Source of the DNA: Thalassospiraceae bacterium LMO-SO8
Lineage (GTDB): Bacteria > Pseudomonadota > Alphaproteobacteria > Rhodospirillales > Casp-alpha2
NCBI GenBank assembly: GCA_031655335.1
Contig: CP134226.1
Location: 3,282,001-3,346,000, forward strand
Reading direction: 5' to 3'
DNA: 64,000 bases
A model generated the notes under the pieces. That model ran no database searches and was not told where the DNA came from. It saw only the letters and a list, made by a program, of their open reading frames with translations. The stretch's first letter is position 1, and the number at the start of each line of letters is the position of its first letter. A program made the position numbers and the translations under genes. Shown here piece by piece: positions 1 through 64,000 of the stretch.

Positions 1-2
1 TC

Positions 3-608
3 AAGGGTCATGTGCCCATGCCGGAATTTTTCGACGTCGCCCCCTCGGGCGGCGACGGCACGGATACCTTTCCGGAGGTTCTCGCGGCGGCCCGCGCGGC
101 GGCGGGGATCGTCGTCATCGATACGCCGGGCAGCGCCACGCCGTTGTCGGAAGCCGTCCATTCCCATGCCGATACCCTGGTCACGCCCCTGAACGACAGT
201 TTCATCGACCTGGACGTCCTGGCCCGGGTCGAGGTCGGCAACGAGATGACCGTGAAGGGGCCCAGTCAGTATGCGGAAATGGTCTGGAAGCAGAAGATCG
301 CCCGCGCCCGGCGCGACGGCGGCAAGATGGACTGGGTCGTGCTGCGCAACCGCCTGAGCCCGCTTGATTCGCGCAACCGCCAGGAAATGGAAAAGGCGCT
401 TAACCAGCTTGCCCAACGCATCGGGTTCCGCTTTCTGCCCGGGTTCGGCGAACGGGTGATCTACCGTGAACTGTTCCTGGCCGGGCTGACCATCATGGAC
501 ATTAAGGAAACCGGCGATCCGGCGGCCATGTCGATGTCGCATCTGGCGGCGCGCCAGGAAGTCCGCGCCCTGATCGGCGCGCTTCACCTGCCGCCGCCGC
601 CGGCCTAG
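3..608 (+). CDS. mipZ: Division plane positioning ATPase MipZ (C-terminal part, cut by window edge)
   Basis: The frame is open to the left edge, so the N-terminal part (Walker A and the first strands) lies outside the window. The visible part runs from the central ATPase region (IDTPGS, probably the Walker B area, near residue 38 from the first in-window GTG at 12) through the MipZ blocks KGPSQYAEMVW, LRNRLSPLDSRNR and GERVIYRELF to the C-terminus. In Caulobacter MipZ is a ParA-like ATPase that forms a bipolar gradient through ParB and inhibits FtsZ, placing the septum at midcell. The family is about 270-300 residues, so roughly a quarter to a third is missing. Identity is confident because the C-terminal blocks are family-specific; which upstream start is used cannot be seen. 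Confidence 0.93.
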   Translation, partial: KGHVPMPEFFDVAPSGGDGTDTFPEVLAAARAAAGIVVIDTPGSATPLSEAVHSHADTLVTPLNDSFIDLDVLARVEVGNEMTVKGPSQYAEMVWKQKIARARRDGGKMDWVVLRNRLSPLDSRNRQEMEKALNQLAQRIGFRFLPGFGERVIYRELFLAGLTIMDIKETGDPAAMSMSHLAARQEVRALIGALHLPPPPA

Positions 609-679
609 GCCAGAGGATTTCCACTTCGCTGGCGAACGACGCCCGAACACCTTATCTTTCAAGGCGAAGGACAGGGGTC

Positions 680-1408
680 ATGGGCAACGACGACAAGCTT
701 GCGAAATCGGATACTGCCGGCGCGCCCGCCAAGCGGGCGGACGTCGACGCGTTCCTGGACAAGCTGTCGCGCGCGCCCGTGCAGGCGCGCGGGGACGGGC
801 GCGGCCGGTTGATGTTCGGCATGGATGCGACGGCCAGCCGCCAGCCGACCTGGGACAGCGCCGCCCGCCTGCAAGGCGAGATGTTCCAGGTAACGCGCGA
901 ACTCGGCGGCCTCGACGTGCAGCTCGCGTTCTTTCGTGGTTTCGGGGAATTCAAGGTCTCGAAATGGACCGGCGACACGCATGAACTGACCCGGCTGATG
1001 ACCGGCGTCGGATGCCTGGCCGGCGAAACGCAGATCGGCAAGCTTTTGAAGCATGCCGTGAACGAAACCCGCAAGCGCCGGGTCAACGCCCTGGTCTATG
1101 TCGGCGACAGTTTCGAAGAGGACGTCGACGCATTGGGCAGGACCGCGGGCGAACTGGGCCTGTTGGGTGTGCCCGTGTTCATGTTCCATGAAGGCGAGGA
1201 CCCCGTCGCCCGGTTCGGGTTCCAGCAGATCGCGAAACTGTCCGGCGGCGCCTATTGTTCGTTCGACGCGGCCAGCGCCGACACGCTGAAGGAATTGCTC
1301 GCCGCCGTCGCGGTCTATGCGGCGGGCGGGCGGCGGGCGCTGGAAAACCACGCCAAGGCCAAGGGCGGCGAGACCCTGCGCATCGCCCATCAGATCAAGG
1401 GAGCCTAG
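680..1408 (+). CDS. VWA-domain protein paired with a J-domain membrane protein
   Basis: 242 residues, no signal peptide or membrane segment, so probably cytoplasmic. A von Willebrand factor A-like fold is suggested by the strand RGRLMFGMDATAS (residues about 41-53), where D49, T51 and S53 fit the DxS/TxS metal-ion site, and by the later strand NALVYVGDSFEED. VWA domains usually bind a protein partner through the metal. The start has a good ribosome site (AAGGACAGGGG just upstream). The next gene starts 5 bases after the stop and encodes a membrane-anchored J-domain protein, so the two are co-transcribed and probably act together. The substrate is unknown. VWA fold fairly sure; function not assigned. 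Confidence 0.75.
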   Translation: MGNDDKLAKSDTAGAPAKRADVDAFLDKLSRAPVQARGDGRGRLMFGMDATASRQPTWDSAARLQGEMFQVTRELGGLDVQLAFFRGFGEFKVSKWTGDTHELTRLMTGVGCLAGETQIGKLLKHAVNETRKRRVNALVYVGDSFEEDVDALGRTAGELGLLGVPVFMFHEGEDPVARFGFQQIAKLSGGAYCSFDAASADTLKELLAAVAVYAAGGRRALENHAKAKGGETLRIAHQIKGA

Positions 1409-1413
1409 GCGCC

Positions 1414-2145
1414 ATGTCCTATCTGGTGCTGGGCGTGGCCCTGTTGGCGGCCTTCCTGATCGGCGCGCGCTGGTACGCGACCGCGAACGTCAAAACCTTG
1501 AAGAAAGTCCTGTTCTACGTGGTCGGCATTCTGGCCGTGGTGCTGGCGCTGTTCTTCGTCATCACCGGGCGGTTCGGCTGGGCCGTGTTCGCGGCCTCTG
1601 CGCTGATCCCCATGCTGCTGCGGGCGCGGATGGTGTACCGCGCGGCACGCAATTTCTCGCGCATGGCCGGGGCCGGGCAGGGGGCGCCCACGGGCCAGAC
1701 GTCGGACGTGGAAACCCGCTTCCTGCGCATGGGGTTGGACCATGACACGGGCGACGTCTGGGGCGAGGTCGTCGACGGCCCCTACAAGGGACGCCGGCTG
1801 GACGACATGACGGTGTCGGAGAAACTGGACCTGTTGCGTCACTGCTGGACCGAGGACGAGGCCTCGGCCCGTGTCCTCGAAGCCTATCTGGACCGGGTCC
1901 ATCCCGACTGGCGGGACCGCGCCGACGACGCCGGACCGCAACCCGGCGGCGCCGGGGCGCCCCGTTCGGGCGCCATGACGCGGGCAGAGGCATTGGCGGT
2001 TCTGGGTCTGTCCGAAGGGGCGAGCCGCCAGGACATCAAGGCCGCTTACCAGCGCATCATTTCCGGTCTGCACCCGGACCGCGGCGGATCGGACTATCTG
2101 GCGGCCCAGGTCAACGAGGCCAAGGACGTGTTGCTGGGCGATTGA
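1414..2145 (+). CDS. Membrane-anchored protein with C-terminal J domain (TIM14/Pam18-like)
   Basis: 243 residues. Hydrophobic segments at about residues 2-18 and 32-50, with a third near 55-70, anchor the N-terminus. A soluble middle part is followed by a C-terminal J domain (about 187-243) with the HPD motif at 220-222 in the context HPDRGGSD. That HPDRGG form and the terminal position recall the mitochondrial import co-chaperone Pam18/TIM14 and its alphaproteobacterial relatives. J domains stimulate DnaK ATPase, so this protein probably recruits DnaK to the inner membrane. An ATG 159 bases upstream in the same frame lies inside the VWA gene and was rejected; the chosen start follows the VWA stop by 5 bases and gives the membrane segment at the N-terminus. 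Confidence 0.85.
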   Translation: MSYLVLGVALLAAFLIGARWYATANVKTLKKVLFYVVGILAVVLALFFVITGRFGWAVFAASALIPMLLRARMVYRAARNFSRMAGAGQGAPTGQTSDVETRFLRMGLDHDTGDVWGEVVDGPYKGRRLDDMTVSEKLDLLRHCWTEDEASARVLEAYLDRVHPDWRDRADDAGPQPGGAGAPRSGAMTRAEALAVLGLSEGASRQDIKAAYQRIISGLHPDRGGSDYLAAQVNEAKDVLLGD

Positions 2146-2357
2146 GGGATTTCGTCCGGGCAAAAGCGATTCGCGTTACGGTTCCGTGATGACCGGCGGC
2201 GCCAAAGGCGAAAACGGGAGAAATCCGGGGGGCATGGCCGAGTCAATCGGGCGGTTGCGGCGCCGGGGGCGGTATGGCACAAAATGGCCCCACCCCTGCG
2301 GCCGGTATTCGGTGGTACGGTGCCGATGCATTTGAAGACACAGCAGAAAGTCGCGAT

Positions 2358-3227
2358 ATGAACGCACCCGTCCGGAAGGCCGTCCTACCCGTCGCGGGTC
2401 TGGGCACACGATTCCTGCCCGCGACCAAGGCGATGGCCAAGGAAATGCTGCCCATCGTCGACAAGCCGCTGATCCAGTACGCCATCGAAGAAGCGCGGGC
2501 CGCCGGGATCGAGGATTTCGTCCTGGTCACCGGGCGCGGCAAGACGATCATGGAAGACCACTTCGATCATGCGGTGGAACTGGAACAGGTTCTTCAGGCG
2601 CGCGGCAAGACCCGCGAGCTTGAGATCGTCCACGACGCCATGGTGCCGGCGGGCCATCTGGCCTATGCGCGGCAACAGAATCCGCTGGGCCTGGGGCACG
2701 CCATCTGGTGCGCGCGCCAGATGGTCGCGGGCGAGCCCTTCGCGGTGTTGCTGCCGGACGATCTGGTGCAGGCGGAACCGGGGTGCCTGACGCAGATGAT
2801 GGAAGCCTACCGGGAAGTGGGCGGCAACATCGTCGCGGTCGAGGACGTGCCCCTTGAGGACACCAACAAATACGGCATCCTGGATGTCGCCGAGGACGAC
2901 GGCCGCCTGGCCCGCGCCAGGGGACTGGTGGAAAAACCGGATCCGTCGGTCGCCCCCTCGACCCTGTCGATCATCGGCCGCTATATCCTGCAACCCCAGG
3001 TGTTCGAACATCTGGACCGTCATGAAAAAGGTGCCGGCGGTGAAATTCAGCTGACCGATGCCATGGCCAAGACCCTGGACACGGTGCCGTTCCACGGGCT
3101 GCGGTTCAAGGGCCGGCGCTTCGATTGCGGGTCCAAGGCCGGGTTCATCGAAGCCAATGTCGCCTTCGCGCTGGAACGGCCGGACATGGCCGACCGCGTC
3201 CGCGCCACTTTGAAAACCTACCTCTGA
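2358..3227 (+). CDS. galU: UTP--glucose-1-phosphate uridylyltransferase
   Basis: 289 residues, the usual GalU length. The N-terminal nucleotide-binding loop AGLGTRFLPATK (residues 13-24) and KEMLP (28-32) are diagnostic; LPDDL in the middle is the metal/nucleotide site region. It makes UDP-glucose from UTP and glucose-1-phosphate in the cytoplasm. I preferred the ATG at 2358 over an in-frame ATG 84 bases upstream because the extension (rich in G, A and D) has no counterpart in the family. It is followed 13 bases later by ugd, which oxidises the UDP-glucose, and then by a phosphohexomutase that can supply glucose-1-phosphate, so the three genes form a sugar-nucleotide operon. Confidence 0.95.
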   Translation: MNAPVRKAVLPVAGLGTRFLPATKAMAKEMLPIVDKPLIQYAIEEARAAGIEDFVLVTGRGKTIMEDHFDHAVELEQVLQARGKTRELEIVHDAMVPAGHLAYARQQNPLGLGHAIWCARQMVAGEPFAVLLPDDLVQAEPGCLTQMMEAYREVGGNIVAVEDVPLEDTNKYGILDVAEDDGRLARARGLVEKPDPSVAPSTLSIIGRYILQPQVFEHLDRHEKGAGGEIQLTDAMAKTLDTVPFHGLRFKGRRFDCGSKAGFIEANVAFALERPDMADRVRATLKTYL

Positions 3228-3240
3228 AGGAAGTCACAGC

Positions 3241-4563
3241 ATGCATGTCGCCGTCGTCGGGACCGGATACGTGGGATTGGTGTCCGGGGCCTGTTTCTCC
3301 GAATTCGGCCACCACGTCATTTGCGTCGACAAGGACGAAAAGAAGATCGCGGGCCTGAAGCGGGGCGAAATGCCGATCTATGAGCCCGGCCTGCAGAAGC
3401 TGGTCGAAGGCAATGCCGAGTCCGGGCGTCTCAGCTTCACCACGGACCTGGCCGAGGCGGTGAAGGATGCGGACGCCGTGTTCATCGCCGTCGGCACGCC
3501 GTCGCGCCGTGGCGACGGGCATGCGGACCTGTCCTATGTCTATGCGGCGGCGGAAGAGATCGCCGCCGCCATCAGCGGCTATACGGTCGTGGTCACCAAG
3601 TCGACGGTGCCCGTCGGCACGGGGGCCGAGGTCGAGCGGATCATCCGTGCGGCCCGGCCCGACGCCCAGTTCGACGTGGTGTCGAATCCGGAATTCCTGC
3701 GCGAAGGGGCGGCGATCGAGGACTTCATGCGCCCCGACCGGGTCGTCATCGGCACGGATTCCGAGGATGCCCGCGAAGTGATGCGCGAACTTTACCGCCC
3801 GCTGTACCTGATCGAGACGCCGATCGTGTTCACCCGGCGCCAGACGTCGGAGCTTATCAAATACGCGGCTAACACCTTCCTCGCGACCAAGATCACCTTC
3901 ATCAACGAGATCGCCGACCTGTGCGAGATCCTGGACGCCGACGTGCAGGACGTGGCCCGGGGCATCGGCCTGGACGGGCGCATCGGGCGCAAGTTCCTGC
4001 ACGCGGGGCCGGGCTATGGCGGATCCTGCTTTCCCAAGGACACGCTCGCCCTGGTGCGCACGGCGCAGGACGCGGGATCGCCGCTGCGCATCGTGGAAAC
4101 CGTGGTCGACATCAACGCCAAGCGCAAGAAGGCCATGGCGCAGAAGATCATCGACGCCTGCGGCGGCTCGGTTTCCGGCAAGACGATCGCGGTTCTGGGC
4201 CTGACCTTCAAGCCCAACACGGACGACATGCGGGATTCTCCGTCCCTGGACATCGTGCCCGCCCTGATCGCGGCCGGGGCCAAGGTCCGGGCCTATGATC
4301 CCAAGGGCATGGACGAAGCCAAGCATATGCTGGACGGCGTCGACTGGTGCAAGGGCGCCTACGACACCATGGGTGATGCTGATGCGCTGGCCATCCTGAC
4401 CGAATGGAACGAATTCCGCGCCCTCGATCTCGACAAGGTCCGGAGCCTGATGAAGACGCCGGTGATGATCGACCTGCGCAACATCTATAATCCGGACGAT
4501 ATGGCCGAAGCCGGGTTCGATTATACTTGCATCGGCAAATCGAAAGTGTCGGCGGCAAGCTGA
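3241..4563 (+). CDS. ugd: UDP-glucose 6-dehydrogenase
   Basis: 440 residues, typical of the family. The N-terminal Rossmann motif GTGYVG is at residues 7-12. The catalytic cysteine is C263 in GGSCFPKD, which forms the thiohemiacetal/thioester intermediate during two-step NAD-dependent oxidation of UDP-glucose to UDP-glucuronate. The C-terminal NAD/UDP-binding domain (GLTFKPNTDDMRDSPS) is intact. Product use is likely in exopolysaccharide, capsule or LPS modification; no glycosyltransferase lies in the window, so the polymer cannot be named. It sits between galU and a phosphohexomutase with short spacers. Confidence 0.96.
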   Translation: MHVAVVGTGYVGLVSGACFSEFGHHVICVDKDEKKIAGLKRGEMPIYEPGLQKLVEGNAESGRLSFTTDLAEAVKDADAVFIAVGTPSRRGDGHADLSYVYAAAEEIAAAISGYTVVVTKSTVPVGTGAEVERIIRAARPDAQFDVVSNPEFLREGAAIEDFMRPDRVVIGTDSEDAREVMRELYRPLYLIETPIVFTRRQTSELIKYAANTFLATKITFINEIADLCEILDADVQDVARGIGLDGRIGRKFLHAGPGYGGSCFPKDTLALVRTAQDAGSPLRIVETVVDINAKRKKAMAQKIIDACGGSVSGKTIAVLGLTFKPNTDDMRDSPSLDIVPALIAAGAKVRAYDPKGMDEAKHMLDGVDWCKGAYDTMGDADALAILTEWNEFRALDLDKVRSLMKTPVMIDLRNIYNPDDMAEAGFDYTCIGKSKVSAAS

Positions 4564-4603
4564 CCGCCGGTCCGGCGCGGCGCGAACAAGGACGTAACCT
4601 TTC

Positions 4604-5989
4604 ATGGCGGATAGCCACAGCTTCAATCCCAGCATCCTGCGCGAATACGACATCCGCGGCACCGTGGGCGACACCTTGGGGCCCCGGGACATGTTCGCCA
4701 TCGGCCGGGCGTTCGGCACCCTGCTGGTGCGCGCCGGCGGCAGAAGTGCTTCCACGGGGTATGATGGGCGCCTGAGTTCACCCGAACTGGAAGCGGCCCT
4801 GGCCGACGGCCTGCGCGCCGCCGGGGTCGACGTCAAGCGGGTCGGGCTTGGGCCGACGCCCATGCTTTATTTCGCCACCTACCATCTGGGCACGGACGCG
4901 GGCCTGATGGTCACGGGCTCGCACAACCCGCCGGAATTCAACGGCGTGAAGATGGTGATGCAGGGGCGGTCGTTCTTCGGCGCCGATATCCAAAGGCTGG
5001 GCGCCCTGGCGGCCCAGGGGGATTACGCCACGGGCAGCGGCGGCGAGGCCAGGATCGACATCATGGACGCCTACGTGGCGCGCCTGTTGCAGGATTTCGA
5101 CGGCGCCAAGCCGCTGACGGTCGCCTGGGACGCGGGCAACGGGGCGGCGGGCGAGGCCCTGGTCAAGCTGGTCGCCGGCCTGCCGGGCCGTCATATCCTG
5201 TTGAACGAAACCATCGACGGTACGTTCCCGGCCCATCACCCCGATCCGACGGTGGAAAAGAACCTGGCGCAGTTGAAGGCCGCGGTGGCGGCGAACGGCT
5301 GCGACCTCGGCATCGCCTTTGACGGCGACGGCGATCGGATCGGCATCGTCGACGGACAGGGCAGGGTGCTGTGGGGTGATCAGTTGCTCGCCATTCTGGC
5401 GCGCGACGTGCTGGCCGCCCATCCGGGGGCGACGATCATCGCCGACGTGAAGACGTCGACCGTGTTCTTCGAGGAAATCGCGCGCCTGGGCGGCAAGCCG
5501 CTGATGTGGAAGACCGGCCATTCCCATATCAAAAGCAAGATGGCCGAGATCGGCGCGCCGCTGGCGGGCGAGATGAGCGCCCATATCTTCTTCAAGGACC
5601 GCTATTATGGCTATGACGACGCGCTTTATGCCGCGATCCGCCTGCTCAACGTGCTGAACGGCACGGAGGCCAGCCTGGGTGACCTGCTGGACGCCATGCC
5701 GAAGACCGTCTCGACGCCGGAAATCCGCTTCGATTGCGCCGACGACCGCAAGTTCCAGGTGGTCGAGGAAGTCCGCGCCCGTCTGGCCACGGAAACGGGC
5801 ATCGCCGTCCACGGCATGGACGGCGTGCGGGTACAGTCGGAGGACGGTTGGTGGCTGCTGCGTGCATCCAATACCCAGCCGGTGCTGGTCGCGCGCTGCG
5901 AGGCCGCGGACGCGGCCGCCCTGGCGCGGCTGAAATCGGCGCTGGCCGGGCAGTTGGCGCAAAGCAACGTGGCTGTGCCGGACCTTTAG
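4604..5989 (+). CDS. Phosphomannomutase/phosphoglucomutase (AlgC/ManB type)
   Basis: 461 residues, as in AlgC-type alpha-D-phosphohexomutases. The phosphoserine loop TGSHNP has the catalytic serine at S106; the magnesium loop DGDGDR is at 240-245; GEMSAHIFF is the sugar-specificity loop and RASNTQP near the C-terminus is the phosphate-binding loop. It interconverts hexose-6-phosphate and hexose-1-phosphate (glucose and/or mannose). After galU-ugd it would supply glucose-1-phosphate for UDP-glucose, and possibly mannose-1-phosphate. Whether glucose or mannose is preferred cannot be read from sequence. It ends 40 bases before the next structured region and is the last gene of the run. Confidence 0.93.
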   Translation: MADSHSFNPSILREYDIRGTVGDTLGPRDMFAIGRAFGTLLVRAGGRSASTGYDGRLSSPELEAALADGLRAAGVDVKRVGLGPTPMLYFATYHLGTDAGLMVTGSHNPPEFNGVKMVMQGRSFFGADIQRLGALAAQGDYATGSGGEARIDIMDAYVARLLQDFDGAKPLTVAWDAGNGAAGEALVKLVAGLPGRHILLNETIDGTFPAHHPDPTVEKNLAQLKAAVAANGCDLGIAFDGDGDRIGIVDGQGRVLWGDQLLAILARDVLAAHPGATIIADVKTSTVFFEEIARLGGKPLMWKTGHSHIKSKMAEIGAPLAGEMSAHIFFKDRYYGYDDALYAAIRLLNVLNGTEASLGDLLDAMPKTVSTPEIRFDCADDRKFQVVEEVRARLATETGIAVHGMDGVRVQSEDGWWLLRASNTQPVLVARCEAADAAALARLKSALAGQLAQSNVAVPDL

Positions 5990-6042
5990 GCCGCCGCTTT
6001 CTTTTCAGATATCAGGTCTTTGGCATCCCTGCGCGGGAGGCC

Positions 6043-6082
6043 AAAAAAACGGAGAGGAACCGTCGTAAGACGATTCCTCTCC
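6043..6082 (-). terminator. Intrinsic terminator, minus strand
   Basis: A nine-base stem GGAGAGGAA/TTCCTCTCC (6051-6059 and 6074-6082) continues, after one mismatch, into CGTC/GACG around a GTAA loop. On the minus strand it is followed by seven T residues (the A-run at 6043-6049). It lies about 210 bases downstream of the D,D-carboxypeptidase stop. The rest of the 306-base gap between the convergent genes (5990-6295) shows no convincing ORF; 6083-6295 holds nothing I recognise. Confidence 0.8.
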
Positions 6083-6295
6083 CTCCCCCTGCCACGCATG
6101 GCACCCGATGGCCGCGCGCAGCATTTCGATCCCATGGACAATTGTGGCAAAATTTGTTGGTTGATGCCACGAAAACTTCGCTGTTGCGCGGATCTCGGGT
6201 GCAAGTAACAGGTGCAAAAGGCACGCCCATGCATCGTCTCCCGGACTAAAAGGCCGGGGGATGGATCGAGAAACGTGCGGAAGAGGGAGAGAAGC

Positions 6296-7537
6296 CTAGT
6301 TCTCGGCCGGAAGGGAGGCCATTTCCAAGGTCTCCGGCCCACGCAGTTCCATGCACGGAATGTGGCGCCGCTCCAGCAGCTTGCAGGCGCGGTAGGCGTC
6401 GCGCTTGCTGAGGCCGTAAACCCGCGCCCGGTGCAGGACCTTGCCGTTCCTCTTGGTCAAGGGAACGATGGAGATCACGCCGCCGTCAAGCAGGGACGGC
6501 AGGGTGTCGCGTGCCTTCATGGCCATGCTTTCGGCCTGTTCGGACTGGGCGAAGGCGCCGACCTGGATGCCCCAGCGCGACTGCTTGTCGAACGCGACGA
6601 TCCGGGGCGGCCCGTCGCCGTCGCCCTGTTCCTCCTCGCGGCCGGGGGGCGTGGGCAGGGGGGCGGGGGCCGGAATGTCGGCCTTGGCCAGCACCGGCGC
6701 ACTGCCCAGTTCTGCGAAGGCACGGTCCAGGTACTTGGCCATCAGATGGTTGCGCGCACTCGACGAATTGGCGCCGAACACGACGCCGATCAGGCGCCGG
6801 CCGTCGCGTTTGGCCGAGGTCACCAGATTGAAGCCGGACGCCCGGATATAGCCGGTCTTGAAGCCGTCGACGCCGTCATAGGTGAGCAGCATCTTGTTGT
6901 GGGTCTTGTGCGACACGCCGTCGAAATCGAACCGGGTGCGCGAGAAGAAATGATAGTACTGGGGAAAGTCGCGGAGAAGCGCGCGGGCCAGTTTGGCCAT
7001 GTCGCGGGCGGTGCTCATCTGCGCGCTGTGGGGCAGGCCCGAGGCATTGCGGAAGGTCGTCCGGTCCATGCCCAGGCGCCGCGCCGTCTCGGTCATTTCC
7101 CGGGCGAACTTCCATTCCTTGCCGCTGTAGTTTTCGGCCACGGCGGCGGCGATGTCGTTGGCCGACTTCACGGCCAGGGCCAGGATCGCGTCGCGCACGG
7201 AAATGGTCTCGCCGGGTTTCAGGCCAAGCTTCGACGGGGGCTGGCCGGCGGCACGGGCCGACATGCGCAGGCGGGTGTTCATGGACCAGCGGCCGTTTTC
7301 GACCGCTTCGAACATCTTGTAGAGGGTCATCATCTTGGTCAGGGAGGCGGGGTAGTTCCGCGTGTCCGCATTGACCGCGTGCAGAACCTCGCCCGTTTCG
7401 GCGTCAATGACCAAGGAGGCATATTTGGCCGCCGCTTGTCCCGGTGAAAGCACCAGGGCGGTCAGCAGAACCAGAGCGGCCGCCGCCAAAAGGCGCAGCC
7501 CCCCTCTTCGTTTAATCGGACGCGTCGTCTCAGCCAT
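6296..7537 (-). CDS. D-alanyl-D-alanine carboxypeptidase (PBP5/6 family) with C-terminal SPOR domain
   Basis: 413 residues. An N-terminal signal segment (basic residues, then hydrophobic 15-30) ends at an AAA site near 35-37. The penicillin-binding catalytic motifs are SLTK (S65, K68), SAN (125-127) and KTG (227-229), all intact. A proline/glutamate linker (about 290-320) precedes a C-terminal SPOR-like domain (about 330-405), which binds denuded septal glycan. The enzyme removes the terminal D-Ala of periplasmic peptidoglycan pentapeptides. The SPOR tail, absent from E. coli PBP5, suggests recruitment to the division site instead of attachment by a C-terminal amphipathic helix. It is transcribed alone, convergent with the galU-ugd operon. 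Confidence 0.93.
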   Translation of the reverse strand: MAETTRPIKRRGGLRLLAAAALVLLTALVLSPGQAAAKYASLVIDAETGEVLHAVNADTRNYPASLTKMMTLYKMFEAVENGRWSMNTRLRMSARAAGQPPSKLGLKPGETISVRDAILALAVKSANDIAAAVAENYSGKEWKFAREMTETARRLGMDRTTFRNASGLPHSAQMSTARDMAKLARALLRDFPQYYHFFSRTRFDFDGVSHKTHNKMLLTYDGVDGFKTGYIRASGFNLVTSAKRDGRRLIGVVFGANSSSARNHLMAKYLDRAFAELGSAPVLAKADIPAPAPLPTPPGREEEQGDGDGPPRIVAFDKQSRWGIQVGAFAQSEQAESMAMKARDTLPSLLDGGVISIVPLTKRNGKVLHRARVYGLSKRDAYRACKLLERRHIPCMELRGPETLEMASLPAEN

Positions 7538-7836
7538 GAGAGCTCTCTTCCCCGTGTTGAGCTGTATGCCTCATTGTCGTCGTCGCGTCGTCCCCCGATT
7601 CGCCGGTATCGTAGCGGAATCCGCTTGCGGCGTCTCCAGAAATTTCGCAGCCGAATCAATATCTTCTTTAAGGATTCATCGTAAACATTTGATTAACGGA
7701 CTGGTCGGCGGGGGGGGGGCGGTCCCCCTGAGCAGGCCGCGGAGGGGGCATCGATGGACATTTTGAGGACAAAAAATTGACACAAAAACAAAAGGTTACA
7801 AGAAGGATAAATTTTTGTGCAATGCATCATGCGCCC

Positions 7837-7866
7837 TTGACGAAAGACCGGCGCAGGGCTTATATT
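7837..7866 (+). promoter_or_regulatory. Sigma70-type promoter of the phasin gene
   Basis: TTGACG at 7837-7842, a 17-base spacer, then TTATAT at 7860-7865 (or TATATT one base later). The -35 is a match to the alphaproteobacterial housekeeping consensus and the -10 is acceptable. Predicted transcription start is near 7873, about 120 bases before the phasin ATG and at the edge of the first CTGC-N3-GCAG palindrome. Confidence 0.65.
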
Positions 7867-7874
7867 TCAACGAT

Positions 7875-7905
7875 TGCTGCATTGCAGCATCACTGCCCGG
7901 CAGTG
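7875..7905 (+). promoter_or_regulatory. Two tandem PhaR-type operator boxes (CTGC-N3-GCAG)
   Basis: Box 1 is the palindrome TGCTGCATTGCAGCA (7875-7889), containing CTGC-ATT-GCAG. Box 2 is CACTGCCCGGCAGTG (7891-7905), containing CTGC-CCG-GCAG. The cores start 16 bases apart. The PHA-responsive repressor PhaR of Paracoccus denitrificans is known to bind CTGC-N3/4-GCAG sequences upstream of phaP. Both boxes cover the predicted start point of the phasin transcript, the expected place for a repressor. No phaR gene lies in this window. Confidence 0.7.
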
Positions 7906-7992
7906 AAAAGCGGGAACCGGAGGCGCCAAAGCGCCCGGACGCCGCCAAGGATGATGTTGATCACCCGACAAAGAACCCAGATGGAGAGTACA

Positions 7993-8592
7993 ATGGCTGA
8001 AGCCAAGAAGCCCACCGCGACCGCGAAACCCGCCGCTGCGCCCGCCGCGCCCGCCAAACCCGCCGCTGCCGCGTCGGCGCCCGCCGCCGGCCAGGTCGAG
8101 GCGGTCGCGCCTGTCGTTAAGGAGACCGTTGAAACCGTCGTCAAGGCCGGCGCCGACGTCGCTGCTAAGGGCGTTGAAAAGGCCGCCACCATGGGCCAGG
8201 AGCAGATTGCCGCGGCCGTCAAGGCCGGCGGTCAGGTGTTCAAGACTTATGAAGACGCGGTTGCCTACAACAAGGAAAACGTCGACGCCTTCGTCCAGGC
8301 CAACAACATCATGGCGAAGGGCATGCAGGATCTGAACAAGGTGCTGTTCGCCATGGCCCAGAAGAACATGGAAGAAACGGTCGACCTGACCAAGAAGATG
8401 TTCGGCTGCAAGTCGGTCGACGACATGGTCAAGCTGCAGAGCAGTCTGTTGAAGACCAATTACGCCAAGGCCTTCGACGAAAGCCGCAAGATTTCCGACA
8501 TGGCCGTGAAACTGGCCGAGGAAGCCGCGGCGCCGATCGCCGGCCGTGTGACCGTCGCCGTCGAAAAGGTGACCAAGCCGATTGCCGCCTGA
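7993..8592 (+). CDS. phaP: Phasin family protein (PHA granule-associated)
   Basis: 199 residues. An Ala/Lys/Pro-rich N-terminal tail (1-40) is followed by a helical phasin domain (about 75-190) with ANNIMAKGMQDLNKVLFAMAQ and QSSLLKTNYAKAFDESRK, the usual amphipathic phasin helices. Phasins coat polyhydroxyalkanoate granules in the cytoplasm and control their number and size. The ATG at 7993 has GGAGAG just upstream and lies behind a clear promoter and two PhaR-like boxes. The PHA synthase gene is 34 kb away in the same window, so synthesis and coat genes are unlinked here. The downstream hairpin ends the transcript, so the gene is monocistronic. Confidence 0.9.
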   Translation: MAEAKKPTATAKPAAAPAAPAKPAAAASAPAAGQVEAVAPVVKETVETVVKAGADVAAKGVEKAATMGQEQIAAAVKAGGQVFKTYEDAVAYNKENVDAFVQANNIMAKGMQDLNKVLFAMAQKNMEETVDLTKKMFGCKSVDDMVKLQSSLLKTNYAKAFDESRKISDMAVKLAEEAAAPIAGRVTVAVEKVTKPIAA

Positions 8593-8632
8593 GGATTTTC
8601 GCCTCACCCAACGTGATGCGGCCCTGAACAAG

Positions 8633-8659
8633 CGCCCGGCAGTCCCTGCCGGGCGTTTT
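8633..8659 (+). terminator. Intrinsic terminator of phasin gene
   Basis: Perfect ten-base stem CGCCCGGCAG/CTGCCGGGCG (8633-8642, 8646-8655) with a three-base loop, followed by TTTT. It lies 40 bases after the phasin stop. The rest of the 373-base gap to clpS (8660-8965) holds no gene I can support; a TATATTCT-like -10 near 8810 may belong to the clpS promoter. Confidence 0.9.
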
Positions 8660-8965
8660 CGTTTGCCGGTTTCGGAGAGGGCGGTGACGGACGATTCTCC
8701 GGTCCGGGGCGCGCGCCGGACCGTTTTGGACGACGGCTGATCCGGTTACGGGCCGGCCTGTTGGAGAATTCCTGGACGCGGGACTTGGCGCTGGCGGGTG
8801 CTCTGCCCATATATTCTGGGACAAGCGGCAACCGCACCCCGGACCCGGGGCTTCCCCGGGCAATCCTTTTTAAATAGAATTGGATTACCGTCGGAGTGGC
8901 AGGCCGCTTCGGCGGCGCCGATGGGCGGCGGTCGCCGGCCCGAACACGGCAAGGACAGGACGGAG

Positions 8966-9334
8966 ATGACAGGACCGACAGACCCGCCAAAATCTCCCAT
9001 CGACCCGGGGCGGGACGATGACTCCGGCACCGGTTTGGCGGTCAAATCCCGCACGCGGACCAAGCGTCCGTCCATGTACAAGGTCCTGATGCTCAATGAC
9101 GACTACACGCCGATGGAGTTCGTCGTTCATGTCCTCGAGCGTTTCTTCGGCATGAACAGTGAGCAGGCTACCCAAGTGATGCTGCATGTCCACCAGCGCG
9201 GGGTGGGCGTCTGCGGCGTCTTCACATATGAAATCGCCGAAACGAAAGTGACACAGGTCATGGATCTGGCGCGTCAGCATCAGCATCCTCTCCAGTGCAC
9301 GATCGAGAAAGACGGCGGCGGAGATGAGGATTAG
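8966..9334 (+). CDS. clpS: ATP-dependent Clp protease adaptor ClpS
   Basis: 122 residues. The N-degron pocket is intact: N44-D45-D46, T48 and M50 in LNDDYTPM, M72, and H76 in MLHVH (equivalent to E. coli ClpS N34, D35, D36, T38, M40, M62 and H66). The disordered N-terminal extension (1-35), needed for delivery to ClpA, is present. I chose the ATG at 8966, preceded by AGGACAGGACGGAG; a longer in-frame start 168 bases upstream gives an unlikely extension over the promoter. ClpS binds N-terminal Leu, Phe, Tyr or Trp and hands substrates to ClpA. Its stop codon is followed directly by the clpA ATG. Confidence 0.95.
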
Positions 9335-11647
9335 ATGCTTTCACGCGAGCTAGAACAGACCCTTCACCGCGCCCTGGCCCTCGCCGCCGAGCGTAATCAC
9401 GAATACGCAACCCTCGAACACCTGCTTCTTTCCCTGACCGAAGACCCGGATTCCATCGCGGTGCTGAAGGCCTGCGACGTGGAGGTCGAACGCCTGATCG
9501 CCGACCTGACCGAGTTCCTCGACAACGAACTGGCCGAGATCGACAACCCGCGCGGGCTTGAGCCCAAGCCGACGGCGGGCTTCCAGCGCGTCGTCCAGCG
9601 CGCCGTGATCCATGTCCAGTCGTCGGGCCGCGAGGAAGTGACCGGCGCCAACGTGCTGGTGGCCCTGTTCTCGGAACGGGAATCCCATGCCGTCTATTAT
9701 CTGCAACTGCAGGACATGACGCGTCTCGACGCCGTCAACTACATCTCCCACGGCATCGCCAAGGTGCCCGGGCGTTCGGAGCAACGCACCGTGTCCGGCG
9801 CCGACCCGGAAGCCGAGGCCGAGGCGGTTGCCCGCAAGGGCTCGGAAGCGCTCGACGCCTATTGCACCAACCTGAACAAGAAGGCGAACGAAGGCCGAAT
9901 CGATCCCCTGATCGGCCGCCACGAAGAGGTCGACCGCGCCATCCAGATCCTGTGCCGGCGCAACAAGAACAACCCGCTGTTCGTCGGCGACCCGGGGGTG
10001 GGCAAAACCGCCATCGCCGAAGGTCTGGCCAAGCGCATCGAGGACGAGGACGTGCCCGAGGTGCTGCTCGGCAACACCATTTACGCTCTCGACATGGGCG
10101 CCCTTCTGGCCGGAACCCGCTATCGCGGCGATTTCGAGGAGCGCCTGAAGAACGTCATGGCCGAACTCGAAGCCATGCCCAAGGCGATCCTGTTCATCGA
10201 CGAAATTCATACGGTGATCGGCGCGGGCGCCACCTCGGGCGGATCCATGGACGCGTCGAACATCCTCAAGCCCGCCTTGCAAAAGGGCGGCCTGCGCTGC
10301 ATGGGCTCGACCACCTACAAGGAATACCGCAACTATTTCGAAAAGGACCGCGCCCTGGTGCGCCGGTTCCAGAAGATCGACGTGTACGAACCGTCCATGG
10401 ACGACACGATCAAGATTCTCAAGGGCCTGAAGCCCTATTTCGAGGAACACCACAACGTGCGTTACACCAACGACGCCATCAAGGCGGCGGTGGAACTGTC
10501 GACCAAGTACATCCACGAACGCAAGCTGCCGGATAAGGCCTTGGACGTGATCGACGAGGTCGGGGCGTCGCGCATGCTGCTGCCGCCGGGCAAGCGGCGC
10601 AAGACGGTCACCGTGAAGGACGTGGAACAGGTGGTCGCCAAGATCGCCCGCATTCCGGAAAAATCGGTGTCGTCCGACGACCGCAAGGCGCTGAAGAACC
10701 TGGACCGCGACCTGAAGACCATGGTGTTTGGTCAGGACAACGCCATCGAGGCTTTGGCCAGCGCCATCAAGCTGTCCCGCGCCGGCCTGCGCGAACCGGA
10801 AAAGCCCATCGGCTCCTACCTGTTCTCGGGCCCCACGGGCGTCGGCAAGACCGAGGTCGCGCGTCAGCTGTCGCACATGATGGGCATCGATCTGGTGCGC
10901 TTCGACATGTCCGAATACATGGAACGCCATTCGGTCTCGCGGCTGATCGGCGCCCCGCCGGGCTACGTCGGCTTCGATCAGGGCGGCCTGTTGACCGACG
11001 CCGTCGATCAGCAGCCCCATTGCGTGCTGCTGCTGGACGAAATCGAAAAGGCCCACCCGGACCTGTTCAATATCCTTCTTCAGGTCATGGACCACGGCAA
11101 GCTGACCGACCACAACGGCAAGTCCGTCAGCTTCCGCAATGTGATCCTGATCATGACCACCAACGCGGGGGCGGCCGACCTGGCCAAGCCGGCCATCGGG
11201 TTCGAACGTGAAACCCGTGTGGGTGAGGATACGGAAGCGATCGAGCGCATGTTCACGCCCGAATTCCGCAACCGTCTGGATGCCATTATTCCCTTCGCGG
11301 CGCTGACGCCGGAAGTCGTCGCCCGTGTCGTCGACAAGTTCATCATGAACCTGGAATTGCAGCTTGAAGACCGGGGCGTGGTGATCGAGCTGACCGACGC
11401 GGCGCGTGAATGGCTGGCCAAGCGGGGCTTCGACAAATTGTTCGGCGCCCGGCCGCTCAGCCGCGTGATTCAAGAGAACATTAAGAAGCCCCTGGCCGAG
11501 GAGCTGTTGTTCGGCAAACTCGTCAAGGGCGGCATGGTTCTGGTCGGCGTCGACGACGACAAGTTGGTGTTCGATTTCCCCGAACCGGGATCGACCCGAC
11601 TCCCGGCCAAGCGCAAGAAGGGCAAAGTTCCCGCCCTGGTCGAATAG
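9335..11647 (+). CDS. clpA: ATP-dependent Clp protease ATP-binding subunit ClpA
   Basis: 770 residues with the ClpA architecture: N-terminal Clp repeats that dock ClpS (1-145), AAA1 with Walker A GDPGVGKT at 218-225, and AAA2 with Walker A GPTGVGKT at 499-506 followed by LLLDEIEKAH. The middle coiled-coil insertion of ClpB is absent, which separates it from ClpB. It unfolds substrates in the cytoplasm and feeds them to ClpP (not in the window). There is no gap between the clpS stop and this ATG, so translational coupling is likely. Confidence 0.97.
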   Translation: MLSRELEQTLHRALALAAERNHEYATLEHLLLSLTEDPDSIAVLKACDVEVERLIADLTEFLDNELAEIDNPRGLEPKPTAGFQRVVQRAVIHVQSSGREEVTGANVLVALFSERESHAVYYLQLQDMTRLDAVNYISHGIAKVPGRSEQRTVSGADPEAEAEAVARKGSEALDAYCTNLNKKANEGRIDPLIGRHEEVDRAIQILCRRNKNNPLFVGDPGVGKTAIAEGLAKRIEDEDVPEVLLGNTIYALDMGALLAGTRYRGDFEERLKNVMAELEAMPKAILFIDEIHTVIGAGATSGGSMDASNILKPALQKGGLRCMGSTTYKEYRNYFEKDRALVRRFQKIDVYEPSMDDTIKILKGLKPYFEEHHNVRYTNDAIKAAVELSTKYIHERKLPDKALDVIDEVGASRMLLPPGKRRKTVTVKDVEQVVAKIARIPEKSVSSDDRKALKNLDRDLKTMVFGQDNAIEALASAIKLSRAGLREPEKPIGSYLFSGPTGVGKTEVARQLSHMMGIDLVRFDMSEYMERHSVSRLIGAPPGYVGFDQGGLLTDAVDQQPHCVLLLDEIEKAHPDLFNILLQVMDHGKLTDHNGKSVSFRNVILIMTTNAGAADLAKPAIGFERETRVGEDTEAIERMFTPEFRNRLDAIIPFAALTPEVVARVVDKFIMNLELQLEDRGVVIELTDAAREWLAKRGFDKLFGARPLSRVIQENIKKPLAEELLFGKLVKGGMVLVGVDDDKLVFDFPEPGSTRLPAKRKKGKVPALVE

Positions 11648-11674
11648 TCGGTTCCCGGTCCGGGCGGACGCAGC

Positions 11675-12814
11675 GTGGCGTTTTCCTTCCTTTCCGGGAT
11701 CCGGGTTCTCGATCTCAGCCAATACCTGCCGGGACCGCTCGCGGCCCAGGTCCTCGCCGACCTGGGGGCGGAGGTGGTGAAGGTCGAGCCGCCGGCCGGC
11801 GACCCGCAGCGCCATCTTGATCCCATGTCGGGTCTACTCGATCCCGATGTGGTCGAAGGCGGCGACGCCTCCCCCTTCTATCAGGTGCTTAACGCCGGCA
11901 AGACGGTGACCCGCCTCGACCTCAAGTCCGAGGGCGGCAGGGCGTCGTTCCGGGACCTGGTCCGGGGCGCCGATGTTCTGCTGGAAAGCTATCGGCCCGG
12001 GGTGATGGACCGGCTCGGTTTCGGATATGACGCGGCCAAGGCCCTGAACCCAGGGTTGGTCTATTGCGCGCTGACGGGATATGGGCAAACCGGGCCGTTG
12101 CGCCTGGCCGCCGGGCATGACCTGAACTACATGGCGGCCACGGGTGCGCTCAGCCAGGCCGGAACGGCGGCGGAGCCCGCCATGGCCTGGCCGCCCATGG
12201 CCGACTGCGCCGGGGCGGTGATGTCGGCCCTCGCCATTCTGGGCGCCCTGGTGCGCCGGGGCCGGGACGGGCGGGGCGCCTTCCTGGACGTCGCCATGTC
12301 CGACTGTGTCCTGTCCTGGCAGGCCATTGGCCTGACGGCGGAAAGGCTCGGCCTCGGCAAGGCGCGGGGGGCGGCGCTATTGACTGGCGGGGCCGCGTGC
12401 TACCGGGTCTATGCCTGCGCCGACGGGCGGGAATTGACGCTCGGTAATCTGGAGCCCCGGTTCTGGGAAAACTTCTGCCGCGCCGTCGGCCGCGACGATT
12501 GGACCCCACGCCAGTGGGAGGCGCTGCCGCAATCCAATCTGATCTCCGAGGTCACGGCGCATCTCGCCGGACAGCCGTTGGATCATTGGCTGTCGGTGCT
12601 GGACGGTGTCGATACCTGTGTGCAGCCGGTCGCCGATTACGCGGGCGTCGCGGACCAGCCGCAGGTGCGGGCACGGGGCCTTGTGACGGACGATCCCCTC
12701 GGCGGGGTGCAGGTGTTGCTGCCGATCCTCGTCGACGGCCTGACCACGGGCGCGCGGGCGCCGCTGGTGCCGCGCACGGCGGAACAGATTTTACAGGATT
12801 GGGAAAACGTCTAG
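11675..12814 (+). CDS. CaiB/BaiF CoA-transferase family protein, alpha-methylacyl-CoA racemase-like
   Basis: 379 residues beginning at a GTG 28 bases after clpA. The family III N-terminal signature GIRVLDLSQYLPGPLAAQVLADLGAEVVKVE is split over residues 8-38. GHDLNYMAATG holds the conserved aspartate of the active site; in this form (GHDxNYxA) and at this length it fits alpha-methylacyl-CoA racemases better than the roughly 400-residue formyl-CoA transferases. The reaction would be epimerisation of 2-methylacyl-CoA or CoA transfer between carboxylates; the substrate cannot be read. Its last four bases (CTAG) are shared with the stop codon of the convergent minus-strand gene. Confidence 0.85.
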   Translation: MAFSFLSGIRVLDLSQYLPGPLAAQVLADLGAEVVKVEPPAGDPQRHLDPMSGLLDPDVVEGGDASPFYQVLNAGKTVTRLDLKSEGGRASFRDLVRGADVLLESYRPGVMDRLGFGYDAAKALNPGLVYCALTGYGQTGPLRLAAGHDLNYMAATGALSQAGTAAEPAMAWPPMADCAGAVMSALAILGALVRRGRDGRGAFLDVAMSDCVLSWQAIGLTAERLGLGKARGAALLTGGAACYRVYACADGRELTLGNLEPRFWENFCRAVGRDDWTPRQWEALPQSNLISEVTAHLAGQPLDHWLSVLDGVDTCVQPVADYAGVADQPQVRARGLVTDDPLGGVQVLLPILVDGLTTGARAPLVPRTAEQILQDWENV

Positions 12815-13446
12815 CGGGCGAGCTGGGGACAGTCGGCTTCGCGGGTCAGGCCGACCATGGAAGCGCCCTGCGACGACAGGCGCAGGTTGCCCTTGGCGCC
12901 GATCACGTAGGACTGGCTGCCCAGCGGCTTGCCGTTGGCGGCCATGCGAATGACCTGGGCGGCGCGGCAGGCGCGGCAGTTGTTCACCAGGAACACGCCG
13001 CCGTTGCCCTTGTCCGTTTCCAGGGTGATGCATTTCTTGTCGCTGTCGTCGACGAGCGTTTCCGGTTTCACCAGATTGGCCTGATCGCAGGGATAGATGG
13101 AACCGAGGCTGGTCCGGCCCGGGCCGCGGAACGGCAGGGGCAGGGTCATGTTGGCCATGACGTTGAACTTACGCACTTCCGGGTTGGAATAGCCCTGGCG
13201 CAGGCGGGTCACCCCGACCACCATGCAGGCGTTGCATTTGTTGACCAGAACTTCGCCCGTGCCCGTGCGGCCGTGGCGGATGCAGTCCGCGCCCGGGGCC
13301 AAGGCCGCCGCCGTGCGGATCAGGGGGTTGATCCCCATGCCTTCCGCGTCGGGCACCCGAGGTGCCGCGATGGCCGCCGCCGACAGCAGCAGCACCGCGA
13401 CGAGCGCGGCGGCGGTCAGCAGGTAAATTTGCACATAGCGTTCCAT
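12811..13446 (-). CDS. Secreted or periplasmic protein with a duplicated four-cysteine unit, function unknown
   Basis: 211 residues with an N-terminal hydrophobic signal (about 8-28, ending AIAAP). The mature part is two copies of one unit: a cysteine, a short stretch, then LVNxCxAC followed by V-x-R. Copy 1 has C55, C71, C74 and C120; copy 2 has C139, C157, C160 and C206. The last spacing is exactly 46 residues in both. The paired CxxC and spaced cysteines suggest either two disulfides per unit in the periplasm or a metal site. The start has a strong ribosome site (AAAGGGG). I do not recognise a named family. The gene is alone and overlaps the end of the CaiB-type gene by four bases. Confidence 0.75.
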   Translation of the reverse strand: MERYVQIYLLTAAALVAVLLLSAAAIAAPRVPDAEGMGINPLIRTAAALAPGADCIRHGRTGTGEVLVNKCNACMVVGVTRLRQGYSNPEVRKFNVMANMTLPLPFRGPGRTSLGSIYPCDQANLVKPETLVDDSDKKCITLETDKGNGGVFLVNNCRACRAAQVIRMAANGKPLGSQSYVIGAKGNLRLSSQGASMVGLTREADCPQLAR

Positions 13447-13538
13447 AACCCCTTTACTTTAGGGAATATTGGTAAAGGAAACGTGACCGGCATCACACTT
13501 GCGCGCGATTTTCGAAAAATTTGTCTAGAAAATTGATT

Positions 13539-14708
13539 TTATTCTGATTTTTTAAAGGGAGAGAACGCCCCATAGGCGGACATTTCCCGCTCGATTCCCC
13601 TGGATTCGTCCTTCAGAAAGCCGGAAACGGCATCTCGGAAGCCCTTGTCGGCGATCCAATGGGCGGAAAACGTGCGGCGGGGCAGGTAGCCGCGCTGCAC
13701 CTTGTGAGGGCCCTGGGCGCCGGCCTCAACCCATTTCAGGCCGTTCGCGATGGCATAGTCGATGGCCTGATAATAGCAGGCTTCGAAGTGCAGGAACTTA
13801 TAGTCCGCGACGCAGCCCCAGTTGCGGCCGTACAGCGTGTCGCCGCCGCGCAGGTTCAAGGCACCCGCCACGGGCCGGCCGTCCTTTTCCACCACGATCA
13901 GGACCACGGCCCGGCCCAGGCGTTCGCCCAGCAGGGAAAAGAACCGGCGCGTCAGGTAGGCCTGGCCCCATTTCTTGTCGGTCGTGTCCATGTAGAATTG
14001 GAAAAAGGCGTCCCAATGGGCCTCGGTGATGTCGGGGCCTTCGAGGGCGCGAATGTCCAGGCCGGCGTCATGGACGGCGCGGCGCTCCTTCTTGATGTTC
14101 TTGCGCTTGCGCGATGACAGTTCGTCCAGGAAATCGTCGAAGGTTTTGAATCCCTTGTTCTCCCAATGGAACTGCTGGCCGATGCGTTGCAGGTATCCGG
14201 CATCCCCGAACGCCACCCATTCGGCCTCGGTGGGAAAGGTGACGTGCAGCGACGACACACCTAGGTTCTGGGCCAGCTGCGCCATGCCGGCGATCAGGGC
14301 AAGACGCATCTCGCGGCGTTGGCCGTCGGGCAAGGCTTGGTTGACCAGCAGGCGCGGCCCGGTCACCGGCGTGAACGGCACGGCGCATTGCAACTTGGGA
14401 TAATAGCGCCCGCCGGCGCGCTCGTAGGCGTCGGCCCAGCCCCAGTCGAACACGTATTCGCCGTAGGAATGGTTTTTCAGGTAAAGCGGCGCGCAGGCGG
14501 CGATGCCGCCCGCCGGGTCCTCGATCACCAGATGCTGACCGAGCCAGCCGGTTTCCCCCGTGGCCGATCCGGAGTCCTCCAGCGCCGACAGAAAGGCGTG
14601 ACGGACGAAGGGGTTGTCCGTTCCGGCACAGGCGTCCCAGGCCTCGGGCGAGACCTCGGAGAGGGATTTGACAATCTTGATGGCGACCGCGTCGCGTCCG
14701 TCGGGCAT
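13539..14708 (-). CDS. FemAB/GNAT-fold N-acetyltransferase-like protein (COG3146 type)
   Basis: 389 residues, soluble. The length and blocks such as SSRKRKNIKKERR (about residues 190-202) and GRNWGCVADYKFLHFEACYYQAIDYA (split) match the DUF482/COG3146 group, described as peptidoglycan-related acyl- or aminoacyltransferases with tandem GNAT folds. The donor and acceptor are not known for most members. The start is an ATG with a weak ribosome site. The neighbouring genes give no further clue. Family placement is fairly sure; the reaction is not. Confidence 0.8.
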   Translation of the reverse strand: MPDGRDAVAIKIVKSLSEVSPEAWDACAGTDNPFVRHAFLSALEDSGSATGETGWLGQHLVIEDPAGGIAACAPLYLKNHSYGEYVFDWGWADAYERAGGRYYPKLQCAVPFTPVTGPRLLVNQALPDGQRREMRLALIAGMAQLAQNLGVSSLHVTFPTEAEWVAFGDAGYLQRIGQQFHWENKGFKTFDDFLDELSSRKRKNIKKERRAVHDAGLDIRALEGPDITEAHWDAFFQFYMDTTDKKWGQAYLTRRFFSLLGERLGRAVVLIVVEKDGRPVAGALNLRGGDTLYGRNWGCVADYKFLHFEACYYQAIDYAIANGLKWVEAGAQGPHKVQRGYLPRRTFSAHWIADKGFRDAVSGFLKDESRGIEREMSAYGAFSPFKKSE

Positions 14709-14969
14709 ACCCGGAATTTAGCCAGTTGTATTCGGAAATGCGCGCAAATTATCCACAGAAAATGATGGAAAAAACCCGGTGTACGTGACCTCTCCATTTG
14801 AATTCATCTTATTCTAATATTAGAAAAATGATAATTACGTATCGCTAGGTTCTGGCAATGCGGACAGGCCAATCGGCAAAACCCGCGTTGTGCCAGCGGT
14901 CGGGCAGCTAGTCATGGCGCGGCTCAACAGCGCCTGGGGTGGATTGACGATCTTTAAGGGGGATAAATC
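14709..14969. promoter_or_regulatory. AT-rich divergent promoter region with 14-base palindrome
   Basis: The 261 bases between the FemAB-like gene and the lipoprotein gene are much richer in A and T than the surroundings. They hold the perfect palindrome TTCTAATATTAGAA (14812-14825), with GATAAT (14830-14835) just after it as a possible -10. The palindrome could be a repressor site for either divergent gene; no matching regulator lies nearby. Confidence 0.4.
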
Positions 14970-16082
14970 ATGCGCCACACTCATCCAGCACGGGCATCAA
15001 GCGATGGGCGTATGGAGTTTGCGTTGCTTCTTGCCGTCGTGCTGCTGACAGGGTGCGGGACCGCACAGGATTTGTTTATCGTCGACCGGGCCCTGATCGA
15101 TAACGAACAGGCGGCGAGCGACGCGAAAGGGTTACACGCGCCGCCGCCGATCAACCTTGATCTGTTCGTCTTTCTGGATGATTTCCGCAAGGAGGTCGTC
15201 TGGGACTCAGACAAGGAGAAGCTTGTTCCCAAGAATCCCGACAATGGCGAAGGATTCAAAATCGCCTACGGCAAGGCGGTCAACGATCCGGCAAACCGTA
15301 ACCGGCTGCAAGACGTCATCATGAACCGTTCGGAACAGATTTGTACCCATCACAAAGGGGCGATTCTGGCCAATTCCGCTGTGTTTAATTTCTCCACGTC
15401 GTTGCTGTCGACGATCCTATCAAGCGTATCGGCCGTGGTTGGCGGAGAGGTTGCGAAGTCGGCTATTTCGACGGCGTCTGCTTCCGTGAATGCGGCGGGC
15501 ACGGCCGTCAAGGCAGAGTTCTACCAGAACTTGCTGGCGGCGGCGATCGTCAACAAGATCGTGCAGACCCGTGCGACGATCAAGCAGGGGCTTATCGAGA
15601 AACGCAAGTTGAGCATCAAGGACTACAGCGTCGATCAGGCGATCGGAGACGCCTACCTTTATCACACGGCCTGTTCCTTCTACGAAGGCCTGGTCGGGCT
15701 GACGAAAGATAAAGAAGCGCCGGTCAAGACCCGCGAAGATATCGATAAGGAGATCGACGCGCTTAAGAAAGAAAGCGAAGCGCTGCGCACCAAACTTGCG
15801 ATCCCCACGGGAACTGCCGGTGCCCTGAACGCCGACGACCAGCGCGCCGCCCGGGTGCAGATCGATCTTAACAACGCGCGAATTCTGGGGTTGATGCAAC
15901 AACGTGCCACGGCGCCCGGCGCGGTCAGCGCCGGTGCGGCTGGTGATGGCTCGGCCGGCAGTGGCGCGGCCGGCGATGGCGCGGCCGGGGATGGCGCGGC
16001 CGGTGGCGGTGCCACGGGCGGCGGGGTGCCCGCAGGGAAAGTCACGCCCGGAGAGCCGGTCCCCCCGCCGCAACAAAGGTAA
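14970..16082 (+). CDS. Predicted lipoprotein of unknown function, low-complexity Gly/Ala tail
   Basis: 370 residues. A lipobox LTGC with C29 follows a hydrophobic stretch, so the product is probably an acylated lipoprotein; an AAGGGGG ribosome site supports the first ATG although a second ATG 42 bases later is also possible. The body (40-290) contains a stretch rich in Ser/Ala/Val/Thr (about 130-185) that could form membrane-interacting helices, and a charged helix (245-275). The last 50 residues are a repeat of GDGAAG-like units. Codon and base use are less GC-biased than the neighbours. The next gene encodes a YiiX-like cysteine hydrolase and the pair is likely one unit. No family recognised. 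Confidence 0.7.
   Translation: MRHTHPARASSDGRMEFALLLAVVLLTGCGTAQDLFIVDRALIDNEQAASDAKGLHAPPPINLDLFVFLDDFRKEVVWDSDKEKLVPKNPDNGEGFKIAYGKAVNDPANRNRLQDVIMNRSEQICTHHKGAILANSAVFNFSTSLLSTILSSVSAVVGGEVAKSAISTASASVNAAGTAVKAEFYQNLLAAAIVNKIVQTRATIKQGLIEKRKLSIKDYSVDQAIGDAYLYHTACSFYEGLVGLTKDKEAPVKTREDIDKEIDALKKESEALRTKLAIPTGTAGALNADDQRAARVQIDLNNARILGLMQQRATAPGAVSAGAAGDGSAGSGAAGDGAAGDGAAGGGATGGGVPAGKVTPGEPVPPPQQR
15930..16040 (+). repeat. Short tandem coding repeat (GGCGCGGCCGGNGATG-like unit)
   Basis: Imperfect tandem copies of a unit of about 18 bases encode the Gly-Asp-Gly-Ala-Ala tail of the lipoprotein. Copies around 15950-16010 are nearly identical, so copy number may vary between strains by slippage without shifting frame. 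Confidence 0.6.
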
Positions 16083-16152
16083 ACAGCCGTCTGCCGGCGG
16101 TTCGGATGGAGAGTCACCGGCCCGGTGTGAGTGAGGGGAGAGGAAGTTCACG

Positions 16153-16791
16153 ATGCGGCGCATCAACGCGAAGGCGTTCAAGAACGCACCGTCCGGCGAT
16201 GCGGTCATTGCCGCCTATGAGGCTATCCGGCCGACACTCAAGACCTGCGATCTGCTGCTATGTTCCGGCGATTATGCGTTTTCCAAAATCATCCGCAAGG
16301 CGACCTCCAGCGATTGGAGCCACGTCGCCCTAATTGTCCAAGCACGCGCAATCGGCCGGGTTCTGGTTCTTGAAAGCGTCGAACCTGAAGGGGTGCGGGT
16401 GGTGCCGTTTCGCAAGTATCTGTTGGATTATAAGGATGGCAAGGCGTACCCGGGTGGTATCGCGGTCGCCAGCCTGAAGGCGCAGCCGAATATTTCGGAT
16501 CGCCGGGTGATGTCGAAGTTCGGTCAGCAGGCTGTCGATCTGTTCGGTTATCCTTACGACCGGGACCAGGTTTTGAAACTGGCGCTGCGTGTCGCGCAAA
16601 GCACGTTGTTCGGGGCCAATGCAGGGGCCCAGGACTTTGACAACGATAAGGAGTTCATCTGTAGCGAATATGTCGCGATCTGCCTGCGTGAATTAGGACT
16701 GGGCGAGATTCCGCCGGGACCGCACGGGTTCGTGGCGCCCGTTGATTTCGTGCCGTTGCTGACTGATTTCAAATATCTCAAGCGACCGTGA
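16153..16791 (+). CDS. YiiX/YebB-like permuted NlpC/P60 cysteine hydrolase
   Basis: 212 residues with no signal peptide. The order of catalytic residues is that of the circularly permuted papain-fold group: histidine H57 in WSHVALIV, a possible E74 in LVLESVE, and the cysteine C170 in FICSEYVA. YiiX/YebB-like members are thought to act as amidases, peptidases or deacylases on lipids or peptides. The start has a strong site (GAGAGGAAG). It follows the lipoprotein gene after 70 bases and shares its lower GC content. Its 3' end overlaps that of the BtuF-like gene by 14 bases. Fold and catalytic triad are well supported; the substrate is unknown. Confidence 0.8.
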   Translation: MRRINAKAFKNAPSGDAVIAAYEAIRPTLKTCDLLLCSGDYAFSKIIRKATSSDWSHVALIVQARAIGRVLVLESVEPEGVRVVPFRKYLLDYKDGKAYPGGIAVASLKAQPNISDRRVMSKFGQQAVDLFGYPYDRDQVLKLALRVAQSTLFGANAGAQDFDNDKEFICSEYVAICLRELGLGEIPPGPHGFVAPVDFVPLLTDFKYLKRP

Positions 16792-17689
16792 TGACCGATG
16801 TCCACGCATCGGTGGCGTTCGCTGTTCCGGCGAACGCCGCCCGCAGAATCGCAAGACTCTCCACCAACCTCGGCCCCGGCCGGTTGAAGTAGCTGTTGGC
16901 GTCGGTGGCGTAGACGCGGCCTGTCCTCGCGGCATTCAAGTTCCGAAAGTCAGGATGCCGGTCCATCAACAGGCGCGCCTCCGCGGCCGATCGTTCCAAT
17001 CCGAACCCGCAGGGCATGAACACGATGATGTCGGGATCGGCCTGGGCCAGGTCGTCCCAGGTGATCCAGGGCGCGTGGTCGCCGGCTTTGCCGAACACGT
17101 CTTCGCCGCCGGCCATCTCGACCAGCTCCGGCACCCAGTTGCCCGCCGCCATCAGGGGGTCGGTCCATTCGATGCAGGCGACGCGGGGGCGGGGACCTGC
17201 GGGCGCGGCAGTCAGCGCCCGCGCCCGGTCGCGCAGGCCGTCCGCCACGGCACGGCCATGATCGGCCCGGCCCAGGGCGTCGGCGACCCGTTCAACATCG
17301 GCGAACACGTCGGCGAGCGTCATGGGTTTCAACGATACGATCCGCGCAGGCGTGCCGGTCCAGCCGCACAGCGCCGCCTCGACATCGGCCAGGCTGACGG
17401 CGCAGACCTCGCACTGGTCCTGGGTGAGGATGACGTCTGGCGCGCAGTCCGCGAGCGGCCCATGAAGGACCTCGTAGACGGAGGCAGCGTCGGCCACGGC
17501 GGCCTTGACCTTGGCGTCGATCTCGGCGCTGCTGCCGGAAAGGTCCAGGCGCGGCGCCGTGCAGACGGGCAGGGTCTGGACGGCGGGCGGGAAGTCGCAT
17601 TCATGGGACCGTCCCACCAGCCAGTCCGCGCAGCCCAGCGCCGCGACGATCTCCGTCGCGCTCGGCAACAGCGAAACGACGCGCTTCAT
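16778..17689 (-). CDS. BtuF-like cobalamin-binding protein without signal peptide
   Basis: 303 residues from the ATG at 17689. The N-terminus goes straight into VVSLLPSATEIVAALG, with SHECDFP at 28-34, marks of the periplasmic-binding-protein group annotated as cobalamin-binding. Classic BtuF has a secretion signal; neither this start nor the in-frame upstream ATGs (17713, 17749) supply one, so the protein may stay in the cytoplasm or use another route. No BtuC or BtuD gene is adjacent. Cobalamin use fits the nrdJ and meaB genes in the window. Ligand assignment is by family resemblance only. Confidence 0.78.
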   Translation of the reverse strand: MKRVVSLLPSATEIVAALGCADWLVGRSHECDFPPAVQTLPVCTAPRLDLSGSSAEIDAKVKAAVADAASVYEVLHGPLADCAPDVILTQDQCEVCAVSLADVEAALCGWTGTPARIVSLKPMTLADVFADVERVADALGRADHGRAVADGLRDRARALTAAPAGPRPRVACIEWTDPLMAAGNWVPELVEMAGGEDVFGKAGDHAPWITWDDLAQADPDIIVFMPCGFGLERSAAEARLLMDRHPDFRNLNAARTGRVYATDANSYFNRPGPRLVESLAILRAAFAGTANATDAWTSVITVA

Positions 17690-17770
17690 TTCTCTATTCA
17701 CGGCCGATTCCATCAGGACTAGTCTGCGCGCGCGGTCCGTGATCGGCAACCGCGTATGGAGGGTGGTGTG

Positions 17771-18589
17771 ATGCGCGTGCGGCCCTTTTTGCTTTCCCTA
17801 GCTCTTTGTTTCGTCTTGATGCCCGGCGCCGCCAGCGCGGGGATGGACGAGGTTCCCCCGGAATCCCTTGGCCCGGATGCCGTCGAGAGAACCTGGAAAC
17901 GGGCGCATTTCTATGTGCCCGCCGATGCCAATCCTCTGGGCACGGGCGTGCTGGGCGGTCCGCGCGACCTTGGGTCCGTGGCGCGGGCGCTGGACAGCCT
18001 CGCCAAGGGAGCGCCCCGGCCCGTGGTGGTCTATCTGCACGGCTGCGGCGGGTTCGGCAATTCGGGCAGCGTCAACGCCGGTATGTTGGCCGAGGCGGGC
18101 TTCGTCGTCGTCGCGCCCGACAGCTTCGCCCGGCCGAAACGGGTCAAAACCTGCGATTCGAAAACCCATTCCCGCGCCGGGCCGAAGGGGATTTACAAAA
18201 ATGTCGTCGCCTGGCGGCTCGAGGAACTGGACCGGGCCCTTCTGGGCCTGAAGGACTTTCCCTGGGTCGATTGGAACAACATCTTCCTGTTCGGCCATTC
18301 CCAGGGCTCAAACGCCGCCGCGGCCTATCCGGGCACGGCCTTCAAGGGCCGCATCATGAGCGGCACGCGCTGCTCGACAGGTTACCAAGGGCCGCCGGAG
18401 GAGCCGGCGCTCGCGGTCTATTCGGAGAACGATCCCTGGCGCAAGGGGCGTCCCATTAAATGCCTGGATTACGTCGGCCGCACGGGGATGCAGGTCCTGG
18501 GATTGACCGGAACCCTGCATGTCGTCGCCAAGGACCCCGAAGCCAAGGCCAGAATGCTGAGTTTCCTGGGGGCGCTGATAACGCGCTGA
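17771..18589 (+). CDS. Secreted alpha/beta hydrolase (dienelactone hydrolase-like)
   Basis: 272 residues with a signal peptide (MRVRPFLLSLALCFVLMPG then ASA). The core shows VVVYLHGCGG (oxyanion region) and the nucleophile motif GHSQG; the aspartate is probably in SENDPW and the histidine in GTLHVV. This is an alpha/beta-hydrolase, likely acting on esters in the periplasm. The ATG at 17771 is preceded by GGAGGG; an ATG 15 bases earlier would overlap that site. It is divergent from the BtuF-like gene. The substrate is unknown. Confidence 0.8.
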   Translation: MRVRPFLLSLALCFVLMPGAASAGMDEVPPESLGPDAVERTWKRAHFYVPADANPLGTGVLGGPRDLGSVARALDSLAKGAPRPVVVYLHGCGGFGNSGSVNAGMLAEAGFVVVAPDSFARPKRVKTCDSKTHSRAGPKGIYKNVVAWRLEELDRALLGLKDFPWVDWNNIFLFGHSQGSNAAAAYPGTAFKGRIMSGTRCSTGYQGPPEEPALAVYSENDPWRKGRPIKCLDYVGRTGMQVLGLTGTLHVVAKDPEAKARMLSFLGALITR

Positions 18590-18603
18590 GCCGGAAGGCG
18601 GGG

Positions 18604-19071
18604 TCAGCGGATTTCGAAAATCCCATCGACCTCGACGGCCACGCCGCGCGGCAGGGACGGGGCGCCGACGGCGAAGCGCGCGTGCTTGCCGGCGTCACCG
18701 AACACCTCGACCATCAGGTCGGAGGCGCCGTTGATGACCTCGGGCTGATCGGTGAAGTCGGCCGCCGAATTGACGAAGCCGCCCAGTTTGGCGACCCGCA
18801 CGACACGGTCCAGATCGCCGCCGCAGGCTTCGCGCACCTGGGCGATGAGGTTGAGGCCGCAGACCCGGGCCGCCTGATAGCCGTCCTCGGTCGAGACGTC
18901 CTCGCCCAGCCGGCCGCGGCAGGTGATCTCACCGTTCCACACGCAGACCTGGCCCGACACGAACACGGTCGACCCGACCACGGTATAGGGGATGTAGTTG
19001 GCCGCAGGCGTGGACGGTTTGGGCAGGTCAATGCCCAGGTCCTTCAGACGGGCGTCGACGGTTCCGGTCAT
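18604..19071 (-). CDS. RidA family protein (YjgF/YER057c/UK114)
   Basis: 155 residues. The fold is shown by YTVVGSTVFVSGQV, the central helix region VCGLNLIAQVREACGG, and the end ARFAVGAPSLPRGVAVEVDG, which keeps the arginine expected in imine deaminases. RidA proteins hydrolyse reactive enamines and imines made by PLP enzymes. The ATG at 19071 has AAGGA 9 bases upstream; a longer frame reaching 19542 runs antisense-like through the next gene and was rejected. The upstream neighbour on the same strand is the REC-MBL gene, 80 bases away, so the two may be one transcript. Confidence 0.88.
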   Translation of the reverse strand: MTGTVDARLKDLGIDLPKPSTPAANYIPYTVVGSTVFVSGQVCVWNGEITCRGRLGEDVSTEDGYQAARVCGLNLIAQVREACGGDLDRVVRVAKLGGFVNSAADFTDQPEVINGASDLMVEVFGDAGKHARFAVGAPSLPRGVAVEVDGIFEIR

Positions 19072-19151
19072 GTGGGGAATCCTTTCGTTGGGGCTGGTCA
19101 TTGGATTGGGTGACCGCCCCGGCGGGGCAGGGCGGATCGGATGCGGGAGGA

Positions 19152-20390
19152 TCAGATGTAGAAGGTGTCGTGTTCCTTGGGCGCGATGCAGATGGTGTCG
19201 CTGCCCCGTTCCTGCAACAGCTTCTGGGCCGTTTTCAGCTTGCTGTCGATGGCCGCGTCGTCCTGGTCCGGGTCGTGGTGATAGAGGTAAAGAGTCTTCA
19301 CCTTGCCCCGGTCCGCCAGTTCGACGACCTTGGAAATACAGGAATGGCCCCAGGTCACCTTGGTCGCGTATTCCGCGTCCGTATAGGTTGAATCGGTGAT
19401 GAGCGCGTCGGCGCCGTGCACGAATTCGGCCAATTTTTCCTCGTAATGCGGATTGTAGCCGTCGGAATTCTCGAGAAACATCTCGTTGTCCGTGACGTAG
19501 CAGATGGCGCGGCCGTTGTATTCGATGCGGAAGCCCAGGCATTGCCCCGGATGGCTCAGAAGTTTCGTCTTCACACGGATGCCGTCGACCTCGAACTCTT
19601 CTTCCTCCAGGTCACGGAAATAGACCCGGGCCGCGAATTCCTTCAGCGTGATCGGAAAGTACACGCCGTCCATCTGGGCCGAGATGATTTCGCGGATGGA
19701 AATGTCGCCCTGATTGGCGCCGAGAATCTGGAACTCGTTGCCTTGGCGGTACAAGGGCGCGAAGAACGGGATGGCGTTGATGTGGTCCCAATGGGGGTGG
19801 GAGATGAAGATGCGGCCGCGGACGTTGCGCCGGCCGTTGGCCACCAGCTTGTCGCCGAAGGTCTTGATCCCGGTGCCGCCGTCGAAGATGAAAATCTGGT
19901 CGCGCGGGAATTGCAGGGTGACGCAGTTCGTGTTGCCGCCGTACTTCAAGCTGCCTTCGCCGGAAACCGGCAGGGTGCCGCGCACGCCCCAGAACGACAG
20001 TTCGATGTCGTCGCGCAGGATGCGGTTGACCTTGTCGAGAAAGGTTGCCGCGATGATGGGTTTGCGGATGAAGCCGTGGGCGCCGAATTCATAGGCGCGG
20101 TTGACGTCGAATTCGTAGCTTTTCGCCGTCAGCACGATGAAGACCGTATCGGCAAGGCCTTCATGGCCGCGCACGAACTTGCACAACTGGAAACCATCGA
20201 CATCCGGCATCATCAGATCCGAGATGACGCAGTCGGGTGCCAGGGCGACCATCTTGTCCATGGCTTCCTTGGAGTCCGTGAACGCGGTGACGCGATGACC
20301 CGCCGCCTCCAGCATGGAGGCGATGGCGTTAAGGATCATCGGGTCGTCATCGACCGCGACAAAATGGATGGGGTCGGTCTTACCTGCCAT
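19152..20390 (-). CDS. Response-regulator receiver fused to metallo-beta-lactamase-fold hydrolase
   Basis: 412 residues. The receiver domain (about 1-125) keeps the acidic pocket D14-D16, phosphoacceptor D58, T88 and K110. It is followed by an MBL domain (about 130-400) starting FWGVRGTLPV, with the metal motif HPHWDH at 198-203 and later ligands in LSHPGQ, TDNE and DSTYTD. The WGVRGT opening is typical of the cyclic-phosphate/cyclic-nucleotide phosphodiesterase branch of MBL enzymes. A phosphorelay therefore probably gates a soluble phosphodiesterase directly, with no DNA-binding domain. No histidine kinase is adjacent. A terminator-like hairpin lies in the leader. Confidence 0.88.
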   Translation of the reverse strand: MAGKTDPIHFVAVDDDPMILNAIASMLEAAGHRVTAFTDSKEAMDKMVALAPDCVISDLMMPDVDGFQLCKFVRGHEGLADTVFIVLTAKSYEFDVNRAYEFGAHGFIRKPIIAATFLDKVNRILRDDIELSFWGVRGTLPVSGEGSLKYGGNTNCVTLQFPRDQIFIFDGGTGIKTFGDKLVANGRRNVRGRIFISHPHWDHINAIPFFAPLYRQGNEFQILGANQGDISIREIISAQMDGVYFPITLKEFAARVYFRDLEEEEFEVDGIRVKTKLLSHPGQCLGFRIEYNGRAICYVTDNEMFLENSDGYNPHYEEKLAEFVHGADALITDSTYTDAEYATKVTWGHSCISKVVELADRGKVKTLYLYHHDPDQDDAAIDSKLKTAQKLLQERGSDTICIAPKEHDTFYI

Positions 20391-20427
20391 TCCTGTCCCA
20401 GTATGCCGGTGTTGATCCGGTCATCCA

Positions 20428-20466
20428 AAAAAAACCCAACTGTTCAAGCGAGTAGAGCCTGAACAG
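20428..20466 (-). terminator. Terminator-like hairpin in the leader of the REC-MBL gene
   Basis: On the minus strand, CTGTTCA and TGAACAG (20460-20466 and 20440-20446) form a seven-base stem with a 13-base loop, followed after 4 bases by eight T residues (20428-20435 as A on the plus strand). It ends 37 bases before the REC-MBL ATG. It may be a second barrier behind nrdJ or an attenuator of the REC-MBL transcript. The stem is short, so efficiency is uncertain. Confidence 0.5.
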
Positions 20467-20662
20467 ATTAACAATCCCTCAAAACATCGATTATCGCCGT
20501 ACCCGGAAACGTATCGTCTAGGCAGGGTTTTCAGGGTTGTAGCAGATCATGCGGGACAACCGCAAACCGTCTTTCCTGTCGTTGCGGGGCATGGGAAACC
20601 CGCCTGCGGGCGGAATGCCGGCGGCGGGTGCGAAAAGGCCGCGAGGCGTCGGGACGTCAGGC

Positions 20663-20703
20663 CAAAAAAGAGGCGTGCGGCGAGCCGAAGCCCGCCGCAC
20701 GCC
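20663..20703 (-). terminator. Intrinsic terminator of nrdJ
   Basis: Eleven-base perfect stem GGCGTGCGGCG/CGCCGCACGCC (20672-20682 and 20693-20703), then TCTTTTTT on the minus strand, about 50 bases after the nrdJ stop. In the 364-base gap (20391-20754) I see this, the second hairpin listed separately, and GC-rich sequence without a supported gene. Confidence 0.88.
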
Positions 20704-20754
20704 CCAAGTTTCCCAGGGAGGATTCCTGAATGGATGGAATGCCGGTTCGGGGCA

Positions 20755-23700
20755 TTATGAACATCCGCTTGTGGCGCCGCAGGTGACGCACTTCATGCAG
20801 GTGCCGTTGCGCACCAGGGTGAAGTTGCCGCAGTCGCCGCAGGAGTCGCCCTCATATCCCTTCATGCGGGCTTCGCGGATCTGGTCCAGTTTGCTGTCGG
20901 TCTGGGTGATCACGCTGGTCTCGATCTCCAGGATCGTTTCGGTGCTTTCCGCCCGTTGCACGGTGGCACCCGCGCCGTTGCCGCCGCCGTTGCTGCCGGT
21001 GGTGCGCACGGCGCCTGCCGTCGAGCCGGACTGTTCACCGCCGAAGCGCCCGCCCTGCACGACCATGAACTGCTTGGAGCGCACGTACCCGCGGCTGGTC
21101 AGCTGCGCCACGGCTTCCATCATGCCGGACTTCTCGGCGTTTTCCGGAAGGTCGCCTTCGGCGGAGCCGTCACCCAGGGTGTCGGGCAGCAGGTCCGCCG
21201 GCTCCACATGGGCGAGGTCGTTGCGGTCCAGATACGACACTGCCAGTTCACGGAAGATGTAGTCGAGGATCGACGTCGCCATCTTGATGGTGTCGTTGCC
21301 GGTGACCATGCCCGAGGGCTCGAAGCGGGTGAAGGTGAAGGCCTCCACGTATTCTTCAAGCGGCACGCCGTACTGCAGGCCGATGGAGATGGCGATGGCG
21401 AAGTTGTTCATCAGCGAGCGGAAGGCGGCCCCTTCCTTGTGCATGTCGATGAAGATTTCCGCCAGCTTGCCGTCGCTGTATTCGCCGGTGTGCAGGTAGA
21501 CCTTGTGATCGCCGATCGACGCCTTCTGGATATAGCCCTTGCGCCGGTTGGGCGGGCGGCGGCGTTCCTGGGCCCGTTCGACGATGCGTTCGACGATGCG
21601 TTCGGCGACGATCTCGGCCCTGGAGGCGTTGGCCGGCGCGGCGGCCACGGCCTCTTCCAGGGTTTCCTCGGCGTCGATGTCGTCCAGCAGGGCCGATTGC
21701 AGCGGCTGCGACAGCTTGGAGCCGTCACGGTACAGCGCGTTGGCCTTCAGCCCCAGTTTCCAGGACAGCATGTAGGCGTCGTTGCATTCCTTGACCGACG
21801 CCGAGTTCGGCATGTTGATGGTCTTGGAAATGGCGCCCGAGATGAAGGGCTGCGCCGCCGCCATCATGCGGATGTGGCTTTCGACGGAAAGGTAGCGCTT
21901 GCCGATCTTGCCGCAGGGGTTGGCGCAGTCGAACACGGACAGGTGCTCGGCCTTCAGGTGAGGGGCGCCCTCCAGCGTCATGGCGCCGCAGATGTAGGTG
22001 TTGGCGGCCTCGACCTCGGCCTTGGAGAAGCCGAGGTAGGCGAGCATGTCGAAGCTCATGTCGTCGAGCTTGTCGGCCGGAATGCCCAGGCCCTCGCGGC
22101 AGAAGGCGTCGCCCAGGTTCCACTTGTTGAACACGAACTTGATATCGAAGGCTTCGCCGAGAGATTCTTCAAGCTTTTTCAGAACATTGTCCGTGAAGCC
22201 TTTGATCTTCAATGCTTCTGCATTGATCCCCGGCGCCCCTTCCAAGGTGCCGTGGCCGACCGCGTAGTTGATCATGTCGGTGATCTCGTCGGCCGTGTAG
22301 CCCATGCCCGAAAGCGCCTTCGGCACCATGCGGTTGATGATCTTGAAGTAGCCGCCGCCGGCCAGCTTCTTGAACTTCACGAGCGCGAAGTCGGGCTCGA
22401 TCCCCGTGGTGTCGCAATCCATGACCAGGCCGATGGTGCCCGTGGGCGCGATCACCGTGGTCTGGGCATTACGGTAGCCATGGGCCTCGCCGCCTTCCAG
22501 CGCCAGGTCCCAGGCCTTGGCCGCGGCCTTGGACAGTTCCGCATCCGGGCAGTCGCCCGCGATCAGCGGCACGGGGGCGACTTCCAGGCCCTCGTAGCCC
22601 TGTTTCACGCCCTGGGCGGCGCGGCGGTGGTTGCGGATGACCCGCAGCATGGCGTCGGCGTTCTTTTCGTAGCCGGGGAAGGTGCCCAACTCCGCGGCCA
22701 TTTCGGCCGAGGTGGCGTAGCAGGTGCCGGTCATCAATGCCGTGACGGCGCCGCAGATGGCCCGGCCTTCGACGGAATCGTAGGACAGTCCGGCGTTCAT
22801 CAGATAGCCGCCGATGTTGGCATAGCCCAGGCCCAGGGTCCGGAATTCGTAGGACAGCTGGGCGATTTCCTTGGACGGGAACTGGGCCATGAGCACCGAA
22901 ATCTCAAGTGTCACGGTCCACAGGCGCACCGCATGTTCGAACCCGGTGACGTCGAAGGTGCCATCCTTCTGCGAAAACGTGATCAGGTTCAAGGACGCCA
23001 GATTGCAGGCCGTGTCGTCCAGGAACATGTATTCGGAGCAGGGGTTGGAGGCGTTGATGCGGCCCGAATTGGGGCAGGTGTGCCATTCGTTGATGGTGGT
23101 GTCGTACTGCAGGCCCGGATCGGCGCAGGCCCAGGCCGAATAACCGATCTTTTCCCACAGCTCGCGGGCCTGGATGCGCTTGTGCACCTTGCCGTCCGTG
23201 CGGCGGATCAATTCCCACTCGCCGTCGTTGAGGACGGCGCGGATGAATTCGTTGGTCAGGCGCACGGAGTTGTTGGAGTTCTGCCCCGACACGGTCACAT
23301 AGGCTTCCGAGTCCCAATCCGTGTTGTAGGTCGGGAAATCGATTTCCGTATACCCCTGACGGGCGAAATGGATCACCCGCTGGACGTAGTTGTCGGGGAT
23401 CATGACCTGGCGGCAGCCCTTGATGGCGTCCTTCAGGTCGGCGTTGATCTTGGGGTCGAAGCGGTCGTCGGCGCCGGCGTCCGGGCCCATGTCGGCCTGA
23501 CAGGCGGCCATGACCTGGGTCAGGTAGCGTTTGGCCAGGCGCGAGCCGGACACCAGGGCGGCGACCTTCTGCTCTTCCTGGACCTTCCAGTTGATGTAGT
23601 TCTCGATGTCCGGATGATCGACATCGACGACGACCATCTTGGCCGCCCGGCGCGTGGTGCCGCCCGACTTGATGGCGCCGGCCGCGCGGTCGCCGATCTT

Positions 23701-24474
23701 GAGGAAGCTCATCAGGCCCGACGACTTGCCGCCGCCCGACAGGGCTTCGTTCTCGCCGCGCAGGGCCGAGAAGTTGGAGCCCGTGCCCGAGCCGTACTTG
23801 AACAGCCGCGCCTCGCGGACCCAAAGGTCCATGATGCCGCCTTCGTTCACCAGATCGTCGCTGACGCCCTGGATGAAGCAGGCATGGGGCTGCGGGTGCT
23901 CATAGGCGGAATTGGAGGCGACCAGCTTGCCGGTCTCGAAATCGACATAGTGGTGCCCCTGGGCCGGGCCATCGATGCCGTAGGCCCAATGCAGGCCCGT
24001 GTTGAACCACTGGGGCGAGTTCGGCGCGGCCATCTGCTTGGCCAGCATGAAGCGCATTTCATCGAAGTAGGTCCGGGCGTCGGCTTCGGAATCGAAATAG
24101 CCGCCTTTCCAGCCCCAATAGGTCCAGGTTCCGGCCAGACGGTCGAACACCTGCTTGGCGCTGGTTTCGCCGGACGACCGCTTGTCCTTGGGCAGCTTCT
24201 TGAGGGCGGCGGCATCGGGCTCGGAGCGCCACAGCCACGACGGCACCGAATTCTCCTCGACCTTCTTCAGCTTCGCCGGCACGCCCGCCTTGCGGAAGTA
24301 CTTCTGCGCCAGCACGTCGGAGGCGACCTGCGACCAGGAGTCGGGGACTTCGATGTCCGCCTGCGCAAACACCACGGAGCCATCCGGGTTTCGGATTTCG
24401 CTGGATGCCCGGCGAAACTTGATTGCCGCGTAAGGTGATTGGTCCTGTTTCGTAAAATGCCGCTTGATCTGCAT
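20755..24474 (-). CDS. nrdJ: Adenosylcobalamin-dependent (class II) ribonucleoside-diphosphate reductase
   Basis: 1239 residues, the length of the large alphaproteobacterial NrdJ. Conserved parts include [11 protein letters not shown] and [20 protein letters not shown] (split), MPNSASV, and a C-terminal cysteine-rich tail ([19 protein letters not shown] in the last 30 residues) that probably binds zinc and helps re-reduce the active site. It reduces ribonucleotides to deoxyribonucleotides using a B12-derived radical, with or without oxygen. I chose the ATG at 24474, giving [10 protein letters not shown], over one 72 bases upstream because the extension is unlike the family. No other reductase lies in the window. 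A possible NrdR box is upstream. Confidence 0.96.
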
Positions 24475-24873
24475 GGCTACCCCGTCTGCGTTCCCTTGGT
24501 GGTCCCTGTCATTTCCGGCCCTGTCGTTGGCCGGCGGGCCCAACAACAGACCCGGGTCGCTTCTTTGCCGCTGGCTCGGAAGGCTTTCGCTTCCTGAAAC
24601 TACATAGTGTATTTGCCCAGGCGTGAAGGACGCTAAATGTAGCCAGCGGCTTTGGGGGCAGCAACAGGATTATTTCAACATTTAGGGGCTATGTTACGAA
24701 TAAATTACTTGATTTTGTGGAACCTCCCGGAAAACCGGGGGTTATGCCTTAGGTCATAGTCGCGGCCTCCCTACATATTGCGGGCGGCGGTCGGTAAAGG
24801 CGGTCAAGCGGACTGGACCTTGCGCCCGCATGGTGCCATATTCCCGCGGTACATCAGGCGGATATGAGACCCC
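24475..24873. other. Divergent intergenic region between nrdJ and ndufA12
   Basis: 399 bases without a supported gene. The nrdJ-proximal part carries NrdR-like elements; the central stretch 24660-24720 is AT-rich and probably holds promoters. A seven-base hairpin (24724-24741) has no T-run on either strand. I looked for the conserved parts of a cobalamin riboswitch and did not find them. Confidence 0.5.
24595..24643 (-). promoter_or_regulatory. Candidate NrdR boxes upstream of nrdJ
   Basis: On the minus strand ACACTATGTAGT (within 24595-24610) matches 11 of 16 positions of the NrdR palindrome as I recall it, with the left half perfect. A weaker related sequence (CTACATTTAG, within 24628-24643) lies 33 bases further upstream, close to the three-turn spacing of paired NrdR boxes. 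NrdR represses ribonucleotide reductase genes when dATP is high. The second box alone would not be convincing. Confidence 0.4.
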
Positions 24874-25230
24874 ATGGACATCGGAACGCTGCTGCATACC
24901 TGGATTCACGGCAAGCTCGTCGGCACCGACGAGTTCGGCAACCGTTATTACAAGAACAAGGGCGGGTCGCTGTACGGCCGCGAACGCCGCTGGGTTCTGT
25001 ACAAGGGCCGCAAGGAAGCCTCCAAGGTGCCGCCGGAATGGCATTCCTGGTTGCACCACACCTCTGCCGAGCCGCTGACCGAAAGCGCCACCCGGGCGCG
25101 GCCGTGGCAGAAGGAGCATGTCCCCAACCTGACGGGGACCGCCGGTGCCTATCGCCCCGCGGGCCACGATTTCAAGGGCGGCGCCCGCGCCCATGCCACG
25201 GGCGACTACGAAGCCTGGAAGCCGGAATGA
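24874..25230 (+). CDS. NADH:ubiquinone oxidoreductase accessory subunit, NDUFA12 family
   Basis: 118 residues. DEFGNRYYKN and RRWVLYKG, then PPEWHSWLHH, are the NDUFA12 blocks, shared between alphaproteobacteria and the mitochondrial 17.2 kDa subunit. It sits at the complex I peripheral arm on the inner face of the membrane and supports assembly or stability; the nuo genes are not in the window. The gene leads a run of mlaD-like and DUF2155 genes on the same strand, a conserved alphaproteobacterial order. Confidence 0.92.
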   Translation: MDIGTLLHTWIHGKLVGTDEFGNRYYKNKGGSLYGRERRWVLYKGRKEASKVPPEWHSWLHHTSAEPLTESATRARPWQKEHVPNLTGTAGAYRPAGHDFKGGARAHATGDYEAWKPE

Positions 25231-25275
25231 TTTGCGGCTCCCTGGCCGGGGCGCTGCGATGACGGTCGGATACCG

Positions 25276-25773
25276 ATGACACTGGAAACCAAGGAACAGA
25301 TGATCGGCGCTTTGGCGCTTGTCGTGCTTCTGGCGGTTCTCGGCTTCATGAACCAAAGCCGCGACGTGACCTCCGGCGCGGACGGCCGAATCCGGGTCGA
25401 TGCCCTGTTCGGCCGCGTCGACGGCATCGCGCCCGGGGCCGAGGTCCGCATGGGCGGCGTTCGAATCGGCAAGGTCGCGACCCAGCGCCTGGACGACAAG
25501 TTCCGCGCCGTGTTGACCCTCAATCTGACCAGCGACGTGATGGTGCCGAACGATTCGTCGGCCTCGGTGCAGACCGACGGCCTGTTCGGCGGAAAGTACG
25601 TCGTTTTGGAACCGGGCGCGTCGGAAACGGGGCTGAAAACCGGCGATCTGATCGCCATCACCCAGGATGCCCAGGTCGTCAGCGACATTCTGAATCTCAT
25701 CATTTCCCAGGGCCGGGCCGCCATGGAAGAGCGCCGGGCCGCCGCCGAAACGGCGGCTGGACAGACGAAATAA
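25276..25773 (+). CDS. MlaD/MCE-domain lipid-transport protein, first copy
   Basis: 165 residues. One N-terminal membrane helix (about 10-25) and one MCE domain (about 38-115: VDALFGRVDGIAPGAEVRMGG, split) ending GLFGGKYVVLEPG. MlaD forms the hexameric periplasmic ring of the Mla system, which moves phospholipids between outer and inner membranes. The C-terminal helix (QVVSDILNLIISQGRAAMEER) is short, as in MlaD. No mlaE or mlaF is adjacent. The following gene encodes a second, diverged MCE protein 18 bases later. Confidence 0.88.
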   Translation: MTLETKEQMIGALALVVLLAVLGFMNQSRDVTSGADGRIRVDALFGRVDGIAPGAEVRMGGVRIGKVATQRLDDKFRAVLTLNLTSDVMVPNDSSASVQTDGLFGGKYVVLEPGASETGLKTGDLIAITQDAQVVSDILNLIISQGRAAMEERRAAAETAAGQTK

Positions 25774-25791
25774 GGGGCGGAGAGATCGGAT

Positions 25792-26241
25792 ATGGGACGT
25801 AATGCAATCGAAACGGTCCTGGGCGGCGTCGTGCTGATCGTTGCCGGGGTGTTTCTGTTCTTCGCCTTCAACGTGGCCCAGGTGAAGGCCGTCTCGGGCT
25901 ATGAGGTCAAGGCGCATTTCCTCAAGATCGGCGGCCTGTCCAAGGGCAGCGACGTGCGCATCAACGGCATCAAGATCGGTACCGTTCTTGATCGCGTGCT
26001 CGATCCGCAGACGTTCGAGGCCGTCGTCATCATGTCGATCCGCCCGGATGTGAAACTGCCCAAGGACACGGTGGCGACGATCGGCTCCGAAGGCATCCTG
26101 GGCGGAAAATACATCCGCCTGAAGCCGGGCCAGGCGGCGGAAACGCTGCCCGCGGGCGGACGCATCGCCAAGGTCGAGGACTTCAAGTCCCTTGAGGATC
26201 AGGTCGGCGAGATCATCTTCCTGGCCACGGGCGGGAAATAG
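25792..26241 (+). CDS. MlaD/MCE-domain lipid-transport protein, second copy
   Basis: 149 residues, N-terminal membrane helix (about 10-26) and an MCE domain with LKIGGLSKGSDVRINGIKIG, ending GILGGKYIRLKPG. It is similar in plan to the preceding protein but clearly diverged, so the tandem arrangement is an old duplication. Both products could make a mixed ring or serve separate Mla complexes. A GGAGAG ribosome site precedes the ATG. DUF2155 follows 6 bases after the stop, pointing to one operon. Confidence 0.9.
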   Translation: MGRNAIETVLGGVVLIVAGVFLFFAFNVAQVKAVSGYEVKAHFLKIGGLSKGSDVRINGIKIGTVLDRVLDPQTFEAVVIMSIRPDVKLPKDTVATIGSEGILGGKYIRLKPGQAAETLPAGGRIAKVEDFKSLEDQVGEIIFLATGGK

Positions 26242-26247
26242 GCCGCG

Positions 26248-26628
26248 ATGCGGCTATGCCTCATTGTTCTGATCGGCATCCTCGCCGCCTTTCCGGCGGC
26301 GGCGTCTCCGATGAACAAGGTCATCCTGCAAGGCCTGGATAAGGTCACGGCGCGGGTTTCGACCCTGGAAGCCCGGGTCGGCGAGGTCGTGCGGTTCGGC
26401 ACGCTTGAGATCATCGCCCGCAGCTGCGACAAGCGCTCGCCGGAAGAGCCGCCGGAAAGCGCGGCCTTCCTCGATATCTGGGAAATCCGCCCCGGAGAAC
26501 CGGCGGTCAGCCTGTTCCGCGGCTGGATGTTCGCCTCCAGTCCGGCGCTCAATGCGCTGGAACACCCCGTCTACGACATCTGGGTGCTTGATTGCGCCGA
26601 GCCGTCGGATGCCACCGCACCAAAATAG
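26248..26628 (+). CDS. DUF2155-family periplasmic protein
   Basis: 126 residues with a signal peptide (MRLCLIVLIGILAAFPAAA). The domain contains VILQGLDKVTARVSTLEA, FGTLEIIARSC and FRGWMFASSPALNALEHPVYDIWVLDC (split), the full DUF2155 pattern with two conserved cysteines. The family is almost confined to alphaproteobacteria and usually lies between an ndufA12/mlaD block and aat; its job is unknown, with envelope function likely from context. Confidence 0.9.
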   Translation: MRLCLIVLIGILAAFPAAASPMNKVILQGLDKVTARVSTLEARVGEVVRFGTLEIIARSCDKRSPEEPPESAAFLDIWEIRPGEPAVSLFRGWMFASSPALNALEHPVYDIWVLDCAEPSDATAPK

Positions 26629-26663
26629 CGCCGCCCGGTTCATGTCATCACTCAGAGAAGAAT

Positions 26664-26951
26664 ATGGGGCCTTGTCGCGGTAAAATTTTCTGGGCGTTGG
26701 TGCTCGTTTCCCTGGCCGGGGAAGCAGGGGCCGCTGACCCCGCGCTCTGCCGGAATTGCCACACGCCGCAAGGAGTTATCGCGCCGGACCTCGCCGGCAT
26801 GCCGACGGATCAATTTTATGCCGCGGCGCGGAGTTTCCGCTCGGGCGAACGAACACACCCTGTGATGACGTCCTTCTCGCGGTCGCTGACCGATGCGGAT
26901 GTTGCCGCCCTGGCCGCCTATTTCGCGGCACTGCACGCCAGCAACAAATAG
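26664..26951 (+). CDS. Small monoheme c-type cytochrome
   Basis: 95 residues from the ATG at 26664. A signal peptide (hydrophobic 8-19, AGAA end) exports it to the periplasm. The haem motif is CRNCH (C29, C32, H33); the distal ligand is probably the methionine in HPVMTSFS. The C-terminal helix DVAALAAYFAALH is typical of class I cytochromes c. It would carry single electrons, but no partner oxidase or dehydrogenase gene is adjacent. A longer in-frame start at 26592 overlaps the DUF2155 gene and lacks a signal peptide. Confidence 0.85.
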   Translation: MGPCRGKIFWALVLVSLAGEAGAADPALCRNCHTPQGVIAPDLAGMPTDQFYAAARSFRSGERTHPVMTSFSRSLTDADVAALAAYFAALHASNK

Positions 26952-26982
26952 CCGGCCGTCCATCGCGGCCGCCCGCGCGTCG

Positions 26983-27405
26983 TCAGGCGTTGACGAGGCA
27001 GAGATTGCGCATGACGGTCAGGATGGCGGGGCCGTTCTTGAAGGCGTTTCGATAGTCGCCGTCGATGATGTCGTGAAAACCCAGTTCGCTCTTCATCTCG
27101 TCCGGGTGCATGGCGCGAAAGGCCATTTCCCAACCGCCGAAGTCCCGGTGCTCGTCGTCATATTTCGTGATGACGCCGATGTGCTGGTGACGGGGGTCGC
27201 CGCTGATGCGCTCCATGGTCCGCCCGACCGCCTCCGCGTCCCCTTCCAGCAATTGGATGAAGGTGCCGTTCTCAAGATAGATAAGAAGACCCGTCACGTC
27301 ATTTTGACGATTGTTGTCGCGCGACGCGGCCAAAATGCGCCGGCATTCTTCTTTCGAGACGGGATGCGTGGCTTGGCTGGTGTACAAAATCTTATGAATG
27401 GGCAT
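26983..27405 (-). CDS. Short BLUF-domain blue-light photoreceptor
   Basis: 140 residues, essentially one BLUF domain plus a short C-terminal extension. The flavin-site residues are present: Y8 (ILYTSQA), N32, Q51 (FIQLLEG), W92 and M94 (GWEMAF), in PixD-like spacing. Short BLUF proteins bind FAD and pass the light signal to a partner protein through their C-terminal helices. No output domain is fused. The ATG at 27405 gives the usual start two residues before the first strand; an ATG further upstream was rejected. It sits 100 bases after a CPA2 antiporter gene on the same strand. Confidence 0.92.
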   Translation of the reverse strand: MPIHKILYTSQATHPVSKEECRRILAASRDNNRQNDVTGLLIYLENGTFIQLLEGDAEAVGRTMERISGDPRHQHIGVITKYDDEHRDFGGWEMAFRAMHPDEMKSELGFHDIIDGDYRNAFKNGPAILTVMRNLCLVNA

Positions 27406-27505
27406 GGGGCCACTCCTGCTGCTCCGGTTGCGAATAACACGGTCAAGTCGCACAGAGCAAATTACATGCCAGCCCCCAAGCAAGGCCTGGACGGCGTTTT
27501 ATCGG

Positions 27506-28714
27506 TCAATATCCTCGACGGCGCAGGAGAATGTGGACGGCGATCGGCGTGGCGATCGAGGTCGCCAGCGCGACCAGGGCAATTCCCGAAAAGACCCCGG
27601 CCGGCATGGCCCAATCGCCCAGGGCGCGGGCCTGCTGGCCGATCACCATGGCCATTTCGGCGCGCGGCACCATGCTGACCCCGATCAGCAACGCGCCGGC
27701 GCCGGATGTCGTCATCAGGGCCGGCAGTCCGGCCCCCGCGATCTTGCCGCCGACGGCGACGGCGAGCAGCGCCCCGCCGAACGCCAGGGCCATGCCCAGG
27801 GACCCGGGATCGATGCGAAAGCCGATGGCGATGAAAAAGAACGGCACGAAAAAGGCCTGAATCTGCACGAATCCCGTTTCCATGCGCACGACGTCCGGAT
27901 TGCGGCTGAAGATCAGGCCCGCGAAGAAGGCGCCGATGGCGATGGAAAAGCCCAACAGCGAGGCGACGGCGGCGACGCACAACCCGATGCCCAGGAGGAT
28001 CATCGCCGCATGAGGATTGCCGAGGCGGGTCAGGATGGCGGCAAGGCGGTGCTGGTTGGCCCAGGCGACGGCCAGACACAGGGCGCCGAGCGCCGCCGCC
28101 TTGGCCAATAGGATCAGCGAGATTTCCGATATATGGGCCGCCATGCCGCCGCCGTTCCCCGAATGGACCAGGGGGGCGACGGCCACGGCCATGGCCATGA
28201 AGATGACCGCCGACAGGTCATCCAGTTCCGCCACGTCGATCAAGGTTTCGCCGTCGGGCGTGTCGAGGGCGCCGGCCTCGCGCCACAGTTCCGTGGTCAC
28301 GGCGACGCTGGTCGCCGTCATGGCGATGGCCGTGAACATGCTGGGCACCGCCCCCAGGTCGAACACCTGATGACACAGCAGGAACGCGGGGACGCCGCTA
28401 AGCGTCACGTTGCCGAGCCAGATCGGCGCTGCCCGCGGCAGCTTCGCGACAAGGCCGTGCAGGTTACTGTCGAGCCCGATCCGGAACAGCAGGATGAACA
28501 CACCCGTCTCGGAAAGGAATTCCAGCAGGTGGCGGCCCGTACCGGACACGAAGGCCATGTGCGTGTCGGCCACCCGGAGGACGAAGCCCAGCAGAATAAA
28601 GCCCGCCAGGGCCGGCAGGCCGAGCCTGTCGAACCCGATGCGCGTGAAGACGACCGCGACGATCAGCACGCCCAACATCAGTTCGAAGGCGGCGAGGAAT
28701 TGATGATCGATCAT
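27506..28714 (-). CDS. CPA2-family monovalent cation:proton antiporter (Kef-type, no RCK domain)
   Basis: 402 residues with about 11-13 membrane helices throughout and no C-terminal RCK/TrkA-N domain. VAELDDLSAVIFMAMAV carries the DD pair typical of electrogenic or Kef-type ion-binding helices; SIAIGAFFAGLIFSRNP and VPFFFIAIGFRIDP (split) are family blocks. It would exchange Na+ or K+ for H+ across the inner membrane. Without an RCK domain its gating is unknown. A BLUF gene lies immediately downstream on the same strand. Confidence 0.85.
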   Translation of the reverse strand: MIDHQFLAAFELMLGVLIVAVVFTRIGFDRLGLPALAGFILLGFVLRVADTHMAFVSGTGRHLLEFLSETGVFILLFRIGLDSNLHGLVAKLPRAAPIWLGNVTLSGVPAFLLCHQVFDLGAVPSMFTAIAMTATSVAVTTELWREAGALDTPDGETLIDVAELDDLSAVIFMAMAVAVAPLVHSGNGGGMAAHISEISLILLAKAAALGALCLAVAWANQHRLAAILTRLGNPHAAMILLGIGLCVAAVASLLGFSIAIGAFFAGLIFSRNPDVVRMETGFVQIQAFFVPFFFIAIGFRIDPGSLGMALAFGGALLAVAVGGKIAGAGLPALMTTSGAGALLIGVSMVPRAEMAMVIGQQARALGDWAMPAGVFSGIALVALATSIATPIAVHILLRRRGY

Positions 28715-28751
28715 CGGCGGGCCGATCGGGGCGGGGCGGGCTTGTCCGGGC

Positions 28752-29423
28752 TCACGGGTGTTCGGCCATTGCCTGGATCTCGTGCATCACCCGGTCCGGC
28801 GCCGGGTTGAGGGGGAACCGGGCCTGATACTCGAGGGCCGATTCCAGGCGCTTTTGATAGTCGCGGGCGGGAATTTCTTCGCAGCCGAAGGTTTTCAGGT
28901 GATCGGTCACGAACTGGGTGTCGAGCAGACGGAACCCGCCCAGGCGCAGGCGCGCGACCAGATGGGCGAGGGCGACCTTGGACGCGTTCGTCGCCCGCGA
29001 AAACATGCTTTCGCCGAAGAATGCCCCCCGGAGCGCCACCCCGTAGAGCCCGCCGGCCAGTTCGCCGTCCTTCCAGGTTTCGATGGAATGGGCGAAGCCC
29101 AGGTTGTGCAGCTCGATGACGGCGGTTCGGATCGGTTCGTTGATCCAGGTATCCTTGCGCCCCGGGCCGGGGGCGGCGCATTCGTCGAGCACCCGTTCGA
29201 ACGCCGAATTGGCGCGCACGATGAACTCGCCGCGGCGCAGCACCTTTTTCAGGCTTTTCGAGACGTGGAAGGTTTCCAGCGGCAACACGCCGCGCTGCTT
29301 GGGATCGACCCAGAACACCTGCGGGTCGTCGCGGCTTTCGGCCATGGGAAAAATACCGGCGGCATAGGCGCGCAACAGAAGTTCGGCGGGCAGGCTTTCC
29401 TGGGTTTGATCGCGCCGGCTCAT
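28752..29423 (-). CDS. aat: Leucyl/phenylalanyl-tRNA--protein transferase
   Basis: 223 residues. Family blocks are [47 protein letters not shown] and [16 protein letters not shown]. It adds Leu or Phe from aminoacyl-tRNA to N-terminal Lys or Arg, making degrons read by ClpS. GGGAG lies 5-9 bases before the ATG. It is the first gene after accC on this strand in the conserved aroQ-accB-accC-aat order and is separated from it by 21 bases, so co-transcription is likely. Confidence 0.96.
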
Positions 29424-29444
29424 GAAACGCTCCCGGCGGTGACG

Positions 29445-30797
29445 TCAGGCGCCGTCCTTGTCCGCCGCCATGAGGGTTTCAAGCCAGTGGATGTCATAGG
29501 AGCCGTCGACGAAATCCCGTTCGCCGATGATGCGCTGTTGCAGCGGTATGCCCGTCGAAATGCCATCGATCACAAATTCCTCAAGCGCCCGCCTCAGGCG
29601 CATCAGGCATTCGTTCCGTGACGCGCCATGAACGATCAGCTTGGCGATCATGCTATCGTAGTGAGGCGGCACTGTGTAGCCGGAATAAAGGGCGGAATCG
29701 ACGCGCACGCCCAGGCCGCCCGGCGCATGATAGACACCGACCTTGCCCGGCGAGGGCGCGAAGGTCACGGGGTCTTCCGCGTTGATCCGGCATTCGATGG
29801 CATGGCCGCGCAGGACGACGTCTTCCTGGGTCATCGACAGCTTGGCCCCCTGGGCGACGCGGATCATCTCACGCACAATGTCGATGCCCGTGATCGCTTC
29901 GGTGATCGGGTGTTCGACCTGTAGGCGGGTGTTCATCTCGATGAAGTAGAACTTCCCGTCCTCGTACAGGTATTCGACCGTGCCGGCGCTTTGGTAGCCC
30001 AGCTTGGAAATGGCGTTGACCGTGATCTCGCCGATCTCGGCCCGCTGCGCCGCGTTGAGGGCCGGCGAGGGCGCTTCTTCCAGGACCTTCTGGTGCCTGC
30101 GTTGCAGGGAGCAGTCGCGCTCGCCCAGATGCACCACGTTGCCATGCATGTCGGCCATGATCTGGATTTCGATGTGGCGCGGCTTGTCCAGGTACTTTTC
30201 CATGTAGACGGCGCCGTTGCCGAAGGCGGCGCTGGCTTCGCTCTGGGCTACCTTGACCAGACCTTCCAGGTCCTCTTCCCGGCGCACCACCTGCATGCCG
30301 CGCCCGCCGCCGCCGGCGGCGGCCTTGATCAGCACGGGATAGCCGATGTCCTTGGCGACCCGGGCCACGTCCTTGATGTCCTCGATGGCGCCGTCCGATC
30401 CGGGCACCACGGGGATGCCGGCGGCCTTGGCGGCGGCCTTGGCCTGAACCTTGTCGCCCATCAGCCGGATGTGATCGGCCGAAGGGCCGATGAAGGTGAA
30501 GCCGTGTTCGGCGACCATCTGGGCGAAATCGGCGTTTTCCGAAAGAAACCCGTATCCGGGGTGAATGGCGTCGGCCCCGGAAATGGCGGCGGCCGACAGC
30601 ACGGCCTGGATCGACAGATAGCTGTCCTTGGCCGACGGCGGGCCGATGCACACGCTTTCGTCGGCGAAGCGCACGTGCATGGCGTCGGTGTCGGCGGTGG
30701 AATGGACGGCGACCGTGGAAATGCCCATTTCGCGGCAGGCGCGCAGGATGCGCAGCGCGATTTCCCCCCGGTTGGCGATCAGGACCTTTTCGAACAA
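29445..30797 (-). CDS. accC: Acetyl-CoA carboxylase, biotin carboxylase subunit
   Basis: 450 residues, ATP-grasp carboxylase: N-terminal [13 protein letters not shown], glycine-rich [12 protein letters not shown], and [18 protein letters not shown]. It carboxylates the biotin of AccB using ATP and bicarbonate, the first step of fatty acid synthesis. The start is TTG at 30797, with an excellent AGGAGG site 7 bases upstream; no in-frame ATG nearby would give the conserved [12 protein letters not shown] start. The gene follows accB by 10 bases and is clearly in one operon with it. Confidence 0.97.
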
Positions 30798-30807
30798 GGC
30801 CTGCCTC

Positions 30808-31248
30808 CTATTCGAGAATCAGGAGGGGTTCGCCGAACTCGACGGGGGTGCCGCTGGTCACCAGGACCCGCTTCACCGTGCCGGCGCGGGGGGCGGTGAT
30901 CTGGTTGAACACCTTCATGGCCTCGACCAACAACAGGGTGTCGCCTTCCTTCACCGTGTCGCCTTCCTTGACGAAATCGGCGCTTTCCGGATCGGGCGAG
31001 GTATAGACCACGCCGACCATGGGCGAGGTGACGGCGCCGGCGGGCACGCCCTGTTCGGCGACGGGGGCGTCGGCGGCGGGGGAGATGGTCATGGGCGTCG
31101 CGGCCACGGCGGTCGCCCCCTTGGACACGCGCAGCGACCAGTCGTCGTGGGTGTATTCGATTTCCGTCAGGCCCGTCTCTTCCAGGAGACTGGCCAGTTT
31201 GCGGACGGCGTCCGCGTCGATGTCGGTCGCTTTGGGGCTTCTTGCCAT
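30808..31248 (-). CDS. accB: Acetyl-CoA carboxylase, biotin carboxyl carrier protein
   Basis: 146 residues. The C-terminal biotinyl domain has the EAMK motif with the biotin attachment lysine at about K112, followed by [12 protein letters not shown] Pro/Ala-rich linker (55-75) joins an N-terminal part (about 10-45) that contacts the carboxylase. It carries carboxybiotin between AccC and the AccA/AccD transferase (not in the window). It is 6 bases after aroQ and 10 before accC. Confidence 0.96.
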
Positions 31249-31254
31249 GGTCCC

Positions 31255-31701
31255 TTACCCGTTGTTTTTCAGTCGTTTTGCCAGCGCGTCGAGCGCCAGT
31301 TCGTAGCCCTGTCCGCCGAGACCGCAAATCATGCCGTCGGCGGCCTTGGAGACGAAGGAATGATGCCGGAACTCTTCACGCCTGTGAATGTTGGAAAGGT
31401 GCACCTCGATGATCGGCATGTCGATGGCTGAAAGAGCATCGAGGATCGCGACCGAGGTATGGGTATAGGCGCCGGCGTTGATGACGATCCCGGCGTGCGC
31501 CTTGGGCGCTTCCTGGATCCAGGTGACCAGTTCGCCCTCGTCGTTGGATTGGCGGAAATCCACGTCCAGGCCCAGGTTTTTGCCGTGCGTCCGGCAGGCA
31601 GCCTCGATGGTCGCCAGCGTTTCGCGCCCGTAGATGTCGGGCTCGCGCGTGCCCAGCAGATTCAGGTTCGGGCCGTTGAGGATGAGAATCGTTGCTGTCA
31701 T
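31255..31701 (-). CDS. aroQ: Type II 3-dehydroquinate dehydratase
   Basis: 148 residues, usual length. N-terminal [18 protein letters not shown] contains the catalytic tyrosine (Y24); [11 protein letters not shown] and [17 protein letters not shown] carry the catalytic histidine and substrate arginine. It converts 3-dehydroquinate to 3-dehydroshikimate in the cytoplasmic shikimate pathway. It leads the aroQ-accB-accC-aat run on the minus strand, a common alphaproteobacterial arrangement. Confidence 0.97.
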
Positions 31702-31917
31702 GGTTCCGTTCCGGGCGCCTGCGGCACCCCAACTCGTTTGCCATCATGGGGTAGCGGCTTATAGCACGCGCCATGATGTGAGAAACATCCCGTTTCTCCC
31801 CATCCGGGCGTTGAAAGCGGCTGGTCGCGGCCCCATAATCCCTGTAAAGCCCCCCGGACAAAGGCCTGTACAGGCTTCAACAACGGCGCGACCAACGGCC
31901 CCGAGGATACATTCTTC

Positions 31918-32913
31918 ATGCAAGTTCAGATCAACGGCGAAACCCATTCCCTGGATGCCCCCCTGTCGGTGGCGCAGCTTCTCACCCGAATCGGCCTGGA
32001 TCCGGCCAAGGTCGCGGTCGAGCGCAATCTGGAAATCGTGCCCAAATCCGGTTACGGCCAGATCGGCGTGGAAGACGGCGACCGGCTGGAAATCGTGCAT
32101 TTCATCGGCGGCGGCGCCCCGGATTCGACATCTGTATCCGAGGATGAGGATATTCTGGAGGTCGCCGGGCACAAATTCCGCTCGCGCCTGATCATCGGCA
32201 CCGGCAAGTACAAGGATTATGACCTGAACCGTCAGGCCGCCGAGGCGGCGGAGGCGGAGATGATCACCGTCGCCGTCCGCCGCGTGAATCTGACGGACCC
32301 CAATCAGCCGCTGCTGGTCGACTACCTGGACCCCAAGAAATACACCTACCTGCCCAACACGGCGGGCTGCTTCACCACCGACGACGCCGTGCGCACCCTG
32401 CGTCTGGCGCGCGAAGCCGGCGGCTGGACCCTGGTGAAGCTGGAAATCCTGGGTGAACAGCGCACCCTTTATCCGATGATGCCGGAAACCATCGAGGCGA
32501 CCCGCGCGTTGACGGAAGAAGGTTTCCAGGTCATGGCCTATTGTTCGGACGATCCGATCCTGTGCAAGCGGGTGGAAGAGGCGGGAGCGGTCTCCATCAT
32601 GCCGCTGGGGGCGCCCATCGGGTCGGGCCTGGGTATCCAGAATCCGGTTAACATCCGCCTGATCAAGGAACAATCCGAGGTGCCGGTGATCGTCGATGCC
32701 GGCGTCGGCACGGCGTCGGACGCCGCCATTGCCATGGAACTGGGCTGCGACGGCGTGCTGATGAACACGGCCATCGCCGAGGCCAAGGACCCGGTGATGA
32801 TGGCCCGCGCCATGAAGCATGCGGTCAAGGCCGGGCGCATGGCCTATCTGGCCGGACGCATGCCGCGCAAGATGTACGCCGATCCGTCATCGCCGCTGTC
32901 CGGGCTGATCTGA
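31918..32913 (+). CDS. thiSG: Fused sulfur carrier ThiS and thiazole synthase ThiG
   Basis: 331 residues. Residues 1-66 are ThiS: a beta-grasp fold ending FIGGG (64-66), where free ThiS would end in Gly-Gly. A linker (67-78) leads into a complete ThiG (about 79-331) with [10 protein letters not shown], the Schiff-base lysine in [22 protein letters not shown] and [11 protein letters not shown]. ThiG builds the thiazole phosphate of thiamin from DXP, dehydroglycine and ThiS thiocarboxylate. In the fusion the ThiS tail is not free. The reading frame is continuous with no sign of a shift. No thiC, thiF or thiO is adjacent, and no TPP riboswitch was seen upstream. Confidence 0.95.
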
Positions 32914-32947
32914 GCGACCCGCACACCAACCACACCGCGCAAAAAGT

Positions 32948-32982
32948 AAGGGGCAGACGGCCCAGGCCGTCTGCCCCTTCTT
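32948..32982 (+). terminator. Bidirectional terminator between thiSG and the convergent small gene
   Basis: Stem of 14-15 bases (AAGGGGCAGACGGCC at 32948-32962 with its complement ending 32979). The plus strand continues CTTCTT; the minus strand continues ACTTTTTG. It sits 35 bases after thiSG and 39 bases after the stop of the minus-strand small gene, so it can serve both. Confidence 0.85.
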
Positions 32983-33020
32983 GATCGGTGCGCGCCGCAG
33001 TCGCGGGCGCGGAAACCCGA

Positions 33021-33206
33021 TTACTTCTTCGCAGCCTTCTTGGCGTCGGCTTCGGCCTTCATGCAGGCTTTCTTCTCGGCTTTGTCGGTCATCTTGGCGC
33101 AGGGGGATTCCTTCTTGTCGGCGGCCAGGACGGCGGTCGACGCGGCGGAGAAGCCCAGGGCCAGGACGAATGCCAGGACGGCGGCGGAAAGAACGGACCG
33201 TTTCAT
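33021..33206 (-). CDS. Small secreted Lys/Ala-rich protein
   Basis: 61 residues. A good signal peptide (MKRSVLSAAVLAFVLALGFS, cut near VLAAD) leaves a mature peptide of about 33 residues, strongly basic, with two cysteines (CAKMTDKAEKKAC) and a Lys/Ala tail. The start has GAGGAAC at a good distance and the gene ends at a strong terminator, supporting a real gene. The cysteine/lysine pattern faintly recalls PsiF-type repeats, but I would not assign it. Function unknown; periplasmic location inferred. Confidence 0.7.
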   Translation of the reverse strand: MKRSVLSAAVLAFVLALGFSAASTAVLAADKKESPCAKMTDKAEKKACMKAEADAKKAAKK

Positions 33207-33322
33207 GATTTGGATGTTCCTCGATTAAGGGTTGGTGGAATGGCCACACTATCGAAGAGGCGATGGCTCCCTAACATCGAAAAATTTGAATATGTTCCAT
33301 CGACAAAGGCGATGGGACGGCG

Positions 33323-33988
33323 CTAATTCACGTGACGCCACCAGGTTTTTTCGTTGATCGAGAACACCGGCTGGTAATGGCGGATTGAATCGGCCTTCAC
33401 CACGCTCTGAATCTGGTTGTCGAGGACCAGCGGGATGCGCTGGCCCGCCTTGTTCTGCATGTAGACGACAAGGATGGCGTGGCCGACCTTCAGGTTCAGA
33501 TCCTTGACCGCGACGACGCGCAAATCCTGCTCGTCCCACCCCAGGAAGCGCAGGGACAGGTACTTCATGATCGCGTAGTCCTCGCAATCGCCGAACCGCG
33601 CCATGAATTCGTAGGGCGTTTCCCAATAGTCGCTGACGCCCCAGTTGTCGTTGTCCATGACGTATTTGGCCAGGTTCATGCGGGCGTTGATCAGGCGCAC
33701 CTGATCGAGCAGGGATTTTTCCTTCACTTGCTTGAGGAACTGAATCCAATCCCCGTCGCCGCAGATCTTCATTTCGCCGGGGCCAGGGCCGCAGACCAGC
33801 GGCTGCTTGCTTTTCCGCGTGCTGGCGAACCGGGCCAGGGCATCGGTCCATTTCGTGAAGGCCTTGAGGTCGTTGGACGGCAGTTCCTTGGTGTTGAAGA
33901 AACTGGGGCTTGCCGTGGCCGCATAGGCTGCGGGGGCCATGCTCGACAACATGGCGGCGGCGCCCGCGGCAAGCGCCGAGGCACGCAT
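33323..33988 (-). CDS. LapG-like transglutaminase-type periplasmic cysteine peptidase
   Basis: 221 residues from the ATG at 33988, with a signal peptide ending AAYAA (20-24). The papain/transglutaminase-type triad is C135 in FGDCEDYA, H170 in VGHAILVV and D190 in LVLDNQ. This matches the bacterial transglutaminase-like cysteine proteinase group that includes LapG, which cleaves the large adhesin LapA under cyclic-di-GMP control through LapD. No lapD or large adhesin gene is in the window. The frame continues upstream to 34135, but AGGATCG before 33988 and the signal peptide favour the shorter form; 34048 is a second possibility. Confidence 0.87.
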   Translation of the reverse strand: MRASALAAGAAAMLSSMAPAAYAATASPSFFNTKELPSNDLKAFTKWTDALARFASTRKSKQPLVCGPGPGEMKICGDGDWIQFLKQVKEKSLLDQVRLINARMNLAKYVMDNDNWGVSDYWETPYEFMARFGDCEDYAIMKYLSLRFLGWDEQDLRVVAVKDLNLKVGHAILVVYMQNKAGQRIPLVLDNQIQSVVKADSIRHYQPVFSINEKTWWRHVN

Positions 33989-34183
33989 CAGGCCGACGAT
34001 CCTGTGTATGAATGAAATAGCGCCACCTGTCCCTGCTGCCGGCGCCATCCGGGCGCGCCGCCGGTGACACCGGCGGCGGCCATGGGCCGGCAAACGTTTC
34101 GGGAGGACGGTAGGGTCGAGTCCGTCAGGCGTCAATCCGCCGAACGGTATAGACCGCGGGGCATGCCGGGCAGGGTGGCGCTT

Positions 34184-35683
34184 TTAGAAGTTCTTGAGGA
34201 AGGCCGGAACCTGGTCGCTTTGCCCGAACACGACGTCCTTGTCGTCCATCGTGCCCGCGTCGTTGCGTTGGTCCGAGCGGCTTTTGCGGGCGCGGCTTGG
34301 TTTCGCGGCCGGTTTTTCCGTGGCGGGCGCTTCCGCCTTGGGGGCGTCCTGGGGCGGTTCCACGTCTGCGGCGGGCTCGGCCGCGGCATCGGGCGCCGGT
34401 TCGGCGGCCTTGGCGTCGGCGGATGCCGGCTTGCGGCCCCGGCCCCGATCACGTCCACGACCCCGGCCACGTTCGCCGCGTTCTTCCTTTTCCGGGGCGC
34501 TGGTGGCGTCATCGCTGCCGCCACCGCTGCTTGCGGTGCTGCTCATCGCGTCGCGTTCGATGGGCCGGCCCATCAGCTTTTCGATGGCGTCCACATACTT
34601 GCCGTCGGACGGCACGGCTATGGAGATCGCCACGCCCTTGTGCCCGGCGCGGCCCGTGCGGCCGATGCGGTGCACATAGTCGTCGGCATGGGTCGGCACG
34701 TCGAAGTTGAAAACATGGCTCATCAGCGGAATGTCGAGCCCGCGCGCCGCCACGTCGGAGCACACCAGCAGGGTCACGTCGCCGCTCTTGAACTTCGCCA
34801 GGGTCTCCATGCGCACCGACTGCACCATGTCGCCATGCAGGCGTGCGGCCGTGTTGTAGCCGTGGCGTTCCAGCGATTTGTAGACCACGTCGACGTCGCG
34901 TTTGCGGTTGCAGAAGATGATGGCGTTCTTGGGCTGTTCGCGCTCGATCAGCTTGCGCAGCACCTCGCGCTTGCGCTTGGCGATGGAGGCCTGATCGCGT
35001 CCGGCGCCGGTCACCATGACCAGGCCCTGGGCGATGGTTTCCGCCGCCGTCGCCGGCTTGGACACCGTGATTTCCTTGGGGTTGATCAGGAAACGGTCGG
35101 CCAGGCGCTTGATTTCCGGCGGCATGGTCGCCGAGAACAGCAGTGTCGTGCGCATCTGCGGCAGCTTGGAGACGATCTTCTCGACATCGGGGATGAAGCC
35201 CATGTCGAGCATGCGGTCGGCTTCGTCGATCACCAGGATCTTCACGTCGCGCAGCAGCAGGTGGCCGCGGTCGAACACGTCCATCAGGCGGCCCGGCGTG
35301 GCGATCAGCACGTCGACGCCCTTTTCCAGGCGCTTGATCTGCTCGCTCATGTTCTCGCCGCCGATCAGCAGCGCGTGGTTCAGCTTATGGTACTTGCCGT
35401 AGACTTCGAAGTTGTCGGCGACCTGGGCGGCCAGTTCGCGGGTCGGCTCCAGGATCAGCGAGCGCGGCATGCGCGCCTTGGCCCGGCCCGAGGCCAGGAT
35501 GTCGATCATCGGCAGGGTGAAGGATGCCGTCTTGCCCGTGCCCGTCTGGGCGCAGCCCAGAATATCGCGGCCCATCAGCACCTGAGGAATGGCCTGGGCC
35601 TGAATGGGGGTGGGGTCGGTGTAGCCCGCGTCGGAAATCGCTTTGAGGAGTTCGTCGCTGAGGCCGAGGTCTGAAAAGGACAT
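34184..35683 (-). CDS. DEAD-box ATP-dependent RNA helicase, RhlE-like
   Basis: 499 residues. All helicase motifs are visible: Q motif before AQTGTGKT (45-52), PTRELA, DEAD in VIDEADRML, SAT, and HRIGRTGRAG. The core (1-375) is followed by a long low-complexity tail rich in Arg/Gly then Ala/Pro/Glu, likely for RNA binding and flexible contacts. It unwinds short RNA duplexes in ribosome assembly or mRNA decay. RhlE is the nearest subgroup by the N-terminus and tail; a precise name is not safe. It is transcribed alone. Confidence 0.92.
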   Translation of the reverse strand: MSFSDLGLSDELLKAISDAGYTDPTPIQAQAIPQVLMGRDILGCAQTGTGKTASFTLPMIDILASGRAKARMPRSLILEPTRELAAQVADNFEVYGKYHKLNHALLIGGENMSEQIKRLEKGVDVLIATPGRLMDVFDRGHLLLRDVKILVIDEADRMLDMGFIPDVEKIVSKLPQMRTTLLFSATMPPEIKRLADRFLINPKEITVSKPATAAETIAQGLVMVTGAGRDQASIAKRKREVLRKLIEREQPKNAIIFCNRKRDVDVVYKSLERHGYNTAARLHGDMVQSVRMETLAKFKSGDVTLLVCSDVAARGLDIPLMSHVFNFDVPTHADDYVHRIGRTGRAGHKGVAISIAVPSDGKYVDAIEKLMGRPIERDAMSSTASSGGGSDDATSAPEKEERGERGRGRGRDRGRGRKPASADAKAAEPAPDAAAEPAADVEPPQDAPKAEAPATEKPAAKPSRARKSRSDQRNDAGTMDDKDVVFGQSDQVPAFLKNF

Positions 35684-35882
35684 ATTGCTCCACTTCGGGA
35701 GTTGCGCCGCCCGGGCTGGGTGGTCACCTTATGGGGGCTTGGATTTTGGCCCTTGGAGACTTCCCCGGGCCGTGTGAGCGGGATATTAGGTATTCCCGAC
35801 CCGAAGTCAATGATAAGCGGGCGTTGGGCGGCGGATTTCTGCCAACCGCTACCGATTTGTCACGGTCCCCGAAGGAGGTTTC

Positions 35883-36584
35883 ATGTCTAACCGAACGCCG
35901 CTTCTGTTCATGCCCGGGCTGCTGTGTGACGCGGCGCTGTGGGGCCATCAGCTGGCGACCCTGACCGATGTCGCGGAAATGACCGTCGCCGACATGACCC
36001 GGGACGACAGCATCGACGCCATGGCCCGGCGCGCGTTGGACGCGGCCCCCGGCCGCTTCGCACTCTGCGGCCTGTCCATGGGCGGCTACGCGGCCCAGGC
36101 CGTCATGCGTCTGGCGCCGGAGCGGGTGACCCGCCTGGCCCTGCTCGACACCGCCCCCGGCCCGGACACGCCGGAACGCACGGCGGGCCGCCGCGATCTG
36201 ATGGCCAGGGCGGCCGCCGGCGATCTGGAGGGCGTCATCGACCACCACATGACGGGGTTCATCGCCGCAAACCGCCAGGACGACAGCGAGTTGACCGCCG
36301 CCGTCCGCGCCTCGGCCCGCAATGTCGGGGCGGAGGCTTATCAACGTCAGCAGACGGCCATCATCGAGCGCCCGGATAATCGGCCTAACCTGGGCCGGAT
36401 CGCCTGTCCGACGCTGGTTCTGTGCGGGCGTCTCGACGCCATGACACCGCCCGCGGTGCATGAAGAAATGGCGTCGGCCATTCCCGGTGCTAAACTGGTG
36501 GTCGTCGAGAACTGCGGTCACCTTTCGCCTCTGGAACGGCCCGAGGCGGTCAGCGCGGTGCTGCGCTATTGGCTCGCCGAATAA
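35883..36584 (+). CDS. Alpha/beta-fold hydrolase
   Basis: 233 residues, cytoplasmic. The nucleophile elbow is GLSMGGYAA, the aspartate is probably in CGRLDAMTPP and the histidine in VENCGHLSPLE, so the triad is complete. PLLFMPGLLCDAALW is the oxyanion strand. A perfect AAGGAGG site precedes the ATG. The isochorismatase-type gene starts 11 bases after the stop, so both are co-transcribed. Likely an esterase or C-C hydrolase; the substrate is not recognisable. Confidence 0.85.
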   Translation: MSNRTPLLFMPGLLCDAALWGHQLATLTDVAEMTVADMTRDDSIDAMARRALDAAPGRFALCGLSMGGYAAQAVMRLAPERVTRLALLDTAPGPDTPERTAGRRDLMARAAAGDLEGVIDHHMTGFIAANRQDDSELTAAVRASARNVGAEAYQRQQTAIIERPDNRPNLGRIACPTLVLCGRLDAMTPPAVHEEMASAIPGAKLVVVENCGHLSPLERPEAVSAVLRYWLAE

Positions 36585-36594
36585 GGAAGAACAG

Positions 36595-37143
36595 ATGCTG
36601 ATAAAGCCCGAATTGTCCTGTCTGGTCGTCATCGACATCCAGGACAAGCTGGCCCCCGCCATGCAATCGCCGGCCAGGGTCATCCGCAACACCGCGCTGC
36701 TGATGCGCGCCGCCGACCGCCTGGGCGTGCCCGTTCTGATGACGGAACAGTATCCCAAGGGACTGGGCCACACCGTGCCGCAGCTACAGGGCATCGCGCC
36801 CCAGGCCCAGGTGTTCGAAAAGATTCATTTTTCCTGCATGAACGAGGAAGCGTTCCAGCAGGCGTTCGAGGCCACCGGGCGCCGCCAGGTGGTCATCACG
36901 GGGATGGAGGCGCATATCTGCGTCATGCAGACCGGCGTCGATCTGATGGACAAGGGGTACGAGATCTTCGTCGTCACCGACGCCACGGCGTCGCGCAGCC
37001 TGGAAAGCGAAAAGGCCTGCCTGGACCGCCTGGGGGCGGCCGGCGCCGGCATCGTGACCACGGAAATGGTCATCTACGAATGGCTGGGCCGGGCCGGAAC
37101 GGACGCCTTCAAGGAAATGCTTCCGTTCATCAAAAATTCTTAA
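36595..37143 (+). CDS. Isochorismatase-family cysteine hydrolase
   Basis: 182 residues. CLVVIDIQDKLAPAM holds the catalytic aspartate, the lysine is probably in EKIHFSC, and the cysteine lies in GMEAHICVMQT. The form resembles the YcaC/hydrolase subgroup, which acts on amides and similar compounds, more than true isochorismatase. AAGGAAG precedes the ATG at 36595; an upstream in-frame start would overlap the hydrolase gene. It lies in a run with a gamma-carbonic anhydrase gene 40 bases later. Confidence 0.86.
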   Translation: MLIKPELSCLVVIDIQDKLAPAMQSPARVIRNTALLMRAADRLGVPVLMTEQYPKGLGHTVPQLQGIAPQAQVFEKIHFSCMNEEAFQQAFEATGRRQVVITGMEAHICVMQTGVDLMDKGYEIFVVTDATASRSLESEKACLDRLGAAGAGIVTTEMVIYEWLGRAGTDAFKEMLPFIKNS

Positions 37144-37183
37144 AAAACAATATTCTGAACAACCATCCTAAGGTGATAACTGA

Positions 37184-37771
37184 ATGACTTCCCTGCGCCA
37201 GCCCGGCGGTGTGATCCTGCCCTTCAAGGACAAGCATCCGCAGATCGACGAAACCGCCTTCATCGCCGAAAACGCCGTCATCATCGGCGATGTGACCATC
37301 GGGACCAAGTCGTCGATCTGGTATTCCTGCGTGCTGCGCGGCGACATGAACTTCATCCGTATCGGCAACGATACGAACATCCAGGACGGCACGGTCGTGC
37401 ATGTCGATTCCAAGGGCTATCCGACCATCCTGGGCGACCGGGTCACGGTCGGCCATATGGCGCTGCTGCATGCCTGCACGCTGGAAGACGACGCCATGAT
37501 CGGCATGCAGGCCTGCGTGATGGACGGCGCCGTGGTGGGCAAGGGGTCCTTGATCGCCGCCGGCGCCCTGGTCACGCCGGGCAAACAGATCGGCCCCGGC
37601 GAGGTCTGGGCCGGGCGGCCGGCCAAGTTCCTGCGCAAGGTCGGGCCGAACGATCAGAAGATGCTCGACTACATCTGGCCCGTGTACGACAACCTGAGCG
37701 CCGAATACCGCCTGGCGGGCCACGACCTGCGCGCCCTGAACCGCAACATCCGTACACCCCCGAGCGACTGA
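37184..37771 (+). CDS. Gamma-class carbonic anhydrase family protein
   Basis: 195 residues forming a left-handed beta-helix (hexapeptide repeats from about 15 to 165). The zinc histidines appear in TVVHVD and VGHMALLHAC. Such trimers hydrate CO2 or, in many bacteria, have unproven activity; relatives are part of plant mitochondrial complex I. The C-terminal helix (QKMLDYIWPVYDNLSAEYR) is longer than usual but intact. The meaB gene follows after 9 bases. Confidence 0.9.
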   Translation: MTSLRQPGGVILPFKDKHPQIDETAFIAENAVIIGDVTIGTKSSIWYSCVLRGDMNFIRIGNDTNIQDGTVVHVDSKGYPTILGDRVTVGHMALLHACTLEDDAMIGMQACVMDGAVVGKGSLIAAGALVTPGKQIGPGEVWAGRPAKFLRKVGPNDQKMLDYIWPVYDNLSAEYRLAGHDLRALNRNIRTPPSD

Positions 37772-37780
37772 GGCCCATCC

Positions 37781-38788
37781 ATGGCAGCCCCCAAGCCGGA
37801 CCCGTCCTCCGACCTGCTTGGCGCCGCGCAAGGCGGCGACCGGCGCGCCATCGCCAAGCTTCTGTCCCTGGCCGAGACCACGGGCAACGCCGCCCCCAAG
37901 GCAGGTGCCGCCGACGGCGACCTCATGGCGCGGGTCTATCAGGCGGCGGGATCTGCCCATGTGGTCGGCGTGACCGGGCCGCCGGGGGCGGGCAAGTCGT
38001 CGCTGGTCAACGCCCTGGTCAAGGACCTGCGCAGGCGGGGCCTGACCGTCGGCGTCATCGCCATCGATCCGTCGAGCCCGTTTTCCGGCGGCGCCATCCT
38101 GGGCGACCGGGTGCGCATGGGCGACCATGGCGGCGACAACGGGGTGTTCATCCGATCCCTGGCGACCCAGGGGGCGATGGGCGGGCTGGCCCGCCCGGCC
38201 CTGGATTCCGTCGACGTGCTGGATGCCTGCGGGTTCCAGGTCGTGGTGATCGAAACCGTGGGCGTCGGCCAGGACGAGGTCGATGTCGCGGCGGCGGCCC
38301 ATACGGTGATCGTCGCCTCGCCGCCGGGGCTGGGTGACGGGGTACAGGCCATGAAGGCGGGGATTCTCGAAATCGCCGATATCCATGTCGTGACCAAGGC
38401 CGACCGCGCCGATGCGGACCGGACCGCCGCCGATCTGACTGGCGCCCAGGATTTGGGCCTGACCGGCCGACAGGGGCAGGGCGCGTCGGGCACCGGCTGG
38501 CGCGTGCCAGTGATCGCGACCAGCGCCAACACCGGCAAGGGGGTCGCGGATCTGGCCCAGGCCGTGCTCGACCACGGTGCACATCTGGCCGCCAGCGGCG
38601 AGGACACGGCGCGGCGCCGGCGCATCGCCCTGATGCGGCTTGAGACGGCGGCGCTCGACCACATGCGCCGGGAATTCAAGCGCCTGGCGCCGGACATGGC
38701 CGATCTGGTCGACGATTTGGCCGCGCGCCGGGCCGATCCGCGCGCCGCCGCGCGTCTGCTGGTGGAAAAGGCCCTGAAGCCGTCGTAA
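37781..38788 (+). CDS. meaB: Methylmalonyl-CoA mutase-associated GTPase MeaB/ArgK
   Basis: 335 residues. P-loop GPPGAGKSS (about 67-75), switch region DPSSPFSGGAILGDRVRM, ETVGVGQDE, and TKAD for guanine recognition, the ordered G3E-type motifs of MeaB. It guards B12 loading and protects methylmalonyl-CoA mutase or a related acyl-CoA mutase. No mutase gene lies in the window. It ends a run of four plus-strand genes with short spacers. Confidence 0.92.
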   Translation: MAAPKPDPSSDLLGAAQGGDRRAIAKLLSLAETTGNAAPKAGAADGDLMARVYQAAGSAHVVGVTGPPGAGKSSLVNALVKDLRRRGLTVGVIAIDPSSPFSGGAILGDRVRMGDHGGDNGVFIRSLATQGAMGGLARPALDSVDVLDACGFQVVVIETVGVGQDEVDVAAAAHTVIVASPPGLGDGVQAMKAGILEIADIHVVTKADRADADRTAADLTGAQDLGLTGRQGQGASGTGWRVPVIATSANTGKGVADLAQAVLDHGAHLAASGEDTARRRRIALMRLETAALDHMRREFKRLAPDMADLVDDLAARRADPRAAARLLVEKALKPS

Positions 38789-38799
38789 GCCGCGACCGG

Positions 38800-39522
38800 C
38801 TATTTCAAGACAAGGATCAACCCGCTGACCGCCGCGATGGTCAGAATGGCGATGCGCAGGCGCTCCCGGTTGACATAGCGCCGGGTCACCGGGGCGAGGG
38901 CCAGGCCGATCGCCACGCCGGGCAACAGCACGACGGTGCGGCCGATTTCCGGGGCGCCGAACGCCCCGATCAGCACCTGGGCCGCCACCGCCGACAGATA
39001 GGCGGCGGTGAAATAGGCCCCCAGCATGGCGCGGGCGACCCGGGGTTCGGCGTTCTGAAAGGCGAGGGAGATGGCCGGACCGTGGATGCCCGCCATCGTT
39101 CCCATGATGCCTGAGACACCGGCGGCGGCCAGCAGGCCACGGCCTTTGACCACGGCCGTCTTGGCCATGATGCTGACGCCGACGGCCAGCAGGATCATCA
39201 CCCCGAACAGGCGTTGCAGGTTCATCCCCTGGACAGCCTGTAAGGCAACGGCGCCGACCACCGTGCCCGCCGCCAGGCCGATCAGGCAGGTCATGAGCAT
39301 ACGGCGGTCGATGGCATCGCGCTCGCCGTAGGCCGTCAGGGCCGCCAGCACGACCCCCGCCAACAGCATGGGGCCGGGCACGAAGGCCGGGTCGAGCAAG
39401 GCCAGGACCGGCGCCGCCAGCAAAGCAAAGCCCAGGCCAAGCGCTGTCTGGAACGCGCAGCCGAAGGCCATGGCGCTGATCGCGATCAGAATCGTCGAAA
39501 GGGTGAGTCCGTCAAACGTCAT
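38800..39522 (-). CDS. TauE/SafE-family anion exporter
   Basis: 240 residues with seven or eight membrane helices. The pattern FGCAFQTALGLGFALLAAPVLALLDPAFVPGP (split) and a repeated half later in the protein are usual for TauE/SafE, which move sulfite, sulfoacetate or related anions across the inner membrane. The substrate cannot be read from sequence, and no sulfonate genes are adjacent. Convergent with meaB, separated by 11 bases. Confidence 0.82.
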   Translation of the reverse strand: MTFDGLTLSTILIAISAMAFGCAFQTALGLGFALLAAPVLALLDPAFVPGPMLLAGVVLAALTAYGERDAIDRRMLMTCLIGLAAGTVVGAVALQAVQGMNLQRLFGVMILLAVGVSIMAKTAVVKGRGLLAAAGVSGIMGTMAGIHGPAISLAFQNAEPRVARAMLGAYFTAAYLSAVAAQVLIGAFGAPEIGRTVVLLPGVAIGLALAPVTRRYVNRERLRIAILTIAAVSGLILVLK

Positions 39523-39540
39523 GACGGCATCGTAGCGCCT

Positions 39541-40218
39541 TTATCCCCGGTGCGATGCCCCGATCGCGATGCGGCGCAGGTAATCCGGTTCGGGCACGCC
39601 GGGCTTCAGACGATGGTCGGCGACGGGCTCGCCGACCACGGTGGTGATCGGCACCACCCCGGCCCAGACGTCGAGGTCGTAATCGGGTTCGTCATCAAGG
39701 GGGCCGCCCGTGCGCATCTTGGCCGCACCTTCGTCGATGGCGAGCGCGCAGATGGTGGTGCCCTTCAGTTCCTGGTCCGTGGTCTCGCGCAGTTCCTCCC
39801 AGCGGCCCGGGGTCAGACGGTCGGTGAAATCCTTCAAGGTGGCCAATTTCTCGGCCGGATCCTCGATCTTCACCGCCTCGCCGAACAGGGTCACGCCCCG
39901 GTAATTGACGGAATGATGAAAGCCCGACCGCGCCATCACCAGGCCGTCCAGGTGCGAGACGGTAAAGCACACGGGCACGCCGCCGGTCACCGTGCGCAGC
40001 ATGCGGCTGGCCGCCGAGCCGTGCCAATACACCCGGTCGCCGTGCCGCCAGTAACAGGTCGCGGTGACATAGGGGGCGCCGTCGATGACGTAGCCGACAT
40101 GGCACATCAGGCCCGCGTCCAGAATCGCATCGACCGTGGCGCGGTCGTAGGCGGCGCGCTTGGGCACCCGTTTGACCTTGGAGCGGTCGGTGATCCGCAG
40201 GTCGGGGGAAGTGGGCAT
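39541..40218 (-). CDS. PNPOx-like flavin/haem-binding split-barrel protein
   Basis: 225 residues from the ATG at 40218. The split-barrel core shows AYDRATVDAILDAGLMCHVG, PYVTATCYWRHGDRVYWHGS (split) and HHSVNYRGVTLFGEA, the pyridoxamine 5-phosphate oxidase-like pattern of the Pfam PNPOx_2 type. Members bind FMN, F420 or haem. It is divergent from a MocR-type PLP-binding regulator 116 bases away, which suggests regulation by, or a role in, vitamin B6 metabolism. Whether it oxidises pyridoxamine phosphate is not certain. Confidence 0.83.
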   Translation of the reverse strand: MPTSPDLRITDRSKVKRVPKRAAYDRATVDAILDAGLMCHVGYVIDGAPYVTATCYWRHGDRVYWHGSAASRMLRTVTGGVPVCFTVSHLDGLVMARSGFHHSVNYRGVTLFGEAVKIEDPAEKLATLKDFTDRLTPGRWEELRETTDQELKGTTICALAIDEGAAKMRTGGPLDDEPDYDLDVWAGVVPITTVVGEPVADHRLKPGVPEPDYLRRIAIGASHRG

Positions 40219-40334
40219 GGTCCGGTTCCTTCTGCTTGGTCGATACCGTCTTGCCGGTGATGGCGGTCTCCCTGTACCGTGCAACTTGGTTCTTGGAAAA
40301 GAGCCATAAGTTTTATTCTGGTGGAGCCATTGAG

Positions 40335-41876
40335 ATGCCCCCCTCGGGCCGCGTGAAACTGGGCCGGGATTCCCAGCTGATCGACCTAAGCCTGGACCGC
40401 TCTGGCGGCCAGCCCCTGAACGAACAGCTTTACAAGGGGATCAAGGGTCTGATCCTGGCCGGCGTGCTGCGCTCTGGCGCGCGCCTGCCGGCCAGCCGCA
40501 TCCTCGCCCGCGAACTGGAGATTTCCCGCAACACGGTGCTTGCGGCCTATGACCAGCTTCTGGCCGAGGGCTTCACCGAGGCCCGGCCGGGTGCGGGCAC
40601 GCGGGTGTCGGCGGACCTGCCGGATCTGTCCGGCGACCTGCGCGCCGCCGGGCCGTTGCCGGTGGATGCCGCGGCACCGCCCCCTTTGCCGGCGCGGGTG
40701 CTTGACCTGATGTCGCGTCACACGCCCGGCCCGGGGACGCACCGCCCGTTCCTGCCGGGCCTCCCCGATGTCGCCGCCTTTCCCTTCGATGAATGGGGCC
40801 GCGCCGTCGGCCGCTTCTGGCGCCGACCGCCGATGGAGCTTCTGAATGACCGGGACGGCCGCGGCCATGGGCCCCTGCGCCGGGCCATCGCCGATTACCT
40901 GGTCGCCGTGCGCGGGGCGAAATGCACCGCCGATCAGGTCATCATCACCTCGGGCGCGCAGCAAGGCATCGATCTTTGCGTCCGCGTGCTGTTGGAACCG
41001 GGGGCGCCCGTGGTCATGGAAAACCCGGGCTACCGGGGGCTGATCTCGGCCTTTTCCTCGGCCGGGGCCAAGGTCGTGCAGGCGCCGGTGGATGGCGAGG
41101 GCCTGGACGTGGCCCGTGCTCGCCGGCTCGCCCCGCATCCGCGCCTGCTGGCGGTGACGCCGTCGCATCAGTTCCCCCTGGGCTCGACCATGTCCCTGGC
41201 ACGCCGCCTCGACCTGTTGGCCTGGGCGCGGGACGCCGGGTTCTGGGTGCTGGAAGACGATTACGACAGCGAATACCGCTATCGGGGACGGCCGCTGGCC
41301 GCGCTTCAGGGATTGGATGGCGGCGATCGGGTGATCTACGTCGGCACTTTTTCCAAGGTCATGTTTCCGGCCCTGCGTCTGGGCTATCTGGTGGTGCCGG
41401 AACCGTTGATCGATGCCTTCGTCCGTTTGCGCGGCGCCGTCGACGACTTTCCCGCCCTGGCCATGCAGCCGGTTCTGGCCGGTTTCATGGAGTCAGGCCG
41501 TTTCGGCGCTCATGTCCGGCGCATGCGTCAGATTTACGGCGAGCGGCAGGCGGTTCTGCGGGACGAGATGACCACGCGCTTCGCGGGCCTGTTCGATGTG
41601 CCTGACGATGACGCGGGCATGCAATTGACCGTCACCCTGGCGCCCGGCGGGCCGGGCGGCACCCTGGCGGACGGGGCCATCGCCCGCGAGGCGGCGGCCT
41701 TCGACATTACCGCGCGGGCCTTGTCCGGCTATTACGCCGGGCCCGAACGCCGCCACGGACTGGTTCTGGGGTATACGGCCTATCCCGCCGATGCGCTGAA
41801 ACGGGCGGCGGGCCTATTGGAACAGGCGGTCGGCCGGGCGTTGGCGGACGGTCAGGAAACGCGGACCTTGACGTAG
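40335..41876 (+). CDS. MocR-type (GntR plus aminotransferase) transcriptional regulator
   Basis: 513 residues. An N-terminal GntR winged helix (about 15-85: LPASRILARELEISRNTVLAAY, split) is joined by a linker to a full type I aminotransferase-like domain (about 125-500) with the PLP lysine K341 in TFSKVMFP and EDDYDSEYR. MocR proteins bind PLP and act as regulators; PdxR and GabR are known cases. The ATG at 40335 removes a 33-codon upstream stretch unlike the family. Divergent from the PNPOx-like gene, its probable target. The 3' end overlaps phaC by 25 bases. Confidence 0.93.
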   Translation: MPPSGRVKLGRDSQLIDLSLDRSGGQPLNEQLYKGIKGLILAGVLRSGARLPASRILARELEISRNTVLAAYDQLLAEGFTEARPGAGTRVSADLPDLSGDLRAAGPLPVDAAAPPPLPARVLDLMSRHTPGPGTHRPFLPGLPDVAAFPFDEWGRAVGRFWRRPPMELLNDRDGRGHGPLRRAIADYLVAVRGAKCTADQVIITSGAQQGIDLCVRVLLEPGAPVVMENPGYRGLISAFSSAGAKVVQAPVDGEGLDVARARRLAPHPRLLAVTPSHQFPLGSTMSLARRLDLLAWARDAGFWVLEDDYDSEYRYRGRPLAALQGLDGGDRVIYVGTFSKVMFPALRLGYLVVPEPLIDAFVRLRGAVDDFPALAMQPVLAGFMESGRFGAHVRRMRQIYGERQAVLRDEMTTRFAGLFDVPDDDAGMQLTVTLAPGGPGGTLADGAIAREAAAFDITARALSGYYAGPERRHGLVLGYTAYPADALKRAAGLLEQAVGRALADGQETRTLT

Positions 41877-43663
41877 GTGCCGGGGGCGTCGTCCAGGGCC
41901 GGCAGCTTGCCGTCGCCGGGGATGCGCGCGGGCACCGTCTTCTTCCCCGACTGTTTCTTGACCCAGGCGTCCCAATCCGGCCACCAGGATCCTTCGTGCT
42001 GCTTGGCCTTGTCGAACCAGGCGTCCGGGTCTTTCGGCGACTGGGAATTCGTCCAGTAGCAGTATTTATTGGCGGAGGGCGGATTAATCACGCCCGCGAT
42101 ATGACCCGAGGCCGACAACACGAAGCGGATGGGGCCTTTGTAAATCTGCGTCGCCGCATAGGTCGCCTTCCACGGCGCGATATGGTCCTCGCGGGTCGAA
42201 ATCATGTAGGCCGGCACGTCGATCCGGGTCAGGTCGATGGGCGTGCCCGCCAGGGTAATGCCGCCCGGCGTGGCCAGCTTGTTTTCCAGGTACATGTTGC
42301 GCAGGTAGAAGGCATGCATGGCCGCCGGCATTCGGGTTGAATCCGAATTCCAGAACAACAGATCGAAGGGGAAGGGGTCCTTGCCCAAGAGGTAGTTGTT
42401 GACCACGAAGGACCAGATCAGGTCGTTGGCCCGCAGCATGTTGAAGGTGGTCGCCATTTCCGAGCCTTCGAGGTAGCCGCGCTCGTTCATCTTGGCTTCC
42501 ATGTTGGCCAGCTGCGTTTCGTCGACGAACACGGACAGATCCCCGGCCTCGGCGAAATCGACCATGGTGGTGAAGAAGGTCGCGGATTTGACCCGGTCCT
42601 TCCATTTTTCGCCCTTCTGCGCCGCCATCCAGGCCAGCGCCGCCGCCGTCAGGGTGCCGCCCAGGCAATAACCGATGATGTTGATGGCGCGCTCGCCGGT
42701 TGCCTGTTCGATGACGTCCATGGCGGCAAGAGGGCCTTCGAGCATGTAGTCGTCATAGGTTTTCCGGGCCAGCTTGGCATCCGGATTGACCCAGGAGATG
42801 ACGAACACCGTGTGACCCTGCGCCGACGCCCAGCGGATGAACGAGTTTTCCGGCCGCAGGTCGAGGATATAGAACTTGTTGATCCACGGCGGCACGATCA
42901 GCAGCGGCGTCTGCGCGACCTTGTCAGTCAGAGGATCGAATTGGATCAGTTCGATCAGGTCGTTGCGATAGATGACCTTGCCCTTGGCGGTGGCGACGTT
43001 CTTGCCGATTTCGAACGCCTCCATGTCGGTCATGCGGATCGCCAGCTTGCCGTCGCCGCGTTCCAGATCTTCCAAAAGATTGTTAAGTCCGTTGACGAGA
43101 TTTTCGCCCTTGCTTTCGACCGTCGCGCGCAGGGCTTCCGGGTTGGTCATCAGAAAGTTGGTCGGCGACAGGGCGTTGACGAACTGCTTCGTGTAGAAAT
43201 CGACCTTGTGCTGGGTCTTGCGGTCCAGGCCTTCGACGTCATGAACCGTCGATTCCAGCCACTTCGCGGTCAGAAGATAGGATTGCTTGATGAAGTCGAA
43301 GACCTGATTTTCCGACCAGGCCTCGTCGCGGAACCGCCGGTCGTCGCGCGTGGGTTCGGCCACGGGTTCGGCCTCGGCGCCCATCATGCGCAGCGCCGTT
43401 GATTGCCACAGCTCCATGTAGCCTTGCCAAAGGGACAGGCCCGATTCCATCATTTTCTGGGGATTGGCCATCATGTGGCGCGTCATTTCGACGAAGGCCT
43501 CGCCGATGTTCAGGGGATCGACGTCCGGCGCCTGGATTTCGTTGCCATGCCGGGTCAGCCAGTCGTTGACGAGGCGCTGACTGCGTTCCGCGATCTCGAT
43601 GAAGGGATTTGCGGACTCGGGCGTATCCTCTTCCGATGTCGGGCCGCTGGGCTTCTTACTCAT
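41852..43663 (-). CDS. phaC: Class I poly(R)-hydroxyalkanoate synthase
   Basis: 603 residues, the usual class I length. The lipase-like box GYCLGGT has the catalytic cysteine at C333; the aspartate is in TREDHIAPW and the histidine in ASGHIAGV. The N-terminal domain (1-210) carries MTRHMMANPQ and other synthase blocks. It polymerises (R)-3-hydroxyacyl-CoA (usually C3-C5) at granules in the cytoplasm. No phaA, phaB or phaR is adjacent; the phasin gene is 34 kb away. No CTGC-N3-GCAG box was seen upstream of this gene, unlike the phasin. Confidence 0.97.
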   Translation of the reverse strand: MSKKPSGPTSEEDTPESANPFIEIAERSQRLVNDWLTRHGNEIQAPDVDPLNIGEAFVEMTRHMMANPQKMMESGLSLWQGYMELWQSTALRMMGAEAEPVAEPTRDDRRFRDEAWSENQVFDFIKQSYLLTAKWLESTVHDVEGLDRKTQHKVDFYTKQFVNALSPTNFLMTNPEALRATVESKGENLVNGLNNLLEDLERGDGKLAIRMTDMEAFEIGKNVATAKGKVIYRNDLIELIQFDPLTDKVAQTPLLIVPPWINKFYILDLRPENSFIRWASAQGHTVFVISWVNPDAKLARKTYDDYMLEGPLAAMDVIEQATGERAINIIGYCLGGTLTAAALAWMAAQKGEKWKDRVKSATFFTTMVDFAEAGDLSVFVDETQLANMEAKMNERGYLEGSEMATTFNMLRANDLIWSFVVNNYLLGKDPFPFDLLFWNSDSTRMPAAMHAFYLRNMYLENKLATPGGITLAGTPIDLTRIDVPAYMISTREDHIAPWKATYAATQIYKGPIRFVLSASGHIAGVINPPSANKYCYWTNSQSPKDPDAWFDKAKQHEGSWWPDWDAWVKKQSGKKTVPARIPGDGKLPALDDAPGTYVKVRVS

Positions 43664-43926
43664 TGGGCACTGCGTCCTTTGCTCCGACTAGGCGATTGAG
43701 GCAAAATATGATACCGGATTGCGAAGAAGCCGGGGTGGCGCGAAACCGTTGTTGTGCAAACGACATCTCCGGCGGCGAGAGTCCTGGGTTCTGGCAGTGT
43801 CCGCCGTCTTTGTCGGTTGGCGGGGTTGTAAACCGGCATATTAGGAAATTCAAGGTGGGGAGCCCCTCGAAAGAACATATCATCAGCGTTCGGGGGCTGA
43901 ATTAAGGGAAGGGAGTATTGCGGCAC

Positions 43927-45111
43927 ATGGGCGTGATTAAGGAGGACGTTGTTCAGTTTCAGGCTGGCCCGCATCGGGGCCTGTTGCGGTCCGTGCCGAT
44001 GGTTGCCGTCATGGCGGTCCTCTTGACCGGCTGTTCGTCGGTGCCCGACGCCGTCAACCCGGCCGAATGGTACAAAAGCACGGTCGATCTGTTCTCCGGC
44101 GACAAGGCTGCCGGTGACCCCGAGGAAGAGGCGCGCCGTCAGCGCGAGCAGCAGGTTGCGGAAGCCGCCGGCCAGGAACAGTCATCCAAGGAATTCCCCA
44201 AGGTGTCCGATGTGACCAAGCAGCAAGAGAGCCGTAATCTAGGCCTTGCCGCCGATCCGGACCGCCCGCGCTATGCGCCCGCCATCACCCGTCAGGACCA
44301 GAGCGCCGCCGCCGATCCGGTGCGCCCGGCAACCGCCCCCACGGCGCCGCCCGCCCCGACGCCGATGGCCGAAAAGCCGGCATCCAAGACCATGGCCGAG
44401 GGGCCCAAGCTGACCCAACCCAAGGAAACCCTGACCCCGCCCGCCGGCGAGGAGCAACTGGCGACCACGGTCCCGGGCGTGCCGCAGTTCACGATCCCGA
44501 CCCAGGCTGAACAGGAAGCCGAATTCTCCGGGTTCCAGAACCGCATGCAGAAACGGTTGGCCGAAATTCTCGCCGCCGCCGGGGAAGAACCCAAGTTCGT
44601 GCGCCCGACCGGCATGCCGTCCGGCGTGGGTGTCGGCGAAACGATGGTGATTTCCGGTGACGGCGTCATCGAGCCGGGAATGACCGAGCTTCCGGCCACC
44701 GTCATGGAAGGGGCCGCCGTGGCGGGCACGCCCCAGTCGCAGCCGCTGCCGCCGGGGGCGACCCGGGTCGCGACCATCGTGTTCCCCAACGGCTCGTCCA
44801 AGCTGTCGGTGCGCGACCGCCAGATTCTGGCCCAGGTCGTGGCCTTGCAGAAGGAACGGGGAGGCACCCTGCATGTGGTCGGCCACTCGTCCTCGCGGAC
44901 GCGCAACCTGAGCCCGGAAAAGCACCGTCTGGTGAACTACAAGATGTCCGCCGAGCGGGCCAAGATGGTCGCCAAGGAACTGATCCGGCGTGGCGCGAAT
45001 CGGCGCACGGTGGCGACCGCGGCGCTGTCCGACACGCAGCCGCTGTATCAGGAAATCATGCCGAACGGCGAAGCCGGGAACCGGCGCGCGGAAATCTTTT
45101 TGACGCGCTGA
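43927..45111 (+). CDS. OmpA-family lipoprotein with long Pro/Ala linker
   Basis: 394 residues from the ATG at 43927 (a TTG at 43918 is also possible; the AAGGGAAGGGAG site suits either). A lipobox LTGC with C36 follows a hydrophobic stretch. A low-complexity Pro/Ala/Glu linker (60-280) leads to a C-terminal OmpA-like domain (about 285-394: IVFPNGSSKLSVRDRQILAQ, HVVGHSSSRT, MSAERAKMVAKELI, NRRAEIFLTR) that binds peptidoglycan. It probably tethers an envelope complex to the wall. Codon use fits the rest of the window. Not the Pal of a tol cluster, since no tol genes are near. Confidence 0.86.
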   Translation: MGVIKEDVVQFQAGPHRGLLRSVPMVAVMAVLLTGCSSVPDAVNPAEWYKSTVDLFSGDKAAGDPEEEARRQREQQVAEAAGQEQSSKEFPKVSDVTKQQESRNLGLAADPDRPRYAPAITRQDQSAAADPVRPATAPTAPPAPTPMAEKPASKTMAEGPKLTQPKETLTPPAGEEQLATTVPGVPQFTIPTQAEQEAEFSGFQNRMQKRLAEILAAAGEEPKFVRPTGMPSGVGVGETMVISGDGVIEPGMTELPATVMEGAAVAGTPQSQPLPPGATRVATIVFPNGSSKLSVRDRQILAQVVALQKERGGTLHVVGHSSSRTRNLSPEKHRLVNYKMSAERAKMVAKELIRRGANRRTVATAALSDTQPLYQEIMPNGEAGNRRAEIFLTR

Positions 45112-45228
45112 GGCTTTTCCCGCTAAAGGATTGCCGCCGGCCGGAGCCGGAACGCGCCCGCAGAGCGCGCGTTCTGGGCCCGCTTGGCTGTTGTATCCGC
45201 CCCCGCTCTGGCACATGATGAAGCCGCG

Positions 45229-46454
45229 ATGAAACAGGAATTCCACCGTATCCGCCGTCTCCCGCCCTATGTGTTCGCGGAAGTGAACGCCATGAAGGCG
45301 CGCGCCCGCGCCAACGGCGAGGACATCATTGATTTCGGCATGGGCAACCCGGACCTGCCGACACCGCAGCACATCGTCGATAAGATGGTCGAGGCGGCGC
45401 AGGATCCGAAGACCCACCGGTATTCCAATTCGCGCGGCATTCCCGGCTTGCGCAAGGCGCTGTCGGCCTATTACGAGCGCCGATTCAATGTTTCCGTGGA
45501 CCCGGAACACGAAGCCATCGTGACCCTAGGGTCCAAGGAAGGCCTCGCCAACCTGTCGGCGGCCATCACCAGCCCCGGCGACGTGATCCTGGTGCCGAAC
45601 CCGAGCTACCCGATCCATCAGTTCGGCTTCATCATCAACGGCGCCGCCGTGCGCAACATTCCGGTCAAGGCCGACGAGGACTTCTTCCGCGCCCTGGAGC
45701 GCGCCGTGCAGCACAGCGTGCCCAAGCCGACGGCGATCGTCCTCAACTATCCGAACAACCCGACGGCGGAGCTCTGCACCCTGGCGTTCTACGAACAAGT
45801 GGTCGATTTCTGCCGCTTCCACGAAATCTACATCCTGTCGGATCTGGCCTATTCGGAAGTTTATTTCGACAACAATCCGCCGCCGTCAATTTTGCAGATT
45901 CAAAAGGCCTGGGACGTCGCCGTCGAATTCACGTCGATGAGCAAGACCTATTCCATGCCCGGGTGGCGTATCGGCTTCGCGGCCGGCAACCGGGAACTGA
46001 TTTCCGCTTTGGCGCGGGTAAAGTCCTATCTGGATTACGGCGCCTTCACGCCGATCCAGGTGGCCGCCGCCGCCGCGCTGAACGGGCCGCAGGACTGCGT
46101 CGACGAGATGCGCGCGGTCTACAAGGAACGCCGCGACGTGCTGATTTCCGGCCTGGCGTCCGCCGGCTGGGACGTGCCGGCGCCGCCGGCGACGATGTTC
46201 GCTTGGGCACCGATCCCCGAGGACATGGCCCATCTCGGTTCTCTCGAGTTTTCCAAGCTTCTGCTGTCCGAGGCCCAGGTCGCGGTCGCGCCCGGTGTCG
46301 GCTTCGGCGAACACGGTGACGGCTTCGTGCGCATCGCCGTGGTGGAAAACGTGCATCGGACGCGGCAGGCCCTGCGCGCCATCAAGTCCTTCCTGCAACG
46401 TTACCGCGCCGGTAATCTGGATAACTTGGACGCCGGCAGGCGGGCCCTCGGCGG

Positions 46455-46458
<4 letters not shown>
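45229..46458 (+). CDS. PLP aminotransferase, alanine/LL-diaminopimelate aminotransferase-like (AlaC type)
   Basis: 409 residues. MGNPDLPTP (residues 38-46), YSNSRGIPGLRKA, NPSYPIHQFG, NYPNNPTAE, the PLP lysine K239 in SMSKTYSMPGWRIGF and the distal FVRIAVVEN form the fold I pattern shared by AlaC and DapL relatives. Just upstream of homoserine dehydrogenase it is probably an aspartate-family or alanine aminotransferase. An ATG at 45184 would extend the N-terminus by 15 codons unlike the family. The stop overlaps the next start by 4 bases (ATGA). Confidence 0.88.
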
Positions 46459-47747
<1,289 letters not shown>

Positions 47748-47777
47748 TCCGAATAAAAGAGTGATGAGGATCCGTCC

Positions 47778-48755
47778 GTGACCGATGCCGTGACCGACCG
47801 CAATCTGGCCCTTGAGGCCGTCCGTGTGACCGAGGCCGCCGCCGTGGCGGCCATGGCCCATCTGGGCGGCGGCGACGAGCGCGCCGCCGACGAGGCCGCC
47901 GTGAAGGCCATGATGGACAGTCTGGACACCCTGATGGTGGACGGCACCGTGCGCATGGGCGAGGGCGAGGAAGGCGAGGTCGAGGATCTGTATACGGGCC
48001 AGAAGCTTGGCACCGGCGGTGCGCCCAAGGCCGACGTCGCCGTGCTGGCGCTCGAGGGCAAGTCGATCATCGCGCGCGGCGGTTACAACGCGCTGTCGGT
48101 CATCGCCCTGGCCCAGGACGGGGGTTTTCTCTCCGTGCCTAATCTCTACATGGAAAAGATCGCCGTCGGCCCGGGCCTGCCCAAGAACATTGTCGATCTG
48201 GACGCCGACCCGGCGGACAACCTGACGGCTCTCGCCAAGGCCAAGAAGGTCAAGGTGTCGGATTTGGTGGTCTGCATGCTCGACCGGCCGCGCCATGCGC
48301 AGATCGTCGCCAAGGTGCGGGAGGCGGGGGCCCGTATTCGCCTGATTCTCGACGGTGACGTGTCCGGCGTGGTCGCTACGGCCCTGCCGGGATCGGGCGT
48401 CGATATCTTCCTGGGCAGCGGGCGGGCGACCCAGGGCGTGCTGGCCGCCGCCGCGTTGCGCGGCCTGGGCGGGCAAATGCAAAGCCGCCTGATCGTGCGC
48501 AACGACGACGAGACGGCGCGCCTGCGCAAGGCCGGGGTCGATGACCCGGCCCGCAAGTACGACATGACCGACATGGCGTCCGGTAACGTCACCTTCGCCG
48601 CCACCGGCGTGACCACGGGGCCCATGCTGTCCGGCGTTCAGTTTCCCGGTCGCGGCATGGCGACCACCCATTCGCTCGTCGTGCGCTCCAAGACGCTGAC
48701 GCTGCGCTACATCGAAGGACACCATCATGTGTCCAAGCTCTCTCGCAGGTCCTGA
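47778..48755 (+). CDS. glpX: Class II fructose-1,6-bisphosphatase
   Basis: 325 residues beginning with GTG at 47778 behind a GAGGATCC site. GGGDERAADEAAV, GEGEEGEVEDLYTGQKLG and DGDVSGVVATALPGSGVD (split) are GlpX blocks with lithium-sensitive-phosphatase metal ligands. It hydrolyses fructose-1,6-bisphosphate in gluconeogenesis; some homologues also act on sedoheptulose-1,7-bisphosphate. A class I Fbp gene lies 2.7 kb downstream. The 3' end overlaps recJ by 29 bases. Confidence 0.96.
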   Translation: MTDAVTDRNLALEAVRVTEAAAVAAMAHLGGGDERAADEAAVKAMMDSLDTLMVDGTVRMGEGEEGEVEDLYTGQKLGTGGAPKADVAVLALEGKSIIARGGYNALSVIALAQDGGFLSVPNLYMEKIAVGPGLPKNIVDLDADPADNLTALAKAKKVKVSDLVVCMLDRPRHAQIVAKVREAGARIRLILDGDVSGVVATALPGSGVDIFLGSGRATQGVLAAAALRGLGGQMQSRLIVRNDDETARLRKAGVDDPARKYDMTDMASGNVTFAATGVTTGPMLSGVQFPGRGMATTHSLVVRSKTLTLRYIEGHHHVSKLSRRS

Positions 48756-50586
48756 CATCGGGACAGCGGATCATCCGCGGCATGGCAGGGCCGAAACGGC
48801 CCGGGTTCTCGGCGTCGCGCGCTCACTGACCGGGCGTCAGTGGCTGGAACGGCCTGTCGACCCGCGCACCGTGCAGACCTTCGTTCAACGGTGGGAGCTT
48901 TCCGAGCTGACGGCCCGCGTGCTGGCCGGGCGCGGCGTCAATGTGGAGGACGTGCCGAGTTTCCTGGCGCCGACCTTGCGCGACCTCTTGCCCGACCCGG
49001 ATCGTTTTCTCGACATGGGGCAGGGGGCCGAACGCCTGGCCGGGGCCATCATGCAGAACGAATGCATCGGCATCTTCGGCGACTACGACGTGGACGGGGC
49101 GACCTCGTCGGCGCTGCTGAGCCGCTTCGTGCGCGCCGCCGGCGGACGCACGGCGGTCCATATCCCCGACCGCATCAAGGAAGGCTACGGCCCCAATACG
49201 GCGGCCATCCTGGGGCTGAAGGACAACCACGGGGCGTCCGTGGTGGTCACGGTGGATTGCGGCACGCTGGCGTTCGAGCCCCTGGCCGCCGCCCGTGACG
49301 CCGGCATCGACGTGGTCGTGGTCGACCACCACACGGCCGAGGCCGACCTGCCCAAGGCCGAGGCGGTGATCAATCCCAACCGTCTGGACGAAGCGGCCGG
49401 ATACGGCCAACTGGCCGCCGTGGGCGTGACGTTCCTTCTGATCGTGGCCATCAACCGGGTGCTGCGCGGGGCGGGCTGGTACACGTCGCGGCCCGAACCT
49501 GACCTGATGCAATGGCTCGACATGGTCGCCCTGGGCACGGTCTGCGACGTGGTGCCTTTGACGGGAATTAACCGTGCTTTGGTTACTCAAGGCATGAAGA
49601 TCATGGCGGGGCGGCGGAATTTAGGGCTTCGCGCCCTGGCCGACGTGGCCGGGGTGGACGAGGCGCCGACGGCCTATCACCTGGGCTTCGTCATGGGCCC
49701 CCGGGTCAACGCCGGCGGGCGGGTCGGCGAATCGGACCTGGGATACCGGCTGATGACCACGGAACACGAGGACGAGGCCTGGCATCTGGCGCGCAAGCTG
49801 GATGCCTTCAACCGCGACCGCCAGACCATCGAGGGGGTGGTGCTGCAAGGTGCGATGGCGCAGCTTGAGGACGCCGGCGGCGGCAGCGCCAACGCCATGG
49901 GGGCCGTGGCCTTGGCCCACGGCGACGGCTGGCACCCGGGGGTCATCGGCATCGTCGCGAGCCGCCTGAAGGAACGCTACAACCGGCCGGCCTGCGTTGT
50001 TGCCTTTAACGGCGACGGCGATCTCGGTGTCGGCTCCGGCCGGTCGGTCAAGGGCGTGGATCTGGGCGCCGCCATCATCGCCGCGCGCCAGGCGGGCCTG
50101 ATCGTGAAGGGCGGCGGCCATGCCATGGCGGCGGGGTTCACCGTGGCGCGCGACCGCCTGGCGGCGTTCCGCGCCTTTCTCGATGACCGGGTGGCCGCTC
50201 ATGTGGCCGAAGGCGGCATTCTGCCGACGCTCTATCTTGACGGCGGTCTTCGCCCCGACGGGGCGACCGAGGCCCTGGTCGATGAAATCGCCCTGCTGGG
50301 CCCCTTCGGGGCCGGCAATCCCGAGCCGCGCTTCGTCATGCCGCACGTGCGCCTGACCTATGCCGACCGGGTCGGGGAGAATCACGTGAAGTGTTCTGTC
50401 GCGAAGGACAGCCGGGGGGCGCTTGAAGGCATCGCTTTCCGGGCCCTCGATTCCGATCTCGGGCCGGCTTTGTTGAACCATGACGGACGCCTGATGCACT
50501 TGGCGGGACGCCTGCGTTTCAACAACTGGAACGGCCGAACCACGGTGCAATTCCAGATCGAGGACGCCCAGCCGGCGGGCGGATGA
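48727..50586 (+). CDS. recJ: Single-stranded-DNA-specific 5'-3' exonuclease
   Basis: 619 residues. DHH motifs are DYDVDG (D119, D121, D123), DHHTAEADL (about 201) and the DHHA1 motif GGGHAMAAG (about 462), with an OB-like C-terminal domain ending NNWNGRTTVQF. RecJ degrades ssDNA with a free 5' end in recombination and mismatch repair. The ATG at 48727 lies inside glpX; ATGs near 48784 and 48999 are later options, but the block VARSLTGRQWLERP begins after the first. Next after recJ is a tRNA gene. Confidence 0.95.
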   Translation: MCPSSLAGPDIGTADHPRHGRAETARVLGVARSLTGRQWLERPVDPRTVQTFVQRWELSELTARVLAGRGVNVEDVPSFLAPTLRDLLPDPDRFLDMGQGAERLAGAIMQNECIGIFGDYDVDGATSSALLSRFVRAAGGRTAVHIPDRIKEGYGPNTAAILGLKDNHGASVVVTVDCGTLAFEPLAAARDAGIDVVVVDHHTAEADLPKAEAVINPNRLDEAAGYGQLAAVGVTFLLIVAINRVLRGAGWYTSRPEPDLMQWLDMVALGTVCDVVPLTGINRALVTQGMKIMAGRRNLGLRALADVAGVDEAPTAYHLGFVMGPRVNAGGRVGESDLGYRLMTTEHEDEAWHLARKLDAFNRDRQTIEGVVLQGAMAQLEDAGGGSANAMGAVALAHGDGWHPGVIGIVASRLKERYNRPACVVAFNGDGDLGVGSGRSVKGVDLGAAIIAARQAGLIVKGGGHAMAAGFTVARDRLAAFRAFLDDRVAAHVAEGGILPTLYLDGGLRPDGATEALVDEIALLGPFGAGNPEPRFVMPHVRLTYADRVGENHVKCSVAKDSRGALEGIAFRALDSDLGPALLNHDGRLMHLAGRLRFNNWNGRTTVQFQIEDAQPAGG

Positions 50587-50662
50587 CGATTATTGAAAAA
50601 GTCCCCTTGATTTTGCGTCTTGGGCCGTATACCAAGTGCGCCTTCGGGCCATGGGCCACAGC

Positions 50663-50740
50663 GTCCCCATCGTCTAGCCCGGCCTAGGACACCTCCCTTT
50701 CACGGAGGAGACAGGGGTTCGAATCCCCTTGGGGACGCCA
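50663..50740 (+). tRNA. tRNA-Glu (anticodon UUC), CCA encoded
   Basis: A cloverleaf folds: acceptor GTCCCCA/TGGGGAC with discriminator G and encoded CCA; D-arm with CTAG-type pairing and a loop a little longer than usual; anticodon stem CCTCC/GGAGG around CTTTCAC (anticodon TTC at positions 50698-50700); T-arm AGGGG/CCCCT around TTCGAAT. It starts 77 bases after the recJ stop. No integrase or attachment duplicate is visible nearby. Confidence 0.95.
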
Positions 50741-50852
50741 ATTTTCTATCGATAAATCCGCACGTAATTCATTGCACCGGACCCGGTTTCCGGTTGCAAT
50801 GACGTGTGGGAAGAGGCACCGCCCGTTTTGGCGGTGATTGGGAGTTGGTTTT

Positions 50853-51374
50853 GTGAGCGACGCGTTCAGCGCCGAGGAACGCCCCGTCGATCCGTCGACG
50901 TTTACCGGTGACTTTGCCTGGCTTCACGGCTATTGGGCGGCGCGCGCGGGGGCGAACGGCATGCCTGCCTGGGCCGATATCCGGCTCGTCGAGTTTCCCG
51001 CCACGATTTTACCCTGGTTGGTTGTCATGGACGTGGTCGCGGACCACCGCAGCTTCGTGTTCCGCTATTGGGGGACGGAGCGCACCAGCCTGCAGGGAGC
51101 CGACATGACAGGAAAGTCGGTGAAGGAATTGAAAATTCCGGGCCTTGCCGACGCCATGCTGCACCAGAACGAACGCGCCGTGGCGGCGCGGGGGGCCATT
51201 CTCTACCTCAACCGATTCACCACCCTCTCGGGCCGGACCGTGCAGTACGAAGCGCTTCGCCTGCCGGTCACGGACGGCGGGGAGTGCGTGGGAAAGGTGC
51301 TGGCCCTCAGCCGTTATGTCGAGGATCAGGAGGCCGCCTTTCTGGATGAGGACGAGGGGCCTCAGCCCGTTTGA
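50853..51374 (+). CDS. PAS_5-family PAS domain protein
   Basis: 173 residues from GTG at 50853 with GGAG 8 bases upstream (a TTG at 50838 is possible but lacks one). The single PAS-like domain spans nearly the whole length: IRLVEFPATILPWLVVMDVV (split), FVFRYWGTERTSLQGADMTGKSV and the later PVTDGGECVGKVLALSRY. This form is common in alphaproteobacteria, often as a lone protein. The ligand and partner are unknown. Confidence 0.85.
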   Translation: MSDAFSAEERPVDPSTFTGDFAWLHGYWAARAGANGMPAWADIRLVEFPATILPWLVVMDVVADHRSFVFRYWGTERTSLQGADMTGKSVKELKIPGLADAMLHQNERAVAARGAILYLNRFTTLSGRTVQYEALRLPVTDGGECVGKVLALSRYVEDQEAAFLDEDEGPQPV

Positions 51375-51480
51375 CCGGCCTGGCCCGGCGGGGCAAAATC
51401 CCTGGTATCGGCGGCGGGGGTCTGGCATACGTTCTTAGCCGGCCGGCTTCCCGATAATGAAATCAACCAAGAGGGACACA

Positions 51481-52536
51481 ATGGGTAGCGAAAGACTGAC
51501 ACTCGCCCATTTCCTTTACGAAGACGTCCGTAACGAACCGCAGGCGACGGGCGAGCTTGCCTCGCTGATCAACGACATCGCGGCCGCGTGCAAGGCCGTG
51601 GCCAGTCTGGTCAATCACGGCGATCTCGCGGGTAACCTGGGCGGGGCCGTCGGTCAGAACATTCAGGACGAGACCCAGAAGGAATTGGACGTCCTGGCCA
51701 ACGACACCTTCCTGGCCTGGACCCGCCGTGGCGGGCAGCTGACGGCGCTGGCGTCCGAGGAAATGGAAGACCCCTACATCATCCCCATGGACGAGCCGCG
51801 CGGCAAATACCTCCTGGTATTCGATCCGCTGGACGGATCGTCCAACATCGAAATCAACGGCCCGGTGGGCACGATCTTCTCCATCCTGCGCTCGCCCGAC
51901 CCGACGCGCCTGGCGACCAAGGAAGATTTCCTACAACCCGGGCGCAACCAGATCGCCGCCGGCTACGTCCTGTATTCCGCGTCCACGACCATGCTGCTGA
52001 CGCTTGAGGGCAAAGGTGTCACCAAGTTCACCCTGGATCCCAACGTCGGCGAATTCGTGCTGGTCGAACGCGACATCCAGGTGCCGGCCCAGGCCAAGGA
52101 GTTCGCCATCAACGCGTCGAACCAGCGGTTCTGGGACGCGCCGGTCGCCCGCTATGTCGGCGAATGCCTGGCGGGCAAGACCGGCCCCCGCGGCCGCGAC
52201 TTCAACATGCGTTGGGTCGCCGCCATGGTCGCCGACGTGCACCGCGCGATTTCGCGCGGCGGGGTGTTCATGTATCCGGTCGACGCGAAATGCCGGGAAA
52301 AGGGCGGCCGCCTGCGCCTGCTCTACGAAGCCTCGCCCATGGCCATGATCATCGAACATGCCGGCGGACGGGCGACAACGGGCCTGTGTCCGATTCTCGA
52401 CGTCCAGCCGACGGATATCCACCAGCGCGTTCCGGTGATGATGGGCTCGGCCGAGGAAGTTGAAATCCTCGAGCACTATCACGCCGAGGCGGAAGCCGAC
52501 GCCGCCCCCGCCAGCCGCGCCGGCGCGGCGGAGTAG
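51481..52536 (+). CDS. fbp: Class I fructose-1,6-bisphosphatase
   Basis: 351 residues. Metal and substrate motifs are VFDPLDGSSNI, SAST, GGVFMYPVDAKCREKGGRLRLLYEASPMAMIIEHAGGRA (split), the Fbp signature. It releases phosphate from fructose-1,6-bisphosphate. I chose ATG 51481 with AAGAGGGACACA upstream instead of 51457. The protein ends in an Ala-rich tail (about 12 residues) unlike E. coli Fbp. A GlpX gene lies 2.7 kb upstream. Confidence 0.96.
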   Translation: MGSERLTLAHFLYEDVRNEPQATGELASLINDIAAACKAVASLVNHGDLAGNLGGAVGQNIQDETQKELDVLANDTFLAWTRRGGQLTALASEEMEDPYIIPMDEPRGKYLLVFDPLDGSSNIEINGPVGTIFSILRSPDPTRLATKEDFLQPGRNQIAAGYVLYSASTTMLLTLEGKGVTKFTLDPNVGEFVLVERDIQVPAQAKEFAINASNQRFWDAPVARYVGECLAGKTGPRGRDFNMRWVAAMVADVHRAISRGGVFMYPVDAKCREKGGRLRLLYEASPMAMIIEHAGGRATTGLCPILDVQPTDIHQRVPVMMGSAEEVEILEHYHAEAEADAAPASRAGAAE

Positions 52537-52557
52537 AGTCTGCCGTCCCTTCCAAAG

Positions 52558-52654
52558 CGTCATGGCCGGGCTCAGGCCCGGCCATCCACGTCCCGATCAA
52601 GTGGAAAACCGAGAGAAGGAAGGCGTGGATGCCCGTGTCAAGCACGGGCACGAC
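52558..52654. repeat. REP/BIME-like palindromic repeat element
   Basis: Two facing palindromes: ATGGCCGGGC/GCCCGGCCAT (52562-52571, 52576-52585) and TGCCCGTG/CACGGGCA (52630-52637, 52643-52650), joined by ACGTC/GCGTGGAT-type arms. Together they look like the GTCATGGCCGGGC... palindromic repeats found in many copies in alphaproteobacterial intergenic regions. It sits between convergent genes and may also stop transcription. No other copy was seen in the window. Confidence 0.75.
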
Positions 52655-52703
52655 CATATAAGGACGGTGGTTTGGGGACGTCAGGCGGCGAATGTCGCCG
52701 GGA

Positions 52704-53090
52704 TCAGAACTCGTCCTTCACCTGATTGATCAGCTGATGCAGGCCGGCCGCCGGCTTGGGCTGTTCATGCTGCCCGCCGTGGACCTGGGCGTAGTATTCC
52801 AGCATGTGGTGGAATTCCTCGGTGATATGGCCTTCGGCAATGGCATCCGGGTCCGTGTGCTGGGCGACGAAGGCCGAGAAATTGGCCGCCGCGTGGCGCA
52901 GGCCCTCGGCGATGACCTCGGGCGGCAGGCCGCTTTCCAGGCGCGTGTTGGCGACGTTGATGATCTGGTTGGCGATCTGCACGCTCAGCGTATGGTCGTC
53001 GTCGCCGTGGTCATGACCGTGGTCGTGGCCGTAATCGGGGCCGTGGACATGCCCATGGTGGTGATGATCGTGGTCGTCGTGGTCGGCCAT
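52704..53090 (-). CDS. Small acidic protein with histidine-rich N-terminus, function unknown
   Basis: 128 residues, no signal. Residues 1-33 hold 13 histidines and many aspartates (HDHHHHGH, HDHGHDHGDDDH), a likely Ni, Zn or Co store. The rest (about 34-128) is helical with QIANQIINVANTRLESG, EVIAEGLRHAAANFSAFVAQH and a terminal EFHHMLEYY. I do not recognise the C-terminal family. The ribosome site (AGGGACAAGG) is good. Convergent with fbp across the REP-like element. Candidate metallochaperone or metal buffer by composition only. Confidence 0.75.
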   Translation of the reverse strand: MADHDDHDHHHHGHVHGPDYGHDHGHDHGDDDHTLSVQIANQIINVANTRLESGLPPEVIAEGLRHAAANFSAFVAQHTDPDAIAEGHITEEFHHMLEYYAQVHGGQHEQPKPAAGLHQLINQVKDEF

Positions 53091-53271
53091 AGCCTTGTCC
53101 CTTCGTCTTTGTCGCCCTGCGGCATGTGCGGCCTGCTATAGCACATCACCGGGGGCGCTGGGACTCTGATCAGCACCGTCGCGCCGTCCTCGGTTCATAT
53201 TGCAATGTGCCGAGATAAGGCAGTACCTTCGACGCAATGAAACGCGCATCGAAATGGGCGAGGAAACAGGC

Positions 53272-54204
53272 ATGAGCGCGGACACCGGATCCTACCGGCT
53301 GATTACCCGGCCCGATTTCGACGGCGTCGTCTGCGGCGCCCTGTTCATGGAGCAGGACATGATCGACACGGTCATGTTCGCCCATCCCCGCGACATGCAG
53401 CATGGCCGGATCGAGGTTTCCCGCGAGGACATCACCACCAACCTGCCCTATGTGCCGGGCGTGCATCTGTGTTTCGACCACCACGTGTCCGAATCGGAAC
53501 GTGTCGGCCCCATGGAAAACCACATCATCGACCCCAAGGCGCCCTCGGCGGCGCGGGTGGTCTATGACCATTACGGCGGCAAGGATACCTTTCCCCTGGT
53601 CGACCCGGCGCTGATCGACGCCGTCGACAAGGCCGACGCGGCCCAGTTCACGGAAGAGGAAATCCTCGCCCCTGACGGCTACACGCTGCTCAACTTCATC
53701 CTCGACGGGCGCACGGGGCTGTCGCGCCTGCGCGACTTCGCGATTTCCGAAGAACAGCTGATGATCGACATGATGACCTATTGCCGGCATCACCCGGTCG
53801 AGGAGATCTTGCAGATTCCCGACGTGGCGGAGCGCGTGCGCACCTACATCCTGAACGAGGAATTCGCCGAATTGCAGATCAAGCGTTGCGCCGAGATCAC
53901 GGACAACGTGGTCAAGGTCGACCTGCGCGGCGAGGACATGCTCTACACGGTCAACCGCTTCCTGGTCTATGCGCTTTATCCCGACTGCGACGTCTCGGTC
54001 CATCTGACCAACCTGCCGGACCGCGGCCTGGTTGAAATCGCCGTGGGCAAGTCGATCCTCAATCGTGGCAACAAGACCAACATCGGCTCCATGCTGCTGC
54101 AATACGGCGGCGGCGGCCATGCCGCCGTGGGCACCTGCCAGGTCGAACCGGACCACGCCGACCGCGTCGCCCAGGAAATCGTCGCCACCGTGCGCGGCAA
54201 ATAA
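53272..54204 (+). CDS. DHH-family phosphoesterase/exopolyphosphatase-like protein
   Basis: 310 residues. RPDFDGVV (D15, D17), the DHH motif at 69-71 in CFDHHVSES, and a C-terminal DHHA1-type YGGGGHAAVGT match bacterial DHH phosphoesterases, related to NrnA and to exopolyphosphatases. Likely a soluble metal-dependent phosphodiesterase on short nucleotides or polyphosphate. GAGGAAAC before ATG 53272 supports this start; ATGs at 53254 and 53200 lack a site. VOC gene follows 44 bases later. Confidence 0.87.
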   Translation: MSADTGSYRLITRPDFDGVVCGALFMEQDMIDTVMFAHPRDMQHGRIEVSREDITTNLPYVPGVHLCFDHHVSESERVGPMENHIIDPKAPSAARVVYDHYGGKDTFPLVDPALIDAVDKADAAQFTEEEILAPDGYTLLNFILDGRTGLSRLRDFAISEEQLMIDMMTYCRHHPVEEILQIPDVAERVRTYILNEEFAELQIKRCAEITDNVVKVDLRGEDMLYTVNRFLVYALYPDCDVSVHLTNLPDRGLVEIAVGKSILNRGNKTNIGSMLLQYGGGGHAAVGTCQVEPDHADRVAQEIVATVRGK

Positions 54205-54248
54205 TCCAACCATTCACCGTCAAGAACCAAAAACGTTAGGGAGTTCCC

Positions 54249-54653
54249 ATGACCGCGCCGTTCCAAATCGACCGCATCGATCACTTCGTCCTCACCGTGG
54301 CCGACGTGGATAAGACCTGCGCGTTCTACGCCAGGGCGCTCGGCATGAAGCGGGAAGATTTCGAGGCGCGGCCCGGCGACGTCCGCTCGGCCCTTCTGTT
54401 CGGGCGCAACAAGATCAACCTGCACCCGTTCCCGAGCCCCTATGAGCCCAAGGGCGTGAACCCGGTGACCGGGGCGGGGGACTTCTGCCTGATTACGGAA
54501 ACCCCCATCGCCGACGTCATGGCGCATCTGGAAAGCGTCGGCGTCGAGATCGAGGTCAAACCGTCCAAGCGCACGGGTGCGATGGGTGAATTGAACTCCA
54601 TCTACTTCCGCGATCCGGACGGCAACCTGGTGGAAGTGTCCAATTACGTCTGA
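54249..54653 (+). CDS. VOC-superfamily (glyoxalase-like) protein
   Basis: 134 residues with two beta-alpha-beta-beta-beta modules: IDHFVLTVADVDKTCAFYARALGM at the start (split) and FRDPDGNLVEVSNY at the end, carrying the metal ligands H and E. VOC enzymes include glyoxalase I, dioxygenases and resistance proteins; this short form is often annotated as a glyoxalase family protein. AGGGAG precedes the ATG. The substrate is unknown. Confidence 0.88.
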   Translation: MTAPFQIDRIDHFVLTVADVDKTCAFYARALGMKREDFEARPGDVRSALLFGRNKINLHPFPSPYEPKGVNPVTGAGDFCLITETPIADVMAHLESVGVEIEVKPSKRTGAMGELNSIYFRDPDGNLVEVSNYV

Positions 54654-54659
54654 CGGCGC

Positions 54660-55970
54660 CTAAGCGCCGCCCAGCGCCTTTTCCAAATCCCGGATCAGAT
54701 CATCCGCCGTCTCCAGGCCGACGGAGAGCCGCACCACGTCCGGCCCGGCGCCGGCGGCGATCTGCTGCGCTTCCGTCAGCTGCCGGTGGGTGGTCGAGGC
54801 GGGATGGATGATGAGCGAGCGCGTGTCGCCCACGTTGGCGAGATGGGAGAACAGCTCCACCGTCTCCACGCATCTGATCCCGGCCTCATAGCCGCCCTTC
54901 AAGCCGAAGGTGAACACGGAGCCGGCACCCTTCGGCAGGTACTTCTTGGCCAGGTCGTGGAACGGGCTGGATTTGAGGCCCGCATAGGACACCCAGGCGA
55001 CCGCCGGATGGCCTTCGAGGAATTCCGCGACGGCCTGCGCGTTCTGAACGTGGCGGTCCATGCGCAGCGCCAGGGTCTCCGTGCCCGTGATGGTCAGGAA
55101 GGCGTTCAGGGGCGCCATGGCGGGGCCGAAGTCCCTGAGCGCGACCGCGCGGGCCTTCATGGTGAAGCCGAAGTCGCCGAAGGTCTCGTAGAACGTGAGG
55201 CCGTGATAGGCCGGGTCGGGCGTGGTCATGCCGGGGAACTTACCCGAACCCGCCCAGTCGAATTTCCCTGATTCGATCACCGCCCCGCCCATGGAGTTGG
55301 CGTGGCCTGACAGGAACTTGGTCGTCGAATGGACGACGATGTCGGCCCCCCAGTCGAAGGGCCGCAGCAGATAGGGCGTCGCCAGCGTGTTGTCGACGAT
55401 GAGGGGAATGCCCGCCGCGTGGGCGATCTCGGCGACCGGCTCCAGATCGACGACGAGGCCGCCCGGGTTGGCGAGCGCTTCGAGGAAGATGCATTTGGCG
55501 TCGGGATGCTCGGCGAGGGCGCGTTGGAACGCGTCCGGCGTCGGTTCGGTGAAATGGCAGGTCCAGCCGAGCTTCTTGAACGAGTGGCCGAACTGGGTGA
55601 TCGATCCGCCGTAGAGGTTCTTCGAGGCGATGAAGCTGTCGCCCGGTTCCAGCAGCGTGAACATGGTGAGGAACTGCGCCGCATGGCCCGAGGCGGCGCA
55701 AACGGCGGCGCGTCCGCCCTCCAGATTGGCGAGGCGTTCCTCCAGCACCGAGACGGTCGGGTTGGTCAGGCGCGAATAGATGAAGCCGAAGGTCTGCAGG
55801 TTGAACAGGTCGGCCGCGTGTTCGGCGCTTTCGAACACATAGGACGTGTTCTGGTGGATCGGCGTGACCCGCGCCCCCGTTTCCGCGTCGGGGCGCGCAC
55901 CGGCGTGAATGGCGCGGGTCTCAAAGCCGAATTCGGGTGGGCCCGCGGATTTGTCCTTGCTGTCGGTCAT
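54660..55970 (-). CDS. metY: O-acetylhomoserine sulfhydrylase (MetY type)
   Basis: 436 residues, the MetY length (cystathionine gamma-synthase is shorter). PLP-fold blocks include FGFIYSRLTNPTV, LFNLQTFG and the PLP lysine K218 in HSTTKFLSGH. It makes homocysteine from O-acetylhomoserine and sulfide. It is the last gene of a minus-strand run (ech-like, CoA-binding protein, metY); the CoA-binding gene stop is 4 bases before this ATG. Confidence 0.95.
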   Translation of the reverse strand: MTDSKDKSAGPPEFGFETRAIHAGARPDAETGARVTPIHQNTSYVFESAEHAADLFNLQTFGFIYSRLTNPTVSVLEERLANLEGGRAAVCAASGHAAQFLTMFTLLEPGDSFIASKNLYGGSITQFGHSFKKLGWTCHFTEPTPDAFQRALAEHPDAKCIFLEALANPGGLVVDLEPVAEIAHAAGIPLIVDNTLATPYLLRPFDWGADIVVHSTTKFLSGHANSMGGAVIESGKFDWAGSGKFPGMTTPDPAYHGLTFYETFGDFGFTMKARAVALRDFGPAMAPLNAFLTITGTETLALRMDRHVQNAQAVAEFLEGHPAVAWVSYAGLKSSPFHDLAKKYLPKGAGSVFTFGLKGGYEAGIRCVETVELFSHLANVGDTRSLIIHPASTTHRQLTEAQQIAAGAGPDVVRLSVGLETADDLIRDLEKALGGA

Positions 55971-55974
55971 GGCG

Positions 55975-56490
55975 TCAGCGTTTCGGCCGCTTGGCCGAGA
56001 TGACGCCGGAATTGACGCCGCACCAGCCCAGTTCGCCGAACAGCCGCCCGTATTCGATCTTGGGGCAGCGGTCCATGATGACGGTAATCCCGGCGGCCTC
56101 GGCCCGCGCCGCCGCCGCGTCGTCGCGCACGCCCAACTGCATCCAGATTACCTTGATGCCCTTTGCGTCCTTCAGTTCGATGGCGCGGTCGACGATGCCG
56201 CCCGCGTCCTTGGACGCGCGGAACACGTCGACCATGTCGACGGGGCCGGGCACCTCGCCCAGTTCGGCATAGGTCATCTGATCCCAGATCTCCTTGCCCG
56301 CGTGGCCCGGATTGATGGGGATCACGGTGTAGCCCTTGCCCAACAGGTATTTCATGGCGAAGTTGGACGGCCGCACCCAGTTGGGCGAGGCGCCCACCAT
56401 GGCGATGGTGCGCACGTCCTTCAACACGCCCGCGACCAGGGCGTCGTCGTAGTGCAGCGGCGGGGCAGGGGCGTCGGCGGGCTGGCTCAC
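55975..56490 (-). CDS. CoA-binding Rossmann protein (YccU-like)
   Basis: 171 residues starting with GTG at 56490 (GGAGGACG upstream). The fold begins TIAMVGASPNWVRPSNFAMKYL (split), then YTVIPINPGHAG, and a C-terminal GVISAKRPKR. This is the YccU-like family of single-domain CoA-binding proteins. The GTGA overlap with the preceding enoyl-CoA hydratase-like stop and the 4-base gap to metY put it in one operon. A longer frame to 57042 would run through the hydratase gene and was rejected. Function unknown. Confidence 0.9.
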   Translation of the reverse strand: MSQPADAPAPPLHYDDALVAGVLKDVRTIAMVGASPNWVRPSNFAMKYLLGKGYTVIPINPGHAGKEIWDQMTYAELGEVPGPVDMVDVFRASKDAGGIVDRAIELKDAKGIKVIWMQLGVRDDAAAARAEAAGITVIMDRCPKIEYGRLFGELGWCGVNSGVISAKRPKR

Positions 56491-57320
56491 GTCTTGTCGT
56501 CCTCCGTGATCTTGGACAGGTCCTGCCACTGCGGCATGGGTTGCTTTTCCAGGAAGGCGGCGACGCCGCCCTGGGCGTCCGGGTGCAGCATGTTCTGAAT
56601 AATGGTTTCGGTCGCCAGATCGTAGGCGGCGTCCAGGCCTTCCTCGATCTGCCTGTAGAACAGCTCCTTGCCGAACTGGATGGCGCGGGGGGATTTGTCG
56701 GCGATGGTGCGGGCGAGGTCGTCCGTGGCGCGGTCGAGCCTGTCCGCCGGCACCACCCGGTTGATCAGGCCGTATTGCCGGGCCGTCTCGGCATCGATGA
56801 AATCGCCGGTGTAGAGCATCTCCAGCGCCTGTTTGCGCGGCAGGTTGCGGGTCACGGCGACCATGGGCGTGGAACAGAACAGCCCCAGATTGATGCCCGA
56901 GGTCGCGAAGCGCACGCCCTCGGCGGCGACGGCGAGATCGCATTGCGCCACCAGCTGACAGCCCGCCGCCGTGGCGACGCCGTGGACCCGCGCGATCACC
57001 GGCTGCGGAATGCGGGTGAGGGAGGTCATCATCCGCGAGCACTGCTTGAACAGGGCTTCCAGCGGCGCCCGGTCCGCCATGGTCTTCATTTCCTGCAAGT
57101 CGTGCCCGGCGCAGAAGGCGCGGCCGTTGGCGGCGATGACCACGACCTTGACGGTGCGGTCGTCCATCAGGGCGTCCAGCTGGTCCTGCACGGCGCCCAT
57201 CAATTCGGTCGACAGCGCGTTGAACTTGTCCGGCCGGTTGAGGGTCAGGGTCGCGATGCCGTCGCGGTCGTCGCGCAGAAGCACGGCCTCGTTGGCACCT
57301 TGGCTGGCAGTGTCGATCAT
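56487..57320 (-). CDS. Crotonase-fold enoyl-CoA hydratase/isomerase-like protein (ECHDC3-like)
   Basis: 277 residues. CoA pocket and oxyanion region NGRAFCAGHDLQEM (about residues 69-82) and VHGVATAAGCQLVAQCDLAVA. The segment SGINLGLFCSTPMVAVTRNLPRKQALEML (split) matches the ECHDC3-like subgroup and lacks the glutamates usual in the active site of true enoyl-CoA hydratase, so another reaction is likely. GGAGGAAA precedes the ATG. It begins the operon with the CoA-binding and metY genes and faces an ACGT palindrome. Confidence 0.88.
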   Translation of the reverse strand: MIDTASQGANEAVLLRDDRDGIATLTLNRPDKFNALSTELMGAVQDQLDALMDDRTVKVVVIAANGRAFCAGHDLQEMKTMADRAPLEALFKQCSRMMTSLTRIPQPVIARVHGVATAAGCQLVAQCDLAVAAEGVRFATSGINLGLFCSTPMVAVTRNLPRKQALEMLYTGDFIDAETARQYGLINRVVPADRLDRATDDLARTIADKSPRAIQFGKELFYRQIEEGLDAAYDLATETIIQNMLHPDAQGGVAAFLEKQPMPQWQDLSKITEDDKT

Positions 57321-57403
57321 GGGCGATGTTTCCTCCGCCTTATGTTTCTAAGGCCCGGTGGCCGGGGATGGCAAGCGGGGCAGGCATGACCGTCCCTTAA
57401 TTG

Positions 57404-57422
57404 ACGTTTACGTTAACGTAAA
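57404..57422. promoter_or_regulatory. ACGT-repeat palindromic operator (LiuR-like)
   Basis: TTTACGTTAACGTAAA (57407-57422) is a perfect 16-base palindrome; ACGT recurs three times at six-base steps from 57404. It lies between divergent genes for the crotonase-fold protein and a thioesterase. MerR-family LiuR sites, as recalled, are ACGT palindromes of this shape in branched-chain acyl-CoA regulons. No liuR gene is in the window. Confidence 0.5.
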
Positions 57423-57463
57423 TTACGGTCGCGTTTCATTCAATTCAGCCCGGAGCCCGCGCC

Positions 57464-57883
57464 TTGCCGGAAATCACCGCAGAAGATTTCAACCGCATCA
57501 TGGAAGAGGAACTGCCTTTCGCCCATGAGGTCGGCATGCGCGCCGACGACATCGGGGAAGGCACGGCGGTGTTGCGCATGCCGGCCAGCGACCGCCAGCT
57601 GCGCCCCGGCGGCACCGTGTCGGGTCCGGCCATGATGGCGCTCGCCGACGCCGCCATGTACGCCGCCCTTCTGGGCCGCATCGGGCCCGTGAAACTGGCC
57701 GTCACCACCAGTTTCAACGCCAACTTCCTGCATCGGCCGGAGCCCGCCGACCTGATCGCCGAGGCCTCGGTCCTGAAGCTGGGCAAGCGTCTCGCGGTGA
57801 TTGAGGTGACGGTCCGGTCCGACGGCTTCGACGCCGCCGTGGCGCATATGACCGGGACCTATTCGATCCCGCCGCAAGGCTGA
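57464..57883 (+). CDS. PaaI-type hotdog-fold thioesterase
   Basis: 139 residues from TTG at 57464 (GGAG 9 bases upstream). The hotdog core shows RPGGTVSGPAMMALADAAMYAALLG and LAVTTSFNANFLHRPEPADLIAEA (split); the usual HG...GG of PaaI is changed to RPGG-SGPAMM. It would hydrolyse acyl-CoA thioesters. It shares a divergent promoter region with an acyl-CoA-type gene, in line with acyl-CoA turnover. Confidence 0.85.
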   Translation: MPEITAEDFNRIMEEELPFAHEVGMRADDIGEGTAVLRMPASDRQLRPGGTVSGPAMMALADAAMYAALLGRIGPVKLAVTTSFNANFLHRPEPADLIAEASVLKLGKRLAVIEVTVRSDGFDAAVAHMTGTYSIPPQG

Positions 57884-57894
57884 GGTGTAAAATT

Positions 57895-57912
57895 ACGGTA
57901 TTATGATACCGT
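57895..57912. promoter_or_regulatory. Inverted repeat ACGGTAT-N4-ATACCGT
   Basis: Seven-base arms (57895-57901 and 57906-57912) with spacer TATG, between the thioesterase stop and the rplM promoter. The same TTACGGT heptamer occurs at 57423-57429 on the other side of the thioesterase. It may be a repressor site or a weak terminator. Function not known. Confidence 0.4.
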
Positions 57913-57947
57913 GCTTGTAAGCGACGGAAAATGTTGCGTTATTCCGC

Positions 57948-57976
57948 TTGACTTCCCGCTCTTGTGTGGCATATTC
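57948..57976 (+). promoter_or_regulatory. Promoter of rplM-rpsI
   Basis: TTGACT at 57948-57953 and ATATTC at 57971-57976, spaced 17. It implies a leader of about 70 bases before the rplM ATG. Position and quality fit a strong ribosomal-protein promoter. Confidence 0.6.
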
Positions 57977-58050
57977 CGCCGCCTTCGGCCCTCCCTGTGC
58001 GCGTTTTGCCTGGGGATCGGGCCGCGAAAGCTTTTAAGGAACGTGAACCG

Positions 58051-58515
58051 ATGAAAACCTATTCCGCGAAACCGACGGAAGTCGAAAAGGGTTGGTTCGT
58101 CGTCGATGCCGAAGGTCTTGTCCTCGGTCGTCTGGCGTCGGTCATCGCCTCTCGCCTGCGCGGCAAGCACAAGCCGATGTACACCCCGCATATCGATTGC
58201 GGCGACCACATCATCGTCATCAACGCCGGCAAGGTGCGCCTGACCGGCAACAAGCTGGCGGACAAGAAGTACCATTACCACACGGGCCATCCGGGCGGCA
58301 TCAAGACCCGCACGGCCGGCGGCATCCTGGGCGGCGCCCATCCCGAGCGCGTCGTCATCAAGGCCGTCGAGCGGATGATCAGCCGCAACCCGCTGGGCCG
58401 TGAGCAGATGCGCAAGCTGCATGTCTATGCCGGCGCCGAGCATCCCCATGCCGGCCAGCAGCCGCAGGTTCTGGACGTTGCGTCCATGAACCCGAAGAAC
58501 AAAAGGAGCGCCTAA
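58051..58515 (+). CDS. rplM: 50S ribosomal protein L13
   Basis: 154 residues from ATG 58051. The start [31 protein letters not shown], and [30 protein letters not shown] (split) are L13. A longer frame upstream would read through the leader. It is 3 bases before rpsI, one operon, with a promoter about 75 bases upstream. L13 is an early 50S assembly protein; in some bacteria it represses its own operon. Confidence 0.98.
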
Positions 58516-58518
58516 TCC

Positions 58519-59001
58519 ATGTCCGAAGATGTGAAAACGCTTGAGGACCTCAAGGAACTGACGGGTGCTCCGGACGTCGACGACGCGGGCCCTGCCGAGC
58601 CGGTGATTGACGAGCACGGCCGCTCCTACGCCACGGGCCGCCGCAAGGACGCCGTCGCCCGCGTGTGGATCAAGCCGGGACCGGGCAAGATCACCGTCAA
58701 CGGCCGGGACGTGACGCTCTATTTCGCGCGCCCCGTGTTGCAGATGATGATCAAGCAGCCGTTCGAAACGGTTGAGCGCCTGGGCCAGTACGACGTCATG
58801 TGCACGGTCAAGGGCGGTGGGCTTTCGGGCCAGGCCGGCGCCGTGCGCCACGGCATCTCCCGTGCGCTGACCTATTTCGAGCCGACCCTGCGCGGCAAGC
58901 TGAAGGCCGGCGGGTTCCTGACCCGTGACAGCCGCGCCGTCGAGCGTAAGAAGTTCGGCCGCCGCAAGGCCCGCCGCAGCTTCCAGTTCTCGAAGCGCTA
59001 G
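58519..59001 (+). CDS. rpsI: 30S ribosomal protein S9
   Basis: 160 residues. [32 protein letters not shown] and the basic C-terminus [13 protein letters not shown] identify S9; the last residues reach the decoding site. About 35 N-terminal residues extend beyond E. coli S9, as in other alphaproteobacteria. AGGAG precedes the ATG. Ends at a strong terminator. Confidence 0.98.
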
Positions 59002-59103
59002 TCGCAAAACCCAAGCGTCGGCTTGCCGCCGCGAAGGTTGTTTTGCGCGAAGAAAATGCGCCGACAGGGCGATGGGCACCGCCCGTCACCCGGCAAAAAG
59101 ATC

Positions 59104-59132
59104 AAGGCCGCTCCCCTGGGAGCGGCCTTTTT
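59104..59132 (+). terminator. Intrinsic terminator of rplM-rpsI
   Basis: Stem AAGGCCGCTCCC (59104-59115) pairs with GGGAGCGGCCTT (59118-59129), then more T to 59132. It lies about 100 bases after rpsI. Confidence 0.88.
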
Positions 59133-59154
59133 CATGTCGACTGTCTAACGCGCG

Positions 59155-59421
59155 TCAGTCGGAACAGACCGTGGTCTTGGTCGACTCGACATTGTGTCCG
59201 GATTTCTTGATGGTTTCGCCGTGTTCCGCGATGAAGGCCTCCATAACCTCCATGGAGGGGACCGACATCAGAACATGAATGATGTCCGGCGCATCCAGTT
59301 GGTGACCTCTGTAGATGGCCCTGATGCCCGCTGCTTCCCGGGCGGGTTTATGGTCGTCGAAGGCCTTGGCCCAGTCGGCAAAAGGCTTCTCCAGTTTCGC
59401 TGTCATGAGAATTGTCGGCAT
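59155..59421 (-). CDS. Small ferredoxin-like-fold protein, DUF3764-like
   Basis: 88 residues. The plan resembles Dabb/DUF3764 small alpha-beta proteins: FADWAKAFDDHKPAREAAGIRAIYRGHQLDAPDIIHVLM (split) and SMEVMEAFIAEHGETIKKSG. Good ribosome site AGAGGGGA. No catalytic motif is evident. It is transcribed alone against the rpsI terminator. The family name is a guess. Confidence 0.65.
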   Translation of the reverse strand: MPTILMTAKLEKPFADWAKAFDDHKPAREAAGIRAIYRGHQLDAPDIIHVLMSVPSMEVMEAFIAEHGETIKKSGHNVESTKTTVCSD

Positions 59422-59582
59422 ATGCTGTTCCCCTCTGATTTCCGGTCACGGGTAGCACATTAACCGGCTCCCCGCCATTTCTTGGTTGAACGGCCGGGTA
59501 TCAAGACCGCCTTTTCCGTGCGCCCTGTCGGGTAGAAGGCTTTCGCGCTACACTATGGCCCCCAACGACGGGAGGACATGAC

Positions 59583-60161
59583 ATGCGACGGCTTCTGACG
59601 GCGGTGATTGTGTTGCTGGCGGTTTCGGGCGCGGCCCGCGCCGCCACGGTGGGCGAGGACGGCCTGCATAAGCAGCCCTGGTTCGCGGAAACCTTCCTGA
59701 TCCTGGCCGAGGACATGGCCGAGGCGGCGGCCCAGGGCAAACGCGTGGCCGTGATCTTCGAGCAGAAGGGCTGCCCCTACTGCCGCGAGATGCACACCGT
59801 GAACTTCCAGGTGCCCGAGCTGACCGACTTCGTGAAGGCGAACTTCGTGGTCCTGCAATTGAACCTGTGGGGATCGCGCGAGGTTACGGACCTGGACGGC
59901 AAGGCCATGGAGGAACGGGACTTGGCCCGCCGTTGGCGTGTCAACTTCACGCCGACGATCGTGTTCCTGCCCACGCCCGAGGAAATGAAGGCGGGCGAGA
60001 CCGAGGTCGCGCGCATGCCCGGCTATTTCAAGCCGTTCCATTTCCGATCCATGTTCGAATACGTGAAGGCCGGCGCCTATAAGGACCAGCCGTTCCAGCG
60101 CTTCCTGCAACATAAGTTCGAGGAAATGGAAAAGGCCGGCCAAAAGCCCAAGGTCTGGTGA
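59583..60161 (+). CDS. Secreted thioredoxin-fold protein, SoxW-like
   Basis: 192 residues with a signal peptide (about 1-20). The active motif CPYC is C64-C67 in EQKGCPYCREMH. The fold continues with NFVVLQLNLWG, VNFTPTIVFLP (cis-proline) and a charged C-terminus. Periplasmic thiol-disulfide exchange is likely; this type resembles SoxW from thiosulfate-oxidation clusters, but no sox genes are present. GGGAGGAC precedes the ATG. Convergent with the MetX-like gene. Confidence 0.87.
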   Translation: MRRLLTAVIVLLAVSGAARAATVGEDGLHKQPWFAETFLILAEDMAEAAAQGKRVAVIFEQKGCPYCREMHTVNFQVPELTDFVKANFVVLQLNLWGSREVTDLDGKAMEERDLARRWRVNFTPTIVFLPTPEEMKAGETEVARMPGYFKPFHFRSMFEYVKAGAYKDQPFQRFLQHKFEEMEKAGQKPKVW

Positions 60162-60167
60162 TCCGAA

Positions 60168-61193
60168 TCAGGGTGTGCGGTCGAGGAATGCCCGCAGTTT
60201 GTCCGCCCACAGGTCGGCGTCGATCATCGGCCCGGCGTGACCGTACTTGGTCTTGATCTCACAGAACTCCGCATCCAGACCTTCGGCTTTCAGGAGGTCG
60301 ACCGTCGGCTGGCCGAGCGCCACGTCGACGATGTTGTCCGTATCCGCCAGCACGTTCAGCAGGGGGGCTTTGTACTTGGACACGTACGGCGTCATGTCCG
60401 AGCCAATTCCGGCCTCGTACAGTTGGTAAAGGCAGTTGGCGTCGAATTCCTTGGCCCAGGCCTCGCCGCGTTTGCGGATTTCGACCGCGGCCGCTTCCTT
60501 GCCGCCCAGGGTGTCGGCCAGGTAGTCGCCGATGCCGTAGTTGGTCAGCCGTTCGACGCGCGCCGCCGCCAATTCCGCATAGACCGGCCCTGCGTCGGGA
60601 TTGCCGACGTAATGGCCGCCGTTCCAGCCGGCACACTTGGCATAGCGGCTGCGGATTTCTTCGACCTGCGCCATGGTGGTGGCGCGCTTGATGACGCCGG
60701 CGATCGGCACCAGGGCGCGCATGCGGTCGGGATGGGTCGCCCCCCAGCGGAAGGTCAGGTGGCCGCCGTAGGAGTAACCGATGACGGCCTTCAACTGGCC
60801 GATGCCCAGATGGTCGATGAGGATGCGCTGCGCCTCGACCGTGTCGGCCACCGTAAACTTGGGAAAGTCGGGACCCCAGAGCTTGCCGGTCGCCGGGTTG
60901 ACCGTCGCGGCGCTGGAGGTGCCGTAGCTGGAACCCAGGTTGTTGGAGCAGACGACGAAATACTTGTCCGTGTCGATGCCCTTGCCCGGGCCGATCAGGT
61001 TGTGGGCCCAGCCGCTTGCGTCGCCCGCGGCATGGGGGAAGTTAGTGTAGCCGTGGCACAGCAGGATGGCGTTGTCGCCAGCGGCGTTGAGCTTGCCCCA
61101 GGTTTCGTAGGCGATGGTCAGGTCCGGCAGGGTCTCCCCCGTGGACAGTTTGAAATCGCCATGGGTGAAGGTTTTGGAGGTCGGCAGCAGCAT
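60168..61193 (-). CDS. MetX-like alpha/beta hydrolase (homoserine O-acetyltransferase family)
   Basis: 341 residues. The overall MetX plan is present (LPDLTIAYETWGKLN, NAILLCHGYTNF, NLGSSYGTSSAATVNPATG split), with the nucleophile serine S141 in GYSYGG. True MetX shows GGSMGG at this elbow, so this may be a related hydrolase or acyltransferase. The aspartate is in LADTDNI and the histidine in KYGHAGP. It might provide O-acetylhomoserine for MetY, but this substitution makes that uncertain. Divergent from argC. Confidence 0.82.
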   Translation of the reverse strand: MLLPTSKTFTHGDFKLSTGETLPDLTIAYETWGKLNAAGDNAILLCHGYTNFPHAAGDASGWAHNLIGPGKGIDTDKYFVVCSNNLGSSYGTSSAATVNPATGKLWGPDFPKFTVADTVEAQRILIDHLGIGQLKAVIGYSYGGHLTFRWGATHPDRMRALVPIAGVIKRATTMAQVEEIRSRYAKCAGWNGGHYVGNPDAGPVYAELAAARVERLTNYGIGDYLADTLGGKEAAAVEIRKRGEAWAKEFDANCLYQLYEAGIGSDMTPYVSKYKAPLLNVLADTDNIVDVALGQPTVDLLKAEGLDAEFCEIKTKYGHAGPMIDADLWADKLRAFLDRTP

Positions 61194-61363
61194 GAGTTTG
61201 GGGCTTTCGCAAAGGGAGGCGGCGGGAGGTGTGGGGGAAACTCTAGACCCGTGGCGTCCGGCGGATCAATGCGCATTCTTGCGCCGGGGCCTCGGTCCGC
61301 CTATACCCTGTCGGCGCAAAGACTCATTCGCGACAAGGCCAAGATACCACAAGGACTGAGACC

Positions 61364-62335
61364 ATGACCGCCAAGGTATTCATCGACGGGGAAGTAGGGA
61401 CCACGGGACTGCAGATCAGCCAGCGCCTGTCCCGCCGCGCCGACGTGGACCTGTTGCGCCTGGCCGACGACCGCCGCAAGGACGCCGGGGCGCGGGCAGA
61501 GATGCTGAACGCGGCGGACGTCGCGATCCTCTGCCTGCCCGATGCGGCGGCCAAGGAATCCGTGGCGCTGATCGAAAACAATTCGACCCGGGTGATCGAC
61601 GCCTCGACCGCGCACCGCACGGCCGCCGGCTGGGCCTACGGCTTTCCGGAATACGACAAGGGCCATGAGGCCACGGTCGCCGGTGCCGCGCGCGTGGCCA
61701 ACACGGGCTGCTATGCCGTTGCCTCGGTGTCGCTGCTGCACCCGTTGGTGTCGGCCGGATTGCTGCCCAAGGACTTTCCCGCCGCGATCAACGCCGTGTC
61801 GGGCTATTCCGGCGGCGGGCGGCAATTGATCGAGGCCTTCGAGAATCCGAACGCGGAAGGGCATATCGACACTGCCGTGCGGGTCTACGCGCTTGGTCTA
61901 GCGCACAAGCACGTGCCGGAAATCCATAAGTATTCTGGGTTGAACCACGCGCCGATCTTCGTGCCCTCCGTGGCGCGTTACCACCAGGGCATGATCGTGC
62001 AGATCCCGGTGCCCCTGTGGACGCTGCCGGGCACGCCGACGGCCAAGGACCTGCATGGGGCGCTCGCCGACCATTACGCGGGCCGCCGTTTCGTCACCGT
62101 CGAGAGTTATGACGCGGCGCTTGGAATGGGACATTTGGAGCCCGAGGGCCTGAACGGCACCAACGATCTGAAGCTCTTTGTCTTCGCCAACGAAGCCACG
62201 GGCCAGGTAGTGCTGACGGCGCTGCTCGACAACCTGGGCAAGGGGGCGTCGGGGCAGGCGGTGCAGTGCCTCAACCTCATGCTGGGAATCGACGAGGCCA
62301 CGGGCCTTGAGCCTTCCGCCGACTTGTTGAACTGA
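61364..62335 (+). CDS. argC: N-acetyl-gamma-glutamyl-phosphate reductase (short type)
   Basis: 323 residues, the shorter bacterial ArgC form. VFIDGEVGTTGLQI replaces the usual Rossmann start; the catalytic cysteine is C116 in NTGCYAVA; later HKHVPEIHKYSGL and PLWTLPG match. It reduces N-acetylglutamyl-phosphate in arginine synthesis. AAGGACTGAG precedes the ATG. In many alphaproteobacteria argC follows rpsI directly; here three genes lie between. Confidence 0.95.
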   Translation: MTAKVFIDGEVGTTGLQISQRLSRRADVDLLRLADDRRKDAGARAEMLNAADVAILCLPDAAAKESVALIENNSTRVIDASTAHRTAAGWAYGFPEYDKGHEATVAGAARVANTGCYAVASVSLLHPLVSAGLLPKDFPAAINAVSGYSGGGRQLIEAFENPNAEGHIDTAVRVYALGLAHKHVPEIHKYSGLNHAPIFVPSVARYHQGMIVQIPVPLWTLPGTPTAKDLHGALADHYAGRRFVTVESYDAALGMGHLEPEGLNGTNDLKLFVFANEATGQVVLTALLDNLGKGASGQAVQCLNLMLGIDEATGLEPSADLLN

Positions 62336-62346
62336 GATCCAGGCGG

Positions 62347-62922
62347 GTGCGCGGCGATTACCTGATCCTCGCCGGCGTGCTGCTGTTCGTCATCGTCACG
62401 ACCTACTACGTCGTGGTCACCGGCATTTCGCCCATGCCGTCGTCGCGCACCTCGCGGCGAAAGATCAATGAAATCCTCAATCTGGCGGGGGTCTGCGCGG
62501 TGGTGGACCTGGGCGCCGGTTGGGGCGATCTGGCGTTCTCCATCGCCAAGGCATTGCCGGAATCGGAAACGATGGCCTATGAGCTGTCGCCGTTTCCCTG
62601 GCTGGTGATGAAGGTGCGCAACGGTCTGTGCGGCCCGCGCAACGTGACGGTCCGGCGCGCCGACTTCCGCAAGGTCTCGCTCGCGGGCACGGATGCCGTG
62701 GTCTGTTACCTTTACAGTGAGCTTCTGGAAAAGCTTCGGCACAAGCTGGAGGCGGAGCTCAAACCCGGTACCCTGGTGGTGTCCAACGTGTTCGACATTC
62801 CCGGCTGGACGCCCGAGGCCGTGCACAAGCTCTATGATTCGCAGTGTCCGCAGGTCTACGTCTACCGCGTGCCCGACCGCACGGCCGCCGCCGTGGCGGC
62901 GGGGGTCGGCCTGGCGGGCTGA
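62347..62922 (+). CDS. Membrane-anchored class I SAM-dependent methyltransferase
   Basis: 191 residues from GTG at 62347, 11 bases after argC. One N-terminal membrane helix (about 6-26) and a soluble Rossmann domain with VVDLGAGWGDLAFSIAKA as the SAM motif I. Later VVCYLYSELLEKLRHKLEAEL is the mid-domain helix. Such small anchored methyltransferases usually act on lipids, quinones or lipid-linked molecules, but the target is unknown. Co-transcribed with argC by spacing. Confidence 0.85.
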   Translation: MRGDYLILAGVLLFVIVTTYYVVVTGISPMPSSRTSRRKINEILNLAGVCAVVDLGAGWGDLAFSIAKALPESETMAYELSPFPWLVMKVRNGLCGPRNVTVRRADFRKVSLAGTDAVVCYLYSELLEKLRHKLEAELKPGTLVVSNVFDIPGWTPEAVHKLYDSQCPQVYVYRVPDRTAAAVAAGVGLAG

Positions 62923-62937
62923 TTCAATATCCGGTGA

Positions 62938-64000
<1,063 letters not shown>

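What the first reader, a model, noticed from the sequence alone, without database searches (positions are those of the whole stretch)
12811..13446. Secreted protein made of a duplicated four-cysteine module
Both halves carry C-x(15 or 17)-C-x2-C-x45-C with LVNxCxAC and the exact 46-residue final spacing (C74-C120, C160-C206). This is internal duplication with all eight cysteines retained. I do not know a named family with this pattern; it could be a redox, metal-binding or disulfide-locked structural module.
Basis: seen in the sequence. Interest (0 to 1): 0.55.

Follow-up and report, generated by a model that had tools for sequence, protein, structure and literature searches.

The report
Tandem disulfide-locked secreted protein family
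This is an exported bacterial protein built from two copies of a small cysteine-rich beta-sandwich domain, a member of an unnamed family found in one group of alphaproteobacteria, probably a sturdy binding protein of the cell envelope whose partner is still unknown.

Summary
Confirmed, on the minus strand. The 211-residue protein has an export-type N-terminus and two homologous ~68-residue modules with four cysteines each. No Pfam or NCBIfam model reaches its cut-off. Copies were accepted in 90 of 316 genomes sampled from the order (91 matched, one rejected); samples of the class (385) and phylum (299) gave no accepted copy but the window's own. All eight cysteines are kept in 26 of 26 rows chosen without a cysteine filter, and 86 of 92 distinct sequences are regular. 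Both halves are predicted as the same six-stranded Ig-like sandwich (module pLDDT 93); fold matches include tendamistat, among many ties. Strand order suggests C1-C2 and C3-C4 disulfides, not a redox CxxC or zinc site. The duplication looks single; two lineages carry only the first module at the same locus, best read as loss of the second. An Arg-rich, F-x-GPG patch is conserved in first and single modules but not in second ones. The gene usually lies between a FemAB-like gene and convergent clpA. An upstream element resembling a response-regulator box is shared by 26 of 43 two-module loci in 11 families. Best guess: an exported, disulfide-locked binder of an acidic envelope ligand. Ligand, disulfides and regulator are inferred.

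The parts
12811..13446 (-). Coding sequence of the 211-residue two-module protein
13363..13446 (-). Export-type hydrophobic N-terminus (about residues 1-28), read by eye; no signal-peptide program was run
   Evidence: helix 3-27 in the model; hydrophobic start in relatives
13084..13287 (-). First module (residues 54-121; C55, C71, C74, C120), with the conserved Arg / F-x-GPG patch
12826..13035 (-). Second module (residues 138-207; C139, C157, C160, C206), patch not conserved
13460..13486 (-). Variant of the upstream element: TCAC-N6-TTTACC-N8-CTA (one base off TTAAC)
   Evidence: position (pattern taken from this very site, so the match itself proves nothing); element in relatives
13539..14708 (-). 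Upstream neighbour: FemAB-like protein (PF04339)
   Evidence: upstream on the same strand in 51 of 60 loci
11675..12814 (+). Convergent neighbour: CoA-transferase family III (PF02515), overlapping the end of the gene
   Evidence: 15 of 60 loci
9335..11647 (+). clpA-like AAA protein (Clp_N, AAA_2, ClpB_D2-small)
   Evidence: convergent downstream in 48 of 60 loci
8798..9334 (+). clpS (PF02617)
   Evidence: 44 of 60 loci

Best explanation
An exported protein made of two six-stranded Ig-like sandwich modules that go back to one duplication (homology shown by sequence; fold predicted). Each module is locked by two disulfides, C1-C2 and C3-C4 (inferred from strand order). The first module is the working half: towards one pole of its sandwich it carries a conserved set (R83, G85, P89, R92, F106, G108, P109, G110 and, in most relatives but not here, R113) that binds an acidic ligand of the cell envelope (inferred). 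The second module keeps the cysteine frame but not that set; it stabilises or spaces the first and can be lost altogether, as in two lineages (loss inferred). In most two-module lineages the gene has its own upstream element, a tandem box of 11-base period just before a -10-like CTA, of the kind bound by OmpR-family response regulators such as CtrA or CenR (element shown; regulator inferred).
For: Eight cysteines in 26 of 26 rows; 86 of 92 distinct sequences regular. Same strand order in both halves and a module model at pLDDT 93.0, pTM 0.77. First-against-second profile match E 1.1e-18. All 44 second modules on one side of a branch, SH-aLRT 98. Patch conserved at 75-97% in 44 first and 85-100% in 14 single modules; in second modules, apart from the Gly at module position 55 (93%), the leading residue at the other patch positions is a different one, or Arg at only 43% (position 60). 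Element T-N-A-C-N6-TTAAC in 26 of 43 two-module loci, shuffle mean 0.175, in 11 of 13 families, CTA at +14 or +15 in 20 of 26.
Against: No ligand, disulfide or regulator was tested. I had no coordinates, so the cysteine pairing and the pole are read from strand positions. R113 is Ser in the window's own genus. Acidic ligand rests on conserved Arg alone. The upstream element is not a clean CtrA box, is absent from the 14 f22 single-module loci, and a strict form is not enriched genome-wide (5 matches against 4 control matches in 10 genomes). Shuffles do not allow for shared ancestry of the loci. pTM 0.47 of the full model leaves the two-module arrangement open.
Confidence: 0.45

Rival explanations
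1. A periplasmic enzyme inhibitor of the tendamistat kind: the sandwich docks on and blocks a hydrolase of the envelope or of a competitor.
For: Module and tendamistat align over 60 residues, Z 7.0 and 6.6; parvulustat and tendamistat also appear in Foldseek (E 0.18 and 0.27). One of 26 members touches PF01356 weakly over the C1-C2 stretch of its second module. C1-C2 spacing of 16 equals that of tendamistat's first disulfide (recalled).
Against: Z about 7 is shared with many unrelated Ig-like domains in the same list. The PF01356 match is 12.7 bits against a cut-off of 25. The conserved patch lies at the C-D and E-F loops, not in the A-B hairpin that tendamistat uses (recalled).
Confidence: 0.15
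2. An accessory of the neighbouring FemAB-like acyltransferase, acting on or protecting its envelope product.
For: FemAB-like gene upstream on the same strand in 51 of 60 loci; of 50 measured gaps 43 are at most 340 bases, and 12 of 13 measured gaps in single-module f22 loci are 8-21 bases. Four genomes of the window's family that lack the gene also gave no PF04339 match.
Against: Seven of 50 gaps are 677-1710 bases. The RidA / FemAB / clpA backbone exists without this gene: clpA lies convergent beyond FemAB in 4 of 8 such loci examined. PF04339 occurs in 14 of 24 genomes where no copy was found, and in 2 of 14 control genomes. Only 4 of the 7 listed family members without a copy were tested, and joint absence may be an assembly gap. 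Most two-module loci have their own upstream element.
Confidence: 0.2
3. A periplasmic redox or metal-binding protein using the C-x2-C of each module.
For: The C-x2-C is kept in nearly every member; some members give weak zinc-ribbon matches.
Against: The other two cysteines are kept just as strictly; zinc-ribbon matches are few (1-2 of 102 each) and weak; the predicted fold is an Ig-like sandwich; strand order puts C1 near C2 and C3 near C4 (inference).
Confidence: 0.1

Closest known systems
Tendamistat / parvulustat alpha-amylase inhibitors (PF01356)
   Same: Small exported six-stranded sandwich of similar size; structural alignment over 60 residues; first two cysteines 16 apart (tendamistat's numbering recalled)
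   Different: No match above the Pfam cut-off; third cysteine 3 residues after the second instead of far along the chain (recalled for tendamistat); no conserved aromatic-Arg-aromatic triplet in the A-B hairpin; often tandem
Ig-like sandwich domains in general (transglutaminase, GH2, complement, pilus chaperone, de novo DIG8)
   Same: Predicted topology, Z 6-7 over 60-67 residues
   Different: No sequence relationship found; four invariant cysteines of its own arrangement
C-terminal sandwich domains of phospholipase C
   Same: Top Foldseek row for the full model is a PLC (9gy2, E 1.1e-3)
   Different: Global fit is poor (TM 0.21, rmsd 12.8); which PLC domain is matched was not examined; no Pfam match
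CtrA and CenR target promoters (for the upstream element)
   Same: Tandem half-sites of about 11-base period near -35; most CtrA-induced promoters have one near-consensus box at -35 (PMC11264516, passages); CenR motif TGA-N8-TGA (PMC9275681, passages)
   Different: First half is T-N-A-C, not TTAA; neither regulator was tested

Membership tests
Tendamistat family (PF01356) | Reaches the curated Pfam cut-off | tested here: not met
   1 of 26 full-length members at E 0.14, 12.7 bits against 25; not among the 25 of 27 families shown for 102 modules
Tendamistat family (PF01356) | Six-stranded sandwich of about 70 residues | tested here: met
   Predicted strands; Z 7.0 (rmsd 2.4, 60 aligned) and 6.6, tied with other Ig-like domains, so a shared fold only
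Tendamistat family (PF01356) | Two disulfides in the positions C11-C27 and C45-C73 (recalled) | tested here: not met
   First spacing fits (16), but the third cysteine follows the second by 3 in all 100 modules counted; pairing itself not measured
Tendamistat family (PF01356) | Trp-Arg-Tyr amylase-binding triplet in the A-B hairpin (recalled) | tested here: not met
   Hairpin columns show no conserved aromatic residues
Thiol-disulfide redox proteins with C-x2-C | Thioredoxin-like fold | tested here: not met
   Predicted all-beta sandwich
Zinc ribbons | Two cysteine knuckles forming one metal site | tested here: inconclusive
   One C-x2-C per module plus two distant cysteines; weak matches only; metal not testable
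CtrA-controlled genes | TTAA-N7-TTAA box near -35 | tested here: inconclusive
   Second half TTAAC in 36 of 43 two-module loci; T-N-A-C first half in 26 of 43. A perfect double box with CTA matched once in 5 genomes, not at this gene, with 2 control matches
CtrA-controlled genes | Binding or control by CtrA | not testable with these tools
   No binding or expression data
The unnamed family described here | Export-type N-terminus and one or two modules C / N-x-C-x2-C / C | tested here: met
   86 of 92 distinct sequences regular; the 6 others are one copy without C1 (G362), one cut by a contig end, one frameshifted (G428), two pieces of a stretch with unread bases (G458) and one rejected match (G360)

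The most novel reading that the evidence does not exclude
An undescribed class of extracytoplasmic recognition protein of one alphaproteobacterial order: a disulfide-locked Ig-like module binds an acidic envelope ligand with an Arg / F-x-GPG pole, a duplicated copy has lost the site and serves as scaffold, and production is tied to an envelope or cell-cycle response regulator through a dedicated promoter element shared by at least 11 families.
Probability: 0.25. Interest if true: 0.6.

Novelty: new variant of a known kind. Interest (0 to 1): 0.4.

Why it matters
A small exported protein kept at one locus across many families of an order, with its own conserved upstream element, is likely to do something useful in the envelope of these bacteria, yet the family libraries searched hold no model for it. 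The natural contrast between one-module and two-module orthologues, and between a conserved and a degenerate patch in one chain, makes its working surface directly testable. As a fold it is ordinary.

Tried and rejected
Sequence look-ups gave nothing usable: Pfam, NCBIfam, PDB and PHROGs for the protein, 26 members, 102 modules in Pfam. Sub-threshold matches set aside: BRI3 (23.2 bits, cut-off 25.9), DUF7340 (6 of 102 modules, best E 0.00037; 17.3 against 27 bits for one member), RNHCP, zinc ribbons, phrog_38617 (E 0.0024). Plasmid records: no match. Phage records and E. coli genomes were not searched. Fold libraries: no match with E under 1e-3 in PDB or viral; folds missing are not thereby excluded.

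Wider range: 2 of 299 phylum genomes matched (the window's own and a 40-residue piece with a stop at E 9e-4, not accepted); 1 of 385 class genomes (the window's own). G360, one of the 91 of 316, was rejected by me: a 43-column match antisense to a long ORF, with two cysteines only.

Remnants of a second module downstream of single-module genes: none found (the one strong match there is the rest of the first module of L077). Loss of C1 in both modules of G362 was not used as evidence on pairing: that copy has no in-frame export signal and may be decaying. A strict upstream pattern matched 5 times in 10 genomes, each time just upstream of this gene, but the reversed control matched 4 times, so no regulon can be claimed.

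A correction to my own counts: one search counted a spurious piece in L086 as a module; one search recounts. The rows of A2 were picked by a pattern that requires the four cysteines and N-x-C, so their invariance in A2 is by construction; the unfiltered evidence is (26 of 26; 86 of 92).

Literature: listings only; passages of PMC9275681, PMC2877005 and PMC11264516. No search was made for this family by any name, so I do not claim it is absent from print.

Full report
OBSERVATION. The gene is on the minus strand, 12811-13446, 211 residues. Its eight cysteines are at the reported positions and the spacings are right. Random placement of eight cysteines gives the double pattern in 7 of 200,000 trials; the alignment of relatives is the better proof.

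FAMILY AND RANGE. The protein found matches in 45 of 61 near genomes. Alignment A1 (26 rows) matched 91 of 297 genomes of the order; the module profile A2 matched 91 of 316, of which I reject G360, leaving 90. Samples of the class (1 of 385) and the phylum (2 of 299) gave only the window's own copy and one unaccepted piece. These are samples, not censuses. A close relative is Rhodospirillaceae bacterium UBA1479 (L031, 96% identity), order Rhodospirillales; the other genomes bear group codes only. No Pfam or NCBIfam model reached its cut-off and no PDB sequence matched below E 0.6.

CYSTEINES AND FOLD. In A1, chosen without a cysteine filter, all eight cysteines and both N of N-x-C are invariant in 26 of 26 rows. 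Of 92 distinct sequences found by profile, 86 are regular; the others are G362 (C1 lost in both modules), a contig end, a frameshift, two pieces of a stretch with unread bases, and G360. The full model has pLDDT 80.4 and pTM 0.47, so the relation of the modules is open, but each half shows the same six strands. The single module has pLDDT 93.0, pTM 0.77. Foldseek finds nothing with E under 1e-3. The second-look aligner puts Ig-like domains at Z 6-7, among them tendamistat at 7.0 and 6.6, a level its own note calls common. I claim an Ig-like sandwich, no more. Pairing is my inference: strands 3-8 and 11-16 form a hairpin that brings residues 2 and 18 together, and the start of strand C (22) would face the end of strand F (66), next to residues 21 and 67.

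TWO KINDS OF MODULE. Conservation differs sharply (44 first, 14 single, 44 second modules). In first / single modules: R30 97/92%, G32 86/85, P36 90/100, R39 97/100, F53 86/100, G55 95/92, P56 75/92, G57 97/100, R60 93/100 (module numbering; add 53 for the protein). In second modules G55 stays at 93%, while position 36 is most often Arg (45%), 39 Gln (40%), 53 Ser (34%), 56 Ala (81%), 57 Ala (45%), and 60 is Arg in 43%. In the window itself position 60 (113) is Ser. The set lies at the end of strand C, the C-D loop, the start of D, and the E-F loop; that these share one pole is general Ig geometry, not measured.

HISTORY. First and second module profiles align at E 1.1e-18, single and first at 9.1e-35. 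All 44 second modules lie on one side of a branch, SH-aLRT 98, on only 69 columns; the single modules fall among first modules in several places (4 changes). In family f22, 15 of 18 genomes match: 14 have one module (G458 in a stretch with unread bases) and G397 has two. In f98, G411 and G428 have one (G428 frameshifted) and G442 two; seven listed f98 genomes have none. On the FemAB tree of 63 rows, the three states need 7 changes and the single-module rows sit in two places; the outgroup did not root cleanly. Since the second modules of G397 and G442 belong with all the others, the simplest reading is one old duplication and two losses; transfer is not excluded. No remnants of second modules were found.

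LOCUS. In 60 neighbourhoods, FemAB-like (PF04339) is upstream on the same strand in 51, ClpA convergent downstream in 48, ClpS in 44, RidA-like upstream in 31, phasin in 17, CoA-transferase in 15 (families of the window's copies). Some misses are contig ends. The same backbone occurs without the gene: in G055 RidA-like, FemAB and convergent ClpA follow each other with 146 bases between the last two, and ClpA lies convergent beyond FemAB in 4 of 8 such loci (G049, G052, G055, G306). PF04339 was found in 14 of 24 genomes without a copy. The link with FemAB may be only positional.

UPSTREAM ELEMENT. T-N-A-C-N6-TTAAC occurs upstream in 26 of 43 two-module loci (mean of 40 shuffles 0.175, highest 1), in 11 of 13 families, with CTA 14 or 15 bases after the start of TTAAC in 20 of 26. 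Of 16 single-module loci only L076 (f98) has it. Shuffles do not allow for common descent. The window has TCAC-N6-TTTACC-N8-CTA at 13460-13486 (pattern taken from the site). No sigma-70-type promoter or terminator was found at 12700-13700. Period and place resemble CtrA boxes, but the first half is degenerate and CenR is a rival. The strict form matched 5 times in 10 genomes, always at this gene, with 4 control matches; a perfect double box matched once in 5 genomes, elsewhere, with 2 control matches. So a regulon is not shown.

FUNCTION. Shown: conserved cysteines, two modules of one origin, a patch conserved in first and single modules, a conserved neighbourhood and upstream element. Inferred: export, disulfides, acidic ligand, response-regulator control. 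Best reading: a disulfide-locked extracytoplasmic binding protein whose first module does the work. Rivals: FemAB accessory, enzyme inhibitor, redox or metal protein.

Noticed in passing
L088:1581-2051 / L177:382-852 (G362): Copy that has lost the first cysteine of both modules and has no in-frame export signal; a relative of the same genus (G377) is regular.
   Followed up: partly
L076:4878-5450 and 4927-5136 (G428): Single-module gene split over two reading frames, in a one-contig genome; frameshift or sequencing error.
   Followed up: partly
window 14970-16082 (+): Lipoprotein-like ORF with a Gly/Ala/Asp-rich repetitive C-terminus; among 60 neighbourhoods only that of G002 (same genus) held a match (31%).
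   Followed up: no
window 16153-16791 (+): YaeF/YiiX C92 papain-like amidase (33.9 bits, cut-off 27) next to the repetitive ORF.
   Followed up: no
L064-L074, just before the start codon: TAGAAT- or TAAGAT-like hexamers a few bases before ATG, 8-20 bases after the FemAB stop in many f22 loci (by eye); possibly a -10 box of a near-leaderless transcript.
   Followed up: no
L182 (G055) 2782-2928: FemAB and convergent clpA only 146 bases apart with no copy of the gene: a natural empty site.
   Followed up: yes
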